NCBI RefSeq assembly: GCF_010468565.1
Contig: NZ_WUEG01000007.1
Location: forward strand, 124,001-188,000
Source: Allomuricauda sp. TY007
GTDB lineage: Bacteria; Bacteroidota; Bacteroidia; Flavobacteriales; Flavobacteriaceae
DNA length: 64,000 nt
Direction of reading: 5' to 3'
Under the pieces are notes generated by a model, which saw nothing but the letters and a program-made list of their open reading frames with translations, did no database searches and was not told where the DNA came from. The translations under genes and the position numbers were made by a program. Of this stretch, positions 1 to 64,000 are shown piece after piece. The number at the start of each line of letters is the position of its first letter. Position 1 is the stretch's first letter.

Positions 1-1374
1 GTACTCCAAACGGAACCAGTAGTCGGAGGAAGGCATATCCCTGCCATTATAGGTTCCATCCCAACCCACATTCACATTAATTTGTTTTAAAAGTTTTCCG
101 AAGCGGTCAAAAATATAAACCGTTGGATTTATTAATTCCTCTACGCCGTAAACCGTCCAATTGTCGTGAAACCCATCATTATTGGGCGTAAAGAATTTTG
201 GATACCCCACCACCAAAAACTCTTCAGGTTCCGACATTCCACAACCATTTTTATCGTTAATGACCACAGTGTTTATTCCAGGGGGCACATCCCTAAAAAC
301 AGGATCATCCTGAAATTCACCCCCATTAATGGCATATTCATAGTTGCCATCCCCCACGGGAACAATCTCCACATTGTATGGGTCGGTCTGGTCACTATTC
401 ACAAAATCGTCGATTACCCTAACTTCATCCAGCTCTGGAGTGCCGTAAAAAGTAATCAAAACATCATCGTTATATGTTTGTCCCAAATTATTCTCAACAA
501 TAACATAATAGCGCCCTGAATTTGGACTAGTAACAACATACTCCGTTTGACCAGGACTTGTTAGCAAGACCTCTAAATTACCGTTATCTTCTCGATCAAC
601 AATCCAATCTACTCTACTAATATTTGGACCAAATGGAGAATTCAAAGCTGACAAAATGATATCCGGATCGCCTTCACAAGCAACAATATCAAACCCTAAA
701 AACTCATCCCGAAGTGTACAATCCAAGGCATTGTTTTGATCCTCATCTACCGAAGTTCCGGTAAAAGTCAGCTCAAAAGATTCCGGTTCATCATCAAAAT
801 TGGTGTTGTAGTTATTAATATAGAGGTAATAGATTTCTCCTTCCCTAACATTCAACCATTCATCATAAGTGTTCTGACTCCCCTTTACAAAGGGCGCTCC
901 TTCTCGTCCATCTACAGGGTTTACCCCAATTCCTGTAAAACCCGTATCGTTGTATTCATAGTTGCATCGGATGGGCTGCGCACTTCCATCGCCGATTATG
1001 GTACAAAAATTTTCATTGGAAGTTTCATCAAAAGGGCCGTACAGTGCAAAATCCCACTCTGCGGTAATTGGGCTGCCGGGGTTTACGGGCAATGCTTCAA
1101 TATCAAAACCAATTTGTCCATCGACACCTGCTCTAAATACATACCATTCCGTATTGTTCTCAATATTGGCCGAGCTCACACTTCCTTTTTCCAAACAACC
1201 TGTTTGGGTGATCACCTCTGGATCAAAATCATCAATATCACCGCCGCCATCAGTAGTTCCCAAAATGGGCGCATCGGCGCAAACAGGTATGGCAGTTCTA
1301 CAATCTGGTGAGTTTTGGGCACTAACTACCTGAAATAGAAAGAAAAGGCAGATAGCACTAAATAGAGCTCTCAT
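1..1374 (-). CDS. Secreted protein with T9SS type B sorting domain, partial (C-terminus cut by window)
   Basis: An open frame of 458 codons starts with ATG at 1374 and runs off the left edge without a stop. The first 20 residues (MRALFSAICLFFLF...) form a signal peptide ending near VSAQ. The next ~180 residues carry a module rich in DWDFALY-, RCNY- and FTGIG-like motifs, shared with the next gene. Near the edge lie FTPNNDG and YDRFGK, typical of the C-terminal gliding-associated (type B) domain that directs export by the type IX secretion system. Compared with the paralogue, about 20 residues are missing. Inferred role: secreted or surface-attached protein, ligand unknown. It is tandem with a paralogue 113 bases upstream. 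Confidence 0.85.
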   Translation of the reverse strand, partial: MRALFSAICLFFLFQVVSAQNSPDCRTAIPVCADAPILGTTDGGGDIDDFDPEVITQTGCLEKGSVSSANIENNTEWYVFRAGVDGQIGFDIEALPVNPGSPITAEWDFALYGPFDETSNENFCTIIGDGSAQPIRCNYEYNDTGFTGIGVNPVDGREGAPFVKGSQNTYDEWLNVREGEIYYLYINNYNTNFDDEPESFELTFTGTSVDEDQNNALDCTLRDEFLGFDIVACEGDPDIILSALNSPFGPNISRVDWIVDREDNGNLEVLLTSPGQTEYVVTSPNSGRYYVIVENNLGQTYNDDVLITFYGTPELDEVRVIDDFVNSDQTDPYNVEIVPVGDGNYEYAINGGEFQDDPVFRDVPPGINTVVINDKNGCGMSEPEEFLVVGYPKFFTPNNDGFHDNWTVYGVEELINPTVYIFDRFGKLLKQINVNVGWDGTYNGRDMPSSDYWFRLEY

Positions 1375-1487
1375 AGAATTTGGGGCTAGTGGTTACGCTA
1401 CTTACACCTCATATAACTCTATTAATTATCCTTTTAGTATGTATTTATGCAATAAAATTTGATGCTGATCAATAAACGGCCAGCTTG

Positions 1488-3293
1488 TTATCGGCGAAGG
1501 GAAAAATGGCTTTGTAAATACTTGGCATAAGTTCGGTTGCCATCATCATCCACATAGGATAGTTTGAACCAATAATCGGTGGATGGCAATGGCTTGCCTT
1601 GAAAACTTCCATCCCAGCCCGTATCAAACTCGTTCATCTGCTTGATGAGCTTACCATAACGATCATAAATCGTAACAATCGGCGAGTTTAAGGTAGAAAG
1701 CCCCTCTATCTGCCAAGTTTCGTTCAACACATCGCCATTGGGAGAGAAAATCGCCAAATATCCAACCACTACAATATCTTCTTCGACCTCCCCGCAACCA
1801 TAAGGGTCGCGCATTCTCACGGCATGCACGCCCGGTGGAACACCTTCAAACACATTGCTGCTCTGGTATTCGCCCCCATCTATACTGAACTCATACGCAC
1901 CATTGTTTTCCGTATTGATGGTTACTGTATTGTTAGCGCTCATATCGTCAATATCAATACTTGAAATCTGTGGCATGGTTGAAATTTCTACGGACACCGT
2001 CCTACTCGCTTCACAAACAATTCCATTGGATTGATTGGTGACCGTTACCTTATATTCCCCAGCTTCCAAAACCATAATGGATGGTGTTTGCTCACCCGTG
2101 CCCCATTGATAACTATAATTGGCATTCGGTTGCGTTTCCCCGATTTCCAAACTTCCAACGGCCTCGCAAATGACCACTTTCTCATCAAAGCTCAACACAG
2201 GTGCCTCTATAGCATTCAAAGCAAAGCTTTGGGATGCATCATAACAATCAGGGTTTGCCAAGGAGGTGGTTCGAACGTAAATCGTATCAGAAACACCTGT
2301 CAATATATAGTGTTTTTCCAAAGGATTTATCCCTGCTTCGGCATCGGTCTGTGAGTTATGGTAGCTGACCACAAAATCATCTTGATTCATACCACCCAAT
2401 GCCTCATAATTTTTACTGTTCAAATCAAAGGTCATATCCGCTTCGTAACAAAAAGTTTCGTCCAAAACTGTTCCTGTAATCGGAACATCGTTAAAACCAA
2501 CCTGCACATCGCTCACAATGCTTTCTGCGGATGTATCTACCACAACACGGTACTGACCAGAATTTTGAACAGTATGGGTTGCACCATTGGCTCCCGCGAT
2601 TAATTGATAACCACTTCCCGAGTCCATATACCATTCGTAATTCATGGCCCCAGAGGTAGAGGCATCCAAAACCACACTATCGCCCTCGCAAGCAGCAATG
2701 GGCGGTCCCAACAAATTGCTTACAATGGAACAATCCAAGGCACTATTGGGGTAGTTTGCCCAAATATTTCCCGTAAACTGGATGGAAAAGCCCGAATTTA
2801 TATTGCTAAAATTATTGATAAAGAGATAGTAGTCCTCTCCTGCTTCCACTTGAAGCCAATCCTCGTAATGCACCGAATCCTCATCGCCCGTAGGGTCTTC
2901 CCCTACTCCAATAAAACTGGTATTTTCGCTATTATCAAAAAAATTACAACGGATAGGCTCCCCTAAATCACTACAATCGCTCGCACGATACAGGGCAAAA
3001 TCCCAATCTTCGTTACTATTATGACCAATATTAAAGCCCAACTGACCAGATTCAGCGGTTCGAAAACGGTACCAAGCTGAATTGGATTCAATTACACCCG
3101 TAGTGGTCTGCTCCAGGCATCCACTGGAAGCCGCACCATTAAAATCATCAATCCCAAAACCATTTGTTCCACCATTTATAGGCGTATTGCTGCATATAGG
3201 AACGGCATTAATACAATCTTGGGCCACCTGCGCTTGCGCAGTTTGCCAAAATAGCAGCAACAGTAGTAAGGTCTTGGCAAAAGGTTTAATCAT
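1488..3293 (-). CDS. Secreted protein with Ig-like modules and T9SS type B sorting domain
   Basis: 601 residues. The signal peptide MIKPFAKTLLLLLLFWQTAQA is cleaved near residue 21. Residues ~25-180 match the N-terminal module of the neighbouring partial gene (DWDFALY, RCNFF, FIGVG). The middle contains at least two Ig/PKD-like stretches with paired cysteines. The last ~90 residues (FSPNGDVLNETW, IYDRYGKLI, GWDGSFQGKPLPSTDYWF) are a type B sorting domain, recognised by the type IX machinery and normally kept for surface attachment or release. The function of the mature protein is not recognisable; adhesin or matrix roles are common for the family. It is divergent from folE, so the 133-base gap should hold promoters for both. 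Confidence 0.88.
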   Translation of the reverse strand: MIKPFAKTLLLLLLFWQTAQAQVAQDCINAVPICSNTPINGGTNGFGIDDFNGAASSGCLEQTTTGVIESNSAWYRFRTAESGQLGFNIGHNSNEDWDFALYRASDCSDLGEPIRCNFFDNSENTSFIGVGEDPTGDEDSVHYEDWLQVEAGEDYYLFINNFSNINSGFSIQFTGNIWANYPNSALDCSIVSNLLGPPIAACEGDSVVLDASTSGAMNYEWYMDSGSGYQLIAGANGATHTVQNSGQYRVVVDTSAESIVSDVQVGFNDVPITGTVLDETFCYEADMTFDLNSKNYEALGGMNQDDFVVSYHNSQTDAEAGINPLEKHYILTGVSDTIYVRTTSLANPDCYDASQSFALNAIEAPVLSFDEKVVICEAVGSLEIGETQPNANYSYQWGTGEQTPSIMVLEAGEYKVTVTNQSNGIVCEASRTVSVEISTMPQISSIDIDDMSANNTVTINTENNGAYEFSIDGGEYQSSNVFEGVPPGVHAVRMRDPYGCGEVEEDIVVVGYLAIFSPNGDVLNETWQIEGLSTLNSPIVTIYDRYGKLIKQMNEFDTGWDGSFQGKPLPSTDYWFKLSYVDDDGNRTYAKYLQSHFSLRR

Positions 3294-3399
3294 AAAAGAC
3301 TGTAGGTTTGGATATTATAAAAGTACCGTGGTACTTGTCTTAACAATAATTTATGTTGTCAAACCTCGGCAAGCAGATGTTAAATCCCTCATTAATGTA

Positions 3400-3407
3400 T
3401 ATCTTTG
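3400..3407 (+). promoter_or_regulatory. Candidate promoter -7 box for folE-cysS
   Basis: TATCTTTG fits the Bacteroidota consensus TAnnTTTG and lies 20 bases before the folE ATG. No good TTTG -33 box is visible at the usual spacing (only TGTTAAA near 3379). Confidence 0.5.
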
Positions 3408-3426
3408 CTCTCCTTAAGCAATAGCT

Positions 3427-4107
3427 ATGAAACTAGAGCAGGCATTGGAAGAACAATATGAAGAAAGAGGAAACGACCACGTAGGTTCCTCATCGGACAC
3501 ACCTTTAAGAGAAGATGCTTTTGTATTGAGCGATGAAGAAAAAATCGAAAGAATACAAAAAAGCGTAAGGGAAATTATGCTTACCCTGGGTCTCGATTTG
3601 GATGACGACAGTTTAAAAGGCACACCTAAACGGGTGGCCAAAATGTACGTACAAGAAATTTTTGGCGGATTACATCCCGATAGAAAACCAAAATCATCCA
3701 CTTTTGACAACAAGTACAAGTACGGCGAAATGTTGGTGGAAAAAAACATTGTGGTTTACTCTACCTGCGAACACCACTTATTGCCCATTGTTGGGCGCGC
3801 GCACATTGCCTATATTTCCAATGGAACGGTCGTTGGTCTTTCCAAAATGAACCGTATCGTGGATTACTTTGCAAAGCGTCCGCAAGTTCAGGAACGGATG
3901 AACATCCAGATTGTAAAAGAGCTTCAAAATGTGTTGGGAACGGATGATGTTGCCTGTGTTATCGATGCCAAACACCTTTGTGTAAATTCCAGGGGCATAC
4001 GGGATATTGATAGTAGTACCGTAACCGCTGAATATGGTGGGAAGTTTAAAGATGAGGCCACAAGAAGGGAATTTTTGGACTACATCAATCTCGATACCGA
4101 ATTTTAA
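3427..4107 (+). CDS. folE: GTP cyclohydrolase I
   Basis: 226 residues, the family's usual length. It converts GTP to 7,8-dihydroneopterin triphosphate, the first step of tetrahydrofolate (and other pterin) synthesis, in the cytoplasm. Zinc ligands are visible as C114 and H117 in CEHHLLP and C185 in KHLCV, with the same 68-residue spacing from the His to the second Cys as in E. coli FolE (H113, C181). The first ~30 residues are a variable acidic extension. cysS starts 15 bases downstream on the same strand, so the two are probably cotranscribed. Confidence 0.97.
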   Translation: MKLEQALEEQYEERGNDHVGSSSDTPLREDAFVLSDEEKIERIQKSVREIMLTLGLDLDDDSLKGTPKRVAKMYVQEIFGGLHPDRKPKSSTFDNKYKYGEMLVEKNIVVYSTCEHHLLPIVGRAHIAYISNGTVVGLSKMNRIVDYFAKRPQVQERMNIQIVKELQNVLGTDDVACVIDAKHLCVNSRGIRDIDSSTVTAEYGGKFKDEATRREFLDYINLDTEF

Positions 4108-4122
4108 ACACCAACCGTTTAA

Positions 4123-5604
4123 ATGCAATTGTACAAAGACCAATCCTTACGAATCCATAATTCACTTACTGGAAAAAAAGATGTATTCAAACCTATAAAC
4201 GAAGGCCATGTGGGCATGTACGTTTGCGGTCCCACCGTTTATAGCAATGTGCATTTAGGCAACTGCCGCACTTTTATGTCTTTCGACATGATTTTTCGCT
4301 ACTTCAAGCACTTGGGGTACAAAGTGCGCTACGTCCGTAACATTACCGATGCAGGGCACTTGGAAAATGATGCAGACGAAGGTGAAGATAAAATTGCAAA
4401 AAAGGCCAAGTTGGAGCAAATTGAACCTATGGAAGTGGTTCAACGCTACACCGTGGATTTCCATAACACCCTACAACAGTTCAATTTATTGCCGCCAAGC
4501 ATTGAGCCTACGGCTACAGGTCACATTATTGAGCAGATAGAAATCATCAAGGAAATCCTTGAAAAAGGATTCGCTTATGAGGTAAACGGTTCCGTTTATT
4601 TTGATGTGGTCAAATTCAACCAAGATCACGATTACGGCAAGTTAAGCGGTAGAAGGTTGGAGGATATGATCACCAACACTCGCGAACTTACCGCACAGGA
4701 TGAGAAAAGAAACCCACAGGATTTTGCCCTTTGGAAAAAGGCAGAGCCGCAACATATTATGCGCTGGCCATCGCCTTGGGGAGATGGTTTCCCTGGATGG
4801 CATTTGGAGTGTACGGCCATGAGCACCAAATATCTGGGCGAAACCTTTGATATCCACGGTGGCGGAATGGATCTTAAATTCCCCCACCACGAGTGTGAAA
4901 TAGCACAAGCCGAGGCCAGTACGGGAAAATCCCCTGTCAACTATTGGATGCATGCCAATATGTTGACGCTTAACGGTAGAAAAATGTCCAAGTCCACGGA
5001 CAACAACATTTATCCTTCGGAAATCTTTAGCGGGGACAACAATATTTTGAGCAAACCCTACACCCCGGCCGTGGTTCGCTTTTTTATGATGCAAGCCCAT
5101 TACACCAGTATTTTGGACCTGAGTGATGAAGCCTTGCAAGCATCCGAAAAAGGATACAACCGTTTAATGGATGCCCTAGATAGCATCGATACATTAAAAA
5201 CAGGTGATACGTCGGATTTTGATGTGGCCGCTTGGAGGCAGAAATGCTACGATGCCATGAACGATGACTTCAATACACCGATTTTGATTGCACAGTTGTT
5301 CGAGGCCGTGAAGCACATCAACCTCATAAAAGAGAACAAAGAAAGTATTACAGCCGACGACAAAGAATTATTGGCCAATACATTAAAAGCCTTTGTTTAC
5401 GACGTTTTAGGCGTAGAAGGTCAAGCCTTGGCAAAAGACGATTCCAATGCTTTAAAAGGAGTTATGGAACTATTGATCGAGATGAGAAATGATGCCCGCG
5501 CCAAAAAGGATTTTGCAACATCCGATAAAATCAGGGACGAACTCAATGCTTTGGGCATCCAATTAAAAGACGGCAAGGACGGTACAACCTTTAGCGTAAA
5601 CTAG
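4123..5604 (+). CDS. cysS: Cysteinyl-tRNA synthetase
   Basis: 493 residues, full length for the class I enzyme that charges tRNA-Cys. The catalytic HIGH motif appears as HLGN (44-47) after the zinc ligand C35 (CGPTVY). Further zinc ligands lie in WHLEC and HHEC. KMSKS is intact at 287-291. The C-terminal third is the helical anticodon-binding DALR-type region. The stop codon shares the tetranucleotide CTAG with the stop of the convergent AraC gene, so the coding regions overlap by four bases and no terminator separates them. Confidence 0.97.
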
Positions 5605-6530
5605 TGTTTCACAAATTTTGATTGGTATTCACCTGGTGAAACATGGATTTTTCGCTTGAACAAGCGGTTAAAATAAGAACGGTTCTCAAAACCGCATTCC
5701 AAATAAATCTCCTTTATTTTCCTATCGGGATTTTTTAAAAGGTCAATGGCCATTTTTATTCGCTCGCTATTGATATAGTCAATGGGTGTTATCCCCAATT
5801 CTTCTTTAAAAGTTTTATGGAAATGGGATTCGCTCATGCAAGCCTTTTTGCTAAGCTCGCCAACGGATAGTGTTTCGTGTAGGTGTTGGGAAATATATTC
5901 AATCACATAGGCCAACCTATTACTGGAACTTAATTTTGAAGCGTTTTGGGTATATTTTTCTCGTGTATTGCCCTGTAAAATTCGAATAATCAATTCTTGC
6001 AGCATATTGTCCACAAAAAAGTCCTTGGACGGATGGTTTTCCGTAAACAAGTACAATAACCGCTGAATGATTCCATAAATGCTGGCATCGTTGGTAAAAT
6101 GATAATTGTAATCCATCAAAGCCCATTCAGACCCATCGTGCTTAGGCATGGATTCGTTCATCAAGTTGATAACCTTATTGATTTTTTCATCTGAAATCGC
6201 CATGGCCAAACAACGTGTCGGATTCTCTTCGTTCGCCTCAGGAAAATCAATACACATGACTTCGTTGGAAGGAAGTATCAAGGATTCACCTGGAAGAAAG
6301 TCAAAAGATTTTTTATCCCGAAGGTGCATTATTTTTTTCCCTATCAACATAGATGCAAGTACAGGTTTATTAAATTGAAGGAGCACCTTTTCTGCTTGTA
6401 AGTGGGTTTCAAAAACATGCATGGAGGCATTGTTCAATGTATATGAAGTTTGGTTCTCGACCAAATTTTCAAGTTTTCTTTCCTTAAAAAATTTATCTGG
6501 CAACTGCATATTTAAATACCTACTTATCAA
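5601..6530 (-). CDS. AraC-family transcriptional regulator
   Basis: 309 residues. The N-terminal ~190 residues resemble the cupin-like AraC_N regulatory domain ([18 protein letters not shown]). The C-terminal ~100 residues are a double helix-turn-helix: [26 protein letters not shown] for the first helix pair (split here for length, residues ~220-245) and [23 protein letters not shown] for the second, followed by the usual P-GEYQ ending. It is divergent from an aldehyde dehydrogenase across a 192-base gap, so it most likely controls that gene pair. The effector is unknown. The 3' end overlaps cysS by four bases. Confidence 0.9.
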
Positions 6531-6722
6531 ATTAAAACCTCAATACTTACTAAATATAAAAAATATGACTCCATTTTTTGTTAAAACCATAAAAACAAAG
6601 AGGATTGGTCATGTCATTAATAGTATACGTCAGATGTACAGGATGTAAAATCAATACTTTTATAATCAGTCACTTGCACAAAGTAGGCAGATACATAAAA
6701 TTTAACTTTAATAAACAGTATT

Positions 6723-8246
6723 ATGAGCAATGTTCAAACTACGGAACAAAGTGTTTTGGAAAAACCTAAGTTCAAAGATCAGTATGAAAACTACATCGGT
6801 GGAAAATGGACCCCGCCGACCAAAGGAGAGTATTTTGACAATATTTCGCCAGTAGACGGAAATGCATTTACCAAAATTGCCCGATCCACTGCCGAAGATG
6901 TGGACAAGGCCATTGATGCCGCTTGGGCAGCCGCCCCGGAGTGGAACAACTCCTCGGCTACCTACCGGAGCAATCTATTATTAAAGATCGCCGATGTAAT
7001 GGAAAACAACCTGGAAGCCCTGGCCCGTGCCGAAACCTGGGACAATGGTAAAGCCTTACGCGAAACCCGTGCTGCAGATATGCCATTGGCCGTAGATCAT
7101 TTTAGGTATTTCGCTGGAGTGATCAGAGCCGAGGAAGGTTCGGTAAGCGAGTTGGATTCCAATACAGTTTCCATGAACGTTATGGAGCCTCTAGGGGTCG
7201 TGGGACAGATCATCCCATGGAACTTCCCTATTTTGATGGCAGCTTGGAAATTGGCACCAGCATTGGCTGCGGGGAACTGTGTGGTATTAAAACCTGCAGA
7301 GCAAACCCCAGTAGGGATATTAATACTGATGGAGCTGATAGAGGACATCCTTCCTGCTGGTGTACTCAACATCATCAACGGATTTGGCTTGGAAGCAGGA
7401 AAACCATTGGCTTCCAGTCCACGTATTAAAAAAATTGCCTTTACGGGAGAAACCACCACAGGGCAATTGATCATGCAATATGCCTCTAAAAACATCATTC
7501 CCGTTACTTTGGAATTGGGTGGTAAGTCCCCAAATGTTTTCTTTGAAAGCATTATGGATGCCGATGACGAATTCTTCGACAAATGTTTGGAAGGTGCCGT
7601 AATGTTCGCCTTAAACCAAGGTGAAGTATGTACCTGCCCATCCAGAATATTGGTTCAGGAAAGTATTTACGACAAATTCATTGAACGTGTGGTAGAGCGT
7701 ACCAAAGCTATCAAACTGGGGCATCCACTGGACCCAACTACCATGATGGGCGCCCAAGCATCCAACGATCAGTTTGAAAAAATCCTGAACTACATCCAAA
7801 TTGGTAAAGAAGAGGGTTGCGAAGTGCTTGCCGGTGGAGAAGCCGCCTACAACGAAGGTTTGGAAGGTGGTTATTACATCCAACCCACTATCTTGAAGGG
7901 GAACAACAAAATGAGAGTCTTCCAAGAAGAGATTTTTGGACCGGTTGTCTGTGTAACAACATTTAAAGATGAAGCCGAAGCCTTGGAAATCGCGAACGAC
8001 ACGCTATACGGATTAGGCGCAGGAGTCTGGACAAGGGATATGCACCAAGCCTATAAAATATCCAGACAAATTCAGGCTGGTCGTGTTTGGGTAAACTGTT
8101 ACCACAACTACCCCGCCCATGCACCATTTGGAGGGTACAAAAAATCAGGTATCGGAAGAGAAAATCATAAAATGATGCTCAGCCATTACACCCAGACCAA
8201 GAACATGTTGATTTCTTACGATAAGAACAAATTGGGCTTTTTCTAG
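6723..8246 (+). CDS. NAD-dependent aldehyde dehydrogenase (ExaC/AldB-type)
   Basis: 507 residues. It oxidises an aldehyde (acetaldehyde or similar in characterised ExaC-type enzymes) to the acid. The general base E264 is in LELGGKSPN and the nucleophile C303 in GEVC. The cofactor-binding PWNFP and the FTGETTTG motif are present. The 39-residue spacing between E264 and C303 is longer than in human ALDH2 (34), a short insertion ([10 protein letters not shown]) explaining it. A DUF779 gene follows after one base, and an AraC gene is divergent upstream; this trio is a common bacterial arrangement and suggests induction by alcohol or aldehyde stress. The true substrate is an inference. Confidence 0.93.
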
Positions 8247-8247
8247 G

Positions 8248-8634
8248 ATGGAGCAATTGATAAAACGCGTGTTGGTATCGGACAATGCCATAAAAATCAT
8301 TGATCAATTGAGGGAACGCCATGGTGAATTGATGTTTCACCAAAGTGGAGGCTGTTGTGATGGCTCCTCCCCCATGTGCTTCCCAAAGGGCGAGTTAATG
8401 CTCGACAACAACGATGTAAAATTGGGCACCATTCACGGAAGCGACTTTTTTATGAGCAAGGACCAGTTCGAATACTGGAAACACACACAACTCACGGTCG
8501 ATGTGACTACGGGACGTGGTGCCAGTTTCAGTCTGGAAATTCCACTGGGACTCCGTTTTGTCATCAAGTCACGATTGTACACGGATGAGGAGCGGGAACA
8601 TTTGGAACCCGTGCAACCCGCCGAAGAAGTTTAA
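8248..8634 (+). CDS. DUF779 family protein
   Basis: 128 residues, typical for DUF779. It has a cysteine-rich stretch near residue 31-43 (GGCCDGSSPMC) that could bind a metal or take part in redox chemistry; no catalytic function is established that I know of. The gene begins one base after the aldehyde dehydrogenase stop, and DUF779 genes are regularly linked to this dehydrogenase class, so it probably acts with it as an accessory. A strong terminator follows directly, closing the two-gene operon. Confidence 0.9.
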   Translation: MEQLIKRVLVSDNAIKIIDQLRERHGELMFHQSGGCCDGSSPMCFPKGELMLDNNDVKLGTIHGSDFFMSKDQFEYWKHTQLTVDVTTGRGASFSLEIPLGLRFVIKSRLYTDEEREHLEPVQPAEEV

Positions 8635-8639
8635 ATCAG

Positions 8640-8663
8640 GCCCCGACTTTATCGGGGCTTTTT
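8640..8663 (+). terminator. Rho-independent terminator after DUF779 gene
   Basis: GCCCCGA (8640-8646) pairs with TCGGGGC (8652-8658) around a five-base loop, followed by TTTTT. Confidence 0.88.
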
Positions 8664-8697
8664 GCTACCTTGTAACCATCTTTTACCAATAGATAGC

Positions 8698-8919
8698 ATG
8701 AAGAAAATTTTGATAGCGCCATTTGTTCTGTTGGTACGGTTTTACCAACTTTTTATTTCCCCTATGTTCCCTTCTACATGTCGCTATTCCCCCACATGCT
8801 CTCAATACACCTTGGAAGCTTTAAAAAAGCATGGACTGTTCAAAGGTGGTTGGCTTTCCATCAAACGGATAGCGAGTTGTAACCCTTGGGGCGGAAGCGG
8901 TTATGACCCCGTACCTTGA
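8698..8919 (+). CDS. yidD: Membrane protein insertion efficiency factor YidD
   Basis: 73 residues from the ATG at 8698. An in-frame upstream start at 8662 would begin inside the terminator tail, so it is rejected. The family signature is clear: [26 protein letters not shown], with three conserved cysteines and the closing [12 protein letters not shown]. YidD is a small membrane-associated protein that assists insertion of inner-membrane proteins together with YidC. It usually neighbours rnpA/yidC, but here it stands alone between an aldehyde dehydrogenase operon and lgt, as is frequent in Bacteroidota. Confidence 0.94.
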
Positions 8920-9205
8920 TGAAGTTCAAGCTTCAAGTTCAAGTGCAGACTTCGGGCATCGGGCATCAAGTCCCGAATTCCAAAAAACAAATTCCAATAA
9001 CTCAATAACAAAATAACCCAGCAACCTAAACCCAAAAACGGTAATTGGCAGTAAAAAAACTTAGCCTTCAAACAAAGTACGACAAATCCCATAAAGTATG
9101 TATGGAGCAAAAAGGAGGTTTAGAAAAGTTAATAGTGACCAAAAATCCTACAAACCAACCGCCTAACCATTCAAAGTAGTTATATTAGTCCCAAAATTTA
9201 TCTAA
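8920..9205. repeat. Intergenic stretch with short tandem repeats
   Basis: After yidD come imperfect direct repeats (TTCAAGCTTCAAGTTCAAGTG near 8929-8948 and CGGGCATCGGGCATC near 8955-8969), then AC-rich low-complexity sequence. No convincing gene. The promoter of lgt must lie here but I cannot pick a good TAnnTTTG box. Confidence 0.5.
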
Positions 9206-10168
9206 ATGTACTTTCTAGGATTTGACTGGAACCCCGAAGGAACCCTTTTTAAACTGGGCTTTTTACAAATAAAATATTACAATCTTTTGTGGATTGCAGC
9301 CTTTGTTCTCGGCTGGTTCATTATGAAGAAAATCTTCCTGAACGAAAAGAAATCCATGGAAAAACTGGATTCCCTTTTTATCTACACCGTGGTATCCATT
9401 ATGCTCGGTGCACGTTTGGGGCATGTCTTTTTTTATGACTGGGAATATTACAAGGACCATTTGGCCGAAATCCTTTTGCCCATACGCGAAAGTGCAGACA
9501 GTTCGCTCTTCGGCATCATCAATGGTTATGAGTTTACCGGCTTTACCGGATTGGCCAGTCATGGGGCTACTATCGCTGCCATTATTGGCATTTGGTTGTA
9601 TACCCGTAAATGGAAGGACATTAAAATGCTTTGGTTATTGGACAGATTGGTGGTTCCATCTGCCATCGGAGCAGCATTTGTAAGGTTCGGTAATTTCTTC
9701 AACTCCGAAATCAACGGAAAAGTAGTGGACAAATCTTATTTTTTGGCCACAAGGTTTATAAGGGATTCGGATGATATGCCGGCATATCAAGCTATGGCAC
9801 TCACCAAGGAACAAACTCCGAATGCCGCTTACAAAGCCATTCAACATAACCCTGAATTTTCGGAGATTTTACAATCCATTCCCTATCGCCATCCTGCCCA
9901 ATTGTACGAAGCGGTTTGCTACATATTTGTATTTATGGCCCTATACCTTTTATATTGGAAAACAGATTGGAAGAATAAACCGGGCTTTCTCTTTGGTTTG
10001 TTCATGGTCCTATTGTTTGTAGTTCGATTTTTTGTGGAGTTCTACAAAAAAAGCCAAGGTGGTTTCGAAGATACCTTGGGAATGCTCTCCACAGGACAAT
10101 GGCTCAGTATTCCAATGATATTTATTGGCATCTATTTTATGCTTAAACCGCCTCCTGTAGAACTTTAA
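9206..10168 (+). CDS. lgt: Prolipoprotein diacylglyceryl transferase
   Basis: 320 residues, seven or so membrane helices. It transfers diacylglycerol from phosphatidylglycerol to the lipobox cysteine of prelipoproteins at the inner membrane. The Lgt signature is visible as VRFGNFFNSEINGK near residues 157-170, and the conserved HPAQLYEA motif near 229-236. A periplasmic stretch of ~50 residues between them (DSDDMPAYQAMALTKEQ...) is longer than in E. coli Lgt, as is common in Bacteroidota. The next gene, a predicted lipoprotein, begins one base after the stop, which suits cotranscription. Confidence 0.95.
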   Translation: MYFLGFDWNPEGTLFKLGFLQIKYYNLLWIAAFVLGWFIMKKIFLNEKKSMEKLDSLFIYTVVSIMLGARLGHVFFYDWEYYKDHLAEILLPIRESADSSLFGIINGYEFTGFTGLASHGATIAAIIGIWLYTRKWKDIKMLWLLDRLVVPSAIGAAFVRFGNFFNSEINGKVVDKSYFLATRFIRDSDDMPAYQAMALTKEQTPNAAYKAIQHNPEFSEILQSIPYRHPAQLYEAVCYIFVFMALYLLYWKTDWKNKPGFLFGLFMVLLFVVRFFVEFYKKSQGGFEDTLGMLSTGQWLSIPMIFIGIYFMLKPPPVEL

Positions 10169-10169
10169 T

Positions 10170-10658
10170 ATGATGTACAAATTTGAAAAAATAGCCCTTT
10201 TGGTTTTTGTCCTTGCCCTGGCATCATGCAAAACGGAATCTAAACAGGCACTTAAAACAGAATCCATATCCTTTACCAAGGAAGGGGACCTCGCCGTGAT
10301 AGCTACAGAAACAGACTCCGTAAAGGCAAATTTTGATATAGAGATAGCAGAAACAGATTATGAGACCAAAACAGGACTCATGTACAGAAAATCCATGGAA
10401 AAGGAGCAAGGAATGCTGTTCATACAGCCTACCGAGGCCTTGCAATACTTCTATATGAAGAACACAGAAATTCCTTTGGATATCATCTATATTAGTCAGG
10501 CCCAAAAAATTGTTAGCTTTCAAAAAAATGCAAAACCGTTTGATGAAAACACCCTACCCTCCAATGCACCTGCAAAATATGTACTGGAGATAAATGCAGG
10601 ACTTTCGGACCAACTAGGGTTGCAAGTCGGTGACAGCATTAGCTTTTCACGTAATTAA
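10170..10658 (+). CDS. DUF192 lipoprotein
   Basis: 162 residues. The signal peptide ends in a lipobox, LALASC, with the acylated cysteine near residue 20. Residues ~50-160 are a DUF192 domain (ETKTGLMYRKSMEKEQGMLFIQP, YMKNTEIPLDIIYIS, YVLEINAG). DUF192 proteins are small beta-rich envelope proteins without a settled function. The start may be either of two adjacent ATG codons (10170 or 10173). It sits between lgt and a GNAT gene with one-base and zero-base spacing, so all three probably form one operon. Confidence 0.9.
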   Translation: MMYKFEKIALLVFVLALASCKTESKQALKTESISFTKEGDLAVIATETDSVKANFDIEIAETDYETKTGLMYRKSMEKEQGMLFIQPTEALQYFYMKNTEIPLDIIYISQAQKIVSFQKNAKPFDENTLPSNAPAKYVLEINAGLSDQLGLQVGDSISFSRN

Positions 10659-11180
10659 ATGCCCAAATATCTATTAGAAAACCAAGCATCGGAGCGATTG
10701 ATTTTTCGAAAGCTGAAAAAATCGGATTTTGATGATTGGTTGCCTTTTTACCACAACCCCAAATCCACACAGTTTTGGGAAGGACTTCCCACTGACCCTA
10801 TTGAAGCTTGCAAAACGCAGTTCGACAGGGTTTTTGAACGTTACGAAAACAAGTTGGGCGGGATGAACGCCCTAATTTCAAAAGAATCGGGAGAATTGGT
10901 TGGAATTTGTGGTCTGCTCGTGCAAACGGTCGACGATATACAAGAACTGGAAATCGGTTATTCTGTGCTTCCTAAGTTTTGGCTAAAGGGATATGCATTC
11001 GAAGCAGCTCAAAAATGTAAGAAGTTTGCGTTTGAAAACAACTTTGCAGATTCATTGATTTCCATAATCCATGTGGATAACATTCCATCACAAAGAGTGG
11101 CCATAAAAAATGGCATGCACCTGGACAAAACCACCACCTACAGGGATAATCCAGTTCATATTTTTAGAGTAAATAAATGA
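10659..11180 (+). CDS. GNAT-family N-acetyltransferase (RimJ/RimL-like)
   Basis: 173 residues. The pattern matches ribosomal-type GNAT acetyltransferases: SERLIFRKLKKSDFDDW at the N-terminus, a core strand LEIGYSVLPKFWLKGYAFEAA that positions acetyl-CoA, and the closing NIPSQRVAIKNGM. The acceptor is unknown. The ATG abuts the stop of the DUF192 gene, indicating translational coupling. Confidence 0.88.
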   Translation: MPKYLLENQASERLIFRKLKKSDFDDWLPFYHNPKSTQFWEGLPTDPIEACKTQFDRVFERYENKLGGMNALISKESGELVGICGLLVQTVDDIQELEIGYSVLPKFWLKGYAFEAAQKCKKFAFENNFADSLISIIHVDNIPSQRVAIKNGMHLDKTTTYRDNPVHIFRVNK

Positions 11181-11214
11181 TAATCGTATTTTTGGGACAA
11201 TACCTTTTTACCAC

Positions 11215-12465
11215 ATGAAGCTACCCAAAAGCTACGCCGTCCTAACACAAAACAATTCCAATACGCAGCAATTGGTGCATAACCTGCTCCGCAACCAACC
11301 CATCGATGGTTTAAAGGAACTACAACCATTGAACGGGCTGCTTTTTTCACGGTCAGAAATCAATCGGTACATGGATGAAGAAGAACGGCATGATATTAAA
11401 ATCCTGACCAAGAATAGCGAACAATCCTTAAAAACGATGAGCAGTGGGGAACAAAAAAAGGCTTTGCTCAATTATTTGTTGCAACAAGACCCTGATTTTA
11501 TGGTTTTGGTGAATCCTTTTGATAATTTGGATATGGCCACACAGACCAAGTTAAAAAAACAGCTTTTGGATATTGCTTCCAGTAAAATTCTGGTCCAATT
11601 GGTGAGTCGATTGGATGATATATTGCCCAACACTTCCAATTTTATTAAGCTGGATGGAAGTAATCTTCATCAATACGATTCGCCCGATGCTTTTTGGAAC
11701 GAAAACAAAAACGAACCCATCAGTTTTAATGGTACAATTCCACCGCCTTTATCCCCGGTTAAAGTTGAGGGCACAGAATTGGTCAGCCTAAAAAAGGTAT
11801 CTGTCAGTTTTGATGGTCATCAAGTACTGGACAATATTGATTGGACCATCAAAAAGGGAGAGTTTTGGCAATTGATCGGCCCAAATGGTAGTGGAAAATC
11901 CACTATTCTTTCCATGATTACGGGAGATAGCCACAAAGGCTACGGTCAGGACCTGACCATTTTTGGGCATAAAAAAGGGAGCGGAGAAAGTGTTTGGGAC
12001 CTCAAACAAAAAATAGGGTACTACGCTCCTGCCATTACCGACAAATTTCGAGGATATCACAGTCTGGAAAATATGATCATCTCCGGGCTCCACGACTCCA
12101 TTGGGCTTTATGTACAACCTACGGACCGTGAAAAGCAATTGGCCAACCAATGGCTTGAGCTTTTACAACTAAACGATAGAAAAAACGATCACTTTCGCGA
12201 CCTAAGTACCGGTAATAAGCGTTTGGTTATGATGGCGCGCTCCATGGTAAAACATCCACCATTACTTATTTTGGATGAACCTACGGCAGGGTTGGATGAT
12301 ACCAGTGCGAATCTTTTTGTGTCCTTGGTAAACAAAATCGCCAAAGAAAGCGAAACCGCTATCATTTTTGTATCCCATCGTAAAGAGCCAGAGCTAGCTC
12401 CAGAGTATATTTTTGAACTACATCCGTCGGAAAAAGGCTCCACAGGTATCACTTCCAAATCATAA
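11215..12465 (+). CDS. Two-half ABC ATPase, first half degenerate (ModF-like)
   Basis: 416 residues, no membrane segments. The C-terminal half is a complete nucleotide-binding domain: Walker A GPNGSGKST (~222-230), signature LSTGNKRL and Walker B LLILDEPTAGLDD (~350-362), then a His in VSHRKE. The N-terminal half keeps a signature-like MSSGEQKKALLNYL and a relic Walker B (MVLVNPFDNLD, with Asn-Pro where Asp-Glu is expected) but has no Walker A. This is the layout of ModF/PhrA-type soluble ABC proteins, whose role is uncertain (molybdenum or DNA repair links have been proposed). No permease gene lies nearby. Confidence 0.85.
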   Translation: MKLPKSYAVLTQNNSNTQQLVHNLLRNQPIDGLKELQPLNGLLFSRSEINRYMDEEERHDIKILTKNSEQSLKTMSSGEQKKALLNYLLQQDPDFMVLVNPFDNLDMATQTKLKKQLLDIASSKILVQLVSRLDDILPNTSNFIKLDGSNLHQYDSPDAFWNENKNEPISFNGTIPPPLSPVKVEGTELVSLKKVSVSFDGHQVLDNIDWTIKKGEFWQLIGPNGSGKSTILSMITGDSHKGYGQDLTIFGHKKGSGESVWDLKQKIGYYAPAITDKFRGYHSLENMIISGLHDSIGLYVQPTDREKQLANQWLELLQLNDRKNDHFRDLSTGNKRLVMMARSMVKHPPLLILDEPTAGLDDTSANLFVSLVNKIAKESETAIIFVSHRKEPELAPEYIFELHPSEKGSTGITSKS

Positions 12466-12547
12466 AAGTTTCACAAACAAACACTTAACCCACCCATTCA
12501 TTTTTTTGCTATCTTAAAGGGAATTCAACCATTAACTATTCCCTCAC

Positions 12548-14011
12548 ATGCAAAAAATCAACGTTAAGCCAGGCGCCAAACTTGTAGACTACAAGGCGTA
12601 CGGCTCCCTCTACTCTTCTGTCCTCGATTTTATGGAACAGGCCAAAGAACCCATTGAATCTTTGAGTGGACGAACCATCTGGATGATAAACTCCACTGCA
12701 ATTGGTGGTGGTGTTGCTGAAATGCTGCCCAGTCAAATGCGAATTTTACGAGAACTGGGTGTATCCATTGAATGGCTTGTTATCGAAGCCAAAAAGGATG
12801 CTTTTTTCAGCTTGACCAAGCGAATCCATAATGCCATTCACGGTAGTGGCGATGGAGTTTTCACAGAAGAGGACCGCAAAATTTATGAAGAAGTCAACCA
12901 AAACAATCTTGCCAAAGCATTGGAATTGATCAATGATGGTGACATTGTAGTGGTCCATGACCCTCAACCCATGCCTTTGGCAGCCATGATCAAAAAAGAG
13001 AAGAAGGTTTCCATTGTTTGGCGGTGCCACATCGGTTTGGAAGAAGACACAGCCGTTACCGATGCCGTTTGGAAGTTTTTGGAGCCTTACACTAACTATT
13101 ATGACCATTTTGTGTTCAGTCTCCCCTCTTATGTACCCAAACCATTAAAAGATAGAACATCCATTATCCCCCCTGCCATCGACCCGTTGAGCCATAAGAA
13201 CCGGGAGCTTCAATTGCACAAGTGCATCGGGATATTGTATCAATCGGGTGTTTTGGATGACCACAAGGCCATACTTTATCATCGGTACAAACATTTGGTA
13301 AGAAAAGTGATGCCCGACGGTTCCTTTGATTTTTTGGATGCCGATGTAAATCTGGATTTGATTTATCGCCCTATAATCACGGAAATATCCCGGTGGGATA
13401 GGCTCAAGGGTTTTAAAGAACTGATGGAAGCCTTTATTAAAATGAAGATGGACAACCGTAAAAACGGAGACCCAAAAAGTCTGGAGTACAAACGTATAGA
13501 AATGACCCTTTTGGTCATGGCAGGTCCTGACCCTGCATTTGTATCCGATGACCCTGAAGGCAAAGAGGTGCTACAGGAATTGACAGAAACCTATAAGACA
13601 GTGGATAAAAACATGCAGAACGATATTGCGATTTTGCTGTTACCGCTGGATAACCCTAAAGAAAATGCTTTGATCGTCAATGCATTACAACGAACCTCTA
13701 GTTTTATTGTACAAAACTCCATTCAAGAAGGGTTTGGACTTACCGCAACGGAAGCCATGTGGAAAAGGAAACCGGTACTGGTATCGAATGCTGCAGGACT
13801 CAAATATCAGGTAGTCCATAACAAAACAGGACAGATAAATCCCGACCCAACGGATATTGAAAGCTTGTCCAGAACATTGGCGTACATGCTCAATCATCCT
13901 AAAGAAAGGGATAAATGGGGATTTAACGGGCAGCTCAGAGTAATTCAGAACTTTACCCTGTTCAGTCAATTATTATCGTGGCTGGAAACATTGTCAGCTA
14001 ATAAAGCCTAA
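12548..14011 (+). CDS. GT4 glycosyltransferase, trehalose-synthase-like (TreT family)
   Basis: 487 residues. The N-terminal half carries WMINSTAIGGGVAEML, a glycine-rich donor-site loop, and VVVHDPQP; the C-terminal half has the GT4 pattern ITEISRWDRLKG, VQNSIQEGFGLTATEAMWKRKPVL with the catalytic E-x7-E. This combination is that of TreT/trehalose phosphorylase-like enzymes, which join nucleotide-sugar (or glucose-1-phosphate) and glucose to make trehalose. The substrate in this organism is inferred only. The gene stands alone, followed by a bidirectional terminator facing secDF. Confidence 0.85.
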   Translation: MQKINVKPGAKLVDYKAYGSLYSSVLDFMEQAKEPIESLSGRTIWMINSTAIGGGVAEMLPSQMRILRELGVSIEWLVIEAKKDAFFSLTKRIHNAIHGSGDGVFTEEDRKIYEEVNQNNLAKALELINDGDIVVVHDPQPMPLAAMIKKEKKVSIVWRCHIGLEEDTAVTDAVWKFLEPYTNYYDHFVFSLPSYVPKPLKDRTSIIPPAIDPLSHKNRELQLHKCIGILYQSGVLDDHKAILYHRYKHLVRKVMPDGSFDFLDADVNLDLIYRPIITEISRWDRLKGFKELMEAFIKMKMDNRKNGDPKSLEYKRIEMTLLVMAGPDPAFVSDDPEGKEVLQELTETYKTVDKNMQNDIAILLLPLDNPKENALIVNALQRTSSFIVQNSIQEGFGLTATEAMWKRKPVLVSNAAGLKYQVVHNKTGQINPDPTDIESLSRTLAYMLNHPKERDKWGFNGQLRVIQNFTLFSQLLSWLETLSANKA

Positions 14012-14016
14012 AAAAC

Positions 14017-14041
14017 AAAGGCCCTCAAATTGAGGGCCTTT
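14017..14041. terminator. Bidirectional terminator between glycosyltransferase and secDF
   Basis: AAAGGCCCTC (14017-14026) and GAGGGCCTTT (14032-14041) form a 10-bp perfect stem with a five-base loop. A-tracts on one side and T-tracts on the other let it serve both convergent genes. Confidence 0.85.
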
Positions 14042-14072
14042 CTTATAAAGTGTAATATAAAAAAACGAAAAA

Positions 14073-17039
14073 CTATGCTTCTGTAGCAGCAGCAATTTTC
14101 TTCTTTAACGAGTCGAACATCACAGGTGTTGCGATAAATACAGAAGAATATGTACCTACAATCACACCTACGATCATCGCGAACATAAACCCTCTAAGGC
14201 TTTCTCCTCCAAAGATGAAGATGGCCAACAACACGATCAATGTGGTAAGCGAGGTGTTCAACGTTCTACTCAAAGTACTGTTCAATGCTAGGTTGATATT
14301 TTCCCCGCCTTGGAATCCTTTTAAACCGGTAATCTCACGGATACGGTCGAATACTACCACCGTATCATTCAGGGAGTACCCGATCACAGTTAGAATCGCT
14401 GCAATAAAGGCTTGGTCGATTTCCATATTGAAGGGCATAATGTCTCCTGTCAATGAAAAAATCCCCAACACGATCATTACATCGTGGAATACCGCAACAA
14501 CGGCGCCCAATGAGAACTGCCATTTTCTAAATCGCAATAGAATGTATAGAAAAACTACCGCCAATGATCCAATAATGGCCAAAAAGGCATTTTTCTTGAT
14601 ATCATCCGCTATGGTCGGTCCTACTTTAACGGATTGTAGGATACCTATTGATTTTTCCGAAGCACCAACGGTGAAATCGTCAAAAGATGTTCCGTCCGGC
14701 AAATATTTTTGTAGCGTGGTATAAAGCATATTTTGAATCTCGGTATCCACCTCAACTCCTTCTTCATCCACTTTGTAGGGCGTTGTTACTTTTATCTGGT
14801 TTGCATCTCCAAAAGTCTTCACATTGGTTCCACTACCAAAAACCGTATTTAGTTCAGAAGCAATTTCGGAAGGGCTTACTGCTTTTTCAAAACGAATTTG
14901 ATAAGAGCGTCCTCCGATAAAGTCAACCCCTTGATTCAGTCCATTTGTAAGCAATGAAAAGGTGCTCACGGCTAGTAAGATTCCAGAAACAATGTAGGCT
15001 ATCTTACGCTTGGACAAGAAATTGATATGCAAATTGGTAAACAGGTTCCTGGTAATTCCTGTACTGAAATCCAATCGTCTTCCCTTTTTGCTCGTATAGG
15101 CCTCGATCATTAATCTGGTCACAAATATGGCAGTAAACAACGAGGTAACAATACCGATCATCAATGTTGTGGCAAAACCTTTAATAGGCCCTGACCCAAA
15201 AATAAACAGGATAATCGCGGTCAATCCCGTAGTGATGTTTGCATCCAAAATGGAGGACAAAGCATTACCAAAACCATCTGCAATGGCCTGTGCTTTTCCT
15301 TTTCCACGGGCCAACTCTTCTTTAATCCTTTCAAAAATAAGTACGTTCGCATCTACCGACATACCAATGGTAAGTACAATACCTGCGATACCTGGCAATG
15401 TCAATACAGCTCCAAGGCTCGTCAACACTCCAAAAATCAACAAAATATTGAATACCAATGCGATGTCTGCAAATACCCCTGCCCTACCGTAGTAGAAAAT
15501 CATCCATACAAGCACAAATACCATTGCAATGATGAAGGACATGAAACCACTATCAATGGCTTCTTGTCCCAAGGATGGACCTACAACTTCCGATTGAATA
15601 ATATCGGCCGAAGCAGGAAGTTTACCTGCACGCAGTACGTTAGCGATATCTTTTGTTTCGTTTACAGTAAATGTACCTGTAATCTCTGAACGCCCTCCAG
15701 AAATAGGTCCTGAAGAAACACCTGGTGCGGTGTACACTTTATTGTCCAAAACAATGGCAATACCAGTTTGATTGTTATAGGCATCCCCTGTCAATTCCTC
15801 CCACTCTTTCGCACCACGCGTATTCATGGTCATGCTAACGGCCGGTTTGTTGAACTGGTCGAAAGTATCCTGCGCATCGGAAACCACATCTCCGCTAATT
15901 CTTGGGGTGCCTTCCCTGTTGGATTTCAATGCATATAGGTCAGCTACTTCGGAATCTTTTGCGGGGCGCTCCCAAAGAAACCTGGTAAACTGGATATCGT
16001 TGGGCAACAATCTTTTAATTTCTGGCATCCTTAAGTACGCACCAAGCTCAGCTGTATCGGAAACCATGGCACGGGCAATGGCATGACTACCTGGGTTGGC
16101 TGGGAGCAATTTTCCCAATATTGGATTGGCCTCTTGGGTCATATCCAAGGAGTCTTGGGATACATCGGAAAGCAAGGAATCAATCTCAGATTCTGGTTTG
16201 GAAGCCTCATCTTCACTTGTCTCAGGTTCCAAAATCTCTTTTAAACGCTCGTTGGCATTTACCAAAAAGTTTCCTATGCTTTGGTTGCTCTGCGGGTAGG
16301 TTTCCCAGAATTCCAATTGTGCCGTACTGGACAACAATTCTTGGGCACGGGCAATATCCCTGGCACCTGGAAGTTCTACCAAAATTCTTCCTGAGTTTCC
16401 TTCTCTTTGAATGTTGGGCTGGGTTACCCCAAAACCATCGATACGCTCACGAAGTACCTCGAATGCAGAAACAATGGATTCATCAATCTTTCTTCTGATA
16501 ATGGGTTTTACCTCATCATCCGTCATTTGAAAGTTGACTTCATCGCTAAGGCCTTTATTGGCAAAAATATCGGGTGATGCCAATTTGGTATCCCCTTTGA
16601 TTTTATCAAAAGCCTCAAAAAACAACTCCAAATAAGTGTCATCACTATTGGTCGATGCTTCATCGGCATCTGCCAATGCTTTGTTGAAAACAGGGTTTTT
16701 GGTATTGTTGGCCAATCCTTTCAAGATATCCTTTACGGAAATCTGCAAGGTTACATTGATACCTCCTTTAAGGTCCAATCCCTTGTTCAACTCTTTTGTT
16801 TTGGCATCCTCATAGCTCGTAAAGCCCAAAACAGTGTTGTCACTGATGGAATCCAAATACGATGCCTCTAAAGCTTCACGCTTTGCAACATAATCTTCCT
16901 CAGCTTCCGAAATTTGGCTAACTGCGTATGTTTCAGCATCCTTCTCCAATTTACTTGTAATAAAAGTATAGGATAACTGATAGATGCTCACCAAGCCAAA
17001 AAGGATTGCGAAAAGCCTTATAAGTCCTTTATTCTGCAT
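14073..17039 (-). CDS. secDF: Fused protein translocase subunit SecDF
   Basis: 988 residues. SecD and SecF, separate in E. coli, are one polypeptide, as in most Bacteroidota. It uses the proton motive force to pull preproteins through SecYEG. The N-terminal helix (LIRLFAILFGLVSIYQL) precedes the large periplasmic P1 region containing GLDLKGGINVTLQ (~88-100). The SecD membrane part follows VVGPSLGQEAI (~490) with SVDANVLIFERIKEE. SecF begins near 665 and holds GVDFIGGRSY and the ending LNDTVVVFDRIREI. An acidic Ser/Asp/Glu-rich insertion near 270-300 is variable. A good promoter lies just upstream. Confidence 0.97.
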   Translation of the reverse strand: MQNKGLIRLFAILFGLVSIYQLSYTFITSKLEKDAETYAVSQISEAEEDYVAKREALEASYLDSISDNTVLGFTSYEDAKTKELNKGLDLKGGINVTLQISVKDILKGLANNTKNPVFNKALADADEASTNSDDTYLELFFEAFDKIKGDTKLASPDIFANKGLSDEVNFQMTDDEVKPIIRRKIDESIVSAFEVLRERIDGFGVTQPNIQREGNSGRILVELPGARDIARAQELLSSTAQLEFWETYPQSNQSIGNFLVNANERLKEILEPETSEDEASKPESEIDSLLSDVSQDSLDMTQEANPILGKLLPANPGSHAIARAMVSDTAELGAYLRMPEIKRLLPNDIQFTRFLWERPAKDSEVADLYALKSNREGTPRISGDVVSDAQDTFDQFNKPAVSMTMNTRGAKEWEELTGDAYNNQTGIAIVLDNKVYTAPGVSSGPISGGRSEITGTFTVNETKDIANVLRAGKLPASADIIQSEVVGPSLGQEAIDSGFMSFIIAMVFVLVWMIFYYGRAGVFADIALVFNILLIFGVLTSLGAVLTLPGIAGIVLTIGMSVDANVLIFERIKEELARGKGKAQAIADGFGNALSSILDANITTGLTAIILFIFGSGPIKGFATTLMIGIVTSLFTAIFVTRLMIEAYTSKKGRRLDFSTGITRNLFTNLHINFLSKRKIAYIVSGILLAVSTFSLLTNGLNQGVDFIGGRSYQIRFEKAVSPSEIASELNTVFGSGTNVKTFGDANQIKVTTPYKVDEEGVEVDTEIQNMLYTTLQKYLPDGTSFDDFTVGASEKSIGILQSVKVGPTIADDIKKNAFLAIIGSLAVVFLYILLRFRKWQFSLGAVVAVFHDVMIVLGIFSLTGDIMPFNMEIDQAFIAAILTVIGYSLNDTVVVFDRIREITGLKGFQGGENINLALNSTLSRTLNTSLTTLIVLLAIFIFGGESLRGFMFAMIVGVIVGTYSSVFIATPVMFDSLKKKIAAATEA

Positions 17040-17077
17040 TGATTGTTAATTTTTTAGAAGTTTTCTTAAACAGCGTG

Positions 17078-17108
17078 CAAATATATCATTTCCGATAAGA
17101 TTTGACAA
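17078..17108 (-). promoter_or_regulatory. Promoter of secDF
   Basis: On the minus strand TATATTTG (plus positions 17078-17085) matches TAnnTTTG, and TTG (17106-17108) lies 20 bases upstream of it, the expected -33/-7 spacing. The start codon is 38 bases further on. Confidence 0.7.
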
Positions 17109-17158
17109 TAGAAATTGATGTAATTGCAATTACAGTTGACGGTTATGTCCTAAAAATG

Positions 17159-17241
17159 AAATTGTCATTCTGGACAACCATAGAAATCTCCACCTAAATT
17201 GATAGGCAATTTCATTACGGTAATGTCCAAAATGACAATTT
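17159..17241. repeat. Inverted repeat 3' of mdh
   Basis: AAATTGTCATTCTGGACA (17159-17176) is matched at 17 of 18 positions by the reverse complement of 17224-17241. A third segment (GGCAATTTCATT, 17206-17217) can also pair with the left arm. It lies just after mdh and upstream of the secDF promoter. The TGTCATTCTG core recurs in the repeat near 25460. Confidence 0.7.
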
Positions 17242-17265
17242 AATTGGTTGTTATTATGGTAGCGT

Positions 17266-18192
17266 TTAAACCTCTAGCAGTCCGTTGGTTTTTTTAACGC
17301 CAGCCGCACTTTCTTGCATTTTGGCCTTTTCGGCATCGGATAGTTCAATTTCCACAATTTTTTCGATTCCGTTTTTGCCCAAGATTACTGGTACACCAAT
17401 GCAAATATCGTTCAAATCATACTCGCCCTCCAAAAGGGTGGAACATGGGAACATCTTCTTTTGGTCGCAAGCAATGGCCTGAACCAATCCAGAAACTGCT
17501 GCCCCTGGGGCGTACCATGCGCTAGTGCCCAATAATTTGGTCAATGTGGCTCCTCCTACTTTGGTTTCTTCCACTACCCAGTTCATTTTTTCTTCCGATA
17601 GAAATTCGGAAACTTTTACACTGTTTCTGGTCGCATGCCCAATCAAAGGTACCATTCCAGTATCGCTATGTCCTCCTATCACCATACCGTCTACATCAGA
17701 TATCGGTGCTTCCAAAGCTTGGGCCAATCTATATTTGAATCGGGCACTGTCCAATGCACCGCCCATACCAATAATCCTGTTCTTTGGCAATCCAGTGGCC
17801 TTGTGCACCAAATAGGTCATGGTGTCCATTGGGTTGCTCACCACAATAATGGTTACGTTTGGAGAGTGCTCCAGAAGACTGGTTGCTACCGTTTTTACAA
17901 TACCTGCATTGATTCCGATAAGTTCTTCGCGCGTCATACCGGGCTTACGTGGTATACCCGAGGTAATCACTGCGATGTCGCTATTCGCTGTCTTGCTATA
18001 ATCGTTGGTGCTTCCTGTGATTTTGGTATCAAAACCGTTAAGGGAGGCGGTTTGCATTAAATCCATGGCCTTTCCTTCGGCATATCCTTCTTTGATATCC
18101 AATAAAACAACTTCTGCTGCAAAATTTTTCATTGCTATGTACTCAGCACAGCTTGCTCCAACTGCGCCTGCTCCAACTACGGTAACTTTCAT
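17266..18192 (-). CDS. mdh: Malate dehydrogenase
   Basis: 308 residues, LDH-like type 3 MDH. It interconverts malate and oxaloacetate with NAD in the TCA cycle. NAD-binding GAGAVG (7-12) with D32 at the end of the second strand; substrate arginines R82 and R88 in the mobile loop PRKPGMTREE, and R151; catalytic H175 in GGHSDTGM. R82 (rather than Gln) marks malate/oxaloacetate specificity. It is monocistronic by appearance: the next gene on the strand, secDF, has its own promoter. Confidence 0.97.
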   Translation of the reverse strand: MKVTVVGAGAVGASCAEYIAMKNFAAEVVLLDIKEGYAEGKAMDLMQTASLNGFDTKITGSTNDYSKTANSDIAVITSGIPRKPGMTREELIGINAGIVKTVATSLLEHSPNVTIIVVSNPMDTMTYLVHKATGLPKNRIIGMGGALDSARFKYRLAQALEAPISDVDGMVIGGHSDTGMVPLIGHATRNSVKVSEFLSEEKMNWVVEETKVGGATLTKLLGTSAWYAPGAAVSGLVQAIACDQKKMFPCSTLLEGEYDLNDICIGVPVILGKNGIEKIVEIELSDAEKAKMQESAAGVKKTNGLLEV

Positions 18193-18217
18193 TTGTATAG
18201 ATTTAAATTTTAGTCTT

Positions 18218-18225
18218 CAAAAATA
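18218..18225 (-). promoter_or_regulatory. Candidate -7 box for mdh
   Basis: Minus strand TATTTTTG (plus CAAAAATA) fits TAnnTTTG and lies 25 bases before the mdh ATG. No clear -33 box. Confidence 0.45.
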
Positions 18226-18437
18226 AGGCATTTGGCTCAGAAAAATGCTGACTTTTACCAGTTTTAGCCACTTCAAGCATTCAAAACGTACAAAGCTGAT
18301 GTTCGATTAAAATAGGGGAAGAAGATTCATTAATCCCCAAGAACACAAGAAATGCAAATATTTTATCTTTTTTATGCAATAGTTTCCTACAAACCTACGT
18401 TCTAATAGTCCCAATTTTAATTTAACCTACTTGACCC

Positions 18438-18809
18438 ATGAAAAAGCTCTTTTCATTGTTGTCCATTATTGGCATTATTGCCTTGAGCAACTGCACAAGC
18501 GTACAAGAAAATCACGACCCTATTCTTGGTATTTGGGCAAAAACCGAATCTTCCAGTATTGAGAACAAAAGCACTAGTACCGTTCGAGAGGAATGGATTT
18601 TTAACGACGTATACCTGGGCAGGTACCAGAGATATTCCAATTCCAAATTAATTTTTTATACTGATTTTAAATGGTCCGAAGACAATGGGGCCTATTCCAT
18701 TATATATGGCGACCCTCAAGTAACGGATATTACCGTTAGTTTAAAAAAGGCACAGGAACCTGAAGTATTAACCTTGGACAATGGCTCGGTCTTCGCCACC
18801 AGGGAATAA
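18438..18809 (+). CDS. Small lipoprotein of unknown function
   Basis: 123 residues. The signal peptide MKKLFSLLSIIGIIALSNC ends with a lipobox-like ALSNC. The rest is a compact beta-rich domain starting DPILGIWAKTESS and containing REEWIFNDVYLGRYQRY, which recalls lipocalin-like (DUF) stress lipoproteins where GIW opens the barrel; I cannot name a family with confidence. A terminator follows 26 bases after the stop. Its reading frame has a proper start, lipobox and terminator, so I take it as real. Confidence 0.75.
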   Translation: MKKLFSLLSIIGIIALSNCTSVQENHDPILGIWAKTESSSIENKSTSTVREEWIFNDVYLGRYQRYSNSKLIFYTDFKWSEDNGAYSIIYGDPQVTDITVSLKKAQEPEVLTLDNGSVFATRE

Positions 18810-18835
18810 CGTGAAGACTACATATATGAAAATAG

Positions 18836-18860
18836 GAGGCCCCGGAAACGGGGCCTTCTT
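18836..18860. terminator. Terminator between lipoprotein gene and DUF6588 gene
   Basis: GGCCCCG (18838-18844), GAAA tetraloop, CGGGGCC (18849-18855), then TTCTTT. It probably serves the plus-strand lipoprotein gene and may act for the convergent gene too. Confidence 0.82.
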
Positions 18861-18883
18861 TATTGGTTGGTTGATTTGTTTTT

Positions 18884-19894
18884 TTACCTGAACCCAAAGT
18901 TGACACCAAAGGTGAAAGTACTGAATTCAGAAATATTGTATTCTGCGTTGAGCCTAAAGAAGCCCAGTTTTAACCTTGTACCCAAGTTGGCCGAAACTCC
19001 GCTTGCATTTTTGGAAACGGAAAACGGATCTTCAACGGTTTCCGAAAAGAAAGGCCCGTTGGCCTCGTACGTCCCCAATAAATCAATGTCCGATTTACCT
19101 GTTATGTATCCCAATCCTCCATAAAAATTGATTACAGGAATATTTTTTGTAGAAACCACGGCACTGAAATTCCATGTTTTGAAGGATGCATCAATACGTT
19201 GGTTCTCACCTTCGATAAAATTAGAATCCGTAAAATCGTATTCTCCGTTCAAGTTGGTATAGCCGATTACCGCCGAGATGGCCACGGGCAACATCTTGTC
19301 TGCCGGTAACATTTTGGTAAAGTCATATTGCAATCCTGCACCGAAGAGGCCAATTTTTGCATCGTCATCAAACTTGATCTTGGGCAAAAAGCGTGCTTTC
19401 ACTTCCAAACCTTTAATCAAACCAACGCTTCCTTGAAGGTACCCTGAAGGGATAAAGTTGAGATTTTCGGAAGCCAGCCCCGAAGGAAGCTCAAACTCCT
19501 GACTGAACAAACTACTTTCATCCTCCACAAAAACTTCAACTCCTTCAATATCCCCTAAACCCGTGGCTACCATTCTCGCCTGACCAGGGTTATCTACAAA
19601 ATCCAAGTTTTCATAATCGGCTGGATCTAGCAAAAATGCTTTTTTATCGTCCTTGTTTTTAAATCCGGTCATGTTTCCGATTATGGAAATTTCAAATCCC
19701 CCCAAAGGTTTGGCTTCGGCGGTATTGTACCATCCATTGGAAATACTGTAGATGGATGCCTCGGACACAGGGGCCAGATATGCATTGGCAAATCGTTCGG
19801 CATCTGCCACACCTGCGACAAAAATATCGTTCAAGTCCTGGGCTTTTCCCATGGTTACAGAAACTAGTGCTAGTACTAAAATTATTCTTTTCAT
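18884..19894 (-). CDS. DUF6588 family outer-membrane-like protein
   Basis: 336 residues. Signal peptide MKRIILVLALVSVTMGKAQ. The following sequence (FANAYLAPVSEASIYSISNGWYNTA) is characteristic of DUF6588, a Bacteroidota envelope family. Alternating hydrophobic strands and a C-terminal aromatic ending (TFGVNFGFR) point to a beta-barrel. No function is known. It lies downstream of gyrB but separated by a terminator, so it needs its own promoter in the 73-base gap. Confidence 0.82.
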   Translation of the reverse strand: MKRIILVLALVSVTMGKAQDLNDIFVAGVADAERFANAYLAPVSEASIYSISNGWYNTAEAKPLGGFEISIIGNMTGFKNKDDKKAFLLDPADYENLDFVDNPGQARMVATGLGDIEGVEVFVEDESSLFSQEFELPSGLASENLNFIPSGYLQGSVGLIKGLEVKARFLPKIKFDDDAKIGLFGAGLQYDFTKMLPADKMLPVAISAVIGYTNLNGEYDFTDSNFIEGENQRIDASFKTWNFSAVVSTKNIPVINFYGGLGYITGKSDIDLLGTYEANGPFFSETVEDPFSVSKNASGVSANLGTRLKLGFFRLNAEYNISEFSTFTFGVNFGFR

Positions 19895-19919
19895 GATGTT
19901 GAAATTTTACCCAAAACTA

Positions 19920-19948
19920 AAAAACTCGCCTTTGAGGGGCGAGTTTTT
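19920..19948 (-). terminator. Terminator of gyrB
   Basis: AAAAACTCGCC (19920-19930) pairs with GGCGAGTTTTT (19938-19948); an 11-bp stem with T-run on the minus strand, 20 bases after the gyrB stop. Confidence 0.85.
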
Positions 19949-19967
19949 GTTGTGAAATAGCTATTAC

Positions 19968-21935
<1,968 letters not shown>

Positions 21936-21945
21936 TCAAATCCTA

Positions 21946-21953
21946 CAAATATA
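21946..21953 (-). promoter_or_regulatory. Candidate -7 box for gyrB
   Basis: Minus strand TATATTTG (plus CAAATATA) matches TAnnTTTG, 38 bases before the start codon. Confidence 0.55.
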
Positions 21954-22234
21954 ATCAATACCCTATGCAAATGGTCTATAAGAGCCTGTTGAACAGTCTA
22001 AGTTATCAACAAATCCTGTGGAAAAGCACACATTCCCCATCATTCATTTTGAAGTCTCCCCCAATAGTTGGTTGGTCAATAAACTTTCTTTTGGATAATG
22101 GGCTCAAAAACGTGAACAAAGTAAACCCTATTGTTTACCCAAACAAGCATGGATTTTACGGATTTGACAAAAAAATTTGATTTTTTTTCAATAAACGATA
22201 TGTTTACCGAATATATAAACTCAAATTTTACATT
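21954..22234. other. Divergent intergenic region gyrB / barrel protein
   Basis: About 325 bases separate the two starts. Besides the gyrB box I see a small inverted repeat, GTAAAC-6-GTTTAC near 22120-22138, and an AT-rich tract before 22235. A plus-strand ORF of 85 codons here has no protein-like features and is not called. Confidence 0.5.
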
Positions 22235-22765
22235 ATGAAGAAATTTTTATTTATGCTCGTGGCAACAATTGGATTTACATTTACGAGCAATGCACAAGAC
22301 GGAACACAAACAAGTCAAGGAAGTTGGCTTATTGAGGCAAACACAGGGTTTGGCGGGGATGGACTTACAGGACATTCGGCCAATACCGGTTTTTCACTTG
22401 TTTCGTCAGATGGTTCCACAATATGGGGCATTGGTGCCGAAGGGGGATACTTTATTGCAGATGACTTGGCCATTAAGGGAGGACTGGGCTATTCAGATTA
22501 CGATGGCTTGAATATTTTCTCTTATAAATTGGGGGCTAAATATTATGTCATCAGTACTATCCCCTTCCAATTGGATATCACCGGTGCCAGTATTCAAGAT
22601 GCTCCTGAAAGTCCGCTTTGGCTGGGCTTACAAGGTGGATACGCCATCTTCCTTTCCAACCATATCAGTGTCGAGCCCGGACTGCGCTACAACATGAGCC
22701 TCAATGAGGATTTTACCGATGAGGGCATATTTGAATTTCGAATAGGTTTTGCCCTTCACTTCTAA
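22235..22765 (+). CDS. Small outer-membrane beta-barrel protein
   Basis: 176 residues. Signal peptide MKKFLFMLVATIGFTFTSNAQ. The mature part alternates glycine/aromatic strands (GAEGGYFIADDLAIKGGLGY, KLGAKYYV, WLGLQGGYAIFLSNHISVEPGLRY) and ends FRIGFALHF, an aromatic-terminated strand, which is the pattern of OmpA/OmpW-type eight-stranded barrels. Ligand or role unknown. Monocistronic, with its own terminator. Confidence 0.82.
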   Translation: MKKFLFMLVATIGFTFTSNAQDGTQTSQGSWLIEANTGFGGDGLTGHSANTGFSLVSSDGSTIWGIGAEGGYFIADDLAIKGGLGYSDYDGLNIFSYKLGAKYYVISTIPFQLDITGASIQDAPESPLWLGLQGGYAIFLSNHISVEPGLRYNMSLNEDFTDEGIFEFRIGFALHF

Positions 22766-22795
22766 TTGAATACAAAACTTGGACCACAATAACTA

Positions 22796-22821
22796 AAAAG
22801 CCCCTTGGATAAGGGGCTTTT
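22796..22821. terminator. Terminator after barrel protein gene
   Basis: AAAAGCCCCTT (22796-22806), loop GGAT, AAGGGGCTTTT (22811-22821). Symmetric, and may also stop convergent asnB transcripts. Confidence 0.87.
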
Positions 22822-22889
22822 CGGACTAATTAAAAAATGAAACAAGTTAGCTTTACTGCTTCATATCGTTTGGTTGGTTTAAACGGGGG

Positions 22890-24560
22890 TTATTTCACAT
22901 ACGCATCGGTATGGACCTTAGCCACAGCCCTACCGGATGGGTCGTTCATGTTTTTGAACGCCTCGTCCCACTCCAAGGCAATCTTGGTGCTACAGGCCAC
23001 TGAAGGTTCTTGTGGCACGCTCAATGCTGCCGCATCCGAAGGGAAATGACTTTCAAAAATGGAACGATAATAATATTCTTCTTTCGATGTTGGGGTTTGA
23101 ATCGGGAATTTGAAATGGGCATTCTCCAACTGCTCATCGGTAATTTCTTCTTCTACCAAAGCTTTCAAGGTATCTATCCAGCTGTATCCCACACCATCCG
23201 AAAATTGTTCTTTTTGTCTCCAAGCCACGCTTTCGGGTAAATAATCTTCAAATGCTTTTCGTACCACCCATTTCTCCATGCGCTCGCCGTTAATCATTTT
23301 ATCTTTTGGGTTAATGCTCATTGCTACATCCATAAACTCTTTATCTAAGAAGGGAACACGCCCTTCGATACCCCAAGCAGCCAAAGATTTGTTGGCCCTA
23401 AGACAATCGTACATGTGGAGTTTATCCAGTTTTCTTACGGTTTCCTCATGAAAATCCTTTGGGCTTGGCGCTTTGTGAAAATAAAGGTATCCACCAAACA
23501 ATTCATCTGCCCCTTCACCTGACAGCACCATCTTGATGCCCATGGATTTAATCACCCTTGCCATTAAGTACATTGGAGTCGAGGCTCTTATGGTTGTAAT
23601 ATCGTAAGTTTCTAGATTATATACAACATCTTTTATCGCATCCAACCCTTCTTGAATGGTAAATTTGATTTCGTGGTGTACGGTTCCGATATGATCGGCC
23701 ACTTTTTGAGCCGCTGCCAAATCGGGCGAACCTTCCAACCCTACCGAGAAAGAGTGTAGTTGTGGCCACCAAGCATCGGCAGTATCTCCAGACTCTATTC
23801 TTTTTTGAGAATATTTTTTGGCTATGGCCGATGTTACGGAAGAATCCAGCCCTCCCGACAACAGCACACCATAAGGCACATCGGACATTAACTGACGGTG
23901 CACGGCTGCCTCCAAAGCATCTTTGATTTTTGCTATACTGGTCTCGTTCTCCTTTACGGCATCATACTCCATCCAGTCACGCTTGTACCATTTTACAAAC
24001 TCCCCATCGGAGCTATGCATGTAGTGCCCTGGAGGGAATAGTTGGATTTTAGAACAGGTGCCTTCCAAAGCCTTCAACTCAGAAGCTACGTAAAAGGTCC
24101 CGTTCTTGTCCCAACCAATGTACAATGGAATTATCCCCATGTGGTCACGAGCGATGAAATACTCATCTTTTTCGGAATCATAAATGGCAAAGCCAAATAT
24201 TCCGTTCATTTCATCAACAAAGTCCGGTCCTTTCTCTTGATAAAGCGCCAAAATAACTTCACAATCGGATTGGGTTTGAAAATCGTATTTGCCATCAAAC
24301 TGTTTTCTCAACTCTTGATGATTATATATTTCACCATTGGCGGCCAGAACTAACTTACCATCGGCACTGAACAATGGTTGTTTTCCTGAAGCAGGGTCCA
24401 CAATGGCCAATCTTTCATGGGCCAAAATGGCTTTGTCATCGGAGTAAATACCACTCCAATCGGGCCCACGGTGCCTTACCTTCTTCGACATCTCCAACAA
24501 TTGGGGCCTAAGTACTTCCGTACTTTCTTTTACATCAAATGCGCAAACTATACCACACAT
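22890..24560 (-). CDS. asnB: Asparagine synthetase B, glutamine-hydrolysing
   Basis: 556 residues from the ATG at 24560. A longer frame starting at 24629 adds 23 residues that would bury the catalytic cysteine, so it is rejected: MCGIV must be the N-terminus because Cys2 becomes the N-terminal nucleophile of the glutaminase domain. The synthetase domain begins near 210 with the PPi loop LLSGGLDSS (~230). It makes Asn from Asp, Gln and ATP. Length and the ending (SVACSTKIALEWDEAF) match the AsnB class. An unusually AT-rich upstream region holds its promoter. Confidence 0.95.
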   Translation of the reverse strand: MCGIVCAFDVKESTEVLRPQLLEMSKKVRHRGPDWSGIYSDDKAILAHERLAIVDPASGKQPLFSADGKLVLAANGEIYNHQELRKQFDGKYDFQTQSDCEVILALYQEKGPDFVDEMNGIFGFAIYDSEKDEYFIARDHMGIIPLYIGWDKNGTFYVASELKALEGTCSKIQLFPPGHYMHSSDGEFVKWYKRDWMEYDAVKENETSIAKIKDALEAAVHRQLMSDVPYGVLLSGGLDSSVTSAIAKKYSQKRIESGDTADAWWPQLHSFSVGLEGSPDLAAAQKVADHIGTVHHEIKFTIQEGLDAIKDVVYNLETYDITTIRASTPMYLMARVIKSMGIKMVLSGEGADELFGGYLYFHKAPSPKDFHEETVRKLDKLHMYDCLRANKSLAAWGIEGRVPFLDKEFMDVAMSINPKDKMINGERMEKWVVRKAFEDYLPESVAWRQKEQFSDGVGYSWIDTLKALVEEEITDEQLENAHFKFPIQTPTSKEEYYYRSIFESHFPSDAAALSVPQEPSVACSTKIALEWDEAFKNMNDPSGRAVAKVHTDAYVK

Positions 24561-24744
24561 AAAAATAATTTTAGTAACAATTTTGAAACAAAAATGAATG
24601 TAAAGATTTATAAATAAAACATTAATCAAGTTTTAGATTACTATTAAAAACTTTTAAATACAAAAAACAACAAAAATGAAATATAATTTATTGTTTATGC
24701 TTTTAACCCGAACGCTTTGTAAGGTTGCTTAATTTTCTCGTCTG

Positions 24745-24752
24745 TATATTTG
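24745..24752 (+). promoter_or_regulatory. Candidate -7 box for DUF2911 gene
   Basis: TATATTTG matches TAnnTTTG, with TTG at 24725-24727 as a possible -33 element (17-base spacing); 46 bases before the ATG. Confidence 0.5.
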
Positions 24753-24798
24753 AAAAACATTTAATTAACTAGTTTTACAAGGAACTTAAATCACAATC

Positions 24799-25332
24799 AT
24801 GAAGAAATTGACATTACTACTTTTAGTGCTCTGTACCTCTCTGGCATTCACCACAGATGCCACGGCCCAGAAATTTAGCGGACTTGACAAAAGTCCGGCC
24901 GACATTGCCTACTACCCTGCCAGCTCAAGGGAAACCAATAAAGCTGCCCGTGTTATTTATAGCCGTCCACAGTTAAAAGGACGTAGCTTGGCAGAACTTG
25001 CCCCTGTTGGTAAGGTTTGGAGAACCGGTGCAAACGAAGCAACTGAAATTACATTTTACAAGGATGCCACTGTTGGCGGAAAAACTATAAAAGCTGGATC
25101 CTATGCTCTATTTACCATCCCCGGTGGAGATGAATGGACCGTTATCTTGAACAGCAACTTGCACCAATGGGGCGCTTATTCGTACGATAGCGATAGTGAT
25201 GTAGTTCGCGCTACTGCTAAAGCCTCTACCGATAATGAAGAGTTGGAAGCTTTTGGTATTGCTTTTGACGATGATGGAAATATGGTTATGGGTTGGGGAA
25301 CTACAAGGGTTACCTTGCCTATCAGCTACTAG
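24799..25332 (+). CDS. DUF2911 family secreted protein
   Basis: 177 residues. Signal peptide MKKLTLLLLVLCTSLAFTTDATAQ. The DUF2911 domain is clear: SRPQLKGRSLAELAPVGKVWRTGANEATEITFYKDA, GKTIKAGSYALFTIP and WTVILN. These are periplasmic or secreted beta-sandwich proteins, frequent in Bacteroidota and without assigned function. It stands alone between a TAnnTTTG promoter and a terminator. Confidence 0.9.
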   Translation: MKKLTLLLLVLCTSLAFTTDATAQKFSGLDKSPADIAYYPASSRETNKAARVIYSRPQLKGRSLAELAPVGKVWRTGANEATEITFYKDATVGGKTIKAGSYALFTIPGGDEWTVILNSNLHQWGAYSYDSDSDVVRATAKASTDNEELEAFGIAFDDDGNMVMGWGTTRVTLPISY

Positions 25333-25354
25333 AAAATTTCAGTTTTTACAGCAC

Positions 25355-25381
25355 AAAAGCCCCAAAACTGGGGCTTTTTTT
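25355..25381 (+). terminator. Terminator after DUF2911 gene
   Basis: AAAAGCCCCA (25355-25364) pairs with TGGGGCTTTT (25369-25378), followed by further Ts. Confidence 0.88.
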
Positions 25382-25437
25382 ATTGCTCTTTCATCGCATA
25401 ATACTTTAACAAAAGGGGATTGATAGATTCTTCACCA

Positions 25438-25478
25438 TCCCCTTCGACTGCGCTCAGGGTGACAGTTCAGAATGACAA
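25438..25478. repeat. Dispersed intergenic repeat copy
   Basis: CCTTCGACTGCGCTCAGGGT (25441-25460) followed by GACAGTTCAGAATGACA. The first part recurs near 54871 with one difference, and inverted near 54806. Sits between convergent genes. Confidence 0.75.
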
Positions 25479-25485
25479 AACAGTC

Positions 25486-27105
25486 TTATTTTTTCTGAAC
25501 ACCGCCCAAGAAAACATGTTCCGCCGTCACATTCGGAATCTTTTCAGATGGAACCTTCATAATATCATCGCTTAAGATTACAAAATCGGCGAACTTACCT
25601 GGTTCAATGCTCCCTTTTTCATCCTCTTCAAAATTGGAATAGGCCGCCCAAATGGTCATACCCTTCAAAGTTTCTTTCCTGCTCAAGGCATTCTCCATTT
25701 GAAAACCGCCTTCGGGGTACTGCTCCACATCTTGACGTGCTACCGCGGCATAAAAAGTTAAAAATGGATTTACTTGCTCCACGGGGAAGTCGGTTCCCAA
25801 AGCCACCAATCCGGCTTTATCCAGCAGATCTTTGTAGGCATAGGCACCCTTTACCCGCTCGGCACCCAATCTATCTTCTGCCCAGTACATATCGCTGGTA
25901 GCATGGGTGGGTTGAACGGATGGAATGATGCCATTTTCAAAATAATCGAAATCGGATGGCGAGATTACTTGCGCGTGTTCCACCTTCCATCTGCGGTTCG
26001 TTTTGCCTTCCAAAGCTTTTTCATACGCTCGAAGTACTACAATATTGGCAGAATCTCCAATGGCATGGGTATTCATTTGGTAATCGGTCGCAGCTATTCG
26101 CTCTGCCAAGGCTTCAATTTGGTCCACAGGGGTTACCATAGCCCCAAAATGTCCGGGCTTATCGGAATAGGGTGTTCTCAACGCTGCCCCTCTTGAGCCT
26201 AAAGCGCCATCGCCATATACTTTTACGGAGCGAACATTCAAGCCCTCTGTTTTGATGATGTCTTTATCCAAAAAGTAATCTAGGTTCTCGGGATAGTTGG
26301 ACACCATGGCATAGACCCGAATGGATAACTCGCCTGTTTGCTGAAGGCTATCAATCAGTTCAATGATATCTCTGGACAAACCGGCATCGTTTACCGTGGT
26401 CAATCCATAATCCAAAGAAATCTGTTCTGCATCTTTAAGTGCTTGTATTTTTTGCTTCAAACTGGCTGGCGGTATCACCTTGTTGATCAAACCCATAGGG
26501 TTATCAACCAAAACCCCGGTAAGTTCGCCCTCCTCTTTTACGATTTCACCGCCCTCGGTTTCGGTATCAGCTGTTATGCCCGCCATATCCAATGCTTTTT
26601 GGTTCACGAGATAGGCGTGGCCATCAATACGCTCCAAAGCCACTGGAGTATCAGGAAAAATTTCATCCAGTCTATCTTTGGTCGGGAATTCCTTGACCTC
26701 CCAATCATTTTGATCCCAACCCCGACCTAAAATAAAATCTGATGGACGCTCTTTTTGAAACGCCACCACTCTTTCCACTACTTCATCAAAGCTTTGGGTG
26801 CCGACCAAATCCACTACTTGCTGATTTTGACCCAACCCATAAAAATGGCAATGGGCATCAATGAGACCTGGAACAATCGTCTTGCCCTCGGCATCCAATT
26901 GCTTTTGGGCAGTATATTTTTTAGAGATTTCCTCCGTTTCGCCAACCGCAACAAATTTTCCGTCTTTGATGGCAACACTGGATGCTTTGGAAAAACTATC
27001 ATCTACCGTATAGATGTTTGCATTGGTAACGATTAGGTCTACTTCTTCTTTAGTAGTACAAGAAAAAACTAAAGCGATGCTGATAAGAAAAAAGAACTTT
27101 TTCAT
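25486..27105 (-). CDS. Amidohydrolase family lipoprotein (YtcJ-like)
   Basis: 539 residues. Lipobox VFSC with C16 after a short signal peptide, so it is probably anchored in the envelope. The metallo-amidohydrolase core has the HxH pair H85/H87 in DAHCHFYG, further ligand regions in KVEHAQV and NTHAIGD, and the catalytic Asp in LGTDFPVE. This is the amidohydrolase-3 class (YtcJ/NfdA-like), whose substrates are poorly known. The next gene upstream (27187) ends 81 bases away and may be cotranscribed or not; no terminator is visible. Confidence 0.9.
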   Translation of the reverse strand: MKKFFFLISIALVFSCTTKEEVDLIVTNANIYTVDDSFSKASSVAIKDGKFVAVGETEEISKKYTAQKQLDAEGKTIVPGLIDAHCHFYGLGQNQQVVDLVGTQSFDEVVERVVAFQKERPSDFILGRGWDQNDWEVKEFPTKDRLDEIFPDTPVALERIDGHAYLVNQKALDMAGITADTETEGGEIVKEEGELTGVLVDNPMGLINKVIPPASLKQKIQALKDAEQISLDYGLTTVNDAGLSRDIIELIDSLQQTGELSIRVYAMVSNYPENLDYFLDKDIIKTEGLNVRSVKVYGDGALGSRGAALRTPYSDKPGHFGAMVTPVDQIEALAERIAATDYQMNTHAIGDSANIVVLRAYEKALEGKTNRRWKVEHAQVISPSDFDYFENGIIPSVQPTHATSDMYWAEDRLGAERVKGAYAYKDLLDKAGLVALGTDFPVEQVNPFLTFYAAVARQDVEQYPEGGFQMENALSRKETLKGMTIWAAYSNFEEDEKGSIEPGKFADFVILSDDIMKVPSEKIPNVTAEHVFLGGVQKK

Positions 27106-27186
27106 TTTTGATGGTTTCTACCAAAAATAGAAAATACAGGGATAATGCTATCGTGTATACCTGAATAAAATTTGTCCGAATGCTGT

Positions 27187-28941
27187 TTAAAAATCAAACT
27201 TATACGATACACCCGCCAATGCCTGGAATCCTTGCACCCTAAAATTGGCCCAACGCTGATAATTGTTGTTTGCAATGTTGGAAGCTTTCACAAAAATGGA
27301 CAATTGCTCGTTAAATCGATATCCCACATGGGCATTGGCATCAAAAAAGCCGTCCAAAGTGACCGGTGTGTAAACTATAGGCGGGTTTGCAATATTTACT
27401 GGACTGGTTTCTGCCAACAAATCATCTCGTTCTCCCACATAGAACAAGTTGGCTCCCATATACCATTGATCGTTTATTTGATAATCCATAAAAACAGATG
27501 CTTTAATGGAAGGCAAGTTCCAAGCGGGGTTATCCGTTTCGGTATCGTAATCATAGAATTCTCCATTTACGCCCAACGAAAAGTTACGGTTCACATCCAC
27601 ATTGATTTCCCCGAACACGCCCAAGGTCTTTACATCATCATAAAAAACCTGAAAAGAGTTGCCATAATGATAACTTTTTTCGTCATCTCTCGATGTATTG
27701 ATGGGATTATGAAAAAACAAGGGCTTCCTGTTTTCCGCCATATACGAACCCTTGACATTGTATCCCACATTGGAGGTCAACTGCCCTTTCAAACCCAAAT
27801 AGCCTTCATACTGCTGATCAGTTGGAATAATATCCAAGGTTGGGGAAACGTAAGGGTTCTCATCCACAAAATCGTGATAGGAATTTTGCTTTAACTCCCC
27901 TTCTATTCCACCGTAGGCGATTACATTTTCGTCCATAACACGGTATGAAGCTGTTACAGCAGGATAAATATAAAAGTTGTTCTCGCTGTTTTCCATATCC
28001 AGTCCGTAGACAAGGTTGGCTCCCAAGTTAATGGTCAAATCATCGCGCAAAATCAAAAGACTTGGAGTTACCCCTGCTTGTAGATTACTGTAATTCTTTT
28101 CGCCAGGGTTATCCAATTCAGAAATAGTTCCATTTTTAAAACTACCACCTACATAATCTACTTTGGCGGAAATCGTTATCAATTCCTCCGTTACGGGAAG
28201 CTCAAAAGTTGGATTGATTACTGCACGGTTTTCAGCAGATTCCGTGGCGTCCCAAAAACGTCTTAACAAAAGCTCCCCACTCTTAAAATAAGAATCTTCC
28301 ATATTAAAATGCGCCTTGGCCTCCGCATTGAAATAATTTTGCTGCTCGTCCATGGCATTGATCTCATCTTCACTGAACAAATCACTCTGAATTCCATACC
28401 AATTGTAAAGCTGGTGCTGTAGCCCAATTGCTGCGCCCCAATCCATATAACGGTCCTTTTTGGTATAGGAAGCATTCAATTTGGTGTCGTAAAAATCAGT
28501 TTCCAAGGGTGTTGAGTCCAAATCACCACGCGATGAGTTGTGGGTAAGACCAAAATCCAACAAATCCTCTCCCCTGTTAAAATCCCTGCTGGTATAAAAA
28601 TCCACCAAAGCATTGTTATAATTGCCCAAACCAACCGATGCATACGAATTGTACAAGGTGGGCGGCGGTGTTCTTTCAACTCCAGAGGCCTTGCCCTTTG
28701 CAGGTGTAAAGGTTGATGCCACTGGAACGGAAAATATGCTGTAATTGATTTTTTTCTTTTGAAGCACAATGGAATCGTTCAAGGATGGAGACGACTTAAT
28801 CTTAAAGGCATCCGAAACGGTAGGGGAATACGGTTTTACCACCGTTACCGTTTCTGTACCAATGTTATCTTCTTCTTGGGCGATAACGGCTCCACAAAGG
28901 CTCAAAAAAAGTAATGAAAATATATAGGTTCTCTTTTGCAT
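27187..28941 (-). CDS. TonB-receptor-like outer membrane barrel without recognisable plug
   Basis: 584 residues. Signal peptide MQKRTYIFSLLFLSLCGAVIAQ. A short N-terminal segment (GTETVTVVKPYSPTVSDAFK) resembles a TonB-box-like motif, but no plug domain of ~110 residues follows; the sequence runs directly to barrel strands (NSYASVGLGNYNNALVDFYTSR...). The C-terminus ends LAGVSYKFDF, an aromatic barrel finish. Databases label relatives TonB-dependent receptors. It lies 12 bases after a very long TPR gene, and the pair is conserved in flavobacteria, suggesting joint function in the outer membrane and periplasm. Confidence 0.85.
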   Translation of the reverse strand: MQKRTYIFSLLFLSLCGAVIAQEEDNIGTETVTVVKPYSPTVSDAFKIKSSPSLNDSIVLQKKKINYSIFSVPVASTFTPAKGKASGVERTPPPTLYNSYASVGLGNYNNALVDFYTSRDFNRGEDLLDFGLTHNSSRGDLDSTPLETDFYDTKLNASYTKKDRYMDWGAAIGLQHQLYNWYGIQSDLFSEDEINAMDEQQNYFNAEAKAHFNMEDSYFKSGELLLRRFWDATESAENRAVINPTFELPVTEELITISAKVDYVGGSFKNGTISELDNPGEKNYSNLQAGVTPSLLILRDDLTINLGANLVYGLDMENSENNFYIYPAVTASYRVMDENVIAYGGIEGELKQNSYHDFVDENPYVSPTLDIIPTDQQYEGYLGLKGQLTSNVGYNVKGSYMAENRKPLFFHNPINTSRDDEKSYHYGNSFQVFYDDVKTLGVFGEINVDVNRNFSLGVNGEFYDYDTETDNPAWNLPSIKASVFMDYQINDQWYMGANLFYVGERDDLLAETSPVNIANPPIVYTPVTLDGFFDANAHVGYRFNEQLSIFVKASNIANNNYQRWANFRVQGFQALAGVSYKFDF

Positions 28942-28953
28942 GCTGTGTCTCGT

Positions 28954-31900
28954 TTAGTTTTCGTTGGGGTCTACGGATGAATTGCTCTCGGCTTCCTTGG
29001 CCTTGATAGTGGCCAACTCACCTTTTGCTTCCGCAACGATTTCCTCAAATTCAGAAAAATTGGAGATTACACTTTCCAGAATGTAGGTGGCCTGAAAAGC
29101 ATCTCCCAAGTTGTGAAAATTCTTGGCCATAATCACCAATCCCTTTCCTGCCCACTCTTTGTAGGCCGCATAATCCTTGGCCAGTTTTTGAACGGACTCA
29201 TTGGAAGCCTCATAGGCCTGTTCCTTATTTTTAAAATAGGCATCGTAGTACCAAGCTTCGGCAGCGAGTTCTCCAGAAGCAATCTTCTTCACATCTTGGT
29301 AAGCCGTTTTTGCCAAACTTTCATTTTCGGTGGCAATGGCAGAACGCGCTATCATAATCTGCGCATCACTTTTGATGCGGTCATCGATTTTTGGAGCGCT
29401 CAACACTTTTTCAGCATAAGCAATGGTCTGCGAATACTCTTTTTGACCATAAAAACCTTTCATCAAATTGGATTGGGCAAAGGTTTTGTTCTCAGAAATA
29501 TCTGCCGTGCCCTCCAACCTCTTCAAATAGGGAATGGCACTATTGTAATCTTGCTTTTCCACATAAATTTCGCAAACACGGGTCAAGGCCTGTTCGGTGT
29601 ATTCGCCATTTCCTCCATCGGCAACCGCTTTATATTTTGGCAGGGCCTTATCTTTTTCGCCATTGGCAAAATACAATTGCGCCAAGGCAAAATTGGCGTT
29701 CTGGGCGTGCAATCCATTCGGGAATTGGTTCAGGTAATCTTCGTATCCTCGAATGGCGGCAGTCGCTTTTCCTTCAATTTGCTTCCTTTCGGCAGATTCA
29801 AAACTGGCATTGTCAAGTTCCCTATCTGTTACCTCAACAAAATCCAAGTTCCGCGCCCAAGCAGCATATTCGCTTACCCGACCTTCGTCCACATAAACCA
29901 ATTTGGTAGTGGCAACGGCTTGTTTGGCTTCTTGGGTATTGGGATATTTTTGAACCACCTCTTTTAGCTTGTCCAACGCCTGATCGTTACGACTGGAGTT
30001 GTAATAAACCAATCCAGAACGCAGCAGTCCACGTGGTGCGAACCTACTTCCCGAGTATTCATCCACTATTCGATCGTAGGTTTGAAGTCCTAAACTTTCT
30101 TGGTTATTGTTGATATAGGAATTCCCCAATTCAAACAAGGCATCATCGCGCAATGATGAGCTTGGGTACATGGTCAAAAATTCATTCAATCCATCAATTT
30201 TTGCTGAATTGTTGCCCAAAAAGCCATCGCAAAGTGTTTTTTGGAAGGCTGCATAATCCCGTTCGGGACCGTTCATCTTTGATGAAGCATCGTAAGCCTT
30301 CTTCGCCAATTGGTATTTGCTGGTCACAAAATAGCTGTCCCCCAAGCGCAGATATCCATCGTTCTTCCTTTGGTCATCAATAGCATTGGAGTTGACCACA
30401 TTTTTAAAATAGGATATGGCATTATTGTAATCTTTTAATTTGAAATAGGAGTATCCCAAATTGTAATCCAATTGATCATATTCCGGAAGCGATTTGGCAA
30501 CTGGTGAATTTTGAAACTTAACAAAATCGACCAAGGCTTCTTCAAAACGGTTCAATCTGTAGGCCGATTCGGCTTTCCAATACAAGGCACGAGCCTCAAA
30601 ACTGGAGTTTTCTGCACTTTTTAAGGATTTATCCAACCTTTCCCAAGCTTCTTCGTAATCACCATCTATAAAAAGTTCTATTCCGCGATAATAGGCAACT
30701 TTTTGATAGGTTTCTTTGCTGGCATAGTTTTTGTTCTCCTCTAACAGTTGCATCGCACCTTCAAAATTTCGGGAGGTAATGTAGGAGTCCACCAAAAGTT
30801 CTTGAATTTCCATTTGATGCTCATCCTTTGGATATTTTTCCAGATAAGTGGTCAACACCTGTGGAACGGGTTCATAAGCATTGCCTATTTCGTAGCTCAA
30901 ACGGGCATAGTTCAACTGGGCATCTTTTTGGATTTCTGGGCTGAACTCCATCTGGGAAGCATTTCGGAACGCATTCAAGGCTTCGGATTTTTTGTCCAAC
31001 TTTAAATAGCACTCCGCCAAGTGATAGTATGCATTTTGAGAGACTGCATTGCTTCCGCCCACAATTTTATTGAATTGCTGGATGGCTTGTTGATAATCGC
31101 CTAACTTGTAATGGCTGTAACCCAACAGATAGTAATCGGTGTTGTTCCATTTGCCACGTTTGCCCTTGTATTCTTCCAAATAGGGAATGGCCTCCGCATA
31201 TTGTTCCAGATTGAAGTAGCTCTCGCCAATTATCTTATTGAGTTCCGAAACTTCTTGACGATTGGATTTTGGCAATTGTTTTTTGGCCATGGCGATGGCT
31301 TCTTCAAACTTACCGAGCTTAAAATTCAGGTCAGCTTGGTAGTACGACAACTTCTCATCGAGCAATTCGGGGTCCTGAATTTGGTCGAACCGGGCGCTTG
31401 CGGAACTGTAATCGTCCTGCTCATAGGCAATATACCCCAAATAATACTTGGCCTGTGAGCCATATTTTTGGGAGGTGGTGACCTTGTTCAAATAACGTTC
31501 AGCTTCCTTTGGACGTTTAGATGCGTACAAAGCGTATCCGTTGTTAAAATTAAAACGGTCACGCTCTGAATATGGCATGGAGTTTTCGTCCACTTTTTTG
31601 TACCATTTTAAAGCGTAAGGGTATTTTCCGGTCTCAAAATAGTAATCGGCCACGTCAAGAAATGCAGAGTTTCGCTTTGTGGATGTAGGGTAACGTTCCA
31701 CAAAATCTTCCATCATTTTATCCGCTCCCCGCTGATTTAACCTAATGGCAGCATTTGCGGCATAATAAGCACTATTGGCTTCGGTTTCACCATCTTTGGT
31801 ATTGGCCTTTACGGACTCAAAAATGTTTTGCGCGGCTTGGTACTGCTCATTATTATAGAGCGCCAAAGCATCTTGATAGGCTTTGTTTTCGTGGGTATAG

Positions 31901-31977
31901 ATCTTGGTTTCCTGTGCAGAAAGCACAAAAAAGCTTCCCATTAAAATGGGAAAAATAAAGAGGTTTTTTCGATTCAT
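28954..31977 (-). CDS. Large periplasmic tetratricopeptide-repeat protein
   Basis: 1007 residues. Signal peptide MNRKNLFIFPILMGSFFVLSAQ. Almost all of the mature chain is TPR units, visible as recurring Y-x-L-G-x-x-Y and A-x-Y-F-x-x-V patterns (e.g. AKYYLGYIAYEQDDYSSA, YYLLGYSHYKLGDYQQA, DYNLGYSYFKLKDYNNA), at least fifteen by eye, similar to YbgF/BamD-type scaffolds. The C-terminus is acidic and charged. It is probably a periplasmic adaptor; the barrel gene 12 bases downstream is the obvious partner. Confidence 0.88.
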   Translation of the reverse strand: MNRKNLFIFPILMGSFFVLSAQETKIYTHENKAYQDALALYNNEQYQAAQNIFESVKANTKDGETEANSAYYAANAAIRLNQRGADKMMEDFVERYPTSTKRNSAFLDVADYYFETGKYPYALKWYKKVDENSMPYSERDRFNFNNGYALYASKRPKEAERYLNKVTTSQKYGSQAKYYLGYIAYEQDDYSSASARFDQIQDPELLDEKLSYYQADLNFKLGKFEEAIAMAKKQLPKSNRQEVSELNKIIGESYFNLEQYAEAIPYLEEYKGKRGKWNNTDYYLLGYSHYKLGDYQQAIQQFNKIVGGSNAVSQNAYYHLAECYLKLDKKSEALNAFRNASQMEFSPEIQKDAQLNYARLSYEIGNAYEPVPQVLTTYLEKYPKDEHQMEIQELLVDSYITSRNFEGAMQLLEENKNYASKETYQKVAYYRGIELFIDGDYEEAWERLDKSLKSAENSSFEARALYWKAESAYRLNRFEEALVDFVKFQNSPVAKSLPEYDQLDYNLGYSYFKLKDYNNAISYFKNVVNSNAIDDQRKNDGYLRLGDSYFVTSKYQLAKKAYDASSKMNGPERDYAAFQKTLCDGFLGNNSAKIDGLNEFLTMYPSSSLRDDALFELGNSYINNNQESLGLQTYDRIVDEYSGSRFAPRGLLRSGLVYYNSSRNDQALDKLKEVVQKYPNTQEAKQAVATTKLVYVDEGRVSEYAAWARNLDFVEVTDRELDNASFESAERKQIEGKATAAIRGYEDYLNQFPNGLHAQNANFALAQLYFANGEKDKALPKYKAVADGGNGEYTEQALTRVCEIYVEKQDYNSAIPYLKRLEGTADISENKTFAQSNLMKGFYGQKEYSQTIAYAEKVLSAPKIDDRIKSDAQIMIARSAIATENESLAKTAYQDVKKIASGELAAEAWYYDAYFKNKEQAYEASNESVQKLAKDYAAYKEWAGKGLVIMAKNFHNLGDAFQATYILESVISNFSEFEEIVAEAKGELATIKAKEAESNSSVDPNEN

Positions 31978-32288
31978 AGTGTTCTACGCTGTTCTCGATT
32001 GACTTTACTCATAACGTCAAAATTAAAGCCAAAGTATATTTAAAATGTCATTTGCCGAAATTTACGGATATCTGCTTGTACAACATTCATTTATTGTTAC
32101 TTTTACCACCAAGTTGCCAGACAACCTCACTGGCCAAACGTTTCAAAACACTTTTCAAAGGGTTATTCCTTTCGTTTTTTGGAACAACAAATTCAAACCT
32201 CAACATTTAAAATAAAGCATTAACCCCTTCAGCTTTGAAAAAAGGGCAATCCTAAGGTTGTCCCAAATGTTCAATGTAAATTTTTATT
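31978..32288. other. Divergent intergenic region TPR gene / lemA
   Basis: About 310 bases. AT-rich before lemA, with no clear terminator or repeat and no coding signal. It must contain promoters for both directions; I could not pick a convincing TAnnTTTG box. Confidence 0.4.
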
Positions 32289-32834
32289 ATGACCTACTTA
32301 GTTATTATTGTGCTGGTCTTTTTGTTGCTCTTCATATTTATATACAACAATCTGGTCAGCAAAAAGAACAAGACCGAAGAAGCCTACAGCAGCATTGACG
32401 TAATGCTGAAGAAAAGAACAGACCTGGTTCCACAGCTTGTAACTACCGTAAAAGGCTACATGAAACACGAGAAACAAATCCTGACGGACATTACGAAGTT
32501 AAGACAGCAAATCGTTGATCAAAAGGTGGACGATCGTGAGAGAATACAGCTCGAAGACCAGTTGGGCGACAAATTGGGCAAACTCCAAGTAACCGTTGAG
32601 GCCTACCCAGACCTCAAGGCCAGTGAAAACTTTCTTGTGTTGCAAAGCAGTTTGAATGAAGTGGAAGAGCAACTTTCTGCCTCAAGACGATCCTACAATG
32701 CAGCGATATATGCTTTCAATACTGCTTTGGACATGTTCCCATCCAATATAGTTGCCAAATTGATGGGGTACACCCCGAAAACAATGTTCATTATTGATCC
32801 TTCGGATGCCGAAGTCCCTAAAATTTCAATCTAA
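32289..32834 (+). CDS. lemA: LemA family protein
   Basis: 181 residues. One N-terminal membrane helix (residues ~3-20, VIIVLVFLLLFIFIY) then a helical cytoplasmic or periplasmic bundle with the LemA signature YSSIDVMLKKRTDLVPQLVTTVKGY and the ending F-PSNIVAKLMGY. LemA proteins are membrane-anchored four-helix bundles of unclear role, often next to TPM-domain or DUF3137 genes. Here two DUF3137 genes follow, 15 bases apart for the first, so they should be one transcription unit. Confidence 0.93.
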   Translation: MTYLVIIVLVFLLLFIFIYNNLVSKKNKTEEAYSSIDVMLKKRTDLVPQLVTTVKGYMKHEKQILTDITKLRQQIVDQKVDDRERIQLEDQLGDKLGKLQVTVEAYPDLKASENFLVLQSSLNEVEEQLSASRRSYNAAIYAFNTALDMFPSNIVAKLMGYTPKTMFIIDPSDAEVPKISI

Positions 32835-32849
32835 AACCAGATTTATATG

Positions 32850-33977
32850 ATGGACTTTAGCAGCATTAAAAAACAACTGCTCCCCTTGCTGGAAAAGGCT
32901 GAACCACTTAGAAGAAAGTATCGCAAATATAAAGCAGCAACCTCTCTTGCCATGCTTTTGTTTTTAGGCAGTATAATAGTTCTTCCCATTTTTATGTACT
33001 TCTTCAATTACCAATTTACCGAATGGGCCAGAGGGTTGAACGAAAAAGAAATTTGGCTCACATCCCTGCAAATGCCAATGTTTTTTTTGATTGGTGTTTT
33101 CTATGTTATCTATGCCATGGCCAACTCCCAAAAAAGAAAATACATGGCTATTGAGAAAGAAATCCTGGAAACCCTTTTGGAAAAAATTGTGCCCACATTC
33201 CATTTTGATGCAAACAAACAGATTGATGCCCGGGAAATCGCAAACAGTGAACTGCTGGCACAGCACAATCCATTTGTAAAGGACCAAAGTCTAAACCAAG
33301 TCTACAATATGAACCAAGGAGTGCTCTCTGGAAAAGTGGGCAGTACTTCCATTTCCATGGGGAATGTTAAGACAGTTGGGCTACAAGTTAGCCCCTACCT
33401 TATGTACATTCCCTTCTATGCACACATATACATGACGTACACCTACCTAAAACCTTGGTTAACAAAAGAGAAAAGTATCGACGAAATGGGAAGCGGCTTT
33501 ACTGGAATGTTCGCCACTATGGATTTCAATAAAAAATTCAATGGTACCACCGTTGTTCTCCCTGATCAATATGAAAAGAGGATTGGATACATGGCCAAGA
33601 CCCTACAATCCATGAACTTGGGACGAGACCAATTGGTGAACATGGAAGATACCGAGTTCGAAAATGAATTTGTGGTGTACAGTACCGACCAGACGGAAGC
33701 CCGTTACATTCTGTCGCCCTCATTGATGCGGCGAATCACAGCTTTCAAGAAAAAGGTGGGAAGCCAAGTGTTTATGTCCTTCAAGAACGATAAACTTTAC
33801 ATGGCAGTACAATTGCCCTATGGTTTTCTGAGCTTACGGCAAAACCAAAATTTGGTCACCTCCAATGTACTTGAACTTTTCTATGAAGATATTACAACGG
33901 CCATCGGCATTGTGGAAGATCTTAACTTGAATACTAAGATTTGGAAAAATGATGCATCTCTTTTTCCAAAAAAATAA
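32850..33977 (+). CDS. DUF3137 membrane protein, copy 1
   Basis: 375 residues. The start at 32850 (MDFSSIKKQ) is preferred to the adjacent ATG at 32847 because copy 2 begins with the same sequence. Two membrane helices near residues 31-50 and 70-92 (ATSLAMLLFLGSIIVLPIFM, MPMFFLIGVFYVIYAM) precede a ~270-residue soluble DUF3137 domain containing FDANKQIDAREIANSELL, GKVGSTSISMGNVK, FTGMFATMDFNKKFNG and YSTDQTEARYILSPSLM. Function unknown; association with LemA is the main clue. Nearly identical at both ends to copy 2. Confidence 0.88.
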   Translation: MDFSSIKKQLLPLLEKAEPLRRKYRKYKAATSLAMLLFLGSIIVLPIFMYFFNYQFTEWARGLNEKEIWLTSLQMPMFFLIGVFYVIYAMANSQKRKYMAIEKEILETLLEKIVPTFHFDANKQIDAREIANSELLAQHNPFVKDQSLNQVYNMNQGVLSGKVGSTSISMGNVKTVGLQVSPYLMYIPFYAHIYMTYTYLKPWLTKEKSIDEMGSGFTGMFATMDFNKKFNGTTVVLPDQYEKRIGYMAKTLQSMNLGRDQLVNMEDTEFENEFVVYSTDQTEARYILSPSLMRRITAFKKKVGSQVFMSFKNDKLYMAVQLPYGFLSLRQNQNLVTSNVLELFYEDITTAIGIVEDLNLNTKIWKNDASLFPKK

Positions 33978-34052
33978 GCTTTAACCATTTGCATTTGATG
34001 CTACATTGGAGATTCTCTTCACAACAAACCAATCTAAAACTAGCTTGGCACC

Positions 34053-35156
34053 ATGGACTTCAGCAGCATTAAAAAACAACTGCTCCCCTTGCTGGAAAAG
34101 GCCGAACCGCTTAGAAAAAAATATTATTGGTATAAAGTAATAGGTTCCATCTCTGTGCCCCTTATATTCTTGGGAACAATAACCTATCCTCTTTTTTGGG
34201 GTCCGTTTAATGATAAACTGGCCGAATGGGCTTCAACCATGCCAAAAAATGTGCCATGGTATGAGTTCATTCAAACATTAATAACTTTTATTTGTGGCAC
34301 TTGTTATTTCATTTTTGCAAAATCCTACCTCCTAAGAAAAAAATATCTGACCGTGGAAAAGCAAATCCTGCGGACACTTCTGAAAAAAATTGCCCCTACG
34401 TTTCGATTTAACCCAAAAAAACAAATCAATATCCATGAAATCGCAAACAGCGAATTGCTGGCAAAACACAATCCTTTTGTAAAGGTAAAATCAAAGAAGC
34501 AAACCTACAATATGAACCGGGGAGTGCTCACCGGAAAAGTGGGTAGTATTTCTATTTCCATGGGAAATGTGAAGATTATTGGGACACAAATCAATCCTTA
34601 CCTTATGTACATTCCTCTCTTTTTACAACTTTATATGGCGTATACCCATTTAAGGCCTTGGTTCAAAAAAAAGAGCAGTATCGAGGAAATGGGAAGTAGT
34701 TTTACAGGAATGTTCGCCATTATGGATTTCAACAAAAAATTCAATGGCAGCACCATTGTACTGCCCGATCAATATGAAAAAAGGATTGGGTATATGGCCA
34801 AGACACTACAGTCCATGAACCTCAACCGGAACCAGTTGGTGAATATGGAAGATACCGAGTTCGAAAATGAATTTGTGGTTTATAGCACCGACCAAACGGA
34901 AGCCCGTTACATCCTATCGCCCTCATTGATGCGACGAATCGCAGCTTTCAAGAAAAAAGTGGGAGGCTCAGTGCTCATGTCCTTCAAGAACAATAAACTC
35001 TATATGGCGGTACAAATTCCCCATGGTTTTCTGAGTTTACGGCTAAATCAAAATTTGGTCACCTCCAATGTACTCGAACTTTTTTATGAAGATTTTGTAA
35101 TGGCCATCGACATTGTGGATGACCTCAACCTAAATACTAAAATTTGGAAAAAATGA
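34053..35156 (+). CDS. DUF3137 membrane protein, copy 2
   Basis: 367 residues, a tandem duplicate of the preceding gene. The first ~25 codons and the last third are almost identical at DNA level, whereas the membrane region (residues 25-95) and 130-150 have diverged. The ending is NTKIWKK, eight residues shorter than copy 1, because a one-base change turns AATGATGCA-type sequence into an early TGA; DNA similarity to the copy 1 tail continues past the stop (see 35165-35192). Probably cotranscribed with copy 1 across a 75-base gap. Confidence 0.87.
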   Translation: MDFSSIKKQLLPLLEKAEPLRKKYYWYKVIGSISVPLIFLGTITYPLFWGPFNDKLAEWASTMPKNVPWYEFIQTLITFICGTCYFIFAKSYLLRKKYLTVEKQILRTLLKKIAPTFRFNPKKQINIHEIANSELLAKHNPFVKVKSKKQTYNMNRGVLTGKVGSISISMGNVKIIGTQINPYLMYIPLFLQLYMAYTHLRPWFKKKSSIEEMGSSFTGMFAIMDFNKKFNGSTIVLPDQYEKRIGYMAKTLQSMNLNRNQLVNMEDTEFENEFVVYSTDQTEARYILSPSLMRRIAAFKKKVGGSVLMSFKNNKLYMAVQIPHGFLSLRLNQNLVTSNVLELFYEDFVMAIDIVDDLNLNTKIWKK

Positions 35157-35195
35157 TACACCCCTTTTTCCAAAAAATAAGCTTTAACCATTAAT

Positions 35196-35229
35196 TTTGA
35201 TGCTGATCACTTAATTTCAAATACTTTTG
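35196..35229 (+). promoter_or_regulatory. Candidate promoter of ftsE-like gene
   Basis: TACTTTTG (35222-35229) fits TAnnTTTG and TTTG (35196-35199) lies 22 bases upstream; the ATG follows 21 bases later. Confidence 0.6.
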
Positions 35230-35250
35230 TGTAGCTTTTGAATTGAAATT

Positions 35251-35934
35251 ATGCCCGAAACCATTGTTAAATTACAAAACGTAGCCGTATTCCAAAACGA
35301 GAACTTGGTTCTCAACAATATTGACCTTGAGGTAAAAAAAGGGGAATTTGTTTATGTAATAGGAAAAACCGGTAGCGGGAAAAGTAGTTTTATGAAAACG
35401 CTTTATGCCGACCTTCCCCTAAAACAAGGCACCGGGCAAGTAGTGGATTTTGACCTGAAAACACTCAAAGAAAAAGATATTCCCTTTTTACGCAGAAAAC
35501 TGGGTATTGTTTTTCAGGACTTCAAGTTACTGCCAGACCGAAACGTGAACAACAATCTACAATTTGTTTTAAAAGCAACGGGATGGACCGATTCTAAAAA
35601 AATGGACGAAAAAATAGAGGAGGTACTGAACAAGGTAGGCATGAAAACCAAAGGTTTTAAGTTTCCGCACGAACTTTCTGGCGGCGAACAACAACGCATT
35701 GCCATTGCCCGTGCTCTATTGAACGACCCAGAACTTATTTTGGCAGATGAGCCCACGGGTAATTTGGACCCACAGACCAGTGTAGAGGTCATGAAAGTAT
35801 TACAGGATATCAATCAGAACGGAAGAACCATCATTATGGCTACGCATGATTACGCCTTGATTTTGAAATATCCGCACAAAACCCTGAAATGTGATGGCAG
35901 TAAAGTTTTTGAAGTCATTCAAAAAGCGATATAA
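35251..35934 (+). CDS. ftsE: FtsE-type ABC ATPase
   Basis: 227 residues. Complete nucleotide-binding domain: Walker A GKTGSGKS (38-45), Q-loop [17 protein letters not shown], signature [16 protein letters not shown], Walker [14 protein letters not shown] and the switch His in ATHDYAL. The [10 protein letters not shown] stretch is typical of FtsE, the ATPase that with FtsX regulates peptidoglycan hydrolases at division. No ftsX is adjacent; in Bacteroidota the two are often apart. It could instead be a LolD-like transporter ATPase, but FtsE fits better. Confidence 0.85.
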
Positions 35935-36029
35935 TCATCAAAAAACACATATAGCTCATTGATTTTCAATGCAATTACCTGATCACCAAAAGTTTTTGTT
36001 ACTTTGTTCAAACTAATATTGCTTCCTAT

Positions 36030-36788
36030 ATGGAAATTCTTGGTATAGATATAGGCGGATCGGGCATAAAAGGTGCCTTGGTAAACGCCGAAACCGGTGA
36101 AATGTTGACCGAACGTTTTCGAATTCCAACCCCAAAATCAAAAAAACCAAAAGACATGGCCAAAGTGGTGGCCGAAATTGTGGAACACTTTAATTATAAA
36201 GGCCCTGTGGGCTGTGGCTTTCCATCCATCGTCAAAAACGGGATATGTAAATCTCCGGGAAACTTAGACCCAAGTTGGGTTGGCGTAAATATTGATGAAC
36301 TTTTTACCGAATACACTGGCAATGAATTTACTGTTTTGAATGATGCCGATGCTGCTGGATATGCCTCTATGAACTATGGGGTAGGCAAAGGAAAAGATGG
36401 ATTGGTGGTTATGATCACTATCGGAACAGGACTGGGTAGCGGCGCTTTTTACAACGGCATACTTATCCCCAATTTTGAATTGGGCCAGATTCCTTACAAG
36501 AAATTTAAGAAGATTGAAAAATGGGCAGCTGCGTCTGCCAAAGAAAAAGAAGATCTCAGTTTTAAAAAATGGGGCAAACGCTTCAATAAGTTTTTAAAAT
36601 TGGTAGAACTTATTGTTTGTCCAGACCTTATAATCGTTGGGGGCGGAACCTCCAAAAAATGGGAGGAATTCAGTCATCACATCAAAATTGAGACTAATGT
36701 GGTAAAGGCCGAACTTATGAACCACGCCGGAATTATTGGAGCTGCCGTATCTTGTTTACGTGAGCAACACCACGGGCATTTGCACTAA
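36030..36788 (+). CDS. ppgK: ROK-family polyphosphate glucokinase-like kinase
   Basis: 252 residues. The N-terminus ([20 protein letters not shown]) and [11 protein letters not shown] are the phosphate-binding and substrate motifs of the ROK family, and the short length plus the [15 protein letters not shown] and [10 protein letters not shown] sequences match strictly the polyphosphate glucokinase branch, which phosphorylates glucose with polyphosphate or ATP. Catalytic Asp is in NDADAAG. The substrate and donor are inferred from family resemblance only. It is separated from ftsE by 95 bases. Confidence 0.83.
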
Positions 36789-37006
36789 TTTTTAGGGTTC
36801 AGGATTTTAGGAGTCAAGGTTTCCACTGTTATTTGATGCTGAGCTAATGGTTTGACATGAATTACACGAATTTCTCCAATAATCTATTTTGTCAGGAAGA
36901 TTCAATTGTTATTCTTAGATTTCTCGCTCCTGATGATTGAAATTGTAAAGGTTAACTAAAAATTATTCTTAATAAACAAGGTGAATGAATGACCTATTAC
37001 AAATTA
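36789..37006. other. Intergenic gap, first part
   Basis: AT-rich sequence after ppgK with no visible gene. Together with the repeat cluster and the terminator it makes a 431-base gap between convergent genes. Confidence 0.4.
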
Positions 37007-37120
37007 GATTTCTCACGTTCGTTCGAAATGACGTAGCATTTGTCATTTCGAAATGAGAAACGCAGTGACAATTGAGAAATCTATTTGTGTTTGGGATTTC
37101 TCATATTCATTCGAAATGAC
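37007..37120. repeat. Cluster of three dispersed palindromic repeat units
   Basis: Three copies of GATTTCTC...TTCGAAATGAC in alternating orientation: 37007-37032 (+), 37042-37081 (-) and 37095-37120 (+), differing at a few positions. Each unit can form a hairpin with its inverted neighbour. The TCATTTCGA core recurs near 54700. Confidence 0.8.
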
Positions 37121-37152
37121 ACAAACCACCAAAAAGACAACCAAGAACTATC

Positions 37153-37194
37153 AAAAAAAGAAAAGCGAATGAAGTATGCTACTCCATCCGCTTT
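37153..37194 (-). terminator. Terminator of typA
   Basis: 37162-37176 and 37180-37194 pair around TGC, perfectly on the minus-strand RNA if G-U pairs are allowed, followed (37161 down to 37153) by TTCTTTTTTT. Confidence 0.8.
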
Positions 37195-37219
37195 ATGCAA
37201 ATGTCAAATTGAATTATAT

Positions 37220-39019
37220 CTAAACTACCTTGTTTCTTTTTCTATCCACTTCTTTTAGGTAGATTTTTCTAATCCTCAAGTGGTTTGGCGTTACCTCAAC
37301 GTATTCATCCTTTTGGATGTATTCCAAAGCTTCTTCCAAGGAAAACTTGATAGCTGGCACAATCTTGGCCTTATCATCAGCCCCGGAAGAACGGACATTG
37401 GATAGTTTTTTGGTCTTTGTAACGTTCACTGTCATATCATCCTGACGGGAGTTCTCTCCAATTACCTGGCCTTCATAAATATCTTCTCCCGGGTCCACAA
37501 AGAATTTACCCCTATCCTGAAGTTTGTCAATAGAATAAGGAATCGCAGTTCCGTTTTCCATAGACACCAAAGAACCATTCAATCGCTGTGGAATATCACC
37601 TTTTAAGGGTTGATACTCCAAAAATCGGTGCGCCATAATGGCCTCACCTGCCGTAGCTGTCAACAATTGGTTCCTAAGACCGATGATTCCTCTGGAAGGG
37701 ATGATGAATTCACAAACCATTCGGGAACCTCTGGCTTCCATACTGGTCATTTCACCTTTTCTGATGGATACCATCTCAACAGCTTTTCCCGATACTTCTT
37801 CCGGCAAATCAATGGTCAAGTTTTCCACAGGCTCACATTTTACACCATCAATCTCCTTAATAATTACTTGTGGCTGTCCAATCTGAAGCTCGTAACCTTC
37901 CCTACGCATGGTCTCGATCAATACGGAAAGGTGCAATACCCCACGTCCGTATACCAAGAATTTATCGGCACTATCGGTTTCTTGAACGCGAAGTGCCAAG
38001 TTTTTCTCCAACTCCTTTTCCAAACGCTCCTTGATGTGACGGGAAGTAACAAACTTTCCATCCTTACCAAAAAACGGACTATCGTTAATGGTGAAAAGCA
38101 TACTCATGGTAGGCTCATCAATAGCAATGGTCTTCAATTTCTCGGGGTTTTCAATATCGGCAACGGTATCACCGATTTCAAATCCTTCCATACCAACAAT
38201 CGCACAAATATCTCCTGCAGCTACTTCCTCAACTTTTAAGCGACCAAGACCTTCGAACGTATAAAGTTCTTTGATTCTGGTCTTCACAATGGAACCGTCT
38301 CTTTTTACCAAAGAAACCTGTTGTCCTTCACGAAGTTTACCTCTTTGCAATCTACCAATGGCAATTCTTCCGGTAAAAGAAGAAAAGTCCAGCGAAGTAA
38401 TCAACATTTGGGTTGAGCCTTCTTGTGGTTTAAATTCCGGAACATGCTCAATGACCATGTCCAATAGTGGCTCAATATTCTCGGTTGGAGTTTTCCAATC
38501 CTCGCCCATCCAGTTGTTTTTTGCAGAGCCATAAACGGTCGGGAAATCGAGTTGCCATTCTTCCGCACCCAATTCAAACATCAAATCGAACACTTTTTCG
38601 TGTACTTCCTCTGGGGTACAGTTTTCTTTATCAACTTTGTTGATAACCACGCAGGGCTTCAGACCAAGGTCGATTGCCTTTTGAAGCACAAAACGGGTCT
38701 GTGGCATTGGGCCTTCGAAGGCATCCACCAGTAATAAGACCCCATCGGCCATATTCAAAACACGCTCTACCTCACCACCGAAATCGGCGTGCCCAGGGGT
38801 ATCTATAATATTAATTTTTGTGTCTTTGTAAACAACGGAAACGTTTTTTGAAACGATGGTAATTCCGCGTTCCCGTTCCAGGTCGTTGTTGTCCAATATC
38901 AGGTCGCCTTTGTTCTCGTTATCACGGAACAACTGGCAATGGTACATAATTTTATCGACCAAGGTAGTCTTACCGTGGTCTACGTGCGCAATGATTGCAA
39001 TGTTTTTGATTTTGGACAT
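37220..39019 (-). CDS. typA: GTPase TypA/BipA
   Basis: 599 residues, the full family length. G1 is [10 protein letters not shown] (11-20), G3 [13 protein letters not shown]4 NKVDKE; then EF-Tu-like domain II, EF-G-like III and V, and the TypA-specific C-terminal domain ([26 protein letters not shown]). It is a ribosome-binding translational GTPase involved in assembly and stress growth. Its terminator is immediately downstream. Confidence 0.97.
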
Positions 39020-39118
39020 AACCTAAATTTTAAGCCCGCAAAGATACTGCTATTTTTTGTTGTGCAACACACCTAAATGTTATTTTTATCTTATTGATTT
39101 AGTGCGAGTTCCAAAATT

Positions 39119-39658
39119 CTACCCCTTACTCACAACCCAACCGAGCTTTAAGGCAAGAAAAATACCGAAGTTGCTTTCAAATTCATCAAAGAAATAACCG
39201 GGGCCAACCTCGAATCGAAATTGTAATCCTTTCTGACCTGTACGCTGAAGACCGTACACAGCACCAACTCCCCCAAAATAATCGGAAACATGGTCCAAAT
39301 CCCCGATTATCGCCTTACCTCCCTGAATGGCGATGGTGGGCGCAATATAGTTTCCGGTATTGCCAGAGACATTTTTTCCTCTTTCAAGCCGTCTTTCAAA
39401 ATTATAGTAATGTCGGTATTGGAGCCTTCCAATGGGATAAATACCGAATCCGTTATCCGTAAAACTAGACTCTACATAGGCAAAACCCATAGTAGCCTCT
39501 GCTGCAATAGTTGAGTTTTGAGAAATTCCTTGCTCATAGATGATGCCTGGCAGCAACACATTCAGGGTAAGTTGATGGTTTTCAACATTCTTTGCGGATT
39601 GAGCAATTCCAATAGCTCCAATGGATAAACATAAAAGTAAAGAGGAAATAGTTTTCAT
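39119..39658 (-). CDS. Paralogous small envelope protein, copy 3 of 3
   Basis: 179 residues. Signal peptide MKTISSLLLCLSIGAIGIAQ. Followed by a compact barrel-like domain with the shared motifs LTLNVLLPGIIYEQGI, YRHYYNFERRLERGKNVSGNTGNYIAP and GAVYGLQRTGQKGLQFRFEVGPGYFF. The same three motifs occur in the next two genes, so all are paralogues, probably small outer-membrane proteins. The family is not one I can name. Gaps of 54 and 65 bases suggest one operon. Confidence 0.8.
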   Translation of the reverse strand: MKTISSLLLCLSIGAIGIAQSAKNVENHQLTLNVLLPGIIYEQGISQNSTIAAEATMGFAYVESSFTDNGFGIYPIGRLQYRHYYNFERRLERGKNVSGNTGNYIAPTIAIQGGKAIIGDLDHVSDYFGGVGAVYGLQRTGQKGLQFRFEVGPGYFFDEFESNFGIFLALKLGWVVSKG

Positions 39659-39712
39659 AAATGGTTAGTTTTAATTTCCTCATCAACAATCAAATATTGT
39701 ACCAGATAGAGG

Positions 39713-40270
39713 TTATAAACCAACACACCAACGCTTTTCGCTTATAATCCAACCTATACTCAAGTTTACCACAGGCTGAATGGTGCCTTTGAACGGCCCC
39801 ACATAATACCCTGCCCCTGCATCTATAGAGAAACTAAAACCTGAATCATAACTGCGTTGAATACCATACACCAAACCACCGTAGCCGTGAACACCATCTA
39901 CCAATCGTCCCTCGACCACTCGACTGCCTGGAGAAAAAATGGCCGCAGTTGGCGCAATATAATTGCCCGAATTTCCGTAAATAGATCTTCTGCGCCTTTC
40001 TCTACTATTTAAGTTGTGGTAATATCTGTTCTGAATGGTTATGGCGGGGAAAAAATCGAAATCTTCCAAAGGTTGGGAACTCGCTGGCTCCAAAGCCGCT
40101 TGGTACGCCACCCGAATATCCAAAGTACTGTTTACGCCCAAAGCCATTTCGTACTCGACACCAGGATTGATGGCATTGAGCTTAAACTGACGGATTTCGC
40201 AGTTTGTACCGTATTGGGCATGTACAAAACATCCTGCGGACAGAAATGCCAAAAGTAGTAAGCGACGCAT
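39713..40270 (-). CDS. Paralogous small envelope protein, copy 2 of 3
   Basis: 185 residues. Signal peptide MRRLLLLAFLSAGCFVHAQ. Contains FKLNAINPGVEYEMALG, RYYHNLNSRERRRRSIYGNSGNYIAP and GLVYGIQRSYDSGFSFSIDAGAGYYV, the same three motifs as its neighbours. Two cysteines (one in the signal, one at CEIR) differ from copies 1 and 3. Confidence 0.8.
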   Translation of the reverse strand: MRRLLLLAFLSAGCFVHAQYGTNCEIRQFKLNAINPGVEYEMALGVNSTLDIRVAYQAALEPASSQPLEDFDFFPAITIQNRYYHNLNSRERRRRSIYGNSGNYIAPTAAIFSPGSRVVEGRLVDGVHGYGGLVYGIQRSYDSGFSFSIDAGAGYYVGPFKGTIQPVVNLSIGWIISEKRWCVGL

Positions 40271-40335
40271 TGTAGGTTAATTTGGTAATAATATAACCCA
40301 AACTTTATCAAAATAGTATGTTGTGATGCCTTTAT

Positions 40336-40917
40336 TTAATCAAGGTACGGGTCCCTTTTTTTGCGTTTTGTGGCCACCCATCCAAAAGTAAGGTTTATCA
40401 AAGGTCCATAACCATCGGGTACACCATCCCCTTTATAATATCCAGCACCTATTTCCAAGTTAAAATTGAATCCTTTTTCGTAGGTACGTTGAATCCCGTA
40501 GACCATTCCGTAAAATCCAAGATTAAAATCGTCTGGACCTTTCACATCCGTAGAAATTCGTAATTGCGAAAAGAAAATGGCCTGTGCGGCGGCAATGTAA
40601 TTTCCCGAATTACCAGAAGTGTTTCTGTCCAGTCTTTCCCTTCTATTAAAATTATGGTAATAGCGGTATCGGTTATTGGATGCCAAACCGAACACGTAGC
40701 CTTCTTCATAAGTTGCAGTGGCCAAACCTAAGTTGGTAGAGATACTTTGGTTTTTAAAAATACCCAGCTCATAAGTAAAACCAGGGCTCAACAAATTCAA
40801 TTTAAATTGATGGCGCTCTAAATGCGCCAAATCAAAAGTACCGCCCCGTTCCTGCCATTGTGCATGGGAAAAAGAAGAAATAAAACACAAGACAATAAAA
40901 ACAAATTTATACTTCAT
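40336..40917 (-). CDS. Paralogous small envelope protein, copy 1 of 3
   Basis: 193 residues. Signal peptide MKYKFVFIVLCFISSFSHAQ. Shares LNLLSPGFTYELGI, YRYYHNFNRRERLDRNTSGNSGNYIA and GMVYGIQRTYEKGFNFNLEIGAGYY with the two genes downstream. Closest to the promoter side of the trio, divergent from kdsA across 73 bases. C-terminal lysine/arginine tail (TKRKKRDPYLD). Confidence 0.8.
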   Translation of the reverse strand: MKYKFVFIVLCFISSFSHAQWQERGGTFDLAHLERHQFKLNLLSPGFTYELGIFKNQSISTNLGLATATYEEGYVFGLASNNRYRYYHNFNRRERLDRNTSGNSGNYIAAAQAIFFSQLRISTDVKGPDDFNLGFYGMVYGIQRTYEKGFNFNLEIGAGYYKGDGVPDGYGPLINLTFGWVATKRKKRDPYLD

Positions 40918-40967
40918 GGTTGATGGTTTAGTTGGATAAATCTAAAAAGGATACCACCGTTTAATAG

Positions 40968-40975
40968 TATATTTG
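40968..40975 (+). promoter_or_regulatory. Candidate -7 box for kdsA
   Basis: TATATTTG matches TAnnTTTG, 15 bases before the ATG; no clear -33 box. Confidence 0.5.
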
Positions 40976-40990
40976 TGCAAACTTTAAGAA

Positions 40991-41809
40991 ATGGACATCA
41001 CCAAAATTCCACAGATAAAACATACGGACAGCGATAATTTTTTCTTGTTGGCAGGCCCTTGTGCCATTGAAGGCGAGGATATGGCCATGCGAATTGCTGA
41101 AAAGGTGGTCGGTATTACGGACAAACTGAACATCCCCTATGTGTTTAAAGGGAGTTTTAAAAAAGCGAACCGTAGCCGTATTGATTCCTTTACCGGGATT
41201 GGTGATGAAAAAGCCTTGAAAATTTTGAAAAAGGTCTCTGAGACCTTCGAGATTCCCACCATTACGGACATCCACCAAATTTCTGACGCTTCTTTGGCAG
41301 CCGAATATGTTGACGTGCTTCAAATCCCAGCTTTTTTGGTAAGACAGACCGACTTGGTCGTGGCTGCTGCCGAAACTGGAAAGGTGGTCAACTTGAAGAA
41401 AGGACAGTTTATGAGTCCCGAAAGTATGAAGCATGCCGTTGCCAAAGTAACGGATTCGGGCAACGAACAGGTTTGGATCACCGATCGTGGAACCATGTTC
41501 GGATACCAAGATATGATTGTGGATTTTCGAGGTGTGCCCACCATGAAACAGTATGCTCCTGTGGTTTTGGATGTTACCCACTCCCTACAACAGCCCAACC
41601 AATCTTCTGGAGTTACGGGTGGAAGACCTGCCTTGATCGGAACCATGGCCCGAGCAGGAATCGCAGCAGGTGTTGACGGACTTTTTATGGAAACCCATTT
41701 TGATCCAGCCAATGCCAAAAGTGATGGCGCCAATATGTTGGATTTAAGTTTATTGGATAAATTGTTGACCGATTTAACAGCCATCCGCAAGACCATCAAT
41801 TCACTATAA
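40991..41809 (+). CDS. kdsA: 3-deoxy-8-phosphooctulonate synthase
   Basis: 272 residues. It condenses phosphoenolpyruvate and arabinose-5-phosphate to KDO-8-phosphate for LPS inner core. Typical motifs: FFLLAGPCAIEGEDMAMRI (PEP site), FKGSFKKANRSRIDSFTG, TDIHQISDA and DVTHSLQQPN, ending with GLFMETHFDPANAKSDGAN. Whether it is the metal-dependent type is not decided from these motifs. It is monocistronic, with the divergent barrel-type trio upstream and the metal uptake locus downstream. Confidence 0.96.
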   Translation: MDITKIPQIKHTDSDNFFLLAGPCAIEGEDMAMRIAEKVVGITDKLNIPYVFKGSFKKANRSRIDSFTGIGDEKALKILKKVSETFEIPTITDIHQISDASLAAEYVDVLQIPAFLVRQTDLVVAAAETGKVVNLKKGQFMSPESMKHAVAKVTDSGNEQVWITDRGTMFGYQDMIVDFRGVPTMKQYAPVVLDVTHSLQQPNQSSGVTGGRPALIGTMARAGIAAGVDGLFMETHFDPANAKSDGANMLDLSLLDKLLTDLTAIRKTINSL

Positions 41810-41881
41810 ATACGCTTTAAATTGTTAAAATTTTGATTTCATAACTCTGTAAATCAATAATTTAAATCACTTACAAAAACT

Positions 41882-41903
41882 TTATTTATAATTAGTCTAA
41901 ATA
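41882..41903 (-). promoter_or_regulatory. Candidate metalloregulator operator 1
   Basis: 22-base near-palindrome; on the minus strand it begins TATTTAGACTAATTATAA, and it differs from the copy at 41949-41971 by two positions. It lies directly upstream of the promoter. See the finding. Confidence 0.6.
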
Positions 41904-41906
41904 TTT

Positions 41907-41938
41907 TTTGCTTGATTTAGCAGTGGAACATACATTTG
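41907..41938 (+). promoter_or_regulatory. Promoter of metal uptake locus
   Basis: TTTG (41907-41910) and TACATTTG (41931-41938) with 20-base spacing give a good Bacteroidota promoter. Flanked by two operator-like copies. Confidence 0.7.
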
Positions 41939-41948
41939 CAGCTCAAAC

Positions 41949-41971
41949 TTATTTAGACCAATTACAAATAA
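41949..41971 (+). promoter_or_regulatory. Candidate metalloregulator operator 2
   Basis: TTATTTAGACCAATTACAAA (+3 bases) lies between the predicted transcription start and the ATG at 41973, inverted relative to copy 1. Binding here would block transcription. Confidence 0.6.
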
Positions 41972-41972
41972 A

Positions 41973-44435
41973 ATGAAACATATATTACTCATTCTTAGTT
42001 TCACAGCTTTTTTTACTTCTCAAGCACAAACTGGAAACTTAAAAGGAAAAGTAACCGATCAAAGAAACAACCCACTTGGCAATGTCAATATTGCGGTGTC
42101 CAACACCAGCTTAGGTACAAATACGGACTATTCCGGGGAATACGAAATTTCCAACCTCGCTCCTGGCTCCTACACCTTAACGTTTTCGATGGTAGGTTTT
42201 GGCACACAGAACAAAACCGTGACTGTTTACGCTAACCAAACCACTAACATACAAACCATCACTTTGGTGGAAAGGCAAGAACAGCTCAATGAGGTTGTAG
42301 TTGAGGGTAACCAAACCAACAAATTCTCGCGCAAAGCAAGTGTTTATGTCTCAAAAATGCCCCTCAAAGACATCGAAAACCCTCAGGTTTACAATTCCAT
42401 CTCAACGGAATTATTGCAAGACCAGGTTGTTACCAATTTTGATGACGCCCTTAAGAATGCTCCGGGCATCGATAAACTTTGGGAATCTACTGGAAGGGGA
42501 AATGACGGCGCTGGTTATTTTTCGTTGCGTGGTTTTGCCGTACAGCCCACAATGATCAACGGTTTGCCAGGTTTAACCAACGGAAGTCCCGACCCTGCCA
42601 ATATTGAATCCATCGAAGTAATCAAAGGCCCTTCGGGCACTTTGTATGGTAGTAGCTTAATTTCTTACGGTGGTTTGATCAACATCAATACCAAAAAGCC
42701 ATATTACGGTTTTGGTGGGAATATCTCCTATACTTCTGGCAGCTACGGATTGAACCGTGTAAGTGCCGACGTAAATACCACATTGGGCGACCAAAACAAC
42801 ATTGCGCTTCGTGTAAACACTTCATACCATACCCAAAACAGCTACCAAGATGCTGGATTTAGAAAGTCCTTCTTTTTTGCGCCATCCTTGGCGTTTCAGG
42901 CCAGTGATAGACTTTCTTTCAACATCAACACCGAATTTTATAACGGTAGAAGCACTAACCAAACGATGTTATTTTTAGATCGTGGAGCACCGCTTCGTGT
43001 GACCAATCTGGATGAACTGGGTTACGATTTCAAACGTTCCTACACCAGCAATGATTTGTATATCGACACTCCAACCTACAGTTTACAAGGCCAGATGAAC
43101 TATATTTTGAGTGATTCTTGGACCTCCCAGACCGTAATTTCGAGGTCCAATGCAAAGTCTGATGGGTATTACTCTTACTTGTACGAGGTAAGCTCGACCG
43201 TTGAAGGTCTTTCAGGAACACCTTTGGAAGACGGCATTATTCTGGCCCGTTACACCAGTAACCAAAACTCCGAGACCTTGGGAACCGATATCCAACAGAA
43301 CTTTATCGGGGATTTCAATATCGGAACCATGAGAAACCGCTTGGTAGTTGGACTGGATTACCTTAAAACACGAACCATCAACAACAGTACTGGCTACGGA
43401 AACCAAGGATTTGCCTATGTTGGGTCGAACCCTGATGAATTCCAAGCCGTTGCCCCTGCCCTACACGATTACTACGGAACCCCAATGGGCACAGGTCGGT
43501 ACGACTCTGGTGTATTGACCCAGGCAGGTGCCGATGCTGGAATCGCCACTTTGGCTAATCCGGGAGCACAATTCAGCGAAGCTGAGCAAGAGATTTTCAG
43601 TGCCTACGCTTCCAATGTAATCAACCTATTGCCAGAATTGTCAGCAATGGCCAGTTTGCGGGTGGACCGTTTTTCCAATGATGGGTACAATCAGACCGCC
43701 TTTTCACCAAAATTCGGATTGGTTTATCAGCCTATTTTAAACAGAGTTTCCCTTTTTGCCAATTATATGAACGGGTTCAGCAACGTGGCTCCTGTAACGG
43801 AACTATCCGATGGAAACACATCTGTTAGGGCGTTAAACCCAGAACACGCGAACCAATTTGAGGTAGGTACCAAGTTGAACTTGTTCAACGATAGGCTTTC
43901 CGCAACCTTCAGCTACTACGATATTACCGTAAGTGATATGGCGCAACGGATTGATACCGATGCCGATAACTATTTCTATACTCAAGATGGTGAACAAACC
44001 AGTAAAGGTTTTGAAGCGAGCATTATCGCTTCTCCAGTCGATGGTTTAAATATTGTTGCAGGCTACAGCTATAACGACAGCAAATTGGTGGAAGGAGATA
44101 CCAGTTTTCTAGGGTTTAGACCGGAAAGCGCAGGCCCAATGAACTTGGCCAATGTTTGGGCCAGCTACAGATTTACCCAAGGCAGCTTGGAGAACTTTGG
44201 ACTTGGCTTTGGGGGTAACTACGCCAGCGAAAACAAAATCTTCAACAGATCCAACGGTACGTTCGCCATTGATGAGTACACCATTTTAAATGCATCAACC
44301 TTTTACGATGCAAGAGACTTCAGAATCACATTGAAGTTGGACAACATAGCCAACAAAGACTATTACAAAGGTTGGTCCACCATCAGCCCACAAAACTTGA
44401 GAAGTATTTCTGCCAACTTTACTTATAAATTCTAA
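41973..44435 (+). CDS. TonB-dependent siderophore-type receptor 1
   Basis: 820 residues. Signal peptide MKHILLILSFTAFFTSQAQ, then a carboxypeptidase-regulatory-like domain (~22-105, LKGKVTDQRNNPLGNVNIAVSN), a plug (~125-240, with IESIEVIKGPSGTLYG) and a 22-strand barrel ending LRSISANFTYKF. The plug lettering fits receptors for ferric siderophores or other metal chelates. First gene of a six-gene locus, so its promoter is the locus promoter with the flanking operator pair. Ligand not determinable. Confidence 0.92.
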   Translation: MKHILLILSFTAFFTSQAQTGNLKGKVTDQRNNPLGNVNIAVSNTSLGTNTDYSGEYEISNLAPGSYTLTFSMVGFGTQNKTVTVYANQTTNIQTITLVERQEQLNEVVVEGNQTNKFSRKASVYVSKMPLKDIENPQVYNSISTELLQDQVVTNFDDALKNAPGIDKLWESTGRGNDGAGYFSLRGFAVQPTMINGLPGLTNGSPDPANIESIEVIKGPSGTLYGSSLISYGGLININTKKPYYGFGGNISYTSGSYGLNRVSADVNTTLGDQNNIALRVNTSYHTQNSYQDAGFRKSFFFAPSLAFQASDRLSFNINTEFYNGRSTNQTMLFLDRGAPLRVTNLDELGYDFKRSYTSNDLYIDTPTYSLQGQMNYILSDSWTSQTVISRSNAKSDGYYSYLYEVSSTVEGLSGTPLEDGIILARYTSNQNSETLGTDIQQNFIGDFNIGTMRNRLVVGLDYLKTRTINNSTGYGNQGFAYVGSNPDEFQAVAPALHDYYGTPMGTGRYDSGVLTQAGADAGIATLANPGAQFSEAEQEIFSAYASNVINLLPELSAMASLRVDRFSNDGYNQTAFSPKFGLVYQPILNRVSLFANYMNGFSNVAPVTELSDGNTSVRALNPEHANQFEVGTKLNLFNDRLSATFSYYDITVSDMAQRIDTDADNYFYTQDGEQTSKGFEASIIASPVDGLNIVAGYSYNDSKLVEGDTSFLGFRPESAGPMNLANVWASYRFTQGSLENFGLGFGGNYASENKIFNRSNGTFAIDEYTILNASTFYDARDFRITLKLDNIANKDYYKGWSTISPQNLRSISANFTYKF

Positions 44436-44506
44436 GTAAGGTACCATGAAAAAAACAATTGTCACATTACTTCTTAATCCTACCAGTAAAATCGGTATCA
44501 GCCTAC

Positions 44507-44535
44507 TATTTATGATTGGAAACCAATTACAAATA
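44507..44535. promoter_or_regulatory. Inverted repeat before receptor 2, operator-like
   Basis: TATTTATGATTGG (44507-44519) and CCAATTACAAATA (44523-44535) are complementary at 11 of 13 positions. The right arm plus start region (CCAATTACAAATAAGAATGAAAA-like) matches the leader of receptor 1. Confidence 0.5.
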
Positions 44536-44538
44536 AGA

Positions 44539-46875
44539 ATGAAAAATATATTACTCATCCTCAGCCTAGCTGTCTTTTCTTTTTCGCAAGCTCAAACAGG
44601 AGGTTTGGAAGGAAAAGTTACAGACCAAAGAAACACCCCCCTACCCGACGTCAACATCATGCTATCCAACACAAGTTTGGGTGCTACAACCGATAGTTCG
44701 GGGTCCTATAAAATCGACAACCTTGCAGCTGGCTCCTATACCCTTACCTTTTCTATGGTGGGTTATGGTATGCAAACTAAGACCATCACTATTAATGCTG
44801 GACAAACCACACAAGTTCCAACCGTTAAAATGATGGAAAAACAAGAACAACTTAACGAAGTGATTGTTGAAGGCCATCAAAACAAATATCTAGAAAGAGA
44901 ACCTTCAACATCGCTAAGGTTGAAAACCGAATTGGTGAAGCTTCCACAAAATGTACAGGTAATCAGCAATGAGCTGTTAAAAGACCAACAGGTTACCACC
45001 ATAATGGACGGGCTTACCAGAAACGTAAGTGGTGTAACAATGTTGGAACACTGGGGACAGTTTGCAAGAATCAACATGCGTGGTTTCCGTTTGCCCGCTT
45101 TTAGGAACGGAGTAAACGTTCAGGACAGTTGGGGGCCTTTGGCCGAAGACATGAACACAGTGGAACGCATTGAGTTTGTAAAAGGTCCAGCCGGATTCAT
45201 GATGTCCGCAGGCGAGCCCGGTGGTTTTTATAACGTAGTCACCAAAAAACCTACGGAAGAATTTGTCGCCAATGCCTCTTTTACGGCAGGAAGCTTTGAT
45301 TTTTATCGCGGTACCATTGATGTGGGTGGCAAAGCCTCCGAAAATGGAAAGTTGCTTTATCGCTTCAACGCCATGTATCAAACTACGGACAGCCATAGAG
45401 GAAATGAGCAAACCGATAGATTTGGCATTGCCCCTGCCCTAACCTATAAGTTTAGCGATAAAACTTCCGTTACAGCAGAGATGAACCTACAGGATGCCGA
45501 ATCCTTCTTGGGGTCTGCCTATATTTTTGCGCCTGTGGAAGATGGATACGCGAGCCTGCCCCGTGATTTCAATTTTGTTGATACCAATTATCCAAAAACC
45601 GACATCCAAGAAGTTACTTTCTTTTTGAATGCCAAACACGAATTTTCAGATAATTGGAGCGTTGAAGGTCAAATGGCATACCTAAGATATGATCAAGTTG
45701 GGAACTCTGCATGGATTGGAGGACTTGATAGCGATACCGGAGATGTTGTTAGGACTATATCCCAGTGGGATGCACTATCCGTAGGTAAATATGCCCAGTT
45801 ATACATCAATGGAGCCTTCAATACCGGCGCTGTTTCCCATAAAATATTGGGAGGTTTCGACTTTAGTGAAAAAGCCTATTGGGCCGACTTTTCGGTTACA
45901 CTTCCTGTAGATACTGCTACACCTTTCAATATCTACAATCCCCAATATGGCGTCACTATTCCAGAATTCGACCGTTCAGTAAATGTTCAATATAGAAACG
46001 GAGGTGCTCCATATAGTGCAAATACGTTAAGAGGATACTACCTGCAAGATGAGATTGGTTTCTTGGAGGATAAAATTCGATTGACCTTGGCCGGACGGTA
46101 CACGAACTTGTACACTCAAGGAAAAACTGAAAACGATGATGTATTTACGCCACGTGTTGGATTGAGTGTTGATATTTTGCCCGATTTGACCGTCTACGGA
46201 CTATATGACCAATCTTTCTTGCCACAAGCGGGAATGAGTGTTGATATGGAGCCTTTGAACGACCCTGTTGATGCGAACGATATTGAGGGCGGTATTAAGA
46301 AGAGTTTCTTCGATGGACGCCTGAGAACCTCATTGGGAGCCTTCCAAATTACAAAAGAGAACATTTTGACCACTGACCCATCCAATCCCAACTTCTCCAT
46401 GTATTTGGGCGAAGTCCAATCAAAAGGTATAGAGTTCGACTTGCAAGGGGAAATTACCCCAGAGCTAAATGTAATCTTGAACTACGCCAACACCAAAGTT
46501 GAAGTGACCGAAGACCCCAATCCGGACATTGTGGGCACCAGAGTGGCCGGCCACGCCAAACATGTAACCAATGGATGGTTGAACTACAACTTCGCCCAGA
46601 CATCATCGTTGAACGGGTTCGGCGTTTCCTTGGGCTACCAATACCAAGTGGATAGATCTACTTGGGCCTGGGCCGCAGATAACCAGTCAGACCTTCCAGA
46701 TTATTTTAGGATGGATGGTGCCCTATCATGGAGAAACAGCAATTTCAGGGTTCAGTTGAACATCAACAATATTTTGGACGAATATCTATATTCCGGTGCC
46801 AATTATGGTTCCTATCTATATTGGCAATCGGAACCCGGAATCAATGGAAGACTTACCGTGGCATATAGTTTTTAA
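44539..46875 (+). CDS. TonB-dependent siderophore-type receptor 2
   Basis: 778 residues from the ATG at 44539. An in-frame ATG at 44446 would add 31 residues without a signal; the 44539 start begins MKNILLILSLAVFSFSQAQ, a proper signal peptide matching receptor 1, so it is preferred. Regulatory-like domain ~20-100 (LEGKVTDQRNTPLPDVNIML), plug (~120-230, VERIEFVKGPAGFMMSAGEPGGFYNV) of the FhuA/ferric-siderophore style, barrel ending RLTVAYSF. Follows receptor 1 by ~100 bases and is probably cotranscribed with it. Confidence 0.92.
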   Translation: MKNILLILSLAVFSFSQAQTGGLEGKVTDQRNTPLPDVNIMLSNTSLGATTDSSGSYKIDNLAAGSYTLTFSMVGYGMQTKTITINAGQTTQVPTVKMMEKQEQLNEVIVEGHQNKYLEREPSTSLRLKTELVKLPQNVQVISNELLKDQQVTTIMDGLTRNVSGVTMLEHWGQFARINMRGFRLPAFRNGVNVQDSWGPLAEDMNTVERIEFVKGPAGFMMSAGEPGGFYNVVTKKPTEEFVANASFTAGSFDFYRGTIDVGGKASENGKLLYRFNAMYQTTDSHRGNEQTDRFGIAPALTYKFSDKTSVTAEMNLQDAESFLGSAYIFAPVEDGYASLPRDFNFVDTNYPKTDIQEVTFFLNAKHEFSDNWSVEGQMAYLRYDQVGNSAWIGGLDSDTGDVVRTISQWDALSVGKYAQLYINGAFNTGAVSHKILGGFDFSEKAYWADFSVTLPVDTATPFNIYNPQYGVTIPEFDRSVNVQYRNGGAPYSANTLRGYYLQDEIGFLEDKIRLTLAGRYTNLYTQGKTENDDVFTPRVGLSVDILPDLTVYGLYDQSFLPQAGMSVDMEPLNDPVDANDIEGGIKKSFFDGRLRTSLGAFQITKENILTTDPSNPNFSMYLGEVQSKGIEFDLQGEITPELNVILNYANTKVEVTEDPNPDIVGTRVAGHAKHVTNGWLNYNFAQTSSLNGFGVSLGYQYQVDRSTWAWAADNQSDLPDYFRMDGALSWRNSNFRVQLNINNILDEYLYSGANYGSYLYWQSEPGINGRLTVAYSF

Positions 46876-46933
46876 CATCAAACAAATTAAACAAGTCCTA
46901 TGTACTCGCATAGGGCTATAAATGTAAATCATT

Positions 46934-47650
46934 ATGAAAACAAAATTCATTCTCTTTTTAACTTGTCTCTTCGGGACCCTTACAGCCCAAGCCCATTACT
47001 TGTGGATAGAGACCAATGGAACTGGAAAACTTGGTCAAGCACAGGAAGTACGCGTGCACTATGGGGAATACACCTATGGTGTGATTGAAAAAGTGGAAGG
47101 CGAAGCGTTTCCTGCCGTTTCCAAATTTACCCTTTGGGTAATAGCTCCCGATGGCACAAAAACTGAAATAAGCACCGAAGCCAAAGAAGATTATTATCTG
47201 GCCAGCTTCACACCGTCACAAAGTGGTGTTTATACCGTTGCCCTGAACAACAATGAAATTGATGTAATCGATTATACCCAGTACGACTTTGGTATTTTCA
47301 AAACGCATTACCATTCCACTGCAAAGGTTCAAGTAGGTTCTGATGGTGATACAAAAACGGCAAATCCAGATGGAATCGTAGTAAAACAATTGGAAAATGA
47401 TGGAAAAGAAATCAAGCTCCAAGTTTTGTACAAGGGGGAGCCCATCGCAAAAAACGAACTTAAAGTCTATGTTGCGGACCTGTGGTCCAAAACCTTGTAC
47501 ACCGACGATAATGGAGAGGTTTCCTTTGCCCTGCCTTGGGACACCAAGTACATTGTGGAGACGACGACCAAAGAAGAAATTCCCGGCACCTATAACGGTG
47601 AGGACTATGAATTTATCTGGCATTGTGCCACCTATTGCATAAAAAGATAA
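46934..47650 (+). CDS. DUF4198 family periplasmic protein
   Basis: 238 residues. Signal peptide MKTKFILFLTCLFGTLTAQA, and HYLWIE directly after cleavage places a His at the mature N-terminus, a common metal-ligand layout of DUF4198. Two beta domains follow (RVHYGEYTYGVIEKVEG, GIFKTHYHSTAKVQVG, GEPIAKNELKVYV). These proteins occur with metal and siderophore uptake genes. The ending EDYEFIWHCATYCIKR has a Cys pair. Operon position 3 of 6. Confidence 0.85.
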   Translation: MKTKFILFLTCLFGTLTAQAHYLWIETNGTGKLGQAQEVRVHYGEYTYGVIEKVEGEAFPAVSKFTLWVIAPDGTKTEISTEAKEDYYLASFTPSQSGVYTVALNNNEIDVIDYTQYDFGIFKTHYHSTAKVQVGSDGDTKTANPDGIVVKQLENDGKEIKLQVLYKGEPIAKNELKVYVADLWSKTLYTDDNGEVSFALPWDTKYIVETTTKEEIPGTYNGEDYEFIWHCATYCIKR

Positions 47651-47652
47651 CC

Positions 47653-47985
47653 ATGGCCACCGGAATTTCCCTTCTTGCGTTTATTTCCTTTTACCTGCTG
47701 TACAGTACATCAAAAAAAATGTCGGCAATGGGAAATCTTGGTTTTGAACACTCTATAGCTGAGCATAAAAAAGCCTCAAAATATGTCAGTTTGGCCCTAA
47801 TGATTTTTTCATTGGGGCTTAGCTGTATTTATTGGGGACTAGGTTCGGGTACGTTCACTTTTTTTATCATTTTGATGACGGTTGCCAGTTTAGTGATTCT
47901 CTTGGCACCCTTACGCTTGTTAAACTACCGCTTTTTGGGTGTTCTTTTTTTGTGTTCCATCCTTTTTGAAACCATATTGTTTTAA
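47653..47985 (+). CDS. Small membrane protein, DUF3325-like
   Basis: 110 residues starting at ATG 47653, two bases after the previous stop; an upstream in-frame start at 47623 lies inside the DUF4198 gene and is rejected. Three or four membrane helices (GISLLAFISFYLLYSTS, SLALMIFSLGLSCIYWGLG, FFIILMTVASLVILLAPL, FLGVLFLCSILFETILF). Location next to a DUF3649-like gene and a PepSY gene supports a DUF3325-type accessory of iron transport; the assignment is by context and length. Confidence 0.75.
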   Translation: MATGISLLAFISFYLLYSTSKKMSAMGNLGFEHSIAEHKKASKYVSLALMIFSLGLSCIYWGLGSGTFTFFIILMTVASLVILLAPLRLLNYRFLGVLFLCSILFETILF

Positions 47986-47988
47986 GCT

Positions 47989-48288
47989 ATGCCTGCCAAC
48001 AAAAAATATTTGACCCCATCATTCTCGCAACGATTTGCCAAAATTACCGCTGCCATTTTGGGCGGACTTATTGTGGCCGTGATGTTCCATATGGCCTTGG
48101 CCAGTTGGTTCAACCATGTGGCGGTCATCATTACCAGCACCTTTACGGCCTTTATCCTTTGGGCTGTTTTAATGGTTATTGCCTTTTTGGGCAAAAATGG
48201 CTGGAAAGTCTGGGGTATTTACCTTTTGGCCAGTTTAGTGCTCTTTGTCATATTTTATTTTGGAAATCAAACCAACCCTCTTGTTTAA
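47989..48288 (+). CDS. Small membrane protein, DUF3649-like
   Basis: 99 residues, three helices. SQRFAKITAAILGGLIVAV and FTAFILWAVLMVIAFLG match the DUF3649 pattern, whose members sit with PepSY-type ferric reductases. It begins three bases after the previous stop and ends three bases before PepSY, so translation is coupled. Confidence 0.78.
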   Translation: MPANKKYLTPSFSQRFAKITAAILGGLIVAVMFHMALASWFNHVAVIITSTFTAFILWAVLMVIAFLGKNGWKVWGIYLLASLVLFVIFYFGNQTNPLV

Positions 48289-48291
48289 ACC

Positions 48292-49863
48292 ATGGGAAAC
48301 CGTATCTACAATATCTTGTTCCACACACATACCGTAAGCGGTATTGTAATCAGCGTAGCACTCTACGTTATTTTCTTTACAGGATCTTTCTCCTTTTTTA
48401 GGGATGAAATTGCCAATTGGGAACGCGGACATACCGTTAGCCAAGAAGATGCATTGCCCGGTAGCATTAACGGCTACCTTAACGATCTTTCCGAAGAATA
48501 TAATCTTTATGGCCGTGATGTGGAACTACGGCATTATTACAACGAGAGAAGTATTTCCGTTAATCTGGGTGCATCCAAAGACTCGTTGGCTTTGGAAGAT
48601 GATCGGGCCCCTGTATTCTTTTATTTAGATCCAGTAGCCAAGACCAAAACGGAAACCTATGCGGAGAACTATCATTTGGGGGAGTTTTTGTACCGTCTGC
48701 ACTTTTTAGATCAAATCCCCTACCCCTACGGAAGGTATTTGGCGGGATTGGTGGCATTCTTTTTTCTATTTGCCATCATCACGGGGATTTTGGTGCATTG
48801 GAACAAGATTGTTTCCAACTTTTACACTTTTAGACCTTGGGCCAAGCTCAAAACCATGTGGACCGATGCCCATACAGCCTTGGGAGTGATAGGATTTCCA
48901 TTTCAGTTTGTTTATGCCGTAACCGGAGCTTTCTTTTTGCTCAAAGGTATTTTGATTCTCCCAGTTGTAATGGGACTGTACGATGGCGATCAAAACAAGT
49001 TGTTTGAGGACTTGGAGTACAACCACCCTGTCTACGAGTTCCAGAATAAAAAATTGAACGGCACCGTCAACTTAGATCAATATGTCGAAGAAATGAAAGC
49101 GGACTGGGGTGATTTTCGGGTTACGGAAGCACACATCTTTAATTATGGGGATAAAAATATGCATGCCGCCATCAGCGGATATCTTGGTTACAACACCAAA
49201 TTGAACGGGGTCGGTTACCGTATTTACAAAATTTCCGATGGTTCCATTGCGCAGGAAAAGGTACCGATTGCCCCAACTTCCTATTTGGATGGAGTGAAAA
49301 ATATGATGTTCCGACTCCATTTTGGCGATTACGCTGGTTATGGCTTGCGTGTGATTTCCTTTATCCTTGGATTGGTTTCCTGTTTTGTAATCCTATCCGG
49401 AATTATGATCTGGTTGGTGGCACGGGACAAAAAAAATGTTCCAGAAAAGCGTCGTAAGTTCAATAAGCAAGTGGCCAATTGGTATATGGCGATATGCCTT
49501 AGCTTGCTTCCCGTTACCGCTTTGGAATTCATTATTGTAAAGTTTGTACCCGAAGTAAACAGAGGCTTCCTCTACCAAACCTATTTCCCGATTTGGTTGG
49601 CGGCAACGGTGTTCTTTATCCTTAAAAAGGATATTGGTTTCACCAACAAGTGGACATTGATTTCAGGTGGAATTTTGGGTTTATTGGTTCCGATTGCAAA
49701 CGGAATTACCACGGGTAATTGGTTTTGGGTAGCATATCAAAATGGATATCAGCAAATTCTTTTGGTAGATTTACTATGGCTGCTTTTAGGTATTGTTTCC
49801 CTTTGGATCGCCTTCTTTAAACTGAAAACCAAAAGGTCGGAGCTGGTTCCGAGCAAAAGCTAA
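48292..49863 (+). CDS. PepSY-associated transmembrane protein (ferric-siderophore reductase-like)
   Basis: 523 residues. Helix 1 near residues 15-40 (TVSGIVISVALYVIFFTGSFSF) precedes a periplasmic PepSY region; further helices near 145-165, 197-225, 350-375 and four at the C-terminus (~395-510). Conserved His in HTHTVSG, LHFLDQIPYPYGRY and DAHTALG are candidate haem ligands; relatives (FsrB, PiuB) reduce ferric siderophores at the inner membrane. Last gene of the uptake locus, it overlaps the convergent DUF1801 gene by four bases. Confidence 0.88.
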   Translation: MGNRIYNILFHTHTVSGIVISVALYVIFFTGSFSFFRDEIANWERGHTVSQEDALPGSINGYLNDLSEEYNLYGRDVELRHYYNERSISVNLGASKDSLALEDDRAPVFFYLDPVAKTKTETYAENYHLGEFLYRLHFLDQIPYPYGRYLAGLVAFFFLFAIITGILVHWNKIVSNFYTFRPWAKLKTMWTDAHTALGVIGFPFQFVYAVTGAFFLLKGILILPVVMGLYDGDQNKLFEDLEYNHPVYEFQNKKLNGTVNLDQYVEEMKADWGDFRVTEAHIFNYGDKNMHAAISGYLGYNTKLNGVGYRIYKISDGSIAQEKVPIAPTSYLDGVKNMMFRLHFGDYAGYGLRVISFILGLVSCFVILSGIMIWLVARDKKNVPEKRRKFNKQVANWYMAICLSLLPVTALEFIIVKFVPEVNRGFLYQTYFPIWLAATVFFILKKDIGFTNKWTLISGGILGLLVPIANGITTGNWFWVAYQNGYQQILLVDLLWLLLGIVSLWIAFFKLKTKRSELVPSKS

Positions 49864-50234
49864 CTTTTGTAAAATCCTTTGTGGTTAACGGATTTGGCTT
49901 CTTGTAATAGTTCAACAACAATCTTGCCGTCAATTTCATCCACATTAAAATACCGTAGGGACTTCATCACTTTTCTTCCATCGGTGACCAATTTATCCAA
50001 ATGGACGGTAAGGTGTGCCGAATTCCAAAGGCACAAATCCACATATCCTTTTTTACAGGAGGCGTTGAAATAGCAAAATGGTTTATCGTTCAAGTAATAG
50101 AATGGCAACCTATATTTGAAGTCCAGCCTTACCTCGGGCACCGTGGTTTCTACCAACACTTGTAATTGGATCAATATGCTTTTGAACGGTTCAGGTTGAT
50201 TAAGAATGTAATCTTCGGCCGGGTTCATATACAA
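49860..50234 (-). CDS. DUF1801 family protein
   Basis: 124 residues. The pattern NPAEDYILNQPEPFKSILIQLQVLVETTVPEVRLDFKYRLPFYYLNDKPFCYFNASCKKGYVDLCLW is the standard DUF1801 fold, a small alpha/beta protein of unknown role (YdhG-like). It follows DUF808 by 16 bases on the same strand, and its stop overlaps the convergent PepSY stop. Confidence 0.9.
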   Translation of the reverse strand: MYMNPAEDYILNQPEPFKSILIQLQVLVETTVPEVRLDFKYRLPFYYLNDKPFCYFNASCKKGYVDLCLWNSAHLTVHLDKLVTDGRKVMKSLRYFNVDEIDGKIVVELLQEAKSVNHKGFYKS

Positions 50235-50250
50235 TTTCTGTAGCTGTATC

Positions 50251-51120
50251 CTATTTTCTTTTGAACAGCTTTTTCACCAATTTCATTAAAAAAACTGCTG
50301 CCAAACCTATGACCAACCCAACCAGAAAATCTTTCAATAAACTGGGAAGACCAGGAAACAGATGATGAAGATAATCTATGTTGTGATTGAAGATTCCTCC
50401 AGACACCAATAACAAGGCGAAGGTTCCCACAACAGAGAGTGCTTTAATGATACGTGGCAATGCATTAACCAACACTCCACCTACTTTGTCAGAGAAACTA
50501 TCGTCACGGTCATTCAAACGGATTAATCTATACCCGTAATCGTCCATCCGAACGATCAAAGCCACTATGCCATATACCCCGACAGTTGCCAATAAAGCCA
50601 CTACCGAAACCGTTGCAATCCGTATCGTCAATGGTTCGTTTACCACAGTGCTCAATGCAATGATGACAATTTCAATGGAAAGGATAAAATCGGTAACAAT
50701 GGCCTGTTTTATTTTTTTTTGCTCCAGTTCGGGCAGTTCTTCTTCGGGAATATCAATAGGGTCTTCTGCATGGGCTTCCTCCTTACGATGAAAAAGGTAC
50801 TCATATACTTTCTCCGCTCCTTCATACGCAAGGTACACCCCTCCTAAAATAAGAATGATCGTAATTGCGGTCGGAAGATAGGCACTCAACAAAAATGCGA
50901 TGGGCAAAATAATTAACTTATTCAGAAAAGAGCCTTTGGTTATGGCCCAAAGCACCGGAATTTCCCTGTTGGACAAAAAACCAGTCGCTTTTTCGGCGTT
51001 TACCGCCAAGTCGTCCCCTAAAATACCCGCTGTTTTTTTTGTAGCAACTTTACTCATCGTTGCCACATCGTCCATAAGTGCAGAAATATCATCCAAAACA
51101 GCAAAAAAACCTGAAGCCAT
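50251..51120 (-). CDS. DUF808 family membrane protein
   Basis: 289 residues. The N-terminal sequence (FFAVLDDISALMDDVATMSKVATKKTAGILGDDLAVNAEKATG) is diagnostic for DUF808 (YedI-like). Five or so membrane helices follow, with AVFLMKLVKKLFKRK at the C-terminus. Function unknown. Probably a two-gene unit with DUF1801 downstream. Confidence 0.93.
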   Translation of the reverse strand: MASGFFAVLDDISALMDDVATMSKVATKKTAGILGDDLAVNAEKATGFLSNREIPVLWAITKGSFLNKLIILPIAFLLSAYLPTAITIILILGGVYLAYEGAEKVYEYLFHRKEEAHAEDPIDIPEEELPELEQKKIKQAIVTDFILSIEIVIIALSTVVNEPLTIRIATVSVVALLATVGVYGIVALIVRMDDYGYRLIRLNDRDDSFSDKVGGVLVNALPRIIKALSVVGTFALLLVSGGIFNHNIDYLHHLFPGLPSLLKDFLVGLVIGLAAVFLMKLVKKLFKRK

Positions 51121-51223
51121 ATATGTGTTTTATGGTTAAAGAAACTTCATTGATTGGAAGCAAAATAAACAAATCGAAGCATATTGGTGTATTAAAAAAT
51201 CTAAAAATACTTTGATTGCCATG

Positions 51224-51736
51224 TTATTTAACTCCTTCCAAGGACAATAAAGTGGTAACCCAAACAATTACAGAGGAAAAGAAGATTCCTATAGTATTGG
51301 CTGCAAAGGCCTCCCGTTTTTTCATTTTGAAAAGGTACGCCGCTATACTGCCCGCATACACCCCTGTGCCAGGCAAAGGAATCATCACGAACAACACAAT
51401 GCCCAAAAAACCAAACCGCTGTACCTTTTTTCCAGACCCTTTCTTGGCCCTTTGGCCCACATAAACAGCAGATTTCTTATAGAATCGCCATCTGATCAAA
51501 TACCGATTGATGTGCTCCAAAAAAAACATCATAATAGGGAACACCAATACATTGGCCAAAAAACAGGCTATAAAAACCATATACTCGTTCACCCCTTGGT
51601 ACATGCCATAGGGTATGCCAACTTTGGCCTCCCCAAAAGGAGATAGGCTCCACAGTATTGCTATGATCAAATCTTTATGCAAGGAATACCAATTTTTACA
51701 ACCGACAAACCTAGTGAGGATTTTACTTATTTCCAC
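51224..51736 (-). CDS. Small multidrug export protein family (COG2426)
   Basis: 170 residues, four hydrophobic segments. SPFGEAKVGIPYGM and FGFLGIVLFVMIPLPGTGVYAGSIAA match the SM_multidrug_ex family, despite the name not proven to export drugs; it resembles DedA-type small membrane proteins. Stands alone in a 560-base stretch bounded by DUF808 and the PHP gene. No terminator seen. Confidence 0.85.
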   Translation of the reverse strand: MEISKILTRFVGCKNWYSLHKDLIIAILWSLSPFGEAKVGIPYGMYQGVNEYMVFIACFLANVLVFPIMMFFLEHINRYLIRWRFYKKSAVYVGQRAKKGSGKKVQRFGFLGIVLFVMIPLPGTGVYAGSIAAYLFKMKKREAFAANTIGIFFSSVIVWVTTLLSLEGVK

Positions 51737-51896
51737 TTTTGGAAACCTTAAATATTTATTAATTGTGATTTCCGAACAATACCACCAATACCAAAAAACA
51801 TGTAACTACTTTACCCTCAGGTTAACAGTTTGTAAAATATACTTCTTGCGATTGAAGCATATTATATAGTTTTATAGTTTTGACAAAACCATCAAC

Positions 51897-53012
51897 ATGA
51901 AATTCCAAGCTTTTTTTGCCTTATTTCTCGTAACCTCCACTCTATTTGCACAAGAGCATTCGCACCAAAGTTCCAGAACCCTTGTTTTTCCCGATGTACC
52001 TGGATACAAAACCTTAAAAACAGACTTGCACCAGCACACTGTTTTTTCAGATGGCAATGTTTGGCCCAATATTAGGGTCATGGAAGCCCTTCGGGATAAT
52101 TTGGATGTGATTTCGCTTACCGAACACCTTGAATACCAGCCCCACGCAGCAGATATTCTCCACCCCAATAGGAACAGATCGTACGAAATTGCACTTAATG
52201 AAGCTAAAGACCATGATCTGCTAATTGTTCATGGGTCCGAAATTACCCGCCAGGCACCCATGGGTCATAGCAATGCCATTTTTATAGCAGATGCCAACAA
52301 ACTTTTGAAAGACGAGGCCGAAGAATCGTTTGCAGAGGCCAAAAAGCAAGATGCCTTTGTATTTTGGAACCATCCCGCATGGTATGCCCAATCGCCAAGT
52401 GGAAACCCTGTTTTGAGCGATTTTCAAAAAGTACGGATCAAAAAGGGAGAGTTGCACGGAATAGAGGTCATAAATACGGTTGATTATTCTGAAGAGTCGT
52501 TGGCCCTAGCCCTTGAAAACAATTTGACCATTATGGGCACCAGCGATATACATGGCCTTATTGATTGGGATTATGTGGAAAAGGGGCACGACCGCCCCAT
52601 AACCTTGGTTTTTGCCAAAGAAAGGTCTATTGAATCCTTAAAAGAAGCCTTATTTGCAGGAAGAACGGTTGCTGTTTTTAATTCGCTTTTGGTTGGAAAA
52701 GAAGAAAATCTGGTTCCTTTACTCAATGCATCGTTAAAATTTGAAAATGCCAAATATATTAACAACACTTCCATTTTAGAGATTACCTTAAAAAATGTGA
52801 CCAGCAGCGATTTGATATTCGAAAACCAAATGCCTTACACGTTCTATTCCAGTTCGCCGGTTTTTAAAGTACCGGCCGGGGGCACCAAAACCCTACGGAT
52901 CAAAACTTTGGAAAAACTGGTAGATCTACCTATTAGACTAAAGGCATTAGGGGCATACACTGCTCCAAAGGAGCATCCCATTGTTACTTGGAATGTTAAG
53001 TTGAAAGAATAA
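51897..53012 (+). CDS. PHP-domain phosphodiesterase (Sb-PDE-like)
   Basis: 371 residues. Signal peptide MKFQAFFALFLVTSTLFAQ. Metal-binding PHP motifs: DLHQHTVFSDG (~43-53), LTEHLEYQPH, HGSEITRQAPMGHSNAIF, NHPAWY, TSDIHG. The last ~100 residues form a beta-sandwich-like domain. Secreted PHP phosphodiesterases of this layout act on phosphodiesters such as bis(p-nitrophenyl) phosphate, and a wider role in phosphate scavenging is inferred. Convergent with the next gene, two bases apart. Confidence 0.85.
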   Translation: MKFQAFFALFLVTSTLFAQEHSHQSSRTLVFPDVPGYKTLKTDLHQHTVFSDGNVWPNIRVMEALRDNLDVISLTEHLEYQPHAADILHPNRNRSYEIALNEAKDHDLLIVHGSEITRQAPMGHSNAIFIADANKLLKDEAEESFAEAKKQDAFVFWNHPAWYAQSPSGNPVLSDFQKVRIKKGELHGIEVINTVDYSEESLALALENNLTIMGTSDIHGLIDWDYVEKGHDRPITLVFAKERSIESLKEALFAGRTVAVFNSLLVGKEENLVPLLNASLKFENAKYINNTSILEITLKNVTSSDLIFENQMPYTFYSSSPVFKVPAGGTKTLRIKTLEKLVDLPIRLKALGAYTAPKEHPIVTWNVKLKE

Positions 53013-53014
53013 GT

Positions 53015-53284
53015 TTAAGCCACGGACGAAAAAGGAGAGCCATTAATGGCTTGATCAAAGTCTGAAGATATTTTGAGGATGTACTCTTTTGGGGTTTTAT
53101 CTGAGATAGACACCCATTGTTTATCTACGTTCACATCGAAGTAAAAACTGGCAAAATCTGCATCAACATCGAATTTGGACAACAAGAATCGCATGATTCG
53201 TGGTCTGAGACTGTATTCCAAATCGATACAGGTTCTTTGCATTGCTGGATTGTCATCTCCAGAAAACACCCAATTAAATGTCAC
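53015..53284 (-). CDS. Hypothetical protein
   Basis: 89 residues, acidic, no signal or membrane segments. Sequence starts MTFNWVFSGDDNPAMQ and contains RPRIMRFLLSKFDVDADFASFYFDV. I do not recognise a family. Codon use looks protein-like and the gene fits precisely between the convergent PHP stop (two bases) and the oxidoreductase gene 80 bases upstream, which suggests the two are cotranscribed. Confidence 0.6.
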   Translation of the reverse strand: MTFNWVFSGDDNPAMQRTCIDLEYSLRPRIMRFLLSKFDVDADFASFYFDVNVDKQWVSISDKTPKEYILKISSDFDQAINGSPFSSVA

Positions 53285-53364
53285 AGGCTTTTAAGAGTTA
53301 GGACATACAATATACTAAAAAGCAATGCATTACCAACCTCTAGAAGGTATTTTTGGCCAAAAGG

Positions 53365-54570
53365 CTACTCTTTTCCGTCTACATAATCTTGAAGATAGGC
53401 GTACCGAGGGGTCAACTTCCCATTTTGGGTCATGCGGGCCCTATCGAGAATCCCATCCTTATCGTTGTTAAAGAAGGACGGAATTACATGCTTGGAAAAT
53501 GCTTCTCCAAAACCTACGCTTGCATCTCTGGGCAACTCGCACGGAAGGTTGTCCACGGCCATTACAGCAATGGCATTTTCGCTTTTAAAATTGGTTTCCG
53601 TTTCGGATACGGGATCATAACCGTAAATGGGTTCTGCTATGGTGGACGAACGAATGGTGGATGCTACGGGCCCATCGATATCGCAGCTGATGTCGGCCAC
53701 TACTTTTATCTTAAAATCGGGCTGTTTAGCATCCTCGCGTGTATACAGATAGGGGGCTCCATCCCCGTAAAAATGTCCTGCGATATAAAAGTAGGTAACT
53801 TTAGCAAACCTGAAAAAGTCAGATTTGTAATCTTCTGGATTTTGGAAAAAGTCGGCTTTGCTGCCTTTAGCGCCATCTTTGCGCTTTACATATTGAGACA
53901 CATCTATTTGGCAATATACGGGTTCGTTGAATGTGTCGGATAGATATTCGCTAGAAGCCACTTGCTTCAATCCCATGGCATCGAGCATTTCCTTGGCTCC
54001 ATTGCCTACCCTTCCCTTTCCTGTAAGCAATATTTTTATATTGGGCAGTTGTATTTTTTTGAGTTCGGCGATCAAAGCCTGTTGGTCCAGAAGTGACTCG
54101 GCCTTGGGCAATTGAAACAAATCGTATTTAAGACCGTACGCCCTGAATCCATTGTAGGCACCAACAATCCCCGCGTAACGGCCAAAGGCCACCAACCTAG
54201 CTCCTTTTGCGTTGGTAATGACTTCGTGATCGTACAGTTCAATATTTTTGTTGAGTACTGCTCGCAGTAGTTCTCTATTATAAGGCTGTTTTTTAATGGT
54301 ATGGGAAAAGAAGAAATACTTTTTGTTGGGAATCAATGCTTCGATAGGCACCTCTTTTACACCTAAAAGCACCTCACAGGTTTCCAAATCCTTGACAATC
54401 TCTAGGCCCTTTTCCATATATTCCTTGTCCGAAAATACCCGAATGGGTGATGATTCGACCAAAATTTGGGCTTCCGGATATGTGGAAAGGACATTTTGGC
54501 ATTCTTCTGGTGATAGCACTACCCTGCGATCGGGCGGATTTTTACGTTCCCTGATGATTCCGAACTTCAT
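53365..54570 (-). CDS. NAD(P)-dependent oxidoreductase, LYS1/saccharopine-dehydrogenase-like
   Basis: 401 residues. The N-terminus (KFGIIRERKNPPDRRVVLSPEE) and the loop ILLTGKGRVGNGAKEMLDAMG (Rossmann glycines) match the alanine-dehydrogenase/LYS1 superfamily; VVADISCDIDGPVASTIRSSTIAEPIYGYDP is the conserved C-terminal block of lysine-forming saccharopine dehydrogenases. Exact substrate is uncertain in bacteria. Divergent region upstream is rich in repeats. Confidence 0.85.
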   Translation of the reverse strand: MKFGIIRERKNPPDRRVVLSPEECQNVLSTYPEAQILVESSPIRVFSDKEYMEKGLEIVKDLETCEVLLGVKEVPIEALIPNKKYFFFSHTIKKQPYNRELLRAVLNKNIELYDHEVITNAKGARLVAFGRYAGIVGAYNGFRAYGLKYDLFQLPKAESLLDQQALIAELKKIQLPNIKILLTGKGRVGNGAKEMLDAMGLKQVASSEYLSDTFNEPVYCQIDVSQYVKRKDGAKGSKADFFQNPEDYKSDFFRFAKVTYFYIAGHFYGDGAPYLYTREDAKQPDFKIKVVADISCDIDGPVASTIRSSTIAEPIYGYDPVSETETNFKSENAIAVMAVDNLPCELPRDASVGFGEAFSKHVIPSFFNNDKDGILDRARMTQNGKLTPRYAYLQDYVDGKE

Positions 54571-54652
54571 ATATGATTTTGGTATAATTGTTGACCAAAA
54601 TAAGAGTAATAGGCAGGGTAAGCAAACTTTTTATTGTTTGATGGATATGAGT

Positions 54653-54660
54653 TACCTTTG
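54653..54660 (+). promoter_or_regulatory. Possible promoter -7 box for ssrA
   Basis: TACCTTTG fits TAnnTTTG but lies 270 bases before the mature tmRNA end. It is the nearest such box I can see upstream; the repeat cluster in between makes this only a possibility. Confidence 0.3.
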
Positions 54661-54919
54661 CCGACCGCGTTAGGGATAGAGGTGATATCCTTTTTCTGTC
54701 ATTTCGAGCGGAATCGAGAAACAGAAAAAGATAAAGCCGATAGCCCGACCGAACTATTGCGAAGCAATATTTTGGTAACGCCCACACTTCGACAGAGTTC
54801 ATACAGAGCGTAGTCGAAGTACTCAGTGCAGGCAAGTTCTTTGATAAAAAAGTGAGAAAGCGTTTAGGCCCTTCGACTACGCTCAGGGCATAATTCGTTT
54901 ACGGTAAGCAAAGCTTACC
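54661..54919. repeat. Composite cluster of dispersed hairpin repeats before ssrA
   Basis: Consecutive inverted repeats: CTTTTTCTGT/ACAGAAAAAG (54690-54699/54721-54730), TATTGC/GCAATA (54755-54760/54764-54769), ACTTCGAC/GTCGAAGT (54786-54793/54813-54820) and a 14-bp perfect pair, GAGCGTAGTCGAAG (54806-54819) with CTTCGACTACGCTC (54871-54884). GGTAAGC-AAA-GCTTACC (54903-54919) closes the cluster. The first unit carries TCATTTCGAG, the last CCTTCGACTACGCTCAGG, seen elsewhere. Confidence 0.75.
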
Positions 54920-54930
54920 TAACTCATTAT

Positions 54931-55327
54931 GGGGCCGACCGGTTTTGACAGCAAGACCAATGGCGATGTAAGCATGTCGAGCGCTGGGATATAGCTCGTA
55001 AATCTCATGTTTCACACTTTTAATTGGCGAAAATAATTACGCTCTTGCCGCATAATCTGAATTATAGTAAGATGTGCCTCGTCCCTACAAGGTAGGGAAG
55101 CGAGATGTTCCTGAATAGCCCTTGTTGACGGCGATTCGTTTAGGAGCACCAAAAAAGTCAACACAAGGGTGTCAGTTCGCTTTGGCGACACCTCTAAAAC
55201 CTAAAGAAGCTAAGTGTATATTAGGCCGTATCTGGTCAGGTATGCATCGAAAATTAAGCAGATACTAAGCATGTAGAAAGCATGGTTATTGCTTGTTTGG
55301 ACGAGGGTTCGAATCCCTCCGGCTCCA
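54931..55327 (+). ncRNA. ssrA: tmRNA
   Basis: 397 bases. The 5' end GGGGCCG pairs with 3' CGGCTCC to form the tRNA-like acceptor stem, the 5' GGTTTTGACAGC and the T-arm GGGTTCGAATCCC are typical. A resume codon opens the tag GENNYALAA at 55026-55052, followed by TAA (55053-55055). This tag is that of Bacteroidota. CCA is not encoded after the discriminator A (55327), so it is added afterwards. It rescues stalled ribosomes with SmpB. The 3' end is the likely target of the neighbouring integrase. Confidence 0.95.
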
Positions 55328-55353
55328 CTGAAACACCATCAAAACACAACATT

Positions 55354-55386
55354 AAACCTGTAAATTACTGATTTACAGGTTTTTTT
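55354..55386 (+). terminator. Terminator of ssrA
   Basis: AAACCTGTAAAT (55354-55365) and ATTTACAGGTTT (55371-55382) form a perfect 12-bp stem with loop TACTG, followed by TTTT. Confidence 0.9.
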
Positions 55387-55565
55387 ATTTTACTTGATTT
55401 CATTTTATATCAAATATTATCATTAAAAAAGGGACCTATTCGGTGAGCATTAATTTACCTCAAAAAGACTCACCGATTTATTTGTAAGAAATTGATTTTG
55501 TGTTAAATATGAAAACTATGTTTTTATATTTTATACTTTTATTTTTGTTAAAAAAGATACCAAAA

Positions 55566-56807
55566 ATGAGTCATTCTTTCTCTCAGCTATTTTATCTCAA
55601 AGGAAAACACAAGGAAAAAGACGTGAAAGTGCCTATATACCTACGTTTAACGGTAGATGGTCAACGAAGTGAACTCAGTGTTTCACGCAAAGTTGACCCA
55701 CAAAAATGGAGTGCTCGTACAGGGAAAATGAAGGGAACGAACCTTGAAGCAAATGAATTGAATCAGTATTTGGATACCGTTAGGAGCAGAATAAATAGAA
55801 TTCACCGTCAACTTGTAGAAGACAATAAACCCTTTACCTCTTCGGATATAAAAAATTTATATTTGGGCAAAGGTGAAAAGCATAAAATGCTTTTAGAACT
55901 CTTTGATGGGCATAACCAACAGATGAAGAAGCTCATTGATATTGACTTTGCACTAGGCACGTACAAAAGATATCATACCACAAGAAACCATGTGGCCGAA
56001 TTTATAAAGTCTGAATTCAAAAAATCGGATATCCCCGTCCGGGATGTCGATTTGAAATTCATCAAAGGATTTGAGTACTTCCTTAAAACAGTCAAAGAAT
56101 GCAACCATAACTCCGCTTTGAAATACATCAACAATTTCAAAAAGATTATCCGAATGGCCGTAGCTCATGAATGGATTAGTAAAGACCCTTTCTACAATTA
56201 TAAGGTACAGTTCAAAACAGTAGAACGGGAATTCCTTTCCAAAGAGGAATTGCAAGCATTAGTGGACAAAAATATTAAAGGAAAACGCCTAAATATCGTT
56301 CGGGATATGTTTGTGTTCTGTTGTTATACCGGCCTCTCTTATATTGATGTCCAAAAATTACATCCCGATAATATCGTGAAACATATTGATGGCAGCTTTT
56401 GGATCAAGTCCAAACGTACCAAGACAAAATCCAGATTGGGTATCCCCCTACTCCCAACTGCCCTGGGTATTATCCAGAAATACCAAGACCACCCCAAGGT
56501 TATCAATGGGGATTGTGTATTACCTGTTTTGAGCAATCAAAAATCCAATGCCTACCTTAAAGAAATTGCTGACCTCTGTGGAATCAAAAAGAATCTCACC
56601 ACTCATTTAGCCAGACATACTTTTGCTACCACTATAACCCTTTCCAATGGAGTTCCGATAGAAACAGTGGGGCAAATGTTAGGTCACAAAAATCTAAGGA
56701 CCACCCAGCATTATGCCAAGATCATTGATAGAAAGGTTAGTGAAGATATGGCTGCTTTGAAAGAAATTTTAGGCAATCAAAGTATAGCTAAAATTGAAAA
56801 GATGTAG
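55566..56807 (+). CDS. Tyrosine recombinase / site-specific integrase
   Basis: 413 residues from MSHSFSQLFYLKGK at 55566; a GTG start at 55500 adds a hydrophobic 22-residue leader that does not fit. Arm-binding domain 1-80, SAM-like core-binding domain ~115-215, catalytic domain ~225-400. The first catalytic Arg position reads YTGLSYID with Ser, as in Bacteroidota conjugative-transposon integrases; the remaining residues (K in KTKSRLG, HLARHTF, LGHKNLRTTQHYAK with final Tyr) are intact. Located at the 3' end of ssrA, a classic target. A 7-bp inverted pair (CGGTGAG/CTCACCG, 55441-55475) precedes it. Confidence 0.93.
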   Translation: MSHSFSQLFYLKGKHKEKDVKVPIYLRLTVDGQRSELSVSRKVDPQKWSARTGKMKGTNLEANELNQYLDTVRSRINRIHRQLVEDNKPFTSSDIKNLYLGKGEKHKMLLELFDGHNQQMKKLIDIDFALGTYKRYHTTRNHVAEFIKSEFKKSDIPVRDVDLKFIKGFEYFLKTVKECNHNSALKYINNFKKIIRMAVAHEWISKDPFYNYKVQFKTVEREFLSKEELQALVDKNIKGKRLNIVRDMFVFCCYTGLSYIDVQKLHPDNIVKHIDGSFWIKSKRTKTKSRLGIPLLPTALGIIQKYQDHPKVINGDCVLPVLSNQKSNAYLKEIADLCGIKKNLTTHLARHTFATTITLSNGVPIETVGQMLGHKNLRTTQHYAKIIDRKVSEDMAALKEILGNQSIAKIEKM

Positions 56808-56859
56808 AATCTCATTATTAATGAACCAATTCCTATTTGAAGGAAATCGCAACGTCATG

Positions 56860-57080
56860 CAAGATAAAAAAGACATTGACCACCATTTGGGCAGCACACC
56901 TTTGCGATGACCGTTACCTTTTCCAATGGGGTGCCGATTGAATCTGTTAGCAAAATGCTAGGGCATACTTCTTTAAAAACAACCCAAATCTACACAAAGG
57001 TATTGCACAGCAAAATTTAGGACGATATGGAAAAACTGAAAAATGACCCTGCCCTATTGGAATTTGCAAAGTCAATATGA
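56860..57080 (+). pseudogene. Remnant of a second tyrosine recombinase
   Basis: In the frame from 56895 the translation reads HTFAMTVTFSNGVPIESVSK, MLGHTSLKTTQIYTKVLHSK, then a TAG stop at 57018-57020, resuming DDMEKLKNDPALLEFAKSI up to TGA at 57078. This aligns with the end of the intact integrase upstream (HTFATTITLSNGVPIETVGQ, MLGHKNLRTTQHYAK). A one-base deletion just before (CATTTGGGCAGCACACC) breaks the frame in the HLARH block, so this is a decayed copy of a related but different integrase. Only the C-terminal end is left. Confidence 0.8.
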
Positions 57081-57082
57081 AT

Positions 57083-57666
57083 TTAGCGATATCCTAAAAG
57101 GGGTAAGGCTACATCATAACCAAGAGCAGCTTGCAATGGAAAAAGCGTATTTGGGTCTTTTTCTTGAATACTATCAGATATTATAGAACCATCTACAGTT
57201 TCCAAAACTGTTCTAACTCTTTCAAGTTTGTCAGAAGGAATTGAAAAGGGTGAATGAGTTCTATATAATATTTGATAATTGTCTGATAAATCCAGAGAAA
57301 TCCATATACTGACAGTACGTGCCCCCAAAGATGATTTTCTTAACGTTACTGTAGATTTCCAGTTCTCCGTCGAAGCCCATCCCCGATTCCTCAAAACCCA
57401 TGGCTACTTTCAACGAAGTGTAGGTGCTCGCAAGGGTTTCGAAAAAGAGCAGAGAGGTGACGACGCACTGTCGCCATACAGTTTCAATTCTCCATCCCTA
57501 AAATCAATGTCGTGAGTGAACCATTTGGTGCCAACGATGTTGTAGATATCCTTGAAGGTAATCTCACGTTTTAGGGCGTGTCAAAATCGATATAGTCCTT
57601 TTCCTTGGTTATCGGGTGCATGGATAGTTTCCAACTCGACATCTGAATAATACAGGTAATTTTCAT
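57083..57666 (-). pseudogene. Decayed gene of unknown family
   Basis: A minus-strand frame of 103 codons ends at 57083; its C-terminal half (LYRTHSPFSIPSDKLERVRTV, LQAALGYDVALPLLGYR) is protein-like. Upstream the coding signal jumps frames: KREITFKDIYNIVGTKWFTH and MGFEESGMGFDGELEIYSNV are interrupted by stops, and a further piece from an ATG near 57668 reads MNENYLYYSDVELETIHAPD before a stop. I see several frameshifts and stops, so this is probably relic DNA. Family unknown. Confidence 0.5.
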
Positions 57667-57723
57667 TCATAGGTTTCTTTGTTCACAAAAGAATCAAGTA
57701 TAAATACTTGTATTTTACCTAAT

Positions 57724-58731
57724 TCAAAATATCTCAGTGATTTTAACAGGTCTATTCTCCCTAAGTGATTTGATTGCTGCCAGACCTATTTTCAAAGATT
57801 GAAGTCCATCATTTCCATCAACCGGTGTCTTGTCATCATTTTCAAGGCTCTTTGCAAAGTCACAGATTTCGTTCTTGTACGCTTCCCTATACCGCTCCAA
57901 GAAAAAATGTAAAGGCAAGGCTGCATGTATGCCCTTATCGTTGTATAATTTATGGGAATCCATAAAGTTGTTATTGGACTGAACCATGCCCTTGGATCCA
58001 AACACCTCCACCCTTTGATCATATCCGTAGGACGCCTCCCTACTATTATCAATCACGGCCATAGTACCATCAGAATATGTAAGCGTTACCACTGCAGTAT
58101 CTATATCACCTGACCTACCAATGGCCTCGTCTATAAGAACGGCGCCCTTGGCATATACCTCCTCCACTTCCTTATCGACCACAAAACGGGCCACATCAAA
58201 ATCGTGAATGGTCATGTCCAAAAAGAGTCCGCCCGATTTTTCAATGTAACTTATGGGCGGGGCCCCGGGATCCCGGCTGGTAATCTTGACCAAGTGGGGT
58301 TGACCCACAGCTCCGGTCTTCACTAAATCCTTTACTTTTCTGAACTCTTTGTCGAACCTACGGTTAAAGCCCAACATGAGCTTGACCCCGGCCTTGTTCA
58401 CAATATCGAGGACCTCCACTACCCTCTCCAATGATAGATCGAGGGGTTTTTCACAAAAGACATGGATACCGGCCTTTGCAGCCATCTCCACATAATCTGC
58501 ATGGGTGTCGGTTGGTGAGCAGATCACTATAGCGTCTATGGGGGTCATTGTCAACATTTCTTCGAAGTTAGAAGCAATGTACGGTATGTTCTTGTTCCTG
58601 GCATATTGTCTGCCCTCTTCCAAGGGATCCATGGCCGCGACCACTTGGACCCCTTCCATTTGGCAAATGTTGCCCAAATGAATCTTGCCTATTCTGCCCA
58701 AACCGGCAACGGCGAATTTTGGTTTTTTCAT
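57724..58731 (-). CDS. iolG: Inositol 2-dehydrogenase (Gfo/Idh/MocA family)
   Basis: 335 residues. NAD-binding Rossmann glycines GLGRIG near residues 10-15, CEKPLDLS with catalytic Lys (~97), and SGGLFLDMTIHDFDVARFV (His/Asp of the active site, ~170-190) all match IolG. Oxidises myo-inositol to 2-keto-myo-inositol with NAD. Other Gfo/Idh/MocA members share this layout, but neighbours iolE, iolA and iolD settle it. Last gene of the operon, 18 bases after iolE. Confidence 0.9.
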   Translation of the reverse strand: MKKPKFAVAGLGRIGKIHLGNICQMEGVQVVAAMDPLEEGRQYARNKNIPYIASNFEEMLTMTPIDAIVICSPTDTHADYVEMAAKAGIHVFCEKPLDLSLERVVEVLDIVNKAGVKLMLGFNRRFDKEFRKVKDLVKTGAVGQPHLVKITSRDPGAPPISYIEKSGGLFLDMTIHDFDVARFVVDKEVEEVYAKGAVLIDEAIGRSGDIDTAVVTLTYSDGTMAVIDNSREASYGYDQRVEVFGSKGMVQSNNNFMDSHKLYNDKGIHAALPLHFFLERYREAYKNEICDFAKSLENDDKTPVDGNDGLQSLKIGLAAIKSLRENRPVKITEIF

Positions 58732-58749
58732 GAATTTGATTTCTATAAA

Positions 58750-59655
58750 CTATAATCCCAATGTTTTAATATAATCCCTATTTGACTTGGCGCATGCTTT
58801 TGGGTTTCCCATGCCCGGCAAAATATCTTGTTCCACGACAATCCAATCATCGTATCCAGTCCGGCACAACAAATCCACAATTGCCTTAAAATCAATATCT
58901 CCTTTCCCCAGTTCACAAAAAACCCCATTTTTGAGTGCATCGAAATAATCCCCTTGGGCCTTTCTGGATCTCAGGGCAGCTTTGGAATCATAATCCTTAA
59001 AATGAACGTGCCAAATCCTGTCCCTGTATTTTTCCAAAGCTTTTATCGGATCCCCTCCTCCAAAGGCATAATGGCCCATATCCAAACAGAGTCCCACCAA
59101 ATCGGGATCAGTAAGTTCCATAAGGGTATCTATTTCTTCAGGGGTTTCCACATAACCCGCACAATGGTGGTGGAAAACGGTTCTTATGCCAAAAGCATTC
59201 TTTACGGCCCTTGCTATTTGATTGGCTCCTTTTGCGAAAACCTCCCATTGGGCCTGTGAAAGTCCCATTTCTGGAGTTATCCTTCCGGCATTCTTAGTTC
59301 TTTCCACTACCGAGGCATTGTCGTCCGCCAATACGATAAAGGCATCTTCATAGCCGGCCTTGTGCATCAGGTTTGCTACACGCATGGCAGATTCAAGGCC
59401 CTCCAGGTGTTTTGATTTATCTGCCAGAGCAACGGGAACAAAGGCCCCCAAGAGCTGAAGGCCCCTTTTGGTTATTTCCTTTCTCAAAAGGTTAGGGTTG
59501 GTCGGCATATAGCCCCAATCGCCAAGTTCGGTGCCCAAATACCCCGTTTCCTTGATCTCGTCCAAAACTTGTTCAAAACCTATTTCTTCAGATTTTTTTT
59601 CGAGTTCGAATTCCAGAGCCCCCCATGAACAGGGGGCATTTGCTATCTTGATCAT
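58750..59655 (-). CDS. iolE: Sugar-isomerase TIM barrel, 2-keto-myo-inositol dehydratase-like
   Basis: 301 residues. AP-endonuclease-2-type TIM barrel, opening KIANAPCSWGALEFE. Metal-site residues in TVFHHHCAGYVET (His), LCLDMGHYAFGGGDP (Asp/His), WHVHFKDYD and WIVVEQD (Glu) are intact. In inositol catabolism IolE dehydrates 2-keto-myo-inositol; IolI (isomerase) and IolH have a similar fold, so this identity is likely but not certain. 10 bases downstream of iolA. Confidence 0.8.
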   Translation of the reverse strand: MIKIANAPCSWGALEFELEKKSEEIGFEQVLDEIKETGYLGTELGDWGYMPTNPNLLRKEITKRGLQLLGAFVPVALADKSKHLEGLESAMRVANLMHKAGYEDAFIVLADDNASVVERTKNAGRITPEMGLSQAQWEVFAKGANQIARAVKNAFGIRTVFHHHCAGYVETPEEIDTLMELTDPDLVGLCLDMGHYAFGGGDPIKALEKYRDRIWHVHFKDYDSKAALRSRKAQGDYFDALKNGVFCELGKGDIDFKAIVDLLCRTGYDDWIVVEQDILPGMGNPKACAKSNRDYIKTLGL

Positions 59656-59665
59656 TTGTTATCCT

Positions 59666-61138
59666 TTAAAATTTGCGCGACCAAATATTTGGCCAACGTT
59701 CTATGACCACCTTGGTCTGTGTGAAAAATTCAATGGCATGCTTCCCTTGGCCGTGCAGATCGCCAAAAAAGCTATCCTTCCAACCACTGAAGGGGAACTG
59801 AGCCATTGGCGCGGCAACACCTATGTTGATTCCAATGTTTCCTGCATCAGCTTCGTTCCTGAATTTTCTGGCATTGGCACCACTGGTCGTGAACAGGCAG
59901 GCCATGTTCCCATAATTGCCTTTGTTGACAAATTGCAGGGCCTCATCAATGTTCTTCATCGATATCAAGCTCATCACCGGACCAAAAATTTCAGTTTGTA
60001 TCAACTCTTTGTCCAAGGCCACATTTTCCAAAATGGTGGGGGTTATAAAATTTCCCTTTTCATATCCGGAAATCGTTGCATTTCTACCATCCAACAAAAG
60101 TTTGGCCCCTTCGTCCACCCCTTTTTGGATGAGTCCTTCAATCCTTGTTTTGCTTTCTGGGGTAATCACCGGTCCCATATCCACATTGTCCAGACCATAG
60201 CCCGTGGTCCTGTTCTTTACTGTTTCATAAATGGAATCCTTGATCTCTCCTTTGTCATCGCCCACAGTGATAATGGTTGAGGCGGCAAGGCACCTTTGTC
60301 CGGCACATCCATATACTGAATCCGCAATGATCTTGGAAGACATTTCAATATCCGCATCAGGCAGTACGACCACGGGGTTTTTAGCTCCTCCCTGTGCCTG
60401 CACCCGTTTTCCATTGGCCGTTCCCTTGGAATAAATGTAACGGGCCACCGGGGTACTTCCCACAAAGCTTACTCCTTTTATGATGGGGTTTTCCAATATC
60501 GCATCTACGGATTCCTTGCCTCCATGTACCAAGTTCAACAACCCGTCCGGAATATTGAGCTGATCGATCAGTTCAAAGACCTTCATCATGGTCATGGGCA
60601 CTTTTTCCGATGGTTTTACGATAAAGGCATTCCCCGTGGCAATGGCGTAGGGCAAAAACCAAAATACGATCATTCCCGGAAAGTTGAACGGAGTGATGCA
60701 GGCTGCCACTCCAAGTGGTTGGCGGATCATCATCTCATCGATACCCGTGGCAATGTCCTCTATGACATCTCCTGCCATGAGCATAGGGGTACCACAGGCC
60801 ACTTCAACATTTTCTATGGCTCTTTGGATCTCCCCAAGCGATTCAGCCCTGGTCTTTCCCGATTCATTGGTAATGACCTCTGCCAATGCTTCCCGATTGT
60901 CCTCCAATAAGGTTTTGAGCTTGTACAGTACCTGTGTTCTTTTCATAACGGGTACTTTGCTCCATTCTTTGTATGCTTTATGTGCGGCCTTGGTCGCCCG
61001 ATCTACATCCTTTGCGGTATCCGCACCGTAAGGGACCTTTGCCAAAACTTCTTGATTGGCAGGATTATGTACCGCTATCGAATCTTTTGATGCGCTTTCG
61101 GACCATTTTCCGTCAATGTAATTCTTTAAAATATTCAT
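59666..61138 (-). CDS. iolA: Methylmalonate-semialdehyde dehydrogenase (CoA-acylating)
   Basis: 490 residues. Catalytic Cys in GQRCLAAS (~285) and general base region VQAQGGAKNP, with PFNFPGMIVFW. The absence of a conserved Glu in the LELGG-equivalent (here AQGGAKN) is the mark of CoA-acylating MMSDH, since Gly-Ala-Lys-Asn replaces it. Acts on malonate semialdehyde from inositol, or methylmalonate semialdehyde from valine; context supports inositol. Confidence 0.93.
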   Translation of the reverse strand: MNILKNYIDGKWSESASKDSIAVHNPANQEVLAKVPYGADTAKDVDRATKAAHKAYKEWSKVPVMKRTQVLYKLKTLLEDNREALAEVITNESGKTRAESLGEIQRAIENVEVACGTPMLMAGDVIEDIATGIDEMMIRQPLGVAACITPFNFPGMIVFWFLPYAIATGNAFIVKPSEKVPMTMMKVFELIDQLNIPDGLLNLVHGGKESVDAILENPIIKGVSFVGSTPVARYIYSKGTANGKRVQAQGGAKNPVVVLPDADIEMSSKIIADSVYGCAGQRCLAASTIITVGDDKGEIKDSIYETVKNRTTGYGLDNVDMGPVITPESKTRIEGLIQKGVDEGAKLLLDGRNATISGYEKGNFITPTILENVALDKELIQTEIFGPVMSLISMKNIDEALQFVNKGNYGNMACLFTTSGANARKFRNEADAGNIGINIGVAAPMAQFPFSGWKDSFFGDLHGQGKHAIEFFTQTKVVIERWPNIWSRKF

Positions 61139-61177
61139 TTTCTTGTTATTAAGGCTATATTAAAATAATTTTTTTTA

Positions 61178-62776
61178 TTATGAATTGCTTCCGAGCAATA
61201 TGTAAATCAGTATGGTGACCAAGCATAGCCCAATGGACATCGCTTTGGTGTATTTCCAGGAAACAAGGCTGACCGCACCCACATCTACCATATTGTATGA
61301 ACTTTTTCGGGGATAAAAATGGGAGACCACAAACATGATGGCCACATTAAGGACAAACTCAATGCCCCACAAATGCACGAAATGGATCCCGTGTTCCGTA
61401 TAGATCCACGACATAAAAATGTAGAACAGAAGTCCAAATATCAATGCCGCCTTCGCCCCTGTGGCCGAAATGCGCTTCATGAAAAACCCTGCTAACAAAA
61501 TGGATGCAATAGGGATAAAATAGATACCGTTAAGCTCTTGGAGCAATTGGTAAAGTCCGTCCGGTGCATTGGCCATCATAGGAGCCGCGAATATGGCTAC
61601 CACCGCCAAAATTGCTGATGTGGCCTTGCCGACTACCACAAGTTTGCTGTCACTTATATTCTTATTGATATGCTTTTTAACGATGTCTATGCTGAACAGC
61701 GTGGCCACAGAGTTGAGTACGGAGTTGAACGTGCTCAATACAGCACCCATGATGACGGCCGCAAAGAAACCGATCAGCCATGTTGGCAATACCTTTTTTA
61801 CCAGTTGTGGATAAACACTGTCCTGGTTGCCATAATAGGCATCCTGAAAATAATAGTAACAGATTACCCCTGGCAACACGATAATCAATGGAATCAGAAT
61901 TTTGAACAAACCCGTAAGCAAAAGACCCTTTTGTGCCTCCTTAAGGTTTTTGGCTCCCAATGCTCTTTGGACAATGGTCTGGTTCATACCCCAGAAATAC
62001 AACTGGTTTATGATCAATCCCGTGAACAGCACTTCAAACGGCAGTACGGAATCGGGTGCCCCAACGACATTGAACTTTTGCGGTGCAAATTCATATACTT
62101 CGGTTAGGCCGTGCAATACATTGCCATCACCTATGGCCATCAAGGCGAGAAAGGGAATGAGCAAACCGCCCAACAAAAGGCCGAACCCGTTGATGGTATC
62201 GGAAAATGCAACCGCTCTTAACCCCCCAAAGATGGCGTAAATAGATCCTATGGCCCCAATGACCACCACGGTAACCCACAAGCCCTGTGTCTTGTCCACC
62301 CCCAAAATTTCCGATACGCCAAAAAGGCTCTCTATACCAATGGCACCGGAATACAGTACTATGGGCAACAGAGTGACCACAAAAGAAAAAATCAAGATGA
62401 CGGCTACTAATGAACGTGTAAAACTGTCAAAACGGTTCTCCAAAAACTGGGGGATTGTGGTGAGTCCCATTTTAAGGTATTTGGGTACAAAAAACACGGC
62501 TGCCACAACCAATGCTATGGAAGATGTCACTTCCCATGCAATAACGATGAACCCATTGACGTATGAATTCCCATTCATGCCGATCAAGTGCTCCGAAGAA
62601 ATATTTGTCAATAGCATGGAACCGGCAATCACTGTCCCCGTAAGGCTTCTTCCACCCAAAAAGTAACCATCTGATGAACTCAGGTTGGTTTTTCTTAGAC
62701 TGTACCAGGTAAAGAGGGCAACTCCTCCCGTAAAAAGGACAAACGATGCCAGCATGATGATCAAATCTGAATCCAT
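61178..62776 (-). CDS. Sodium:solute symporter (SSS family), probable inositol transporter
   Basis: 532 residues, about 13-14 hydrophobic segments. GGRSLTGTVIAGSMLLTNIS (SSS sodium-site loop) and GMNQTIVQRALGAKNLKEAQ are family hallmarks. Such symporters carry sugars, inositol or carboxylates by sodium cotransport. Placement between iolD and iolA makes myo-inositol the likely solute, by context only. Confidence 0.88.
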   Translation of the reverse strand: MDSDLIIMLASFVLFTGGVALFTWYSLRKTNLSSSDGYFLGGRSLTGTVIAGSMLLTNISSEHLIGMNGNSYVNGFIVIAWEVTSSIALVVAAVFFVPKYLKMGLTTIPQFLENRFDSFTRSLVAVILIFSFVVTLLPIVLYSGAIGIESLFGVSEILGVDKTQGLWVTVVVIGAIGSIYAIFGGLRAVAFSDTINGFGLLLGGLLIPFLALMAIGDGNVLHGLTEVYEFAPQKFNVVGAPDSVLPFEVLFTGLIINQLYFWGMNQTIVQRALGAKNLKEAQKGLLLTGLFKILIPLIIVLPGVICYYYFQDAYYGNQDSVYPQLVKKVLPTWLIGFFAAVIMGAVLSTFNSVLNSVATLFSIDIVKKHINKNISDSKLVVVGKATSAILAVVAIFAAPMMANAPDGLYQLLQELNGIYFIPIASILLAGFFMKRISATGAKAALIFGLLFYIFMSWIYTEHGIHFVHLWGIEFVLNVAIMFVVSHFYPRKSSYNMVDVGAVSLVSWKYTKAMSIGLCLVTILIYILLGSNS

Positions 62777-62803
62777 TGGATTGGTTGGTTTAGTTGAGAG
62801 GGG

Positions 62804-64000
62804 TTATAGGTAATATTTTTGGGTCTTCTTATTGTTTTGATAGGTTTCAAAAGATTCTTTGACGGCATCTTTTTCAGATACTTCGGCCACAGCAACATCC
62901 CACCAAGCAAAACCTGGCACCCCTTTTTTGCGATCCACTTCAATGTAGATCAAAGTGGTCCTATCAATGGTCTTTGCCTCTTTTAGGGCTTCCTTGAGTT
63001 CGGCTACGTTGGATGCTTTTATGACATGAGCACCCATGCTCGCAGCGTTCGCGGCATAATCCACAGGCAGCAATCCACCGTCCAGATGTTCCGTTGCTAC
63101 GTTACGATATCGGTAGTATGTACCAAAACCTTCGCTCCCCAAAGAAGCAGAAAGAGAACCAATACTGGAATAACCATCATTGTTCAATAAGATGATGGTA
63201 AGCTTTTGCCGTTCTTGAATGGCAGTAACTATCTCCTGTGACATCATCAAATAGCTGCCATCGCCCACCATCACATAGATTTCACTATTAGGTCTAGCCA
63301 TCTTGGCGCCAAGGCCACCGGCAATTTCGTAGCCCATGCAAGAGTATCCGTATTCCAAATGGAAACCTTTCGGATTCCTTGTGCGCCATAATTTATGTAG
63401 ATCACCGGGCAGGCTTCCTGCTGCACAGAGTACAATGTCCTTAGCTTCAGAAAAATTGTTCACGGCACCTATGACCTCGCCTTGAAAAGCAGGTGTTCCG
63501 TTTTTTTCCGCATATATTCCGGATACAAAATCATCCCAGCTTTTGTTGAGTTCCATTACTTTTTCTCGGTATCCCTCCCCTACTTCAAAATCTGAAAGTT
63601 GCCGATCCAATTCTTCGAGAATCACCTTGGCATCTCCCACCAAGGGAATTGCACCGTGTTTGAAAGAATCGAATTCGGTTACATTGATATTTATAAAACG
63701 GACATTCGGGTTTTGGAAGCCTGATTTGGATATGGTGGTAAAATCACTGTAACGGGTTCCTATGCCTATGACCACATCGGCTTCCTTGGCCACTTCTATG
63801 GCCCCTGGGGTTCCCGTAACACCGACTGCACCCAAATTTTGGGGCACATCATAGGGCAACGATCCTTTCCCCGCATAGGTCTCTGCCACTGGAATTCCTG
63901 TTCGGGCAACCATTTTTTGCAAAACTTCGGTGGCTCCACTATAAATGGTCCCTCCCCCGGCAACAATGAACGGTTTTTTGCTCGTTTTAATGAGTGAGAC
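62804..64000 (-). CDS. iolD: 3D-(3,5/4)-trihydroxycyclohexane-1,2-dione hydrolase, partial (N-terminus off window)
   Basis: The open frame continues through the right edge: 398 codons plus stop. The shorter TTG-start reading at 63922 is not the true start because protein-like sequence (KKPFIVAGGGTIYSGATEVL) continues to the edge. Central domain GIPVAETYAGKGSLP, then the thiamine diphosphate-binding motif MVGDGSYLMMS...NND near residue 245-280 of the fragment. Ring-opens the dione in inositol catabolism. Typical IolD is ~620-640 residues, so about 220-240 residues are missing. First visible gene of the operon. Confidence 0.92.
   Translation of the reverse strand, partial: VSLIKTSKKPFIVAGGGTIYSGATEVLQKMVARTGIPVAETYAGKGSLPYDVPQNLGAVGVTGTPGAIEVAKEADVVIGIGTRYSDFTTISKSGFQNPNVRFININVTEFDSFKHGAIPLVGDAKVILEELDRQLSDFEVGEGYREKVMELNKSWDDFVSGIYAEKNGTPAFQGEVIGAVNNFSEAKDIVLCAAGSLPGDLHKLWRTRNPKGFHLEYGYSCMGYEIAGGLGAKMARPNSEIYVMVGDGSYLMMSQEIVTAIQERQKLTIILLNNDGYSSIGSLSASLGSEGFGTYYRYRNVATEHLDGGLLPVDYAANAASMGAHVIKASNVAELKEALKEAKTIDRTTLIYIEVDRKKGVPGFAWWDVAVAEVSEKDAVKESFETYQNNKKTQKYYL

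Follow-up and report, generated by a model that had tools for sequence, protein, structure and literature searches.

Two conserved predicted Fur boxes flank the promoter of a siderophore-receptor operon in Allomuricauda sp. TY007

Two nearly identical palindromes enclose the promoter of a siderophore-receptor operon in Allomuricauda sp. TY007, and this arrangement raises the question of which regulator recognizes them and how occupation of a pair of sites would act on a single promoter. The operon is located in a stretch of 64,000 nucleotides that was analyzed as a whole (the window), and both sites lie between a kdsA-like gene of the DAHP-synthetase family, which adjoins on the upstream side, and the gene for receptor 1. 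Both receptors exceed the cut-off of the TonB-siderophore model TIGR01783, and the relatives of receptor 1 at 92-95% identity belong to the Flagellimonas/Allomuricauda group. The features of the locus are listed in Table 1.

Table 1. Features of the receptor locus in window coordinates
Feature	Position	Strand	Basis and remarks
Fur box (predicted), site 1, TTATTTATAATTAGTCTAAATAT, upstream operator	41882..41904	+	About -62 to -40, abuts -33 element; top profile match; conserved
-33-like promoter element TTTG	41908..41911	+	Sequence; 20-nt spacer to -7 element
-7 promoter element TACATTTG, TAnnTTTG type	41932..41939	+	Sequence; conservation
Predicted transcription start	41944	+	From the -12 to -5 element position given in PMC9723704
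Fur box (predicted), site 2, TTATTTAGACCAATTACAAATAA, downstream operator	41949..41971	+	About +6 to +28; ends 1 nt before start codon; second profile match; conserved
TonB-dependent siderophore receptor 1	41973..44435	+	TIGR01783 263 bits (cut-off 223.5); Pfam plug and barrel; FhuA/FoxA-type solved relatives
Probable remnant of original DUF4198 gene start (approximate)	44446..44480	+	Resembles relatives' DUF4198 start directly after receptor 1
Probably inactive half Fur box ahead of receptor 2	44520..44536	+	4.4 bits; paralogous with 41957 onward
TonB-dependent siderophore receptor 2	44539..46875	+	TIGR01783 255 bits; apparently inserted after receptor 1, ahead of DUF4198
DUF4198 protein	46934..47650	+	PF10670
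Small membrane protein, start uncertain	47623..47985	+	ORF; conserved in relatives
Small membrane protein	47989..48288	+	ORF; conserved in relatives
PepSY_TM membrane protein, possible siderophore-iron reductase	48292..49863	+	PF03929; kept in operon in relatives

A first-pass annotation of the locus had described a 22-base near-palindrome and an inverted copy that differ at two positions and lie on either side of the promoter. This description is correct. Over 23 bp, site 1 is identical to the reverse complement of site 2 at 20 positions, with two of the three differences falling within the first 22 bases, and internal symmetry amounts to 16/23 positions in site 1 and 14/23 in site 2. The motif is itself a palindrome; the two copies face opposite ways only in that the better half-site is the right one in site 1 and the left one in site 2. 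Both elements of the Bacteroidota-type promoter are situated between the sites, and the start codon of receptor 1 follows at position 41973. Elements of the -7 type have been placed at -12 to -5 in a promoter study of F. psychrophilum, in whose main text the name Fur is absent (PMC9723704). In most receptor-1 orthologs a TTG is found 22-24 nt before the -7 element.

With a symmetric profile trained on 67 distinct sites from relatives of receptor 1 in other genera (own genus group excluded), sites 1 and 2 rank first in the window with 21.1 bits each, while the third match reaches 13.2 bits. In sequence simulated by a first-order Markov model of this promoter's AT-rich composition, 21.1 bits are attained about once per million positions; profile rank and simulation together exclude a chance origin of the two sites. 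When nine close relatives are aligned, the columns of site 1 and those of the -7 element are on average 98.6% conserved each and those of site 2 94.7%, as compared with only 63-68% for the spacers and the upstream DNA.

The consensus, TTATTTAGAnTnAnTCTAAATAA, includes a 19-bp palindrome, ATTTAGAATTATTCTAAAT, that has been predicted as the Fur box of Riemerella anatipestifer; in this species, promoters bearing the box are shifted by purified Fur in electrophoretic mobility shift assays (PMC5609570). In a fur mutant of the same species two receptor genes are derepressed, and Fur binds one of their promoters in a manganese-dependent manner (PMC7976709). The latter publication quotes an Escherichia coli-type GATAAT box from R. 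anatipestifer YM, whereas the 2017 paper (PMC5609570) gives ATTTAGA; it is the ATTTAGA form, rather than GATAAT, that the sites in the window fit.

The first-pass annotation had proposed a motif search and had named random placement without enrichment near metal genes as an outcome that would speak against iron control. Such placement is contradicted by the distribution of the motif. A 23-bp pattern with up to three mismatches, with the reversed pattern as control, finds 11 sites in the genome of strain TY007 and none in the control, while the 19-bp core with two mismatches gives a weaker contrast (12 sites vs. 4). The pattern search was used instead of a sequence-only profile model, which scored 150 of 3124 candidates in the whole genome and missed known sites. 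Counting downstream as well as divergent genes, sites adjoin feoAB, a DUF6686 gene and the receptor-1 operon; a TonB receptor divergent from DUF6607 carries two boxes 44 bp apart, and one site precedes a small protein that is followed by ferritin. Upstream of hemA only the shorter core is matched. No clear link to iron is apparent for sites near a PAP2 phosphatase, an OprP-like porin and a SPOR-type gene, nor for one on contig C24 and one at C43:77326. The same genes carry sites in genomes of the same genus, and in the genome as well as in its relatives the boxes are located at promoters of iron-acquisition genes.

Several of these loci deserve mention in their own right. The DUF6686 gene, situated next to guaB, carries a Fur box that is strongly conserved among many relatives (L108 from 1501 onward; L118, L121, L123, L124, L126), which suggests an uncharacterized iron-responsive protein. 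The small protein between Fur box and ferritin gene comprises 106 amino acids and has no Pfam match (L098, 1499-2487); a similar small protein is present in a relative (L119). Several genomes of the genus share the identical box TTATTTTAAATCAATCTAAATAA, with a PAP2 phosphatase gene and a small, divergently oriented reading frame rich in lysine as its neighbors (L112, L120).

With regard to the regulator, the first-pass annotation had left the choice between Fur- and DtxR-type control. The genome encodes five FUR-family and two DtxR-family proteins. One of the former, the core Fur (G000:C43:146727-147179), is encoded between relA/spoT and purA homologs, occurs as one copy in each of 113 of the 146 genomes of the order surveyed, and retains the HDH motif and other histidines when aligned to solved Fur proteins. 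When the 146 genomes are divided by presence of a relative of this protein, the 113 Fur-positive genomes contain 495 sites vs. 32 in the control and the 33 Fur-negative genomes 9 vs. 7, so that boxes and Fur ortholog co-occur. Genome size and lineage confound this contrast, as 27 of the 33 Fur-negative genomes belong to one family with genomes of 0.3-0.6 Mb. At this stringency some Fur-positive genomes have zero sites, and two Fur-negative genomes, G093 and G022, carry five and three sites, respectively. For G093 an incomplete assembly is the likely reason for the missing Fur match, as Fur is present in its sister G112, whose sites are nearly the same.

Taken together, these data point to Fur as the best candidate for the binding protein: the Riemerella box, the iron-gene targets, the co-occurrence with core Fur and the persistence of sites in genomes lacking DtxR narrow the predicted control to this regulator. 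That the sites are instead bound by the DtxR/MntR-type regulator G000:C1:27506-28198 is very improbable. This protein, for which MntR proteins are the closest models, has its gene on the feoAB contig, with a ZIP transporter and a TonB receptor as neighbors, but the Fur-positive genomes G013 and G030 keep five and six sites (controls one and two) without a detectable DtxR relative, G069 has DtxR, no Fur match and zero sites, no box scores at the DtxR locus itself (L008), and the published flavobacterial box belongs to Fur. Binding by a different paralog from the FUR family, one of PerR- or Zur-like type, is highly unlikely as well. Five FUR-family genes offer several candidates, and since the PerR-type 7-1-7 core TTATAATnATTATAA and the Fur-type core fit site 1 equally (12/15 each, with idealized cores), a PerR-like paralog is compatible with the sequence. 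Genes for HemA and ferritin-like proteins are PerR targets in other bacteria. Against such a paralog, three of the four remaining FUR-family genes reside in heavy-metal efflux clusters, core Fur is the copy present in 113 of the 146 genomes, and the targets include feoAB and siderophore receptors. Among the genes encountered at the strongest sites, none is a peroxide gene.

We therefore favor, with considerable confidence, the interpretation that both palindromes are Fur boxes and that iron-loaded Fur would bind both and block transcription of the siderophore-receptor operon. In iron-replete cells, Fur charged with iron, most likely the conserved core Fur that is present as one copy, would occupy site 1 against the -33 element and also site 2, and so would keep RNA polymerase off the promoter or prevent it from leaving; once iron falls, Fur would be released and the operon transcribed. 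The earlier suggestion that binding at the second site interferes with initiation is plausible and consistent with a position at about +6 to +28. We infer from comparative sequence evidence that this Fur binds, that it responds to iron and represses, and that the two sites act independently of a phased loop. That site 2, a palindrome within the leader, functions as an RNA hairpin rather than as a DNA operator has a negligible probability, for the leader shows no better folding than shuffled sequences (0 and -3.0 kcal/mol; z 0.33 and -0.37) and the same motif is also found upstream of promoters.

The first-pass annotation had further proposed that the pair could support looping, and for a phased loop this finds no support. 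Among 81 upstream regions of receptor 1, 66 contain two sites, with TAnnTTTG between them in 64, whereas 15 regions have a single site, which is the upstream one in some and the downstream one in others. The center of site 1 lies 35-38 bp before TAnnTTTG in 64/64 regions and that of site 2 13-22 bp after it; because site 1 is fixed and site 2 drifts relative to the -7 element, the spacing ranges from 57 to 67 bp, i.e., 5.4 to 6.4 helical turns. A common helical phase is hardly detectable (resultant length 0.31 over distinct spacings), and the counts are not independent, as 36 of the 64 regions, all from one genus, share one spacing. A strictly phased loop was rejected on these grounds, the variation amounting to about one helical turn. 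At other TonB-receptor promoters box pairs are spaced 44 to 73 bp around TAnnTTTG. A second TonB-receptor family, encoded beside DUF6686, likewise has two boxes flanking TAnnTTTG, 70-73 bp apart (L118, 2755-2850; L121, 2092-2187; L124, 877-969). The layout fits two sites that are each positioned against the promoter. It is accordingly unlikely that Fur on both sites holds a loop or a compacted bridge across the promoter: the wide conservation of the pair around the promoter and the compaction of a promoter by Helicobacter pylori Fur via several operators (PMC5007355) speak in favor, while the variable spacing at receptor 1 and at the other receptors and the existence of single-site orthologs speak against it. 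By analogy, non-phased, flexible bridging like that by H. pylori Fur may be compatible with the layout. In a broader and rather speculative version, paired Fur boxes clamping a promoter would represent a general design of Flavobacteriaceae TonB-receptor genes, in which Fur bridges the sites without fixed helical phase and provides a sharper iron switch than at single-box genes.

The first-pass annotation had also noted a related arm at 44507-44535, before receptor 2. This arm is real as sequence and consists of the right half of site 2 and the gene start (ACCAATTACAAATAA followed by ATGAAA), but it is only a half-box of 4.4 bits and belongs to a paralogous match between the 5' ends of both receptor genes. 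It lies at what seems to be the junction of an insertion and was not accepted as a third operator. DUF4198 is the gene directly downstream of receptor 1 in the eight closest relatives, with no receptor 2 in between; receptor 2 looks like an insertion that separated the two genes and disrupted the original start of DUF4198 (44446-46875). A relative of receptor 2 from Galbibacter has its own full box after TAAATTTG. Transcription of receptor 2 thus probably starts at the receptor-1 promoter.

The two palindromes are almost certainly sites for Fur, and the locus is best read as an ordinary Fur-controlled siderophore-receptor promoter, with a two-box layout that is unusually well conserved across flavobacteria. 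The analysis assigns this conserved operon to a likely regulator and provides a usable Fur-box profile for an order in which Fur has been little studied. Further candidate Fur targets emerge from the genome scan, e.g., DUF6686 and the small protein encoded ahead of ferritin, and the conserved pair offers a concrete system in which to study the action of two Fur sites on the promoter that they enclose.

Among known systems, the H. pylori arsR promoter resembles the one described here in having several Fur operators around a single promoter, one of them at and just after the start site; for arsR, a loop and a difference between the operators in their preference for apo- or holo-Fur are described in addition (PMC5007355). 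In the fepB-entC region of E. coli, two Fur boxes likewise lie near iron-gene promoters, one over -10/-35 and one downstream of +1, but each box serves its own divergent promoter and the sequence is of the GATAAT type (PMC5020551). A parallel in sequence is R. anatipestifer, in which a 19-bp palindrome also precedes genes for iron uptake, at a distance of no more than about 100 bp from the start codon (PMC5609570). Unlike in that organism, for which one box per gene is listed, two boxes, both imperfect copies, flank one promoter in Allomuricauda sp. TY007.
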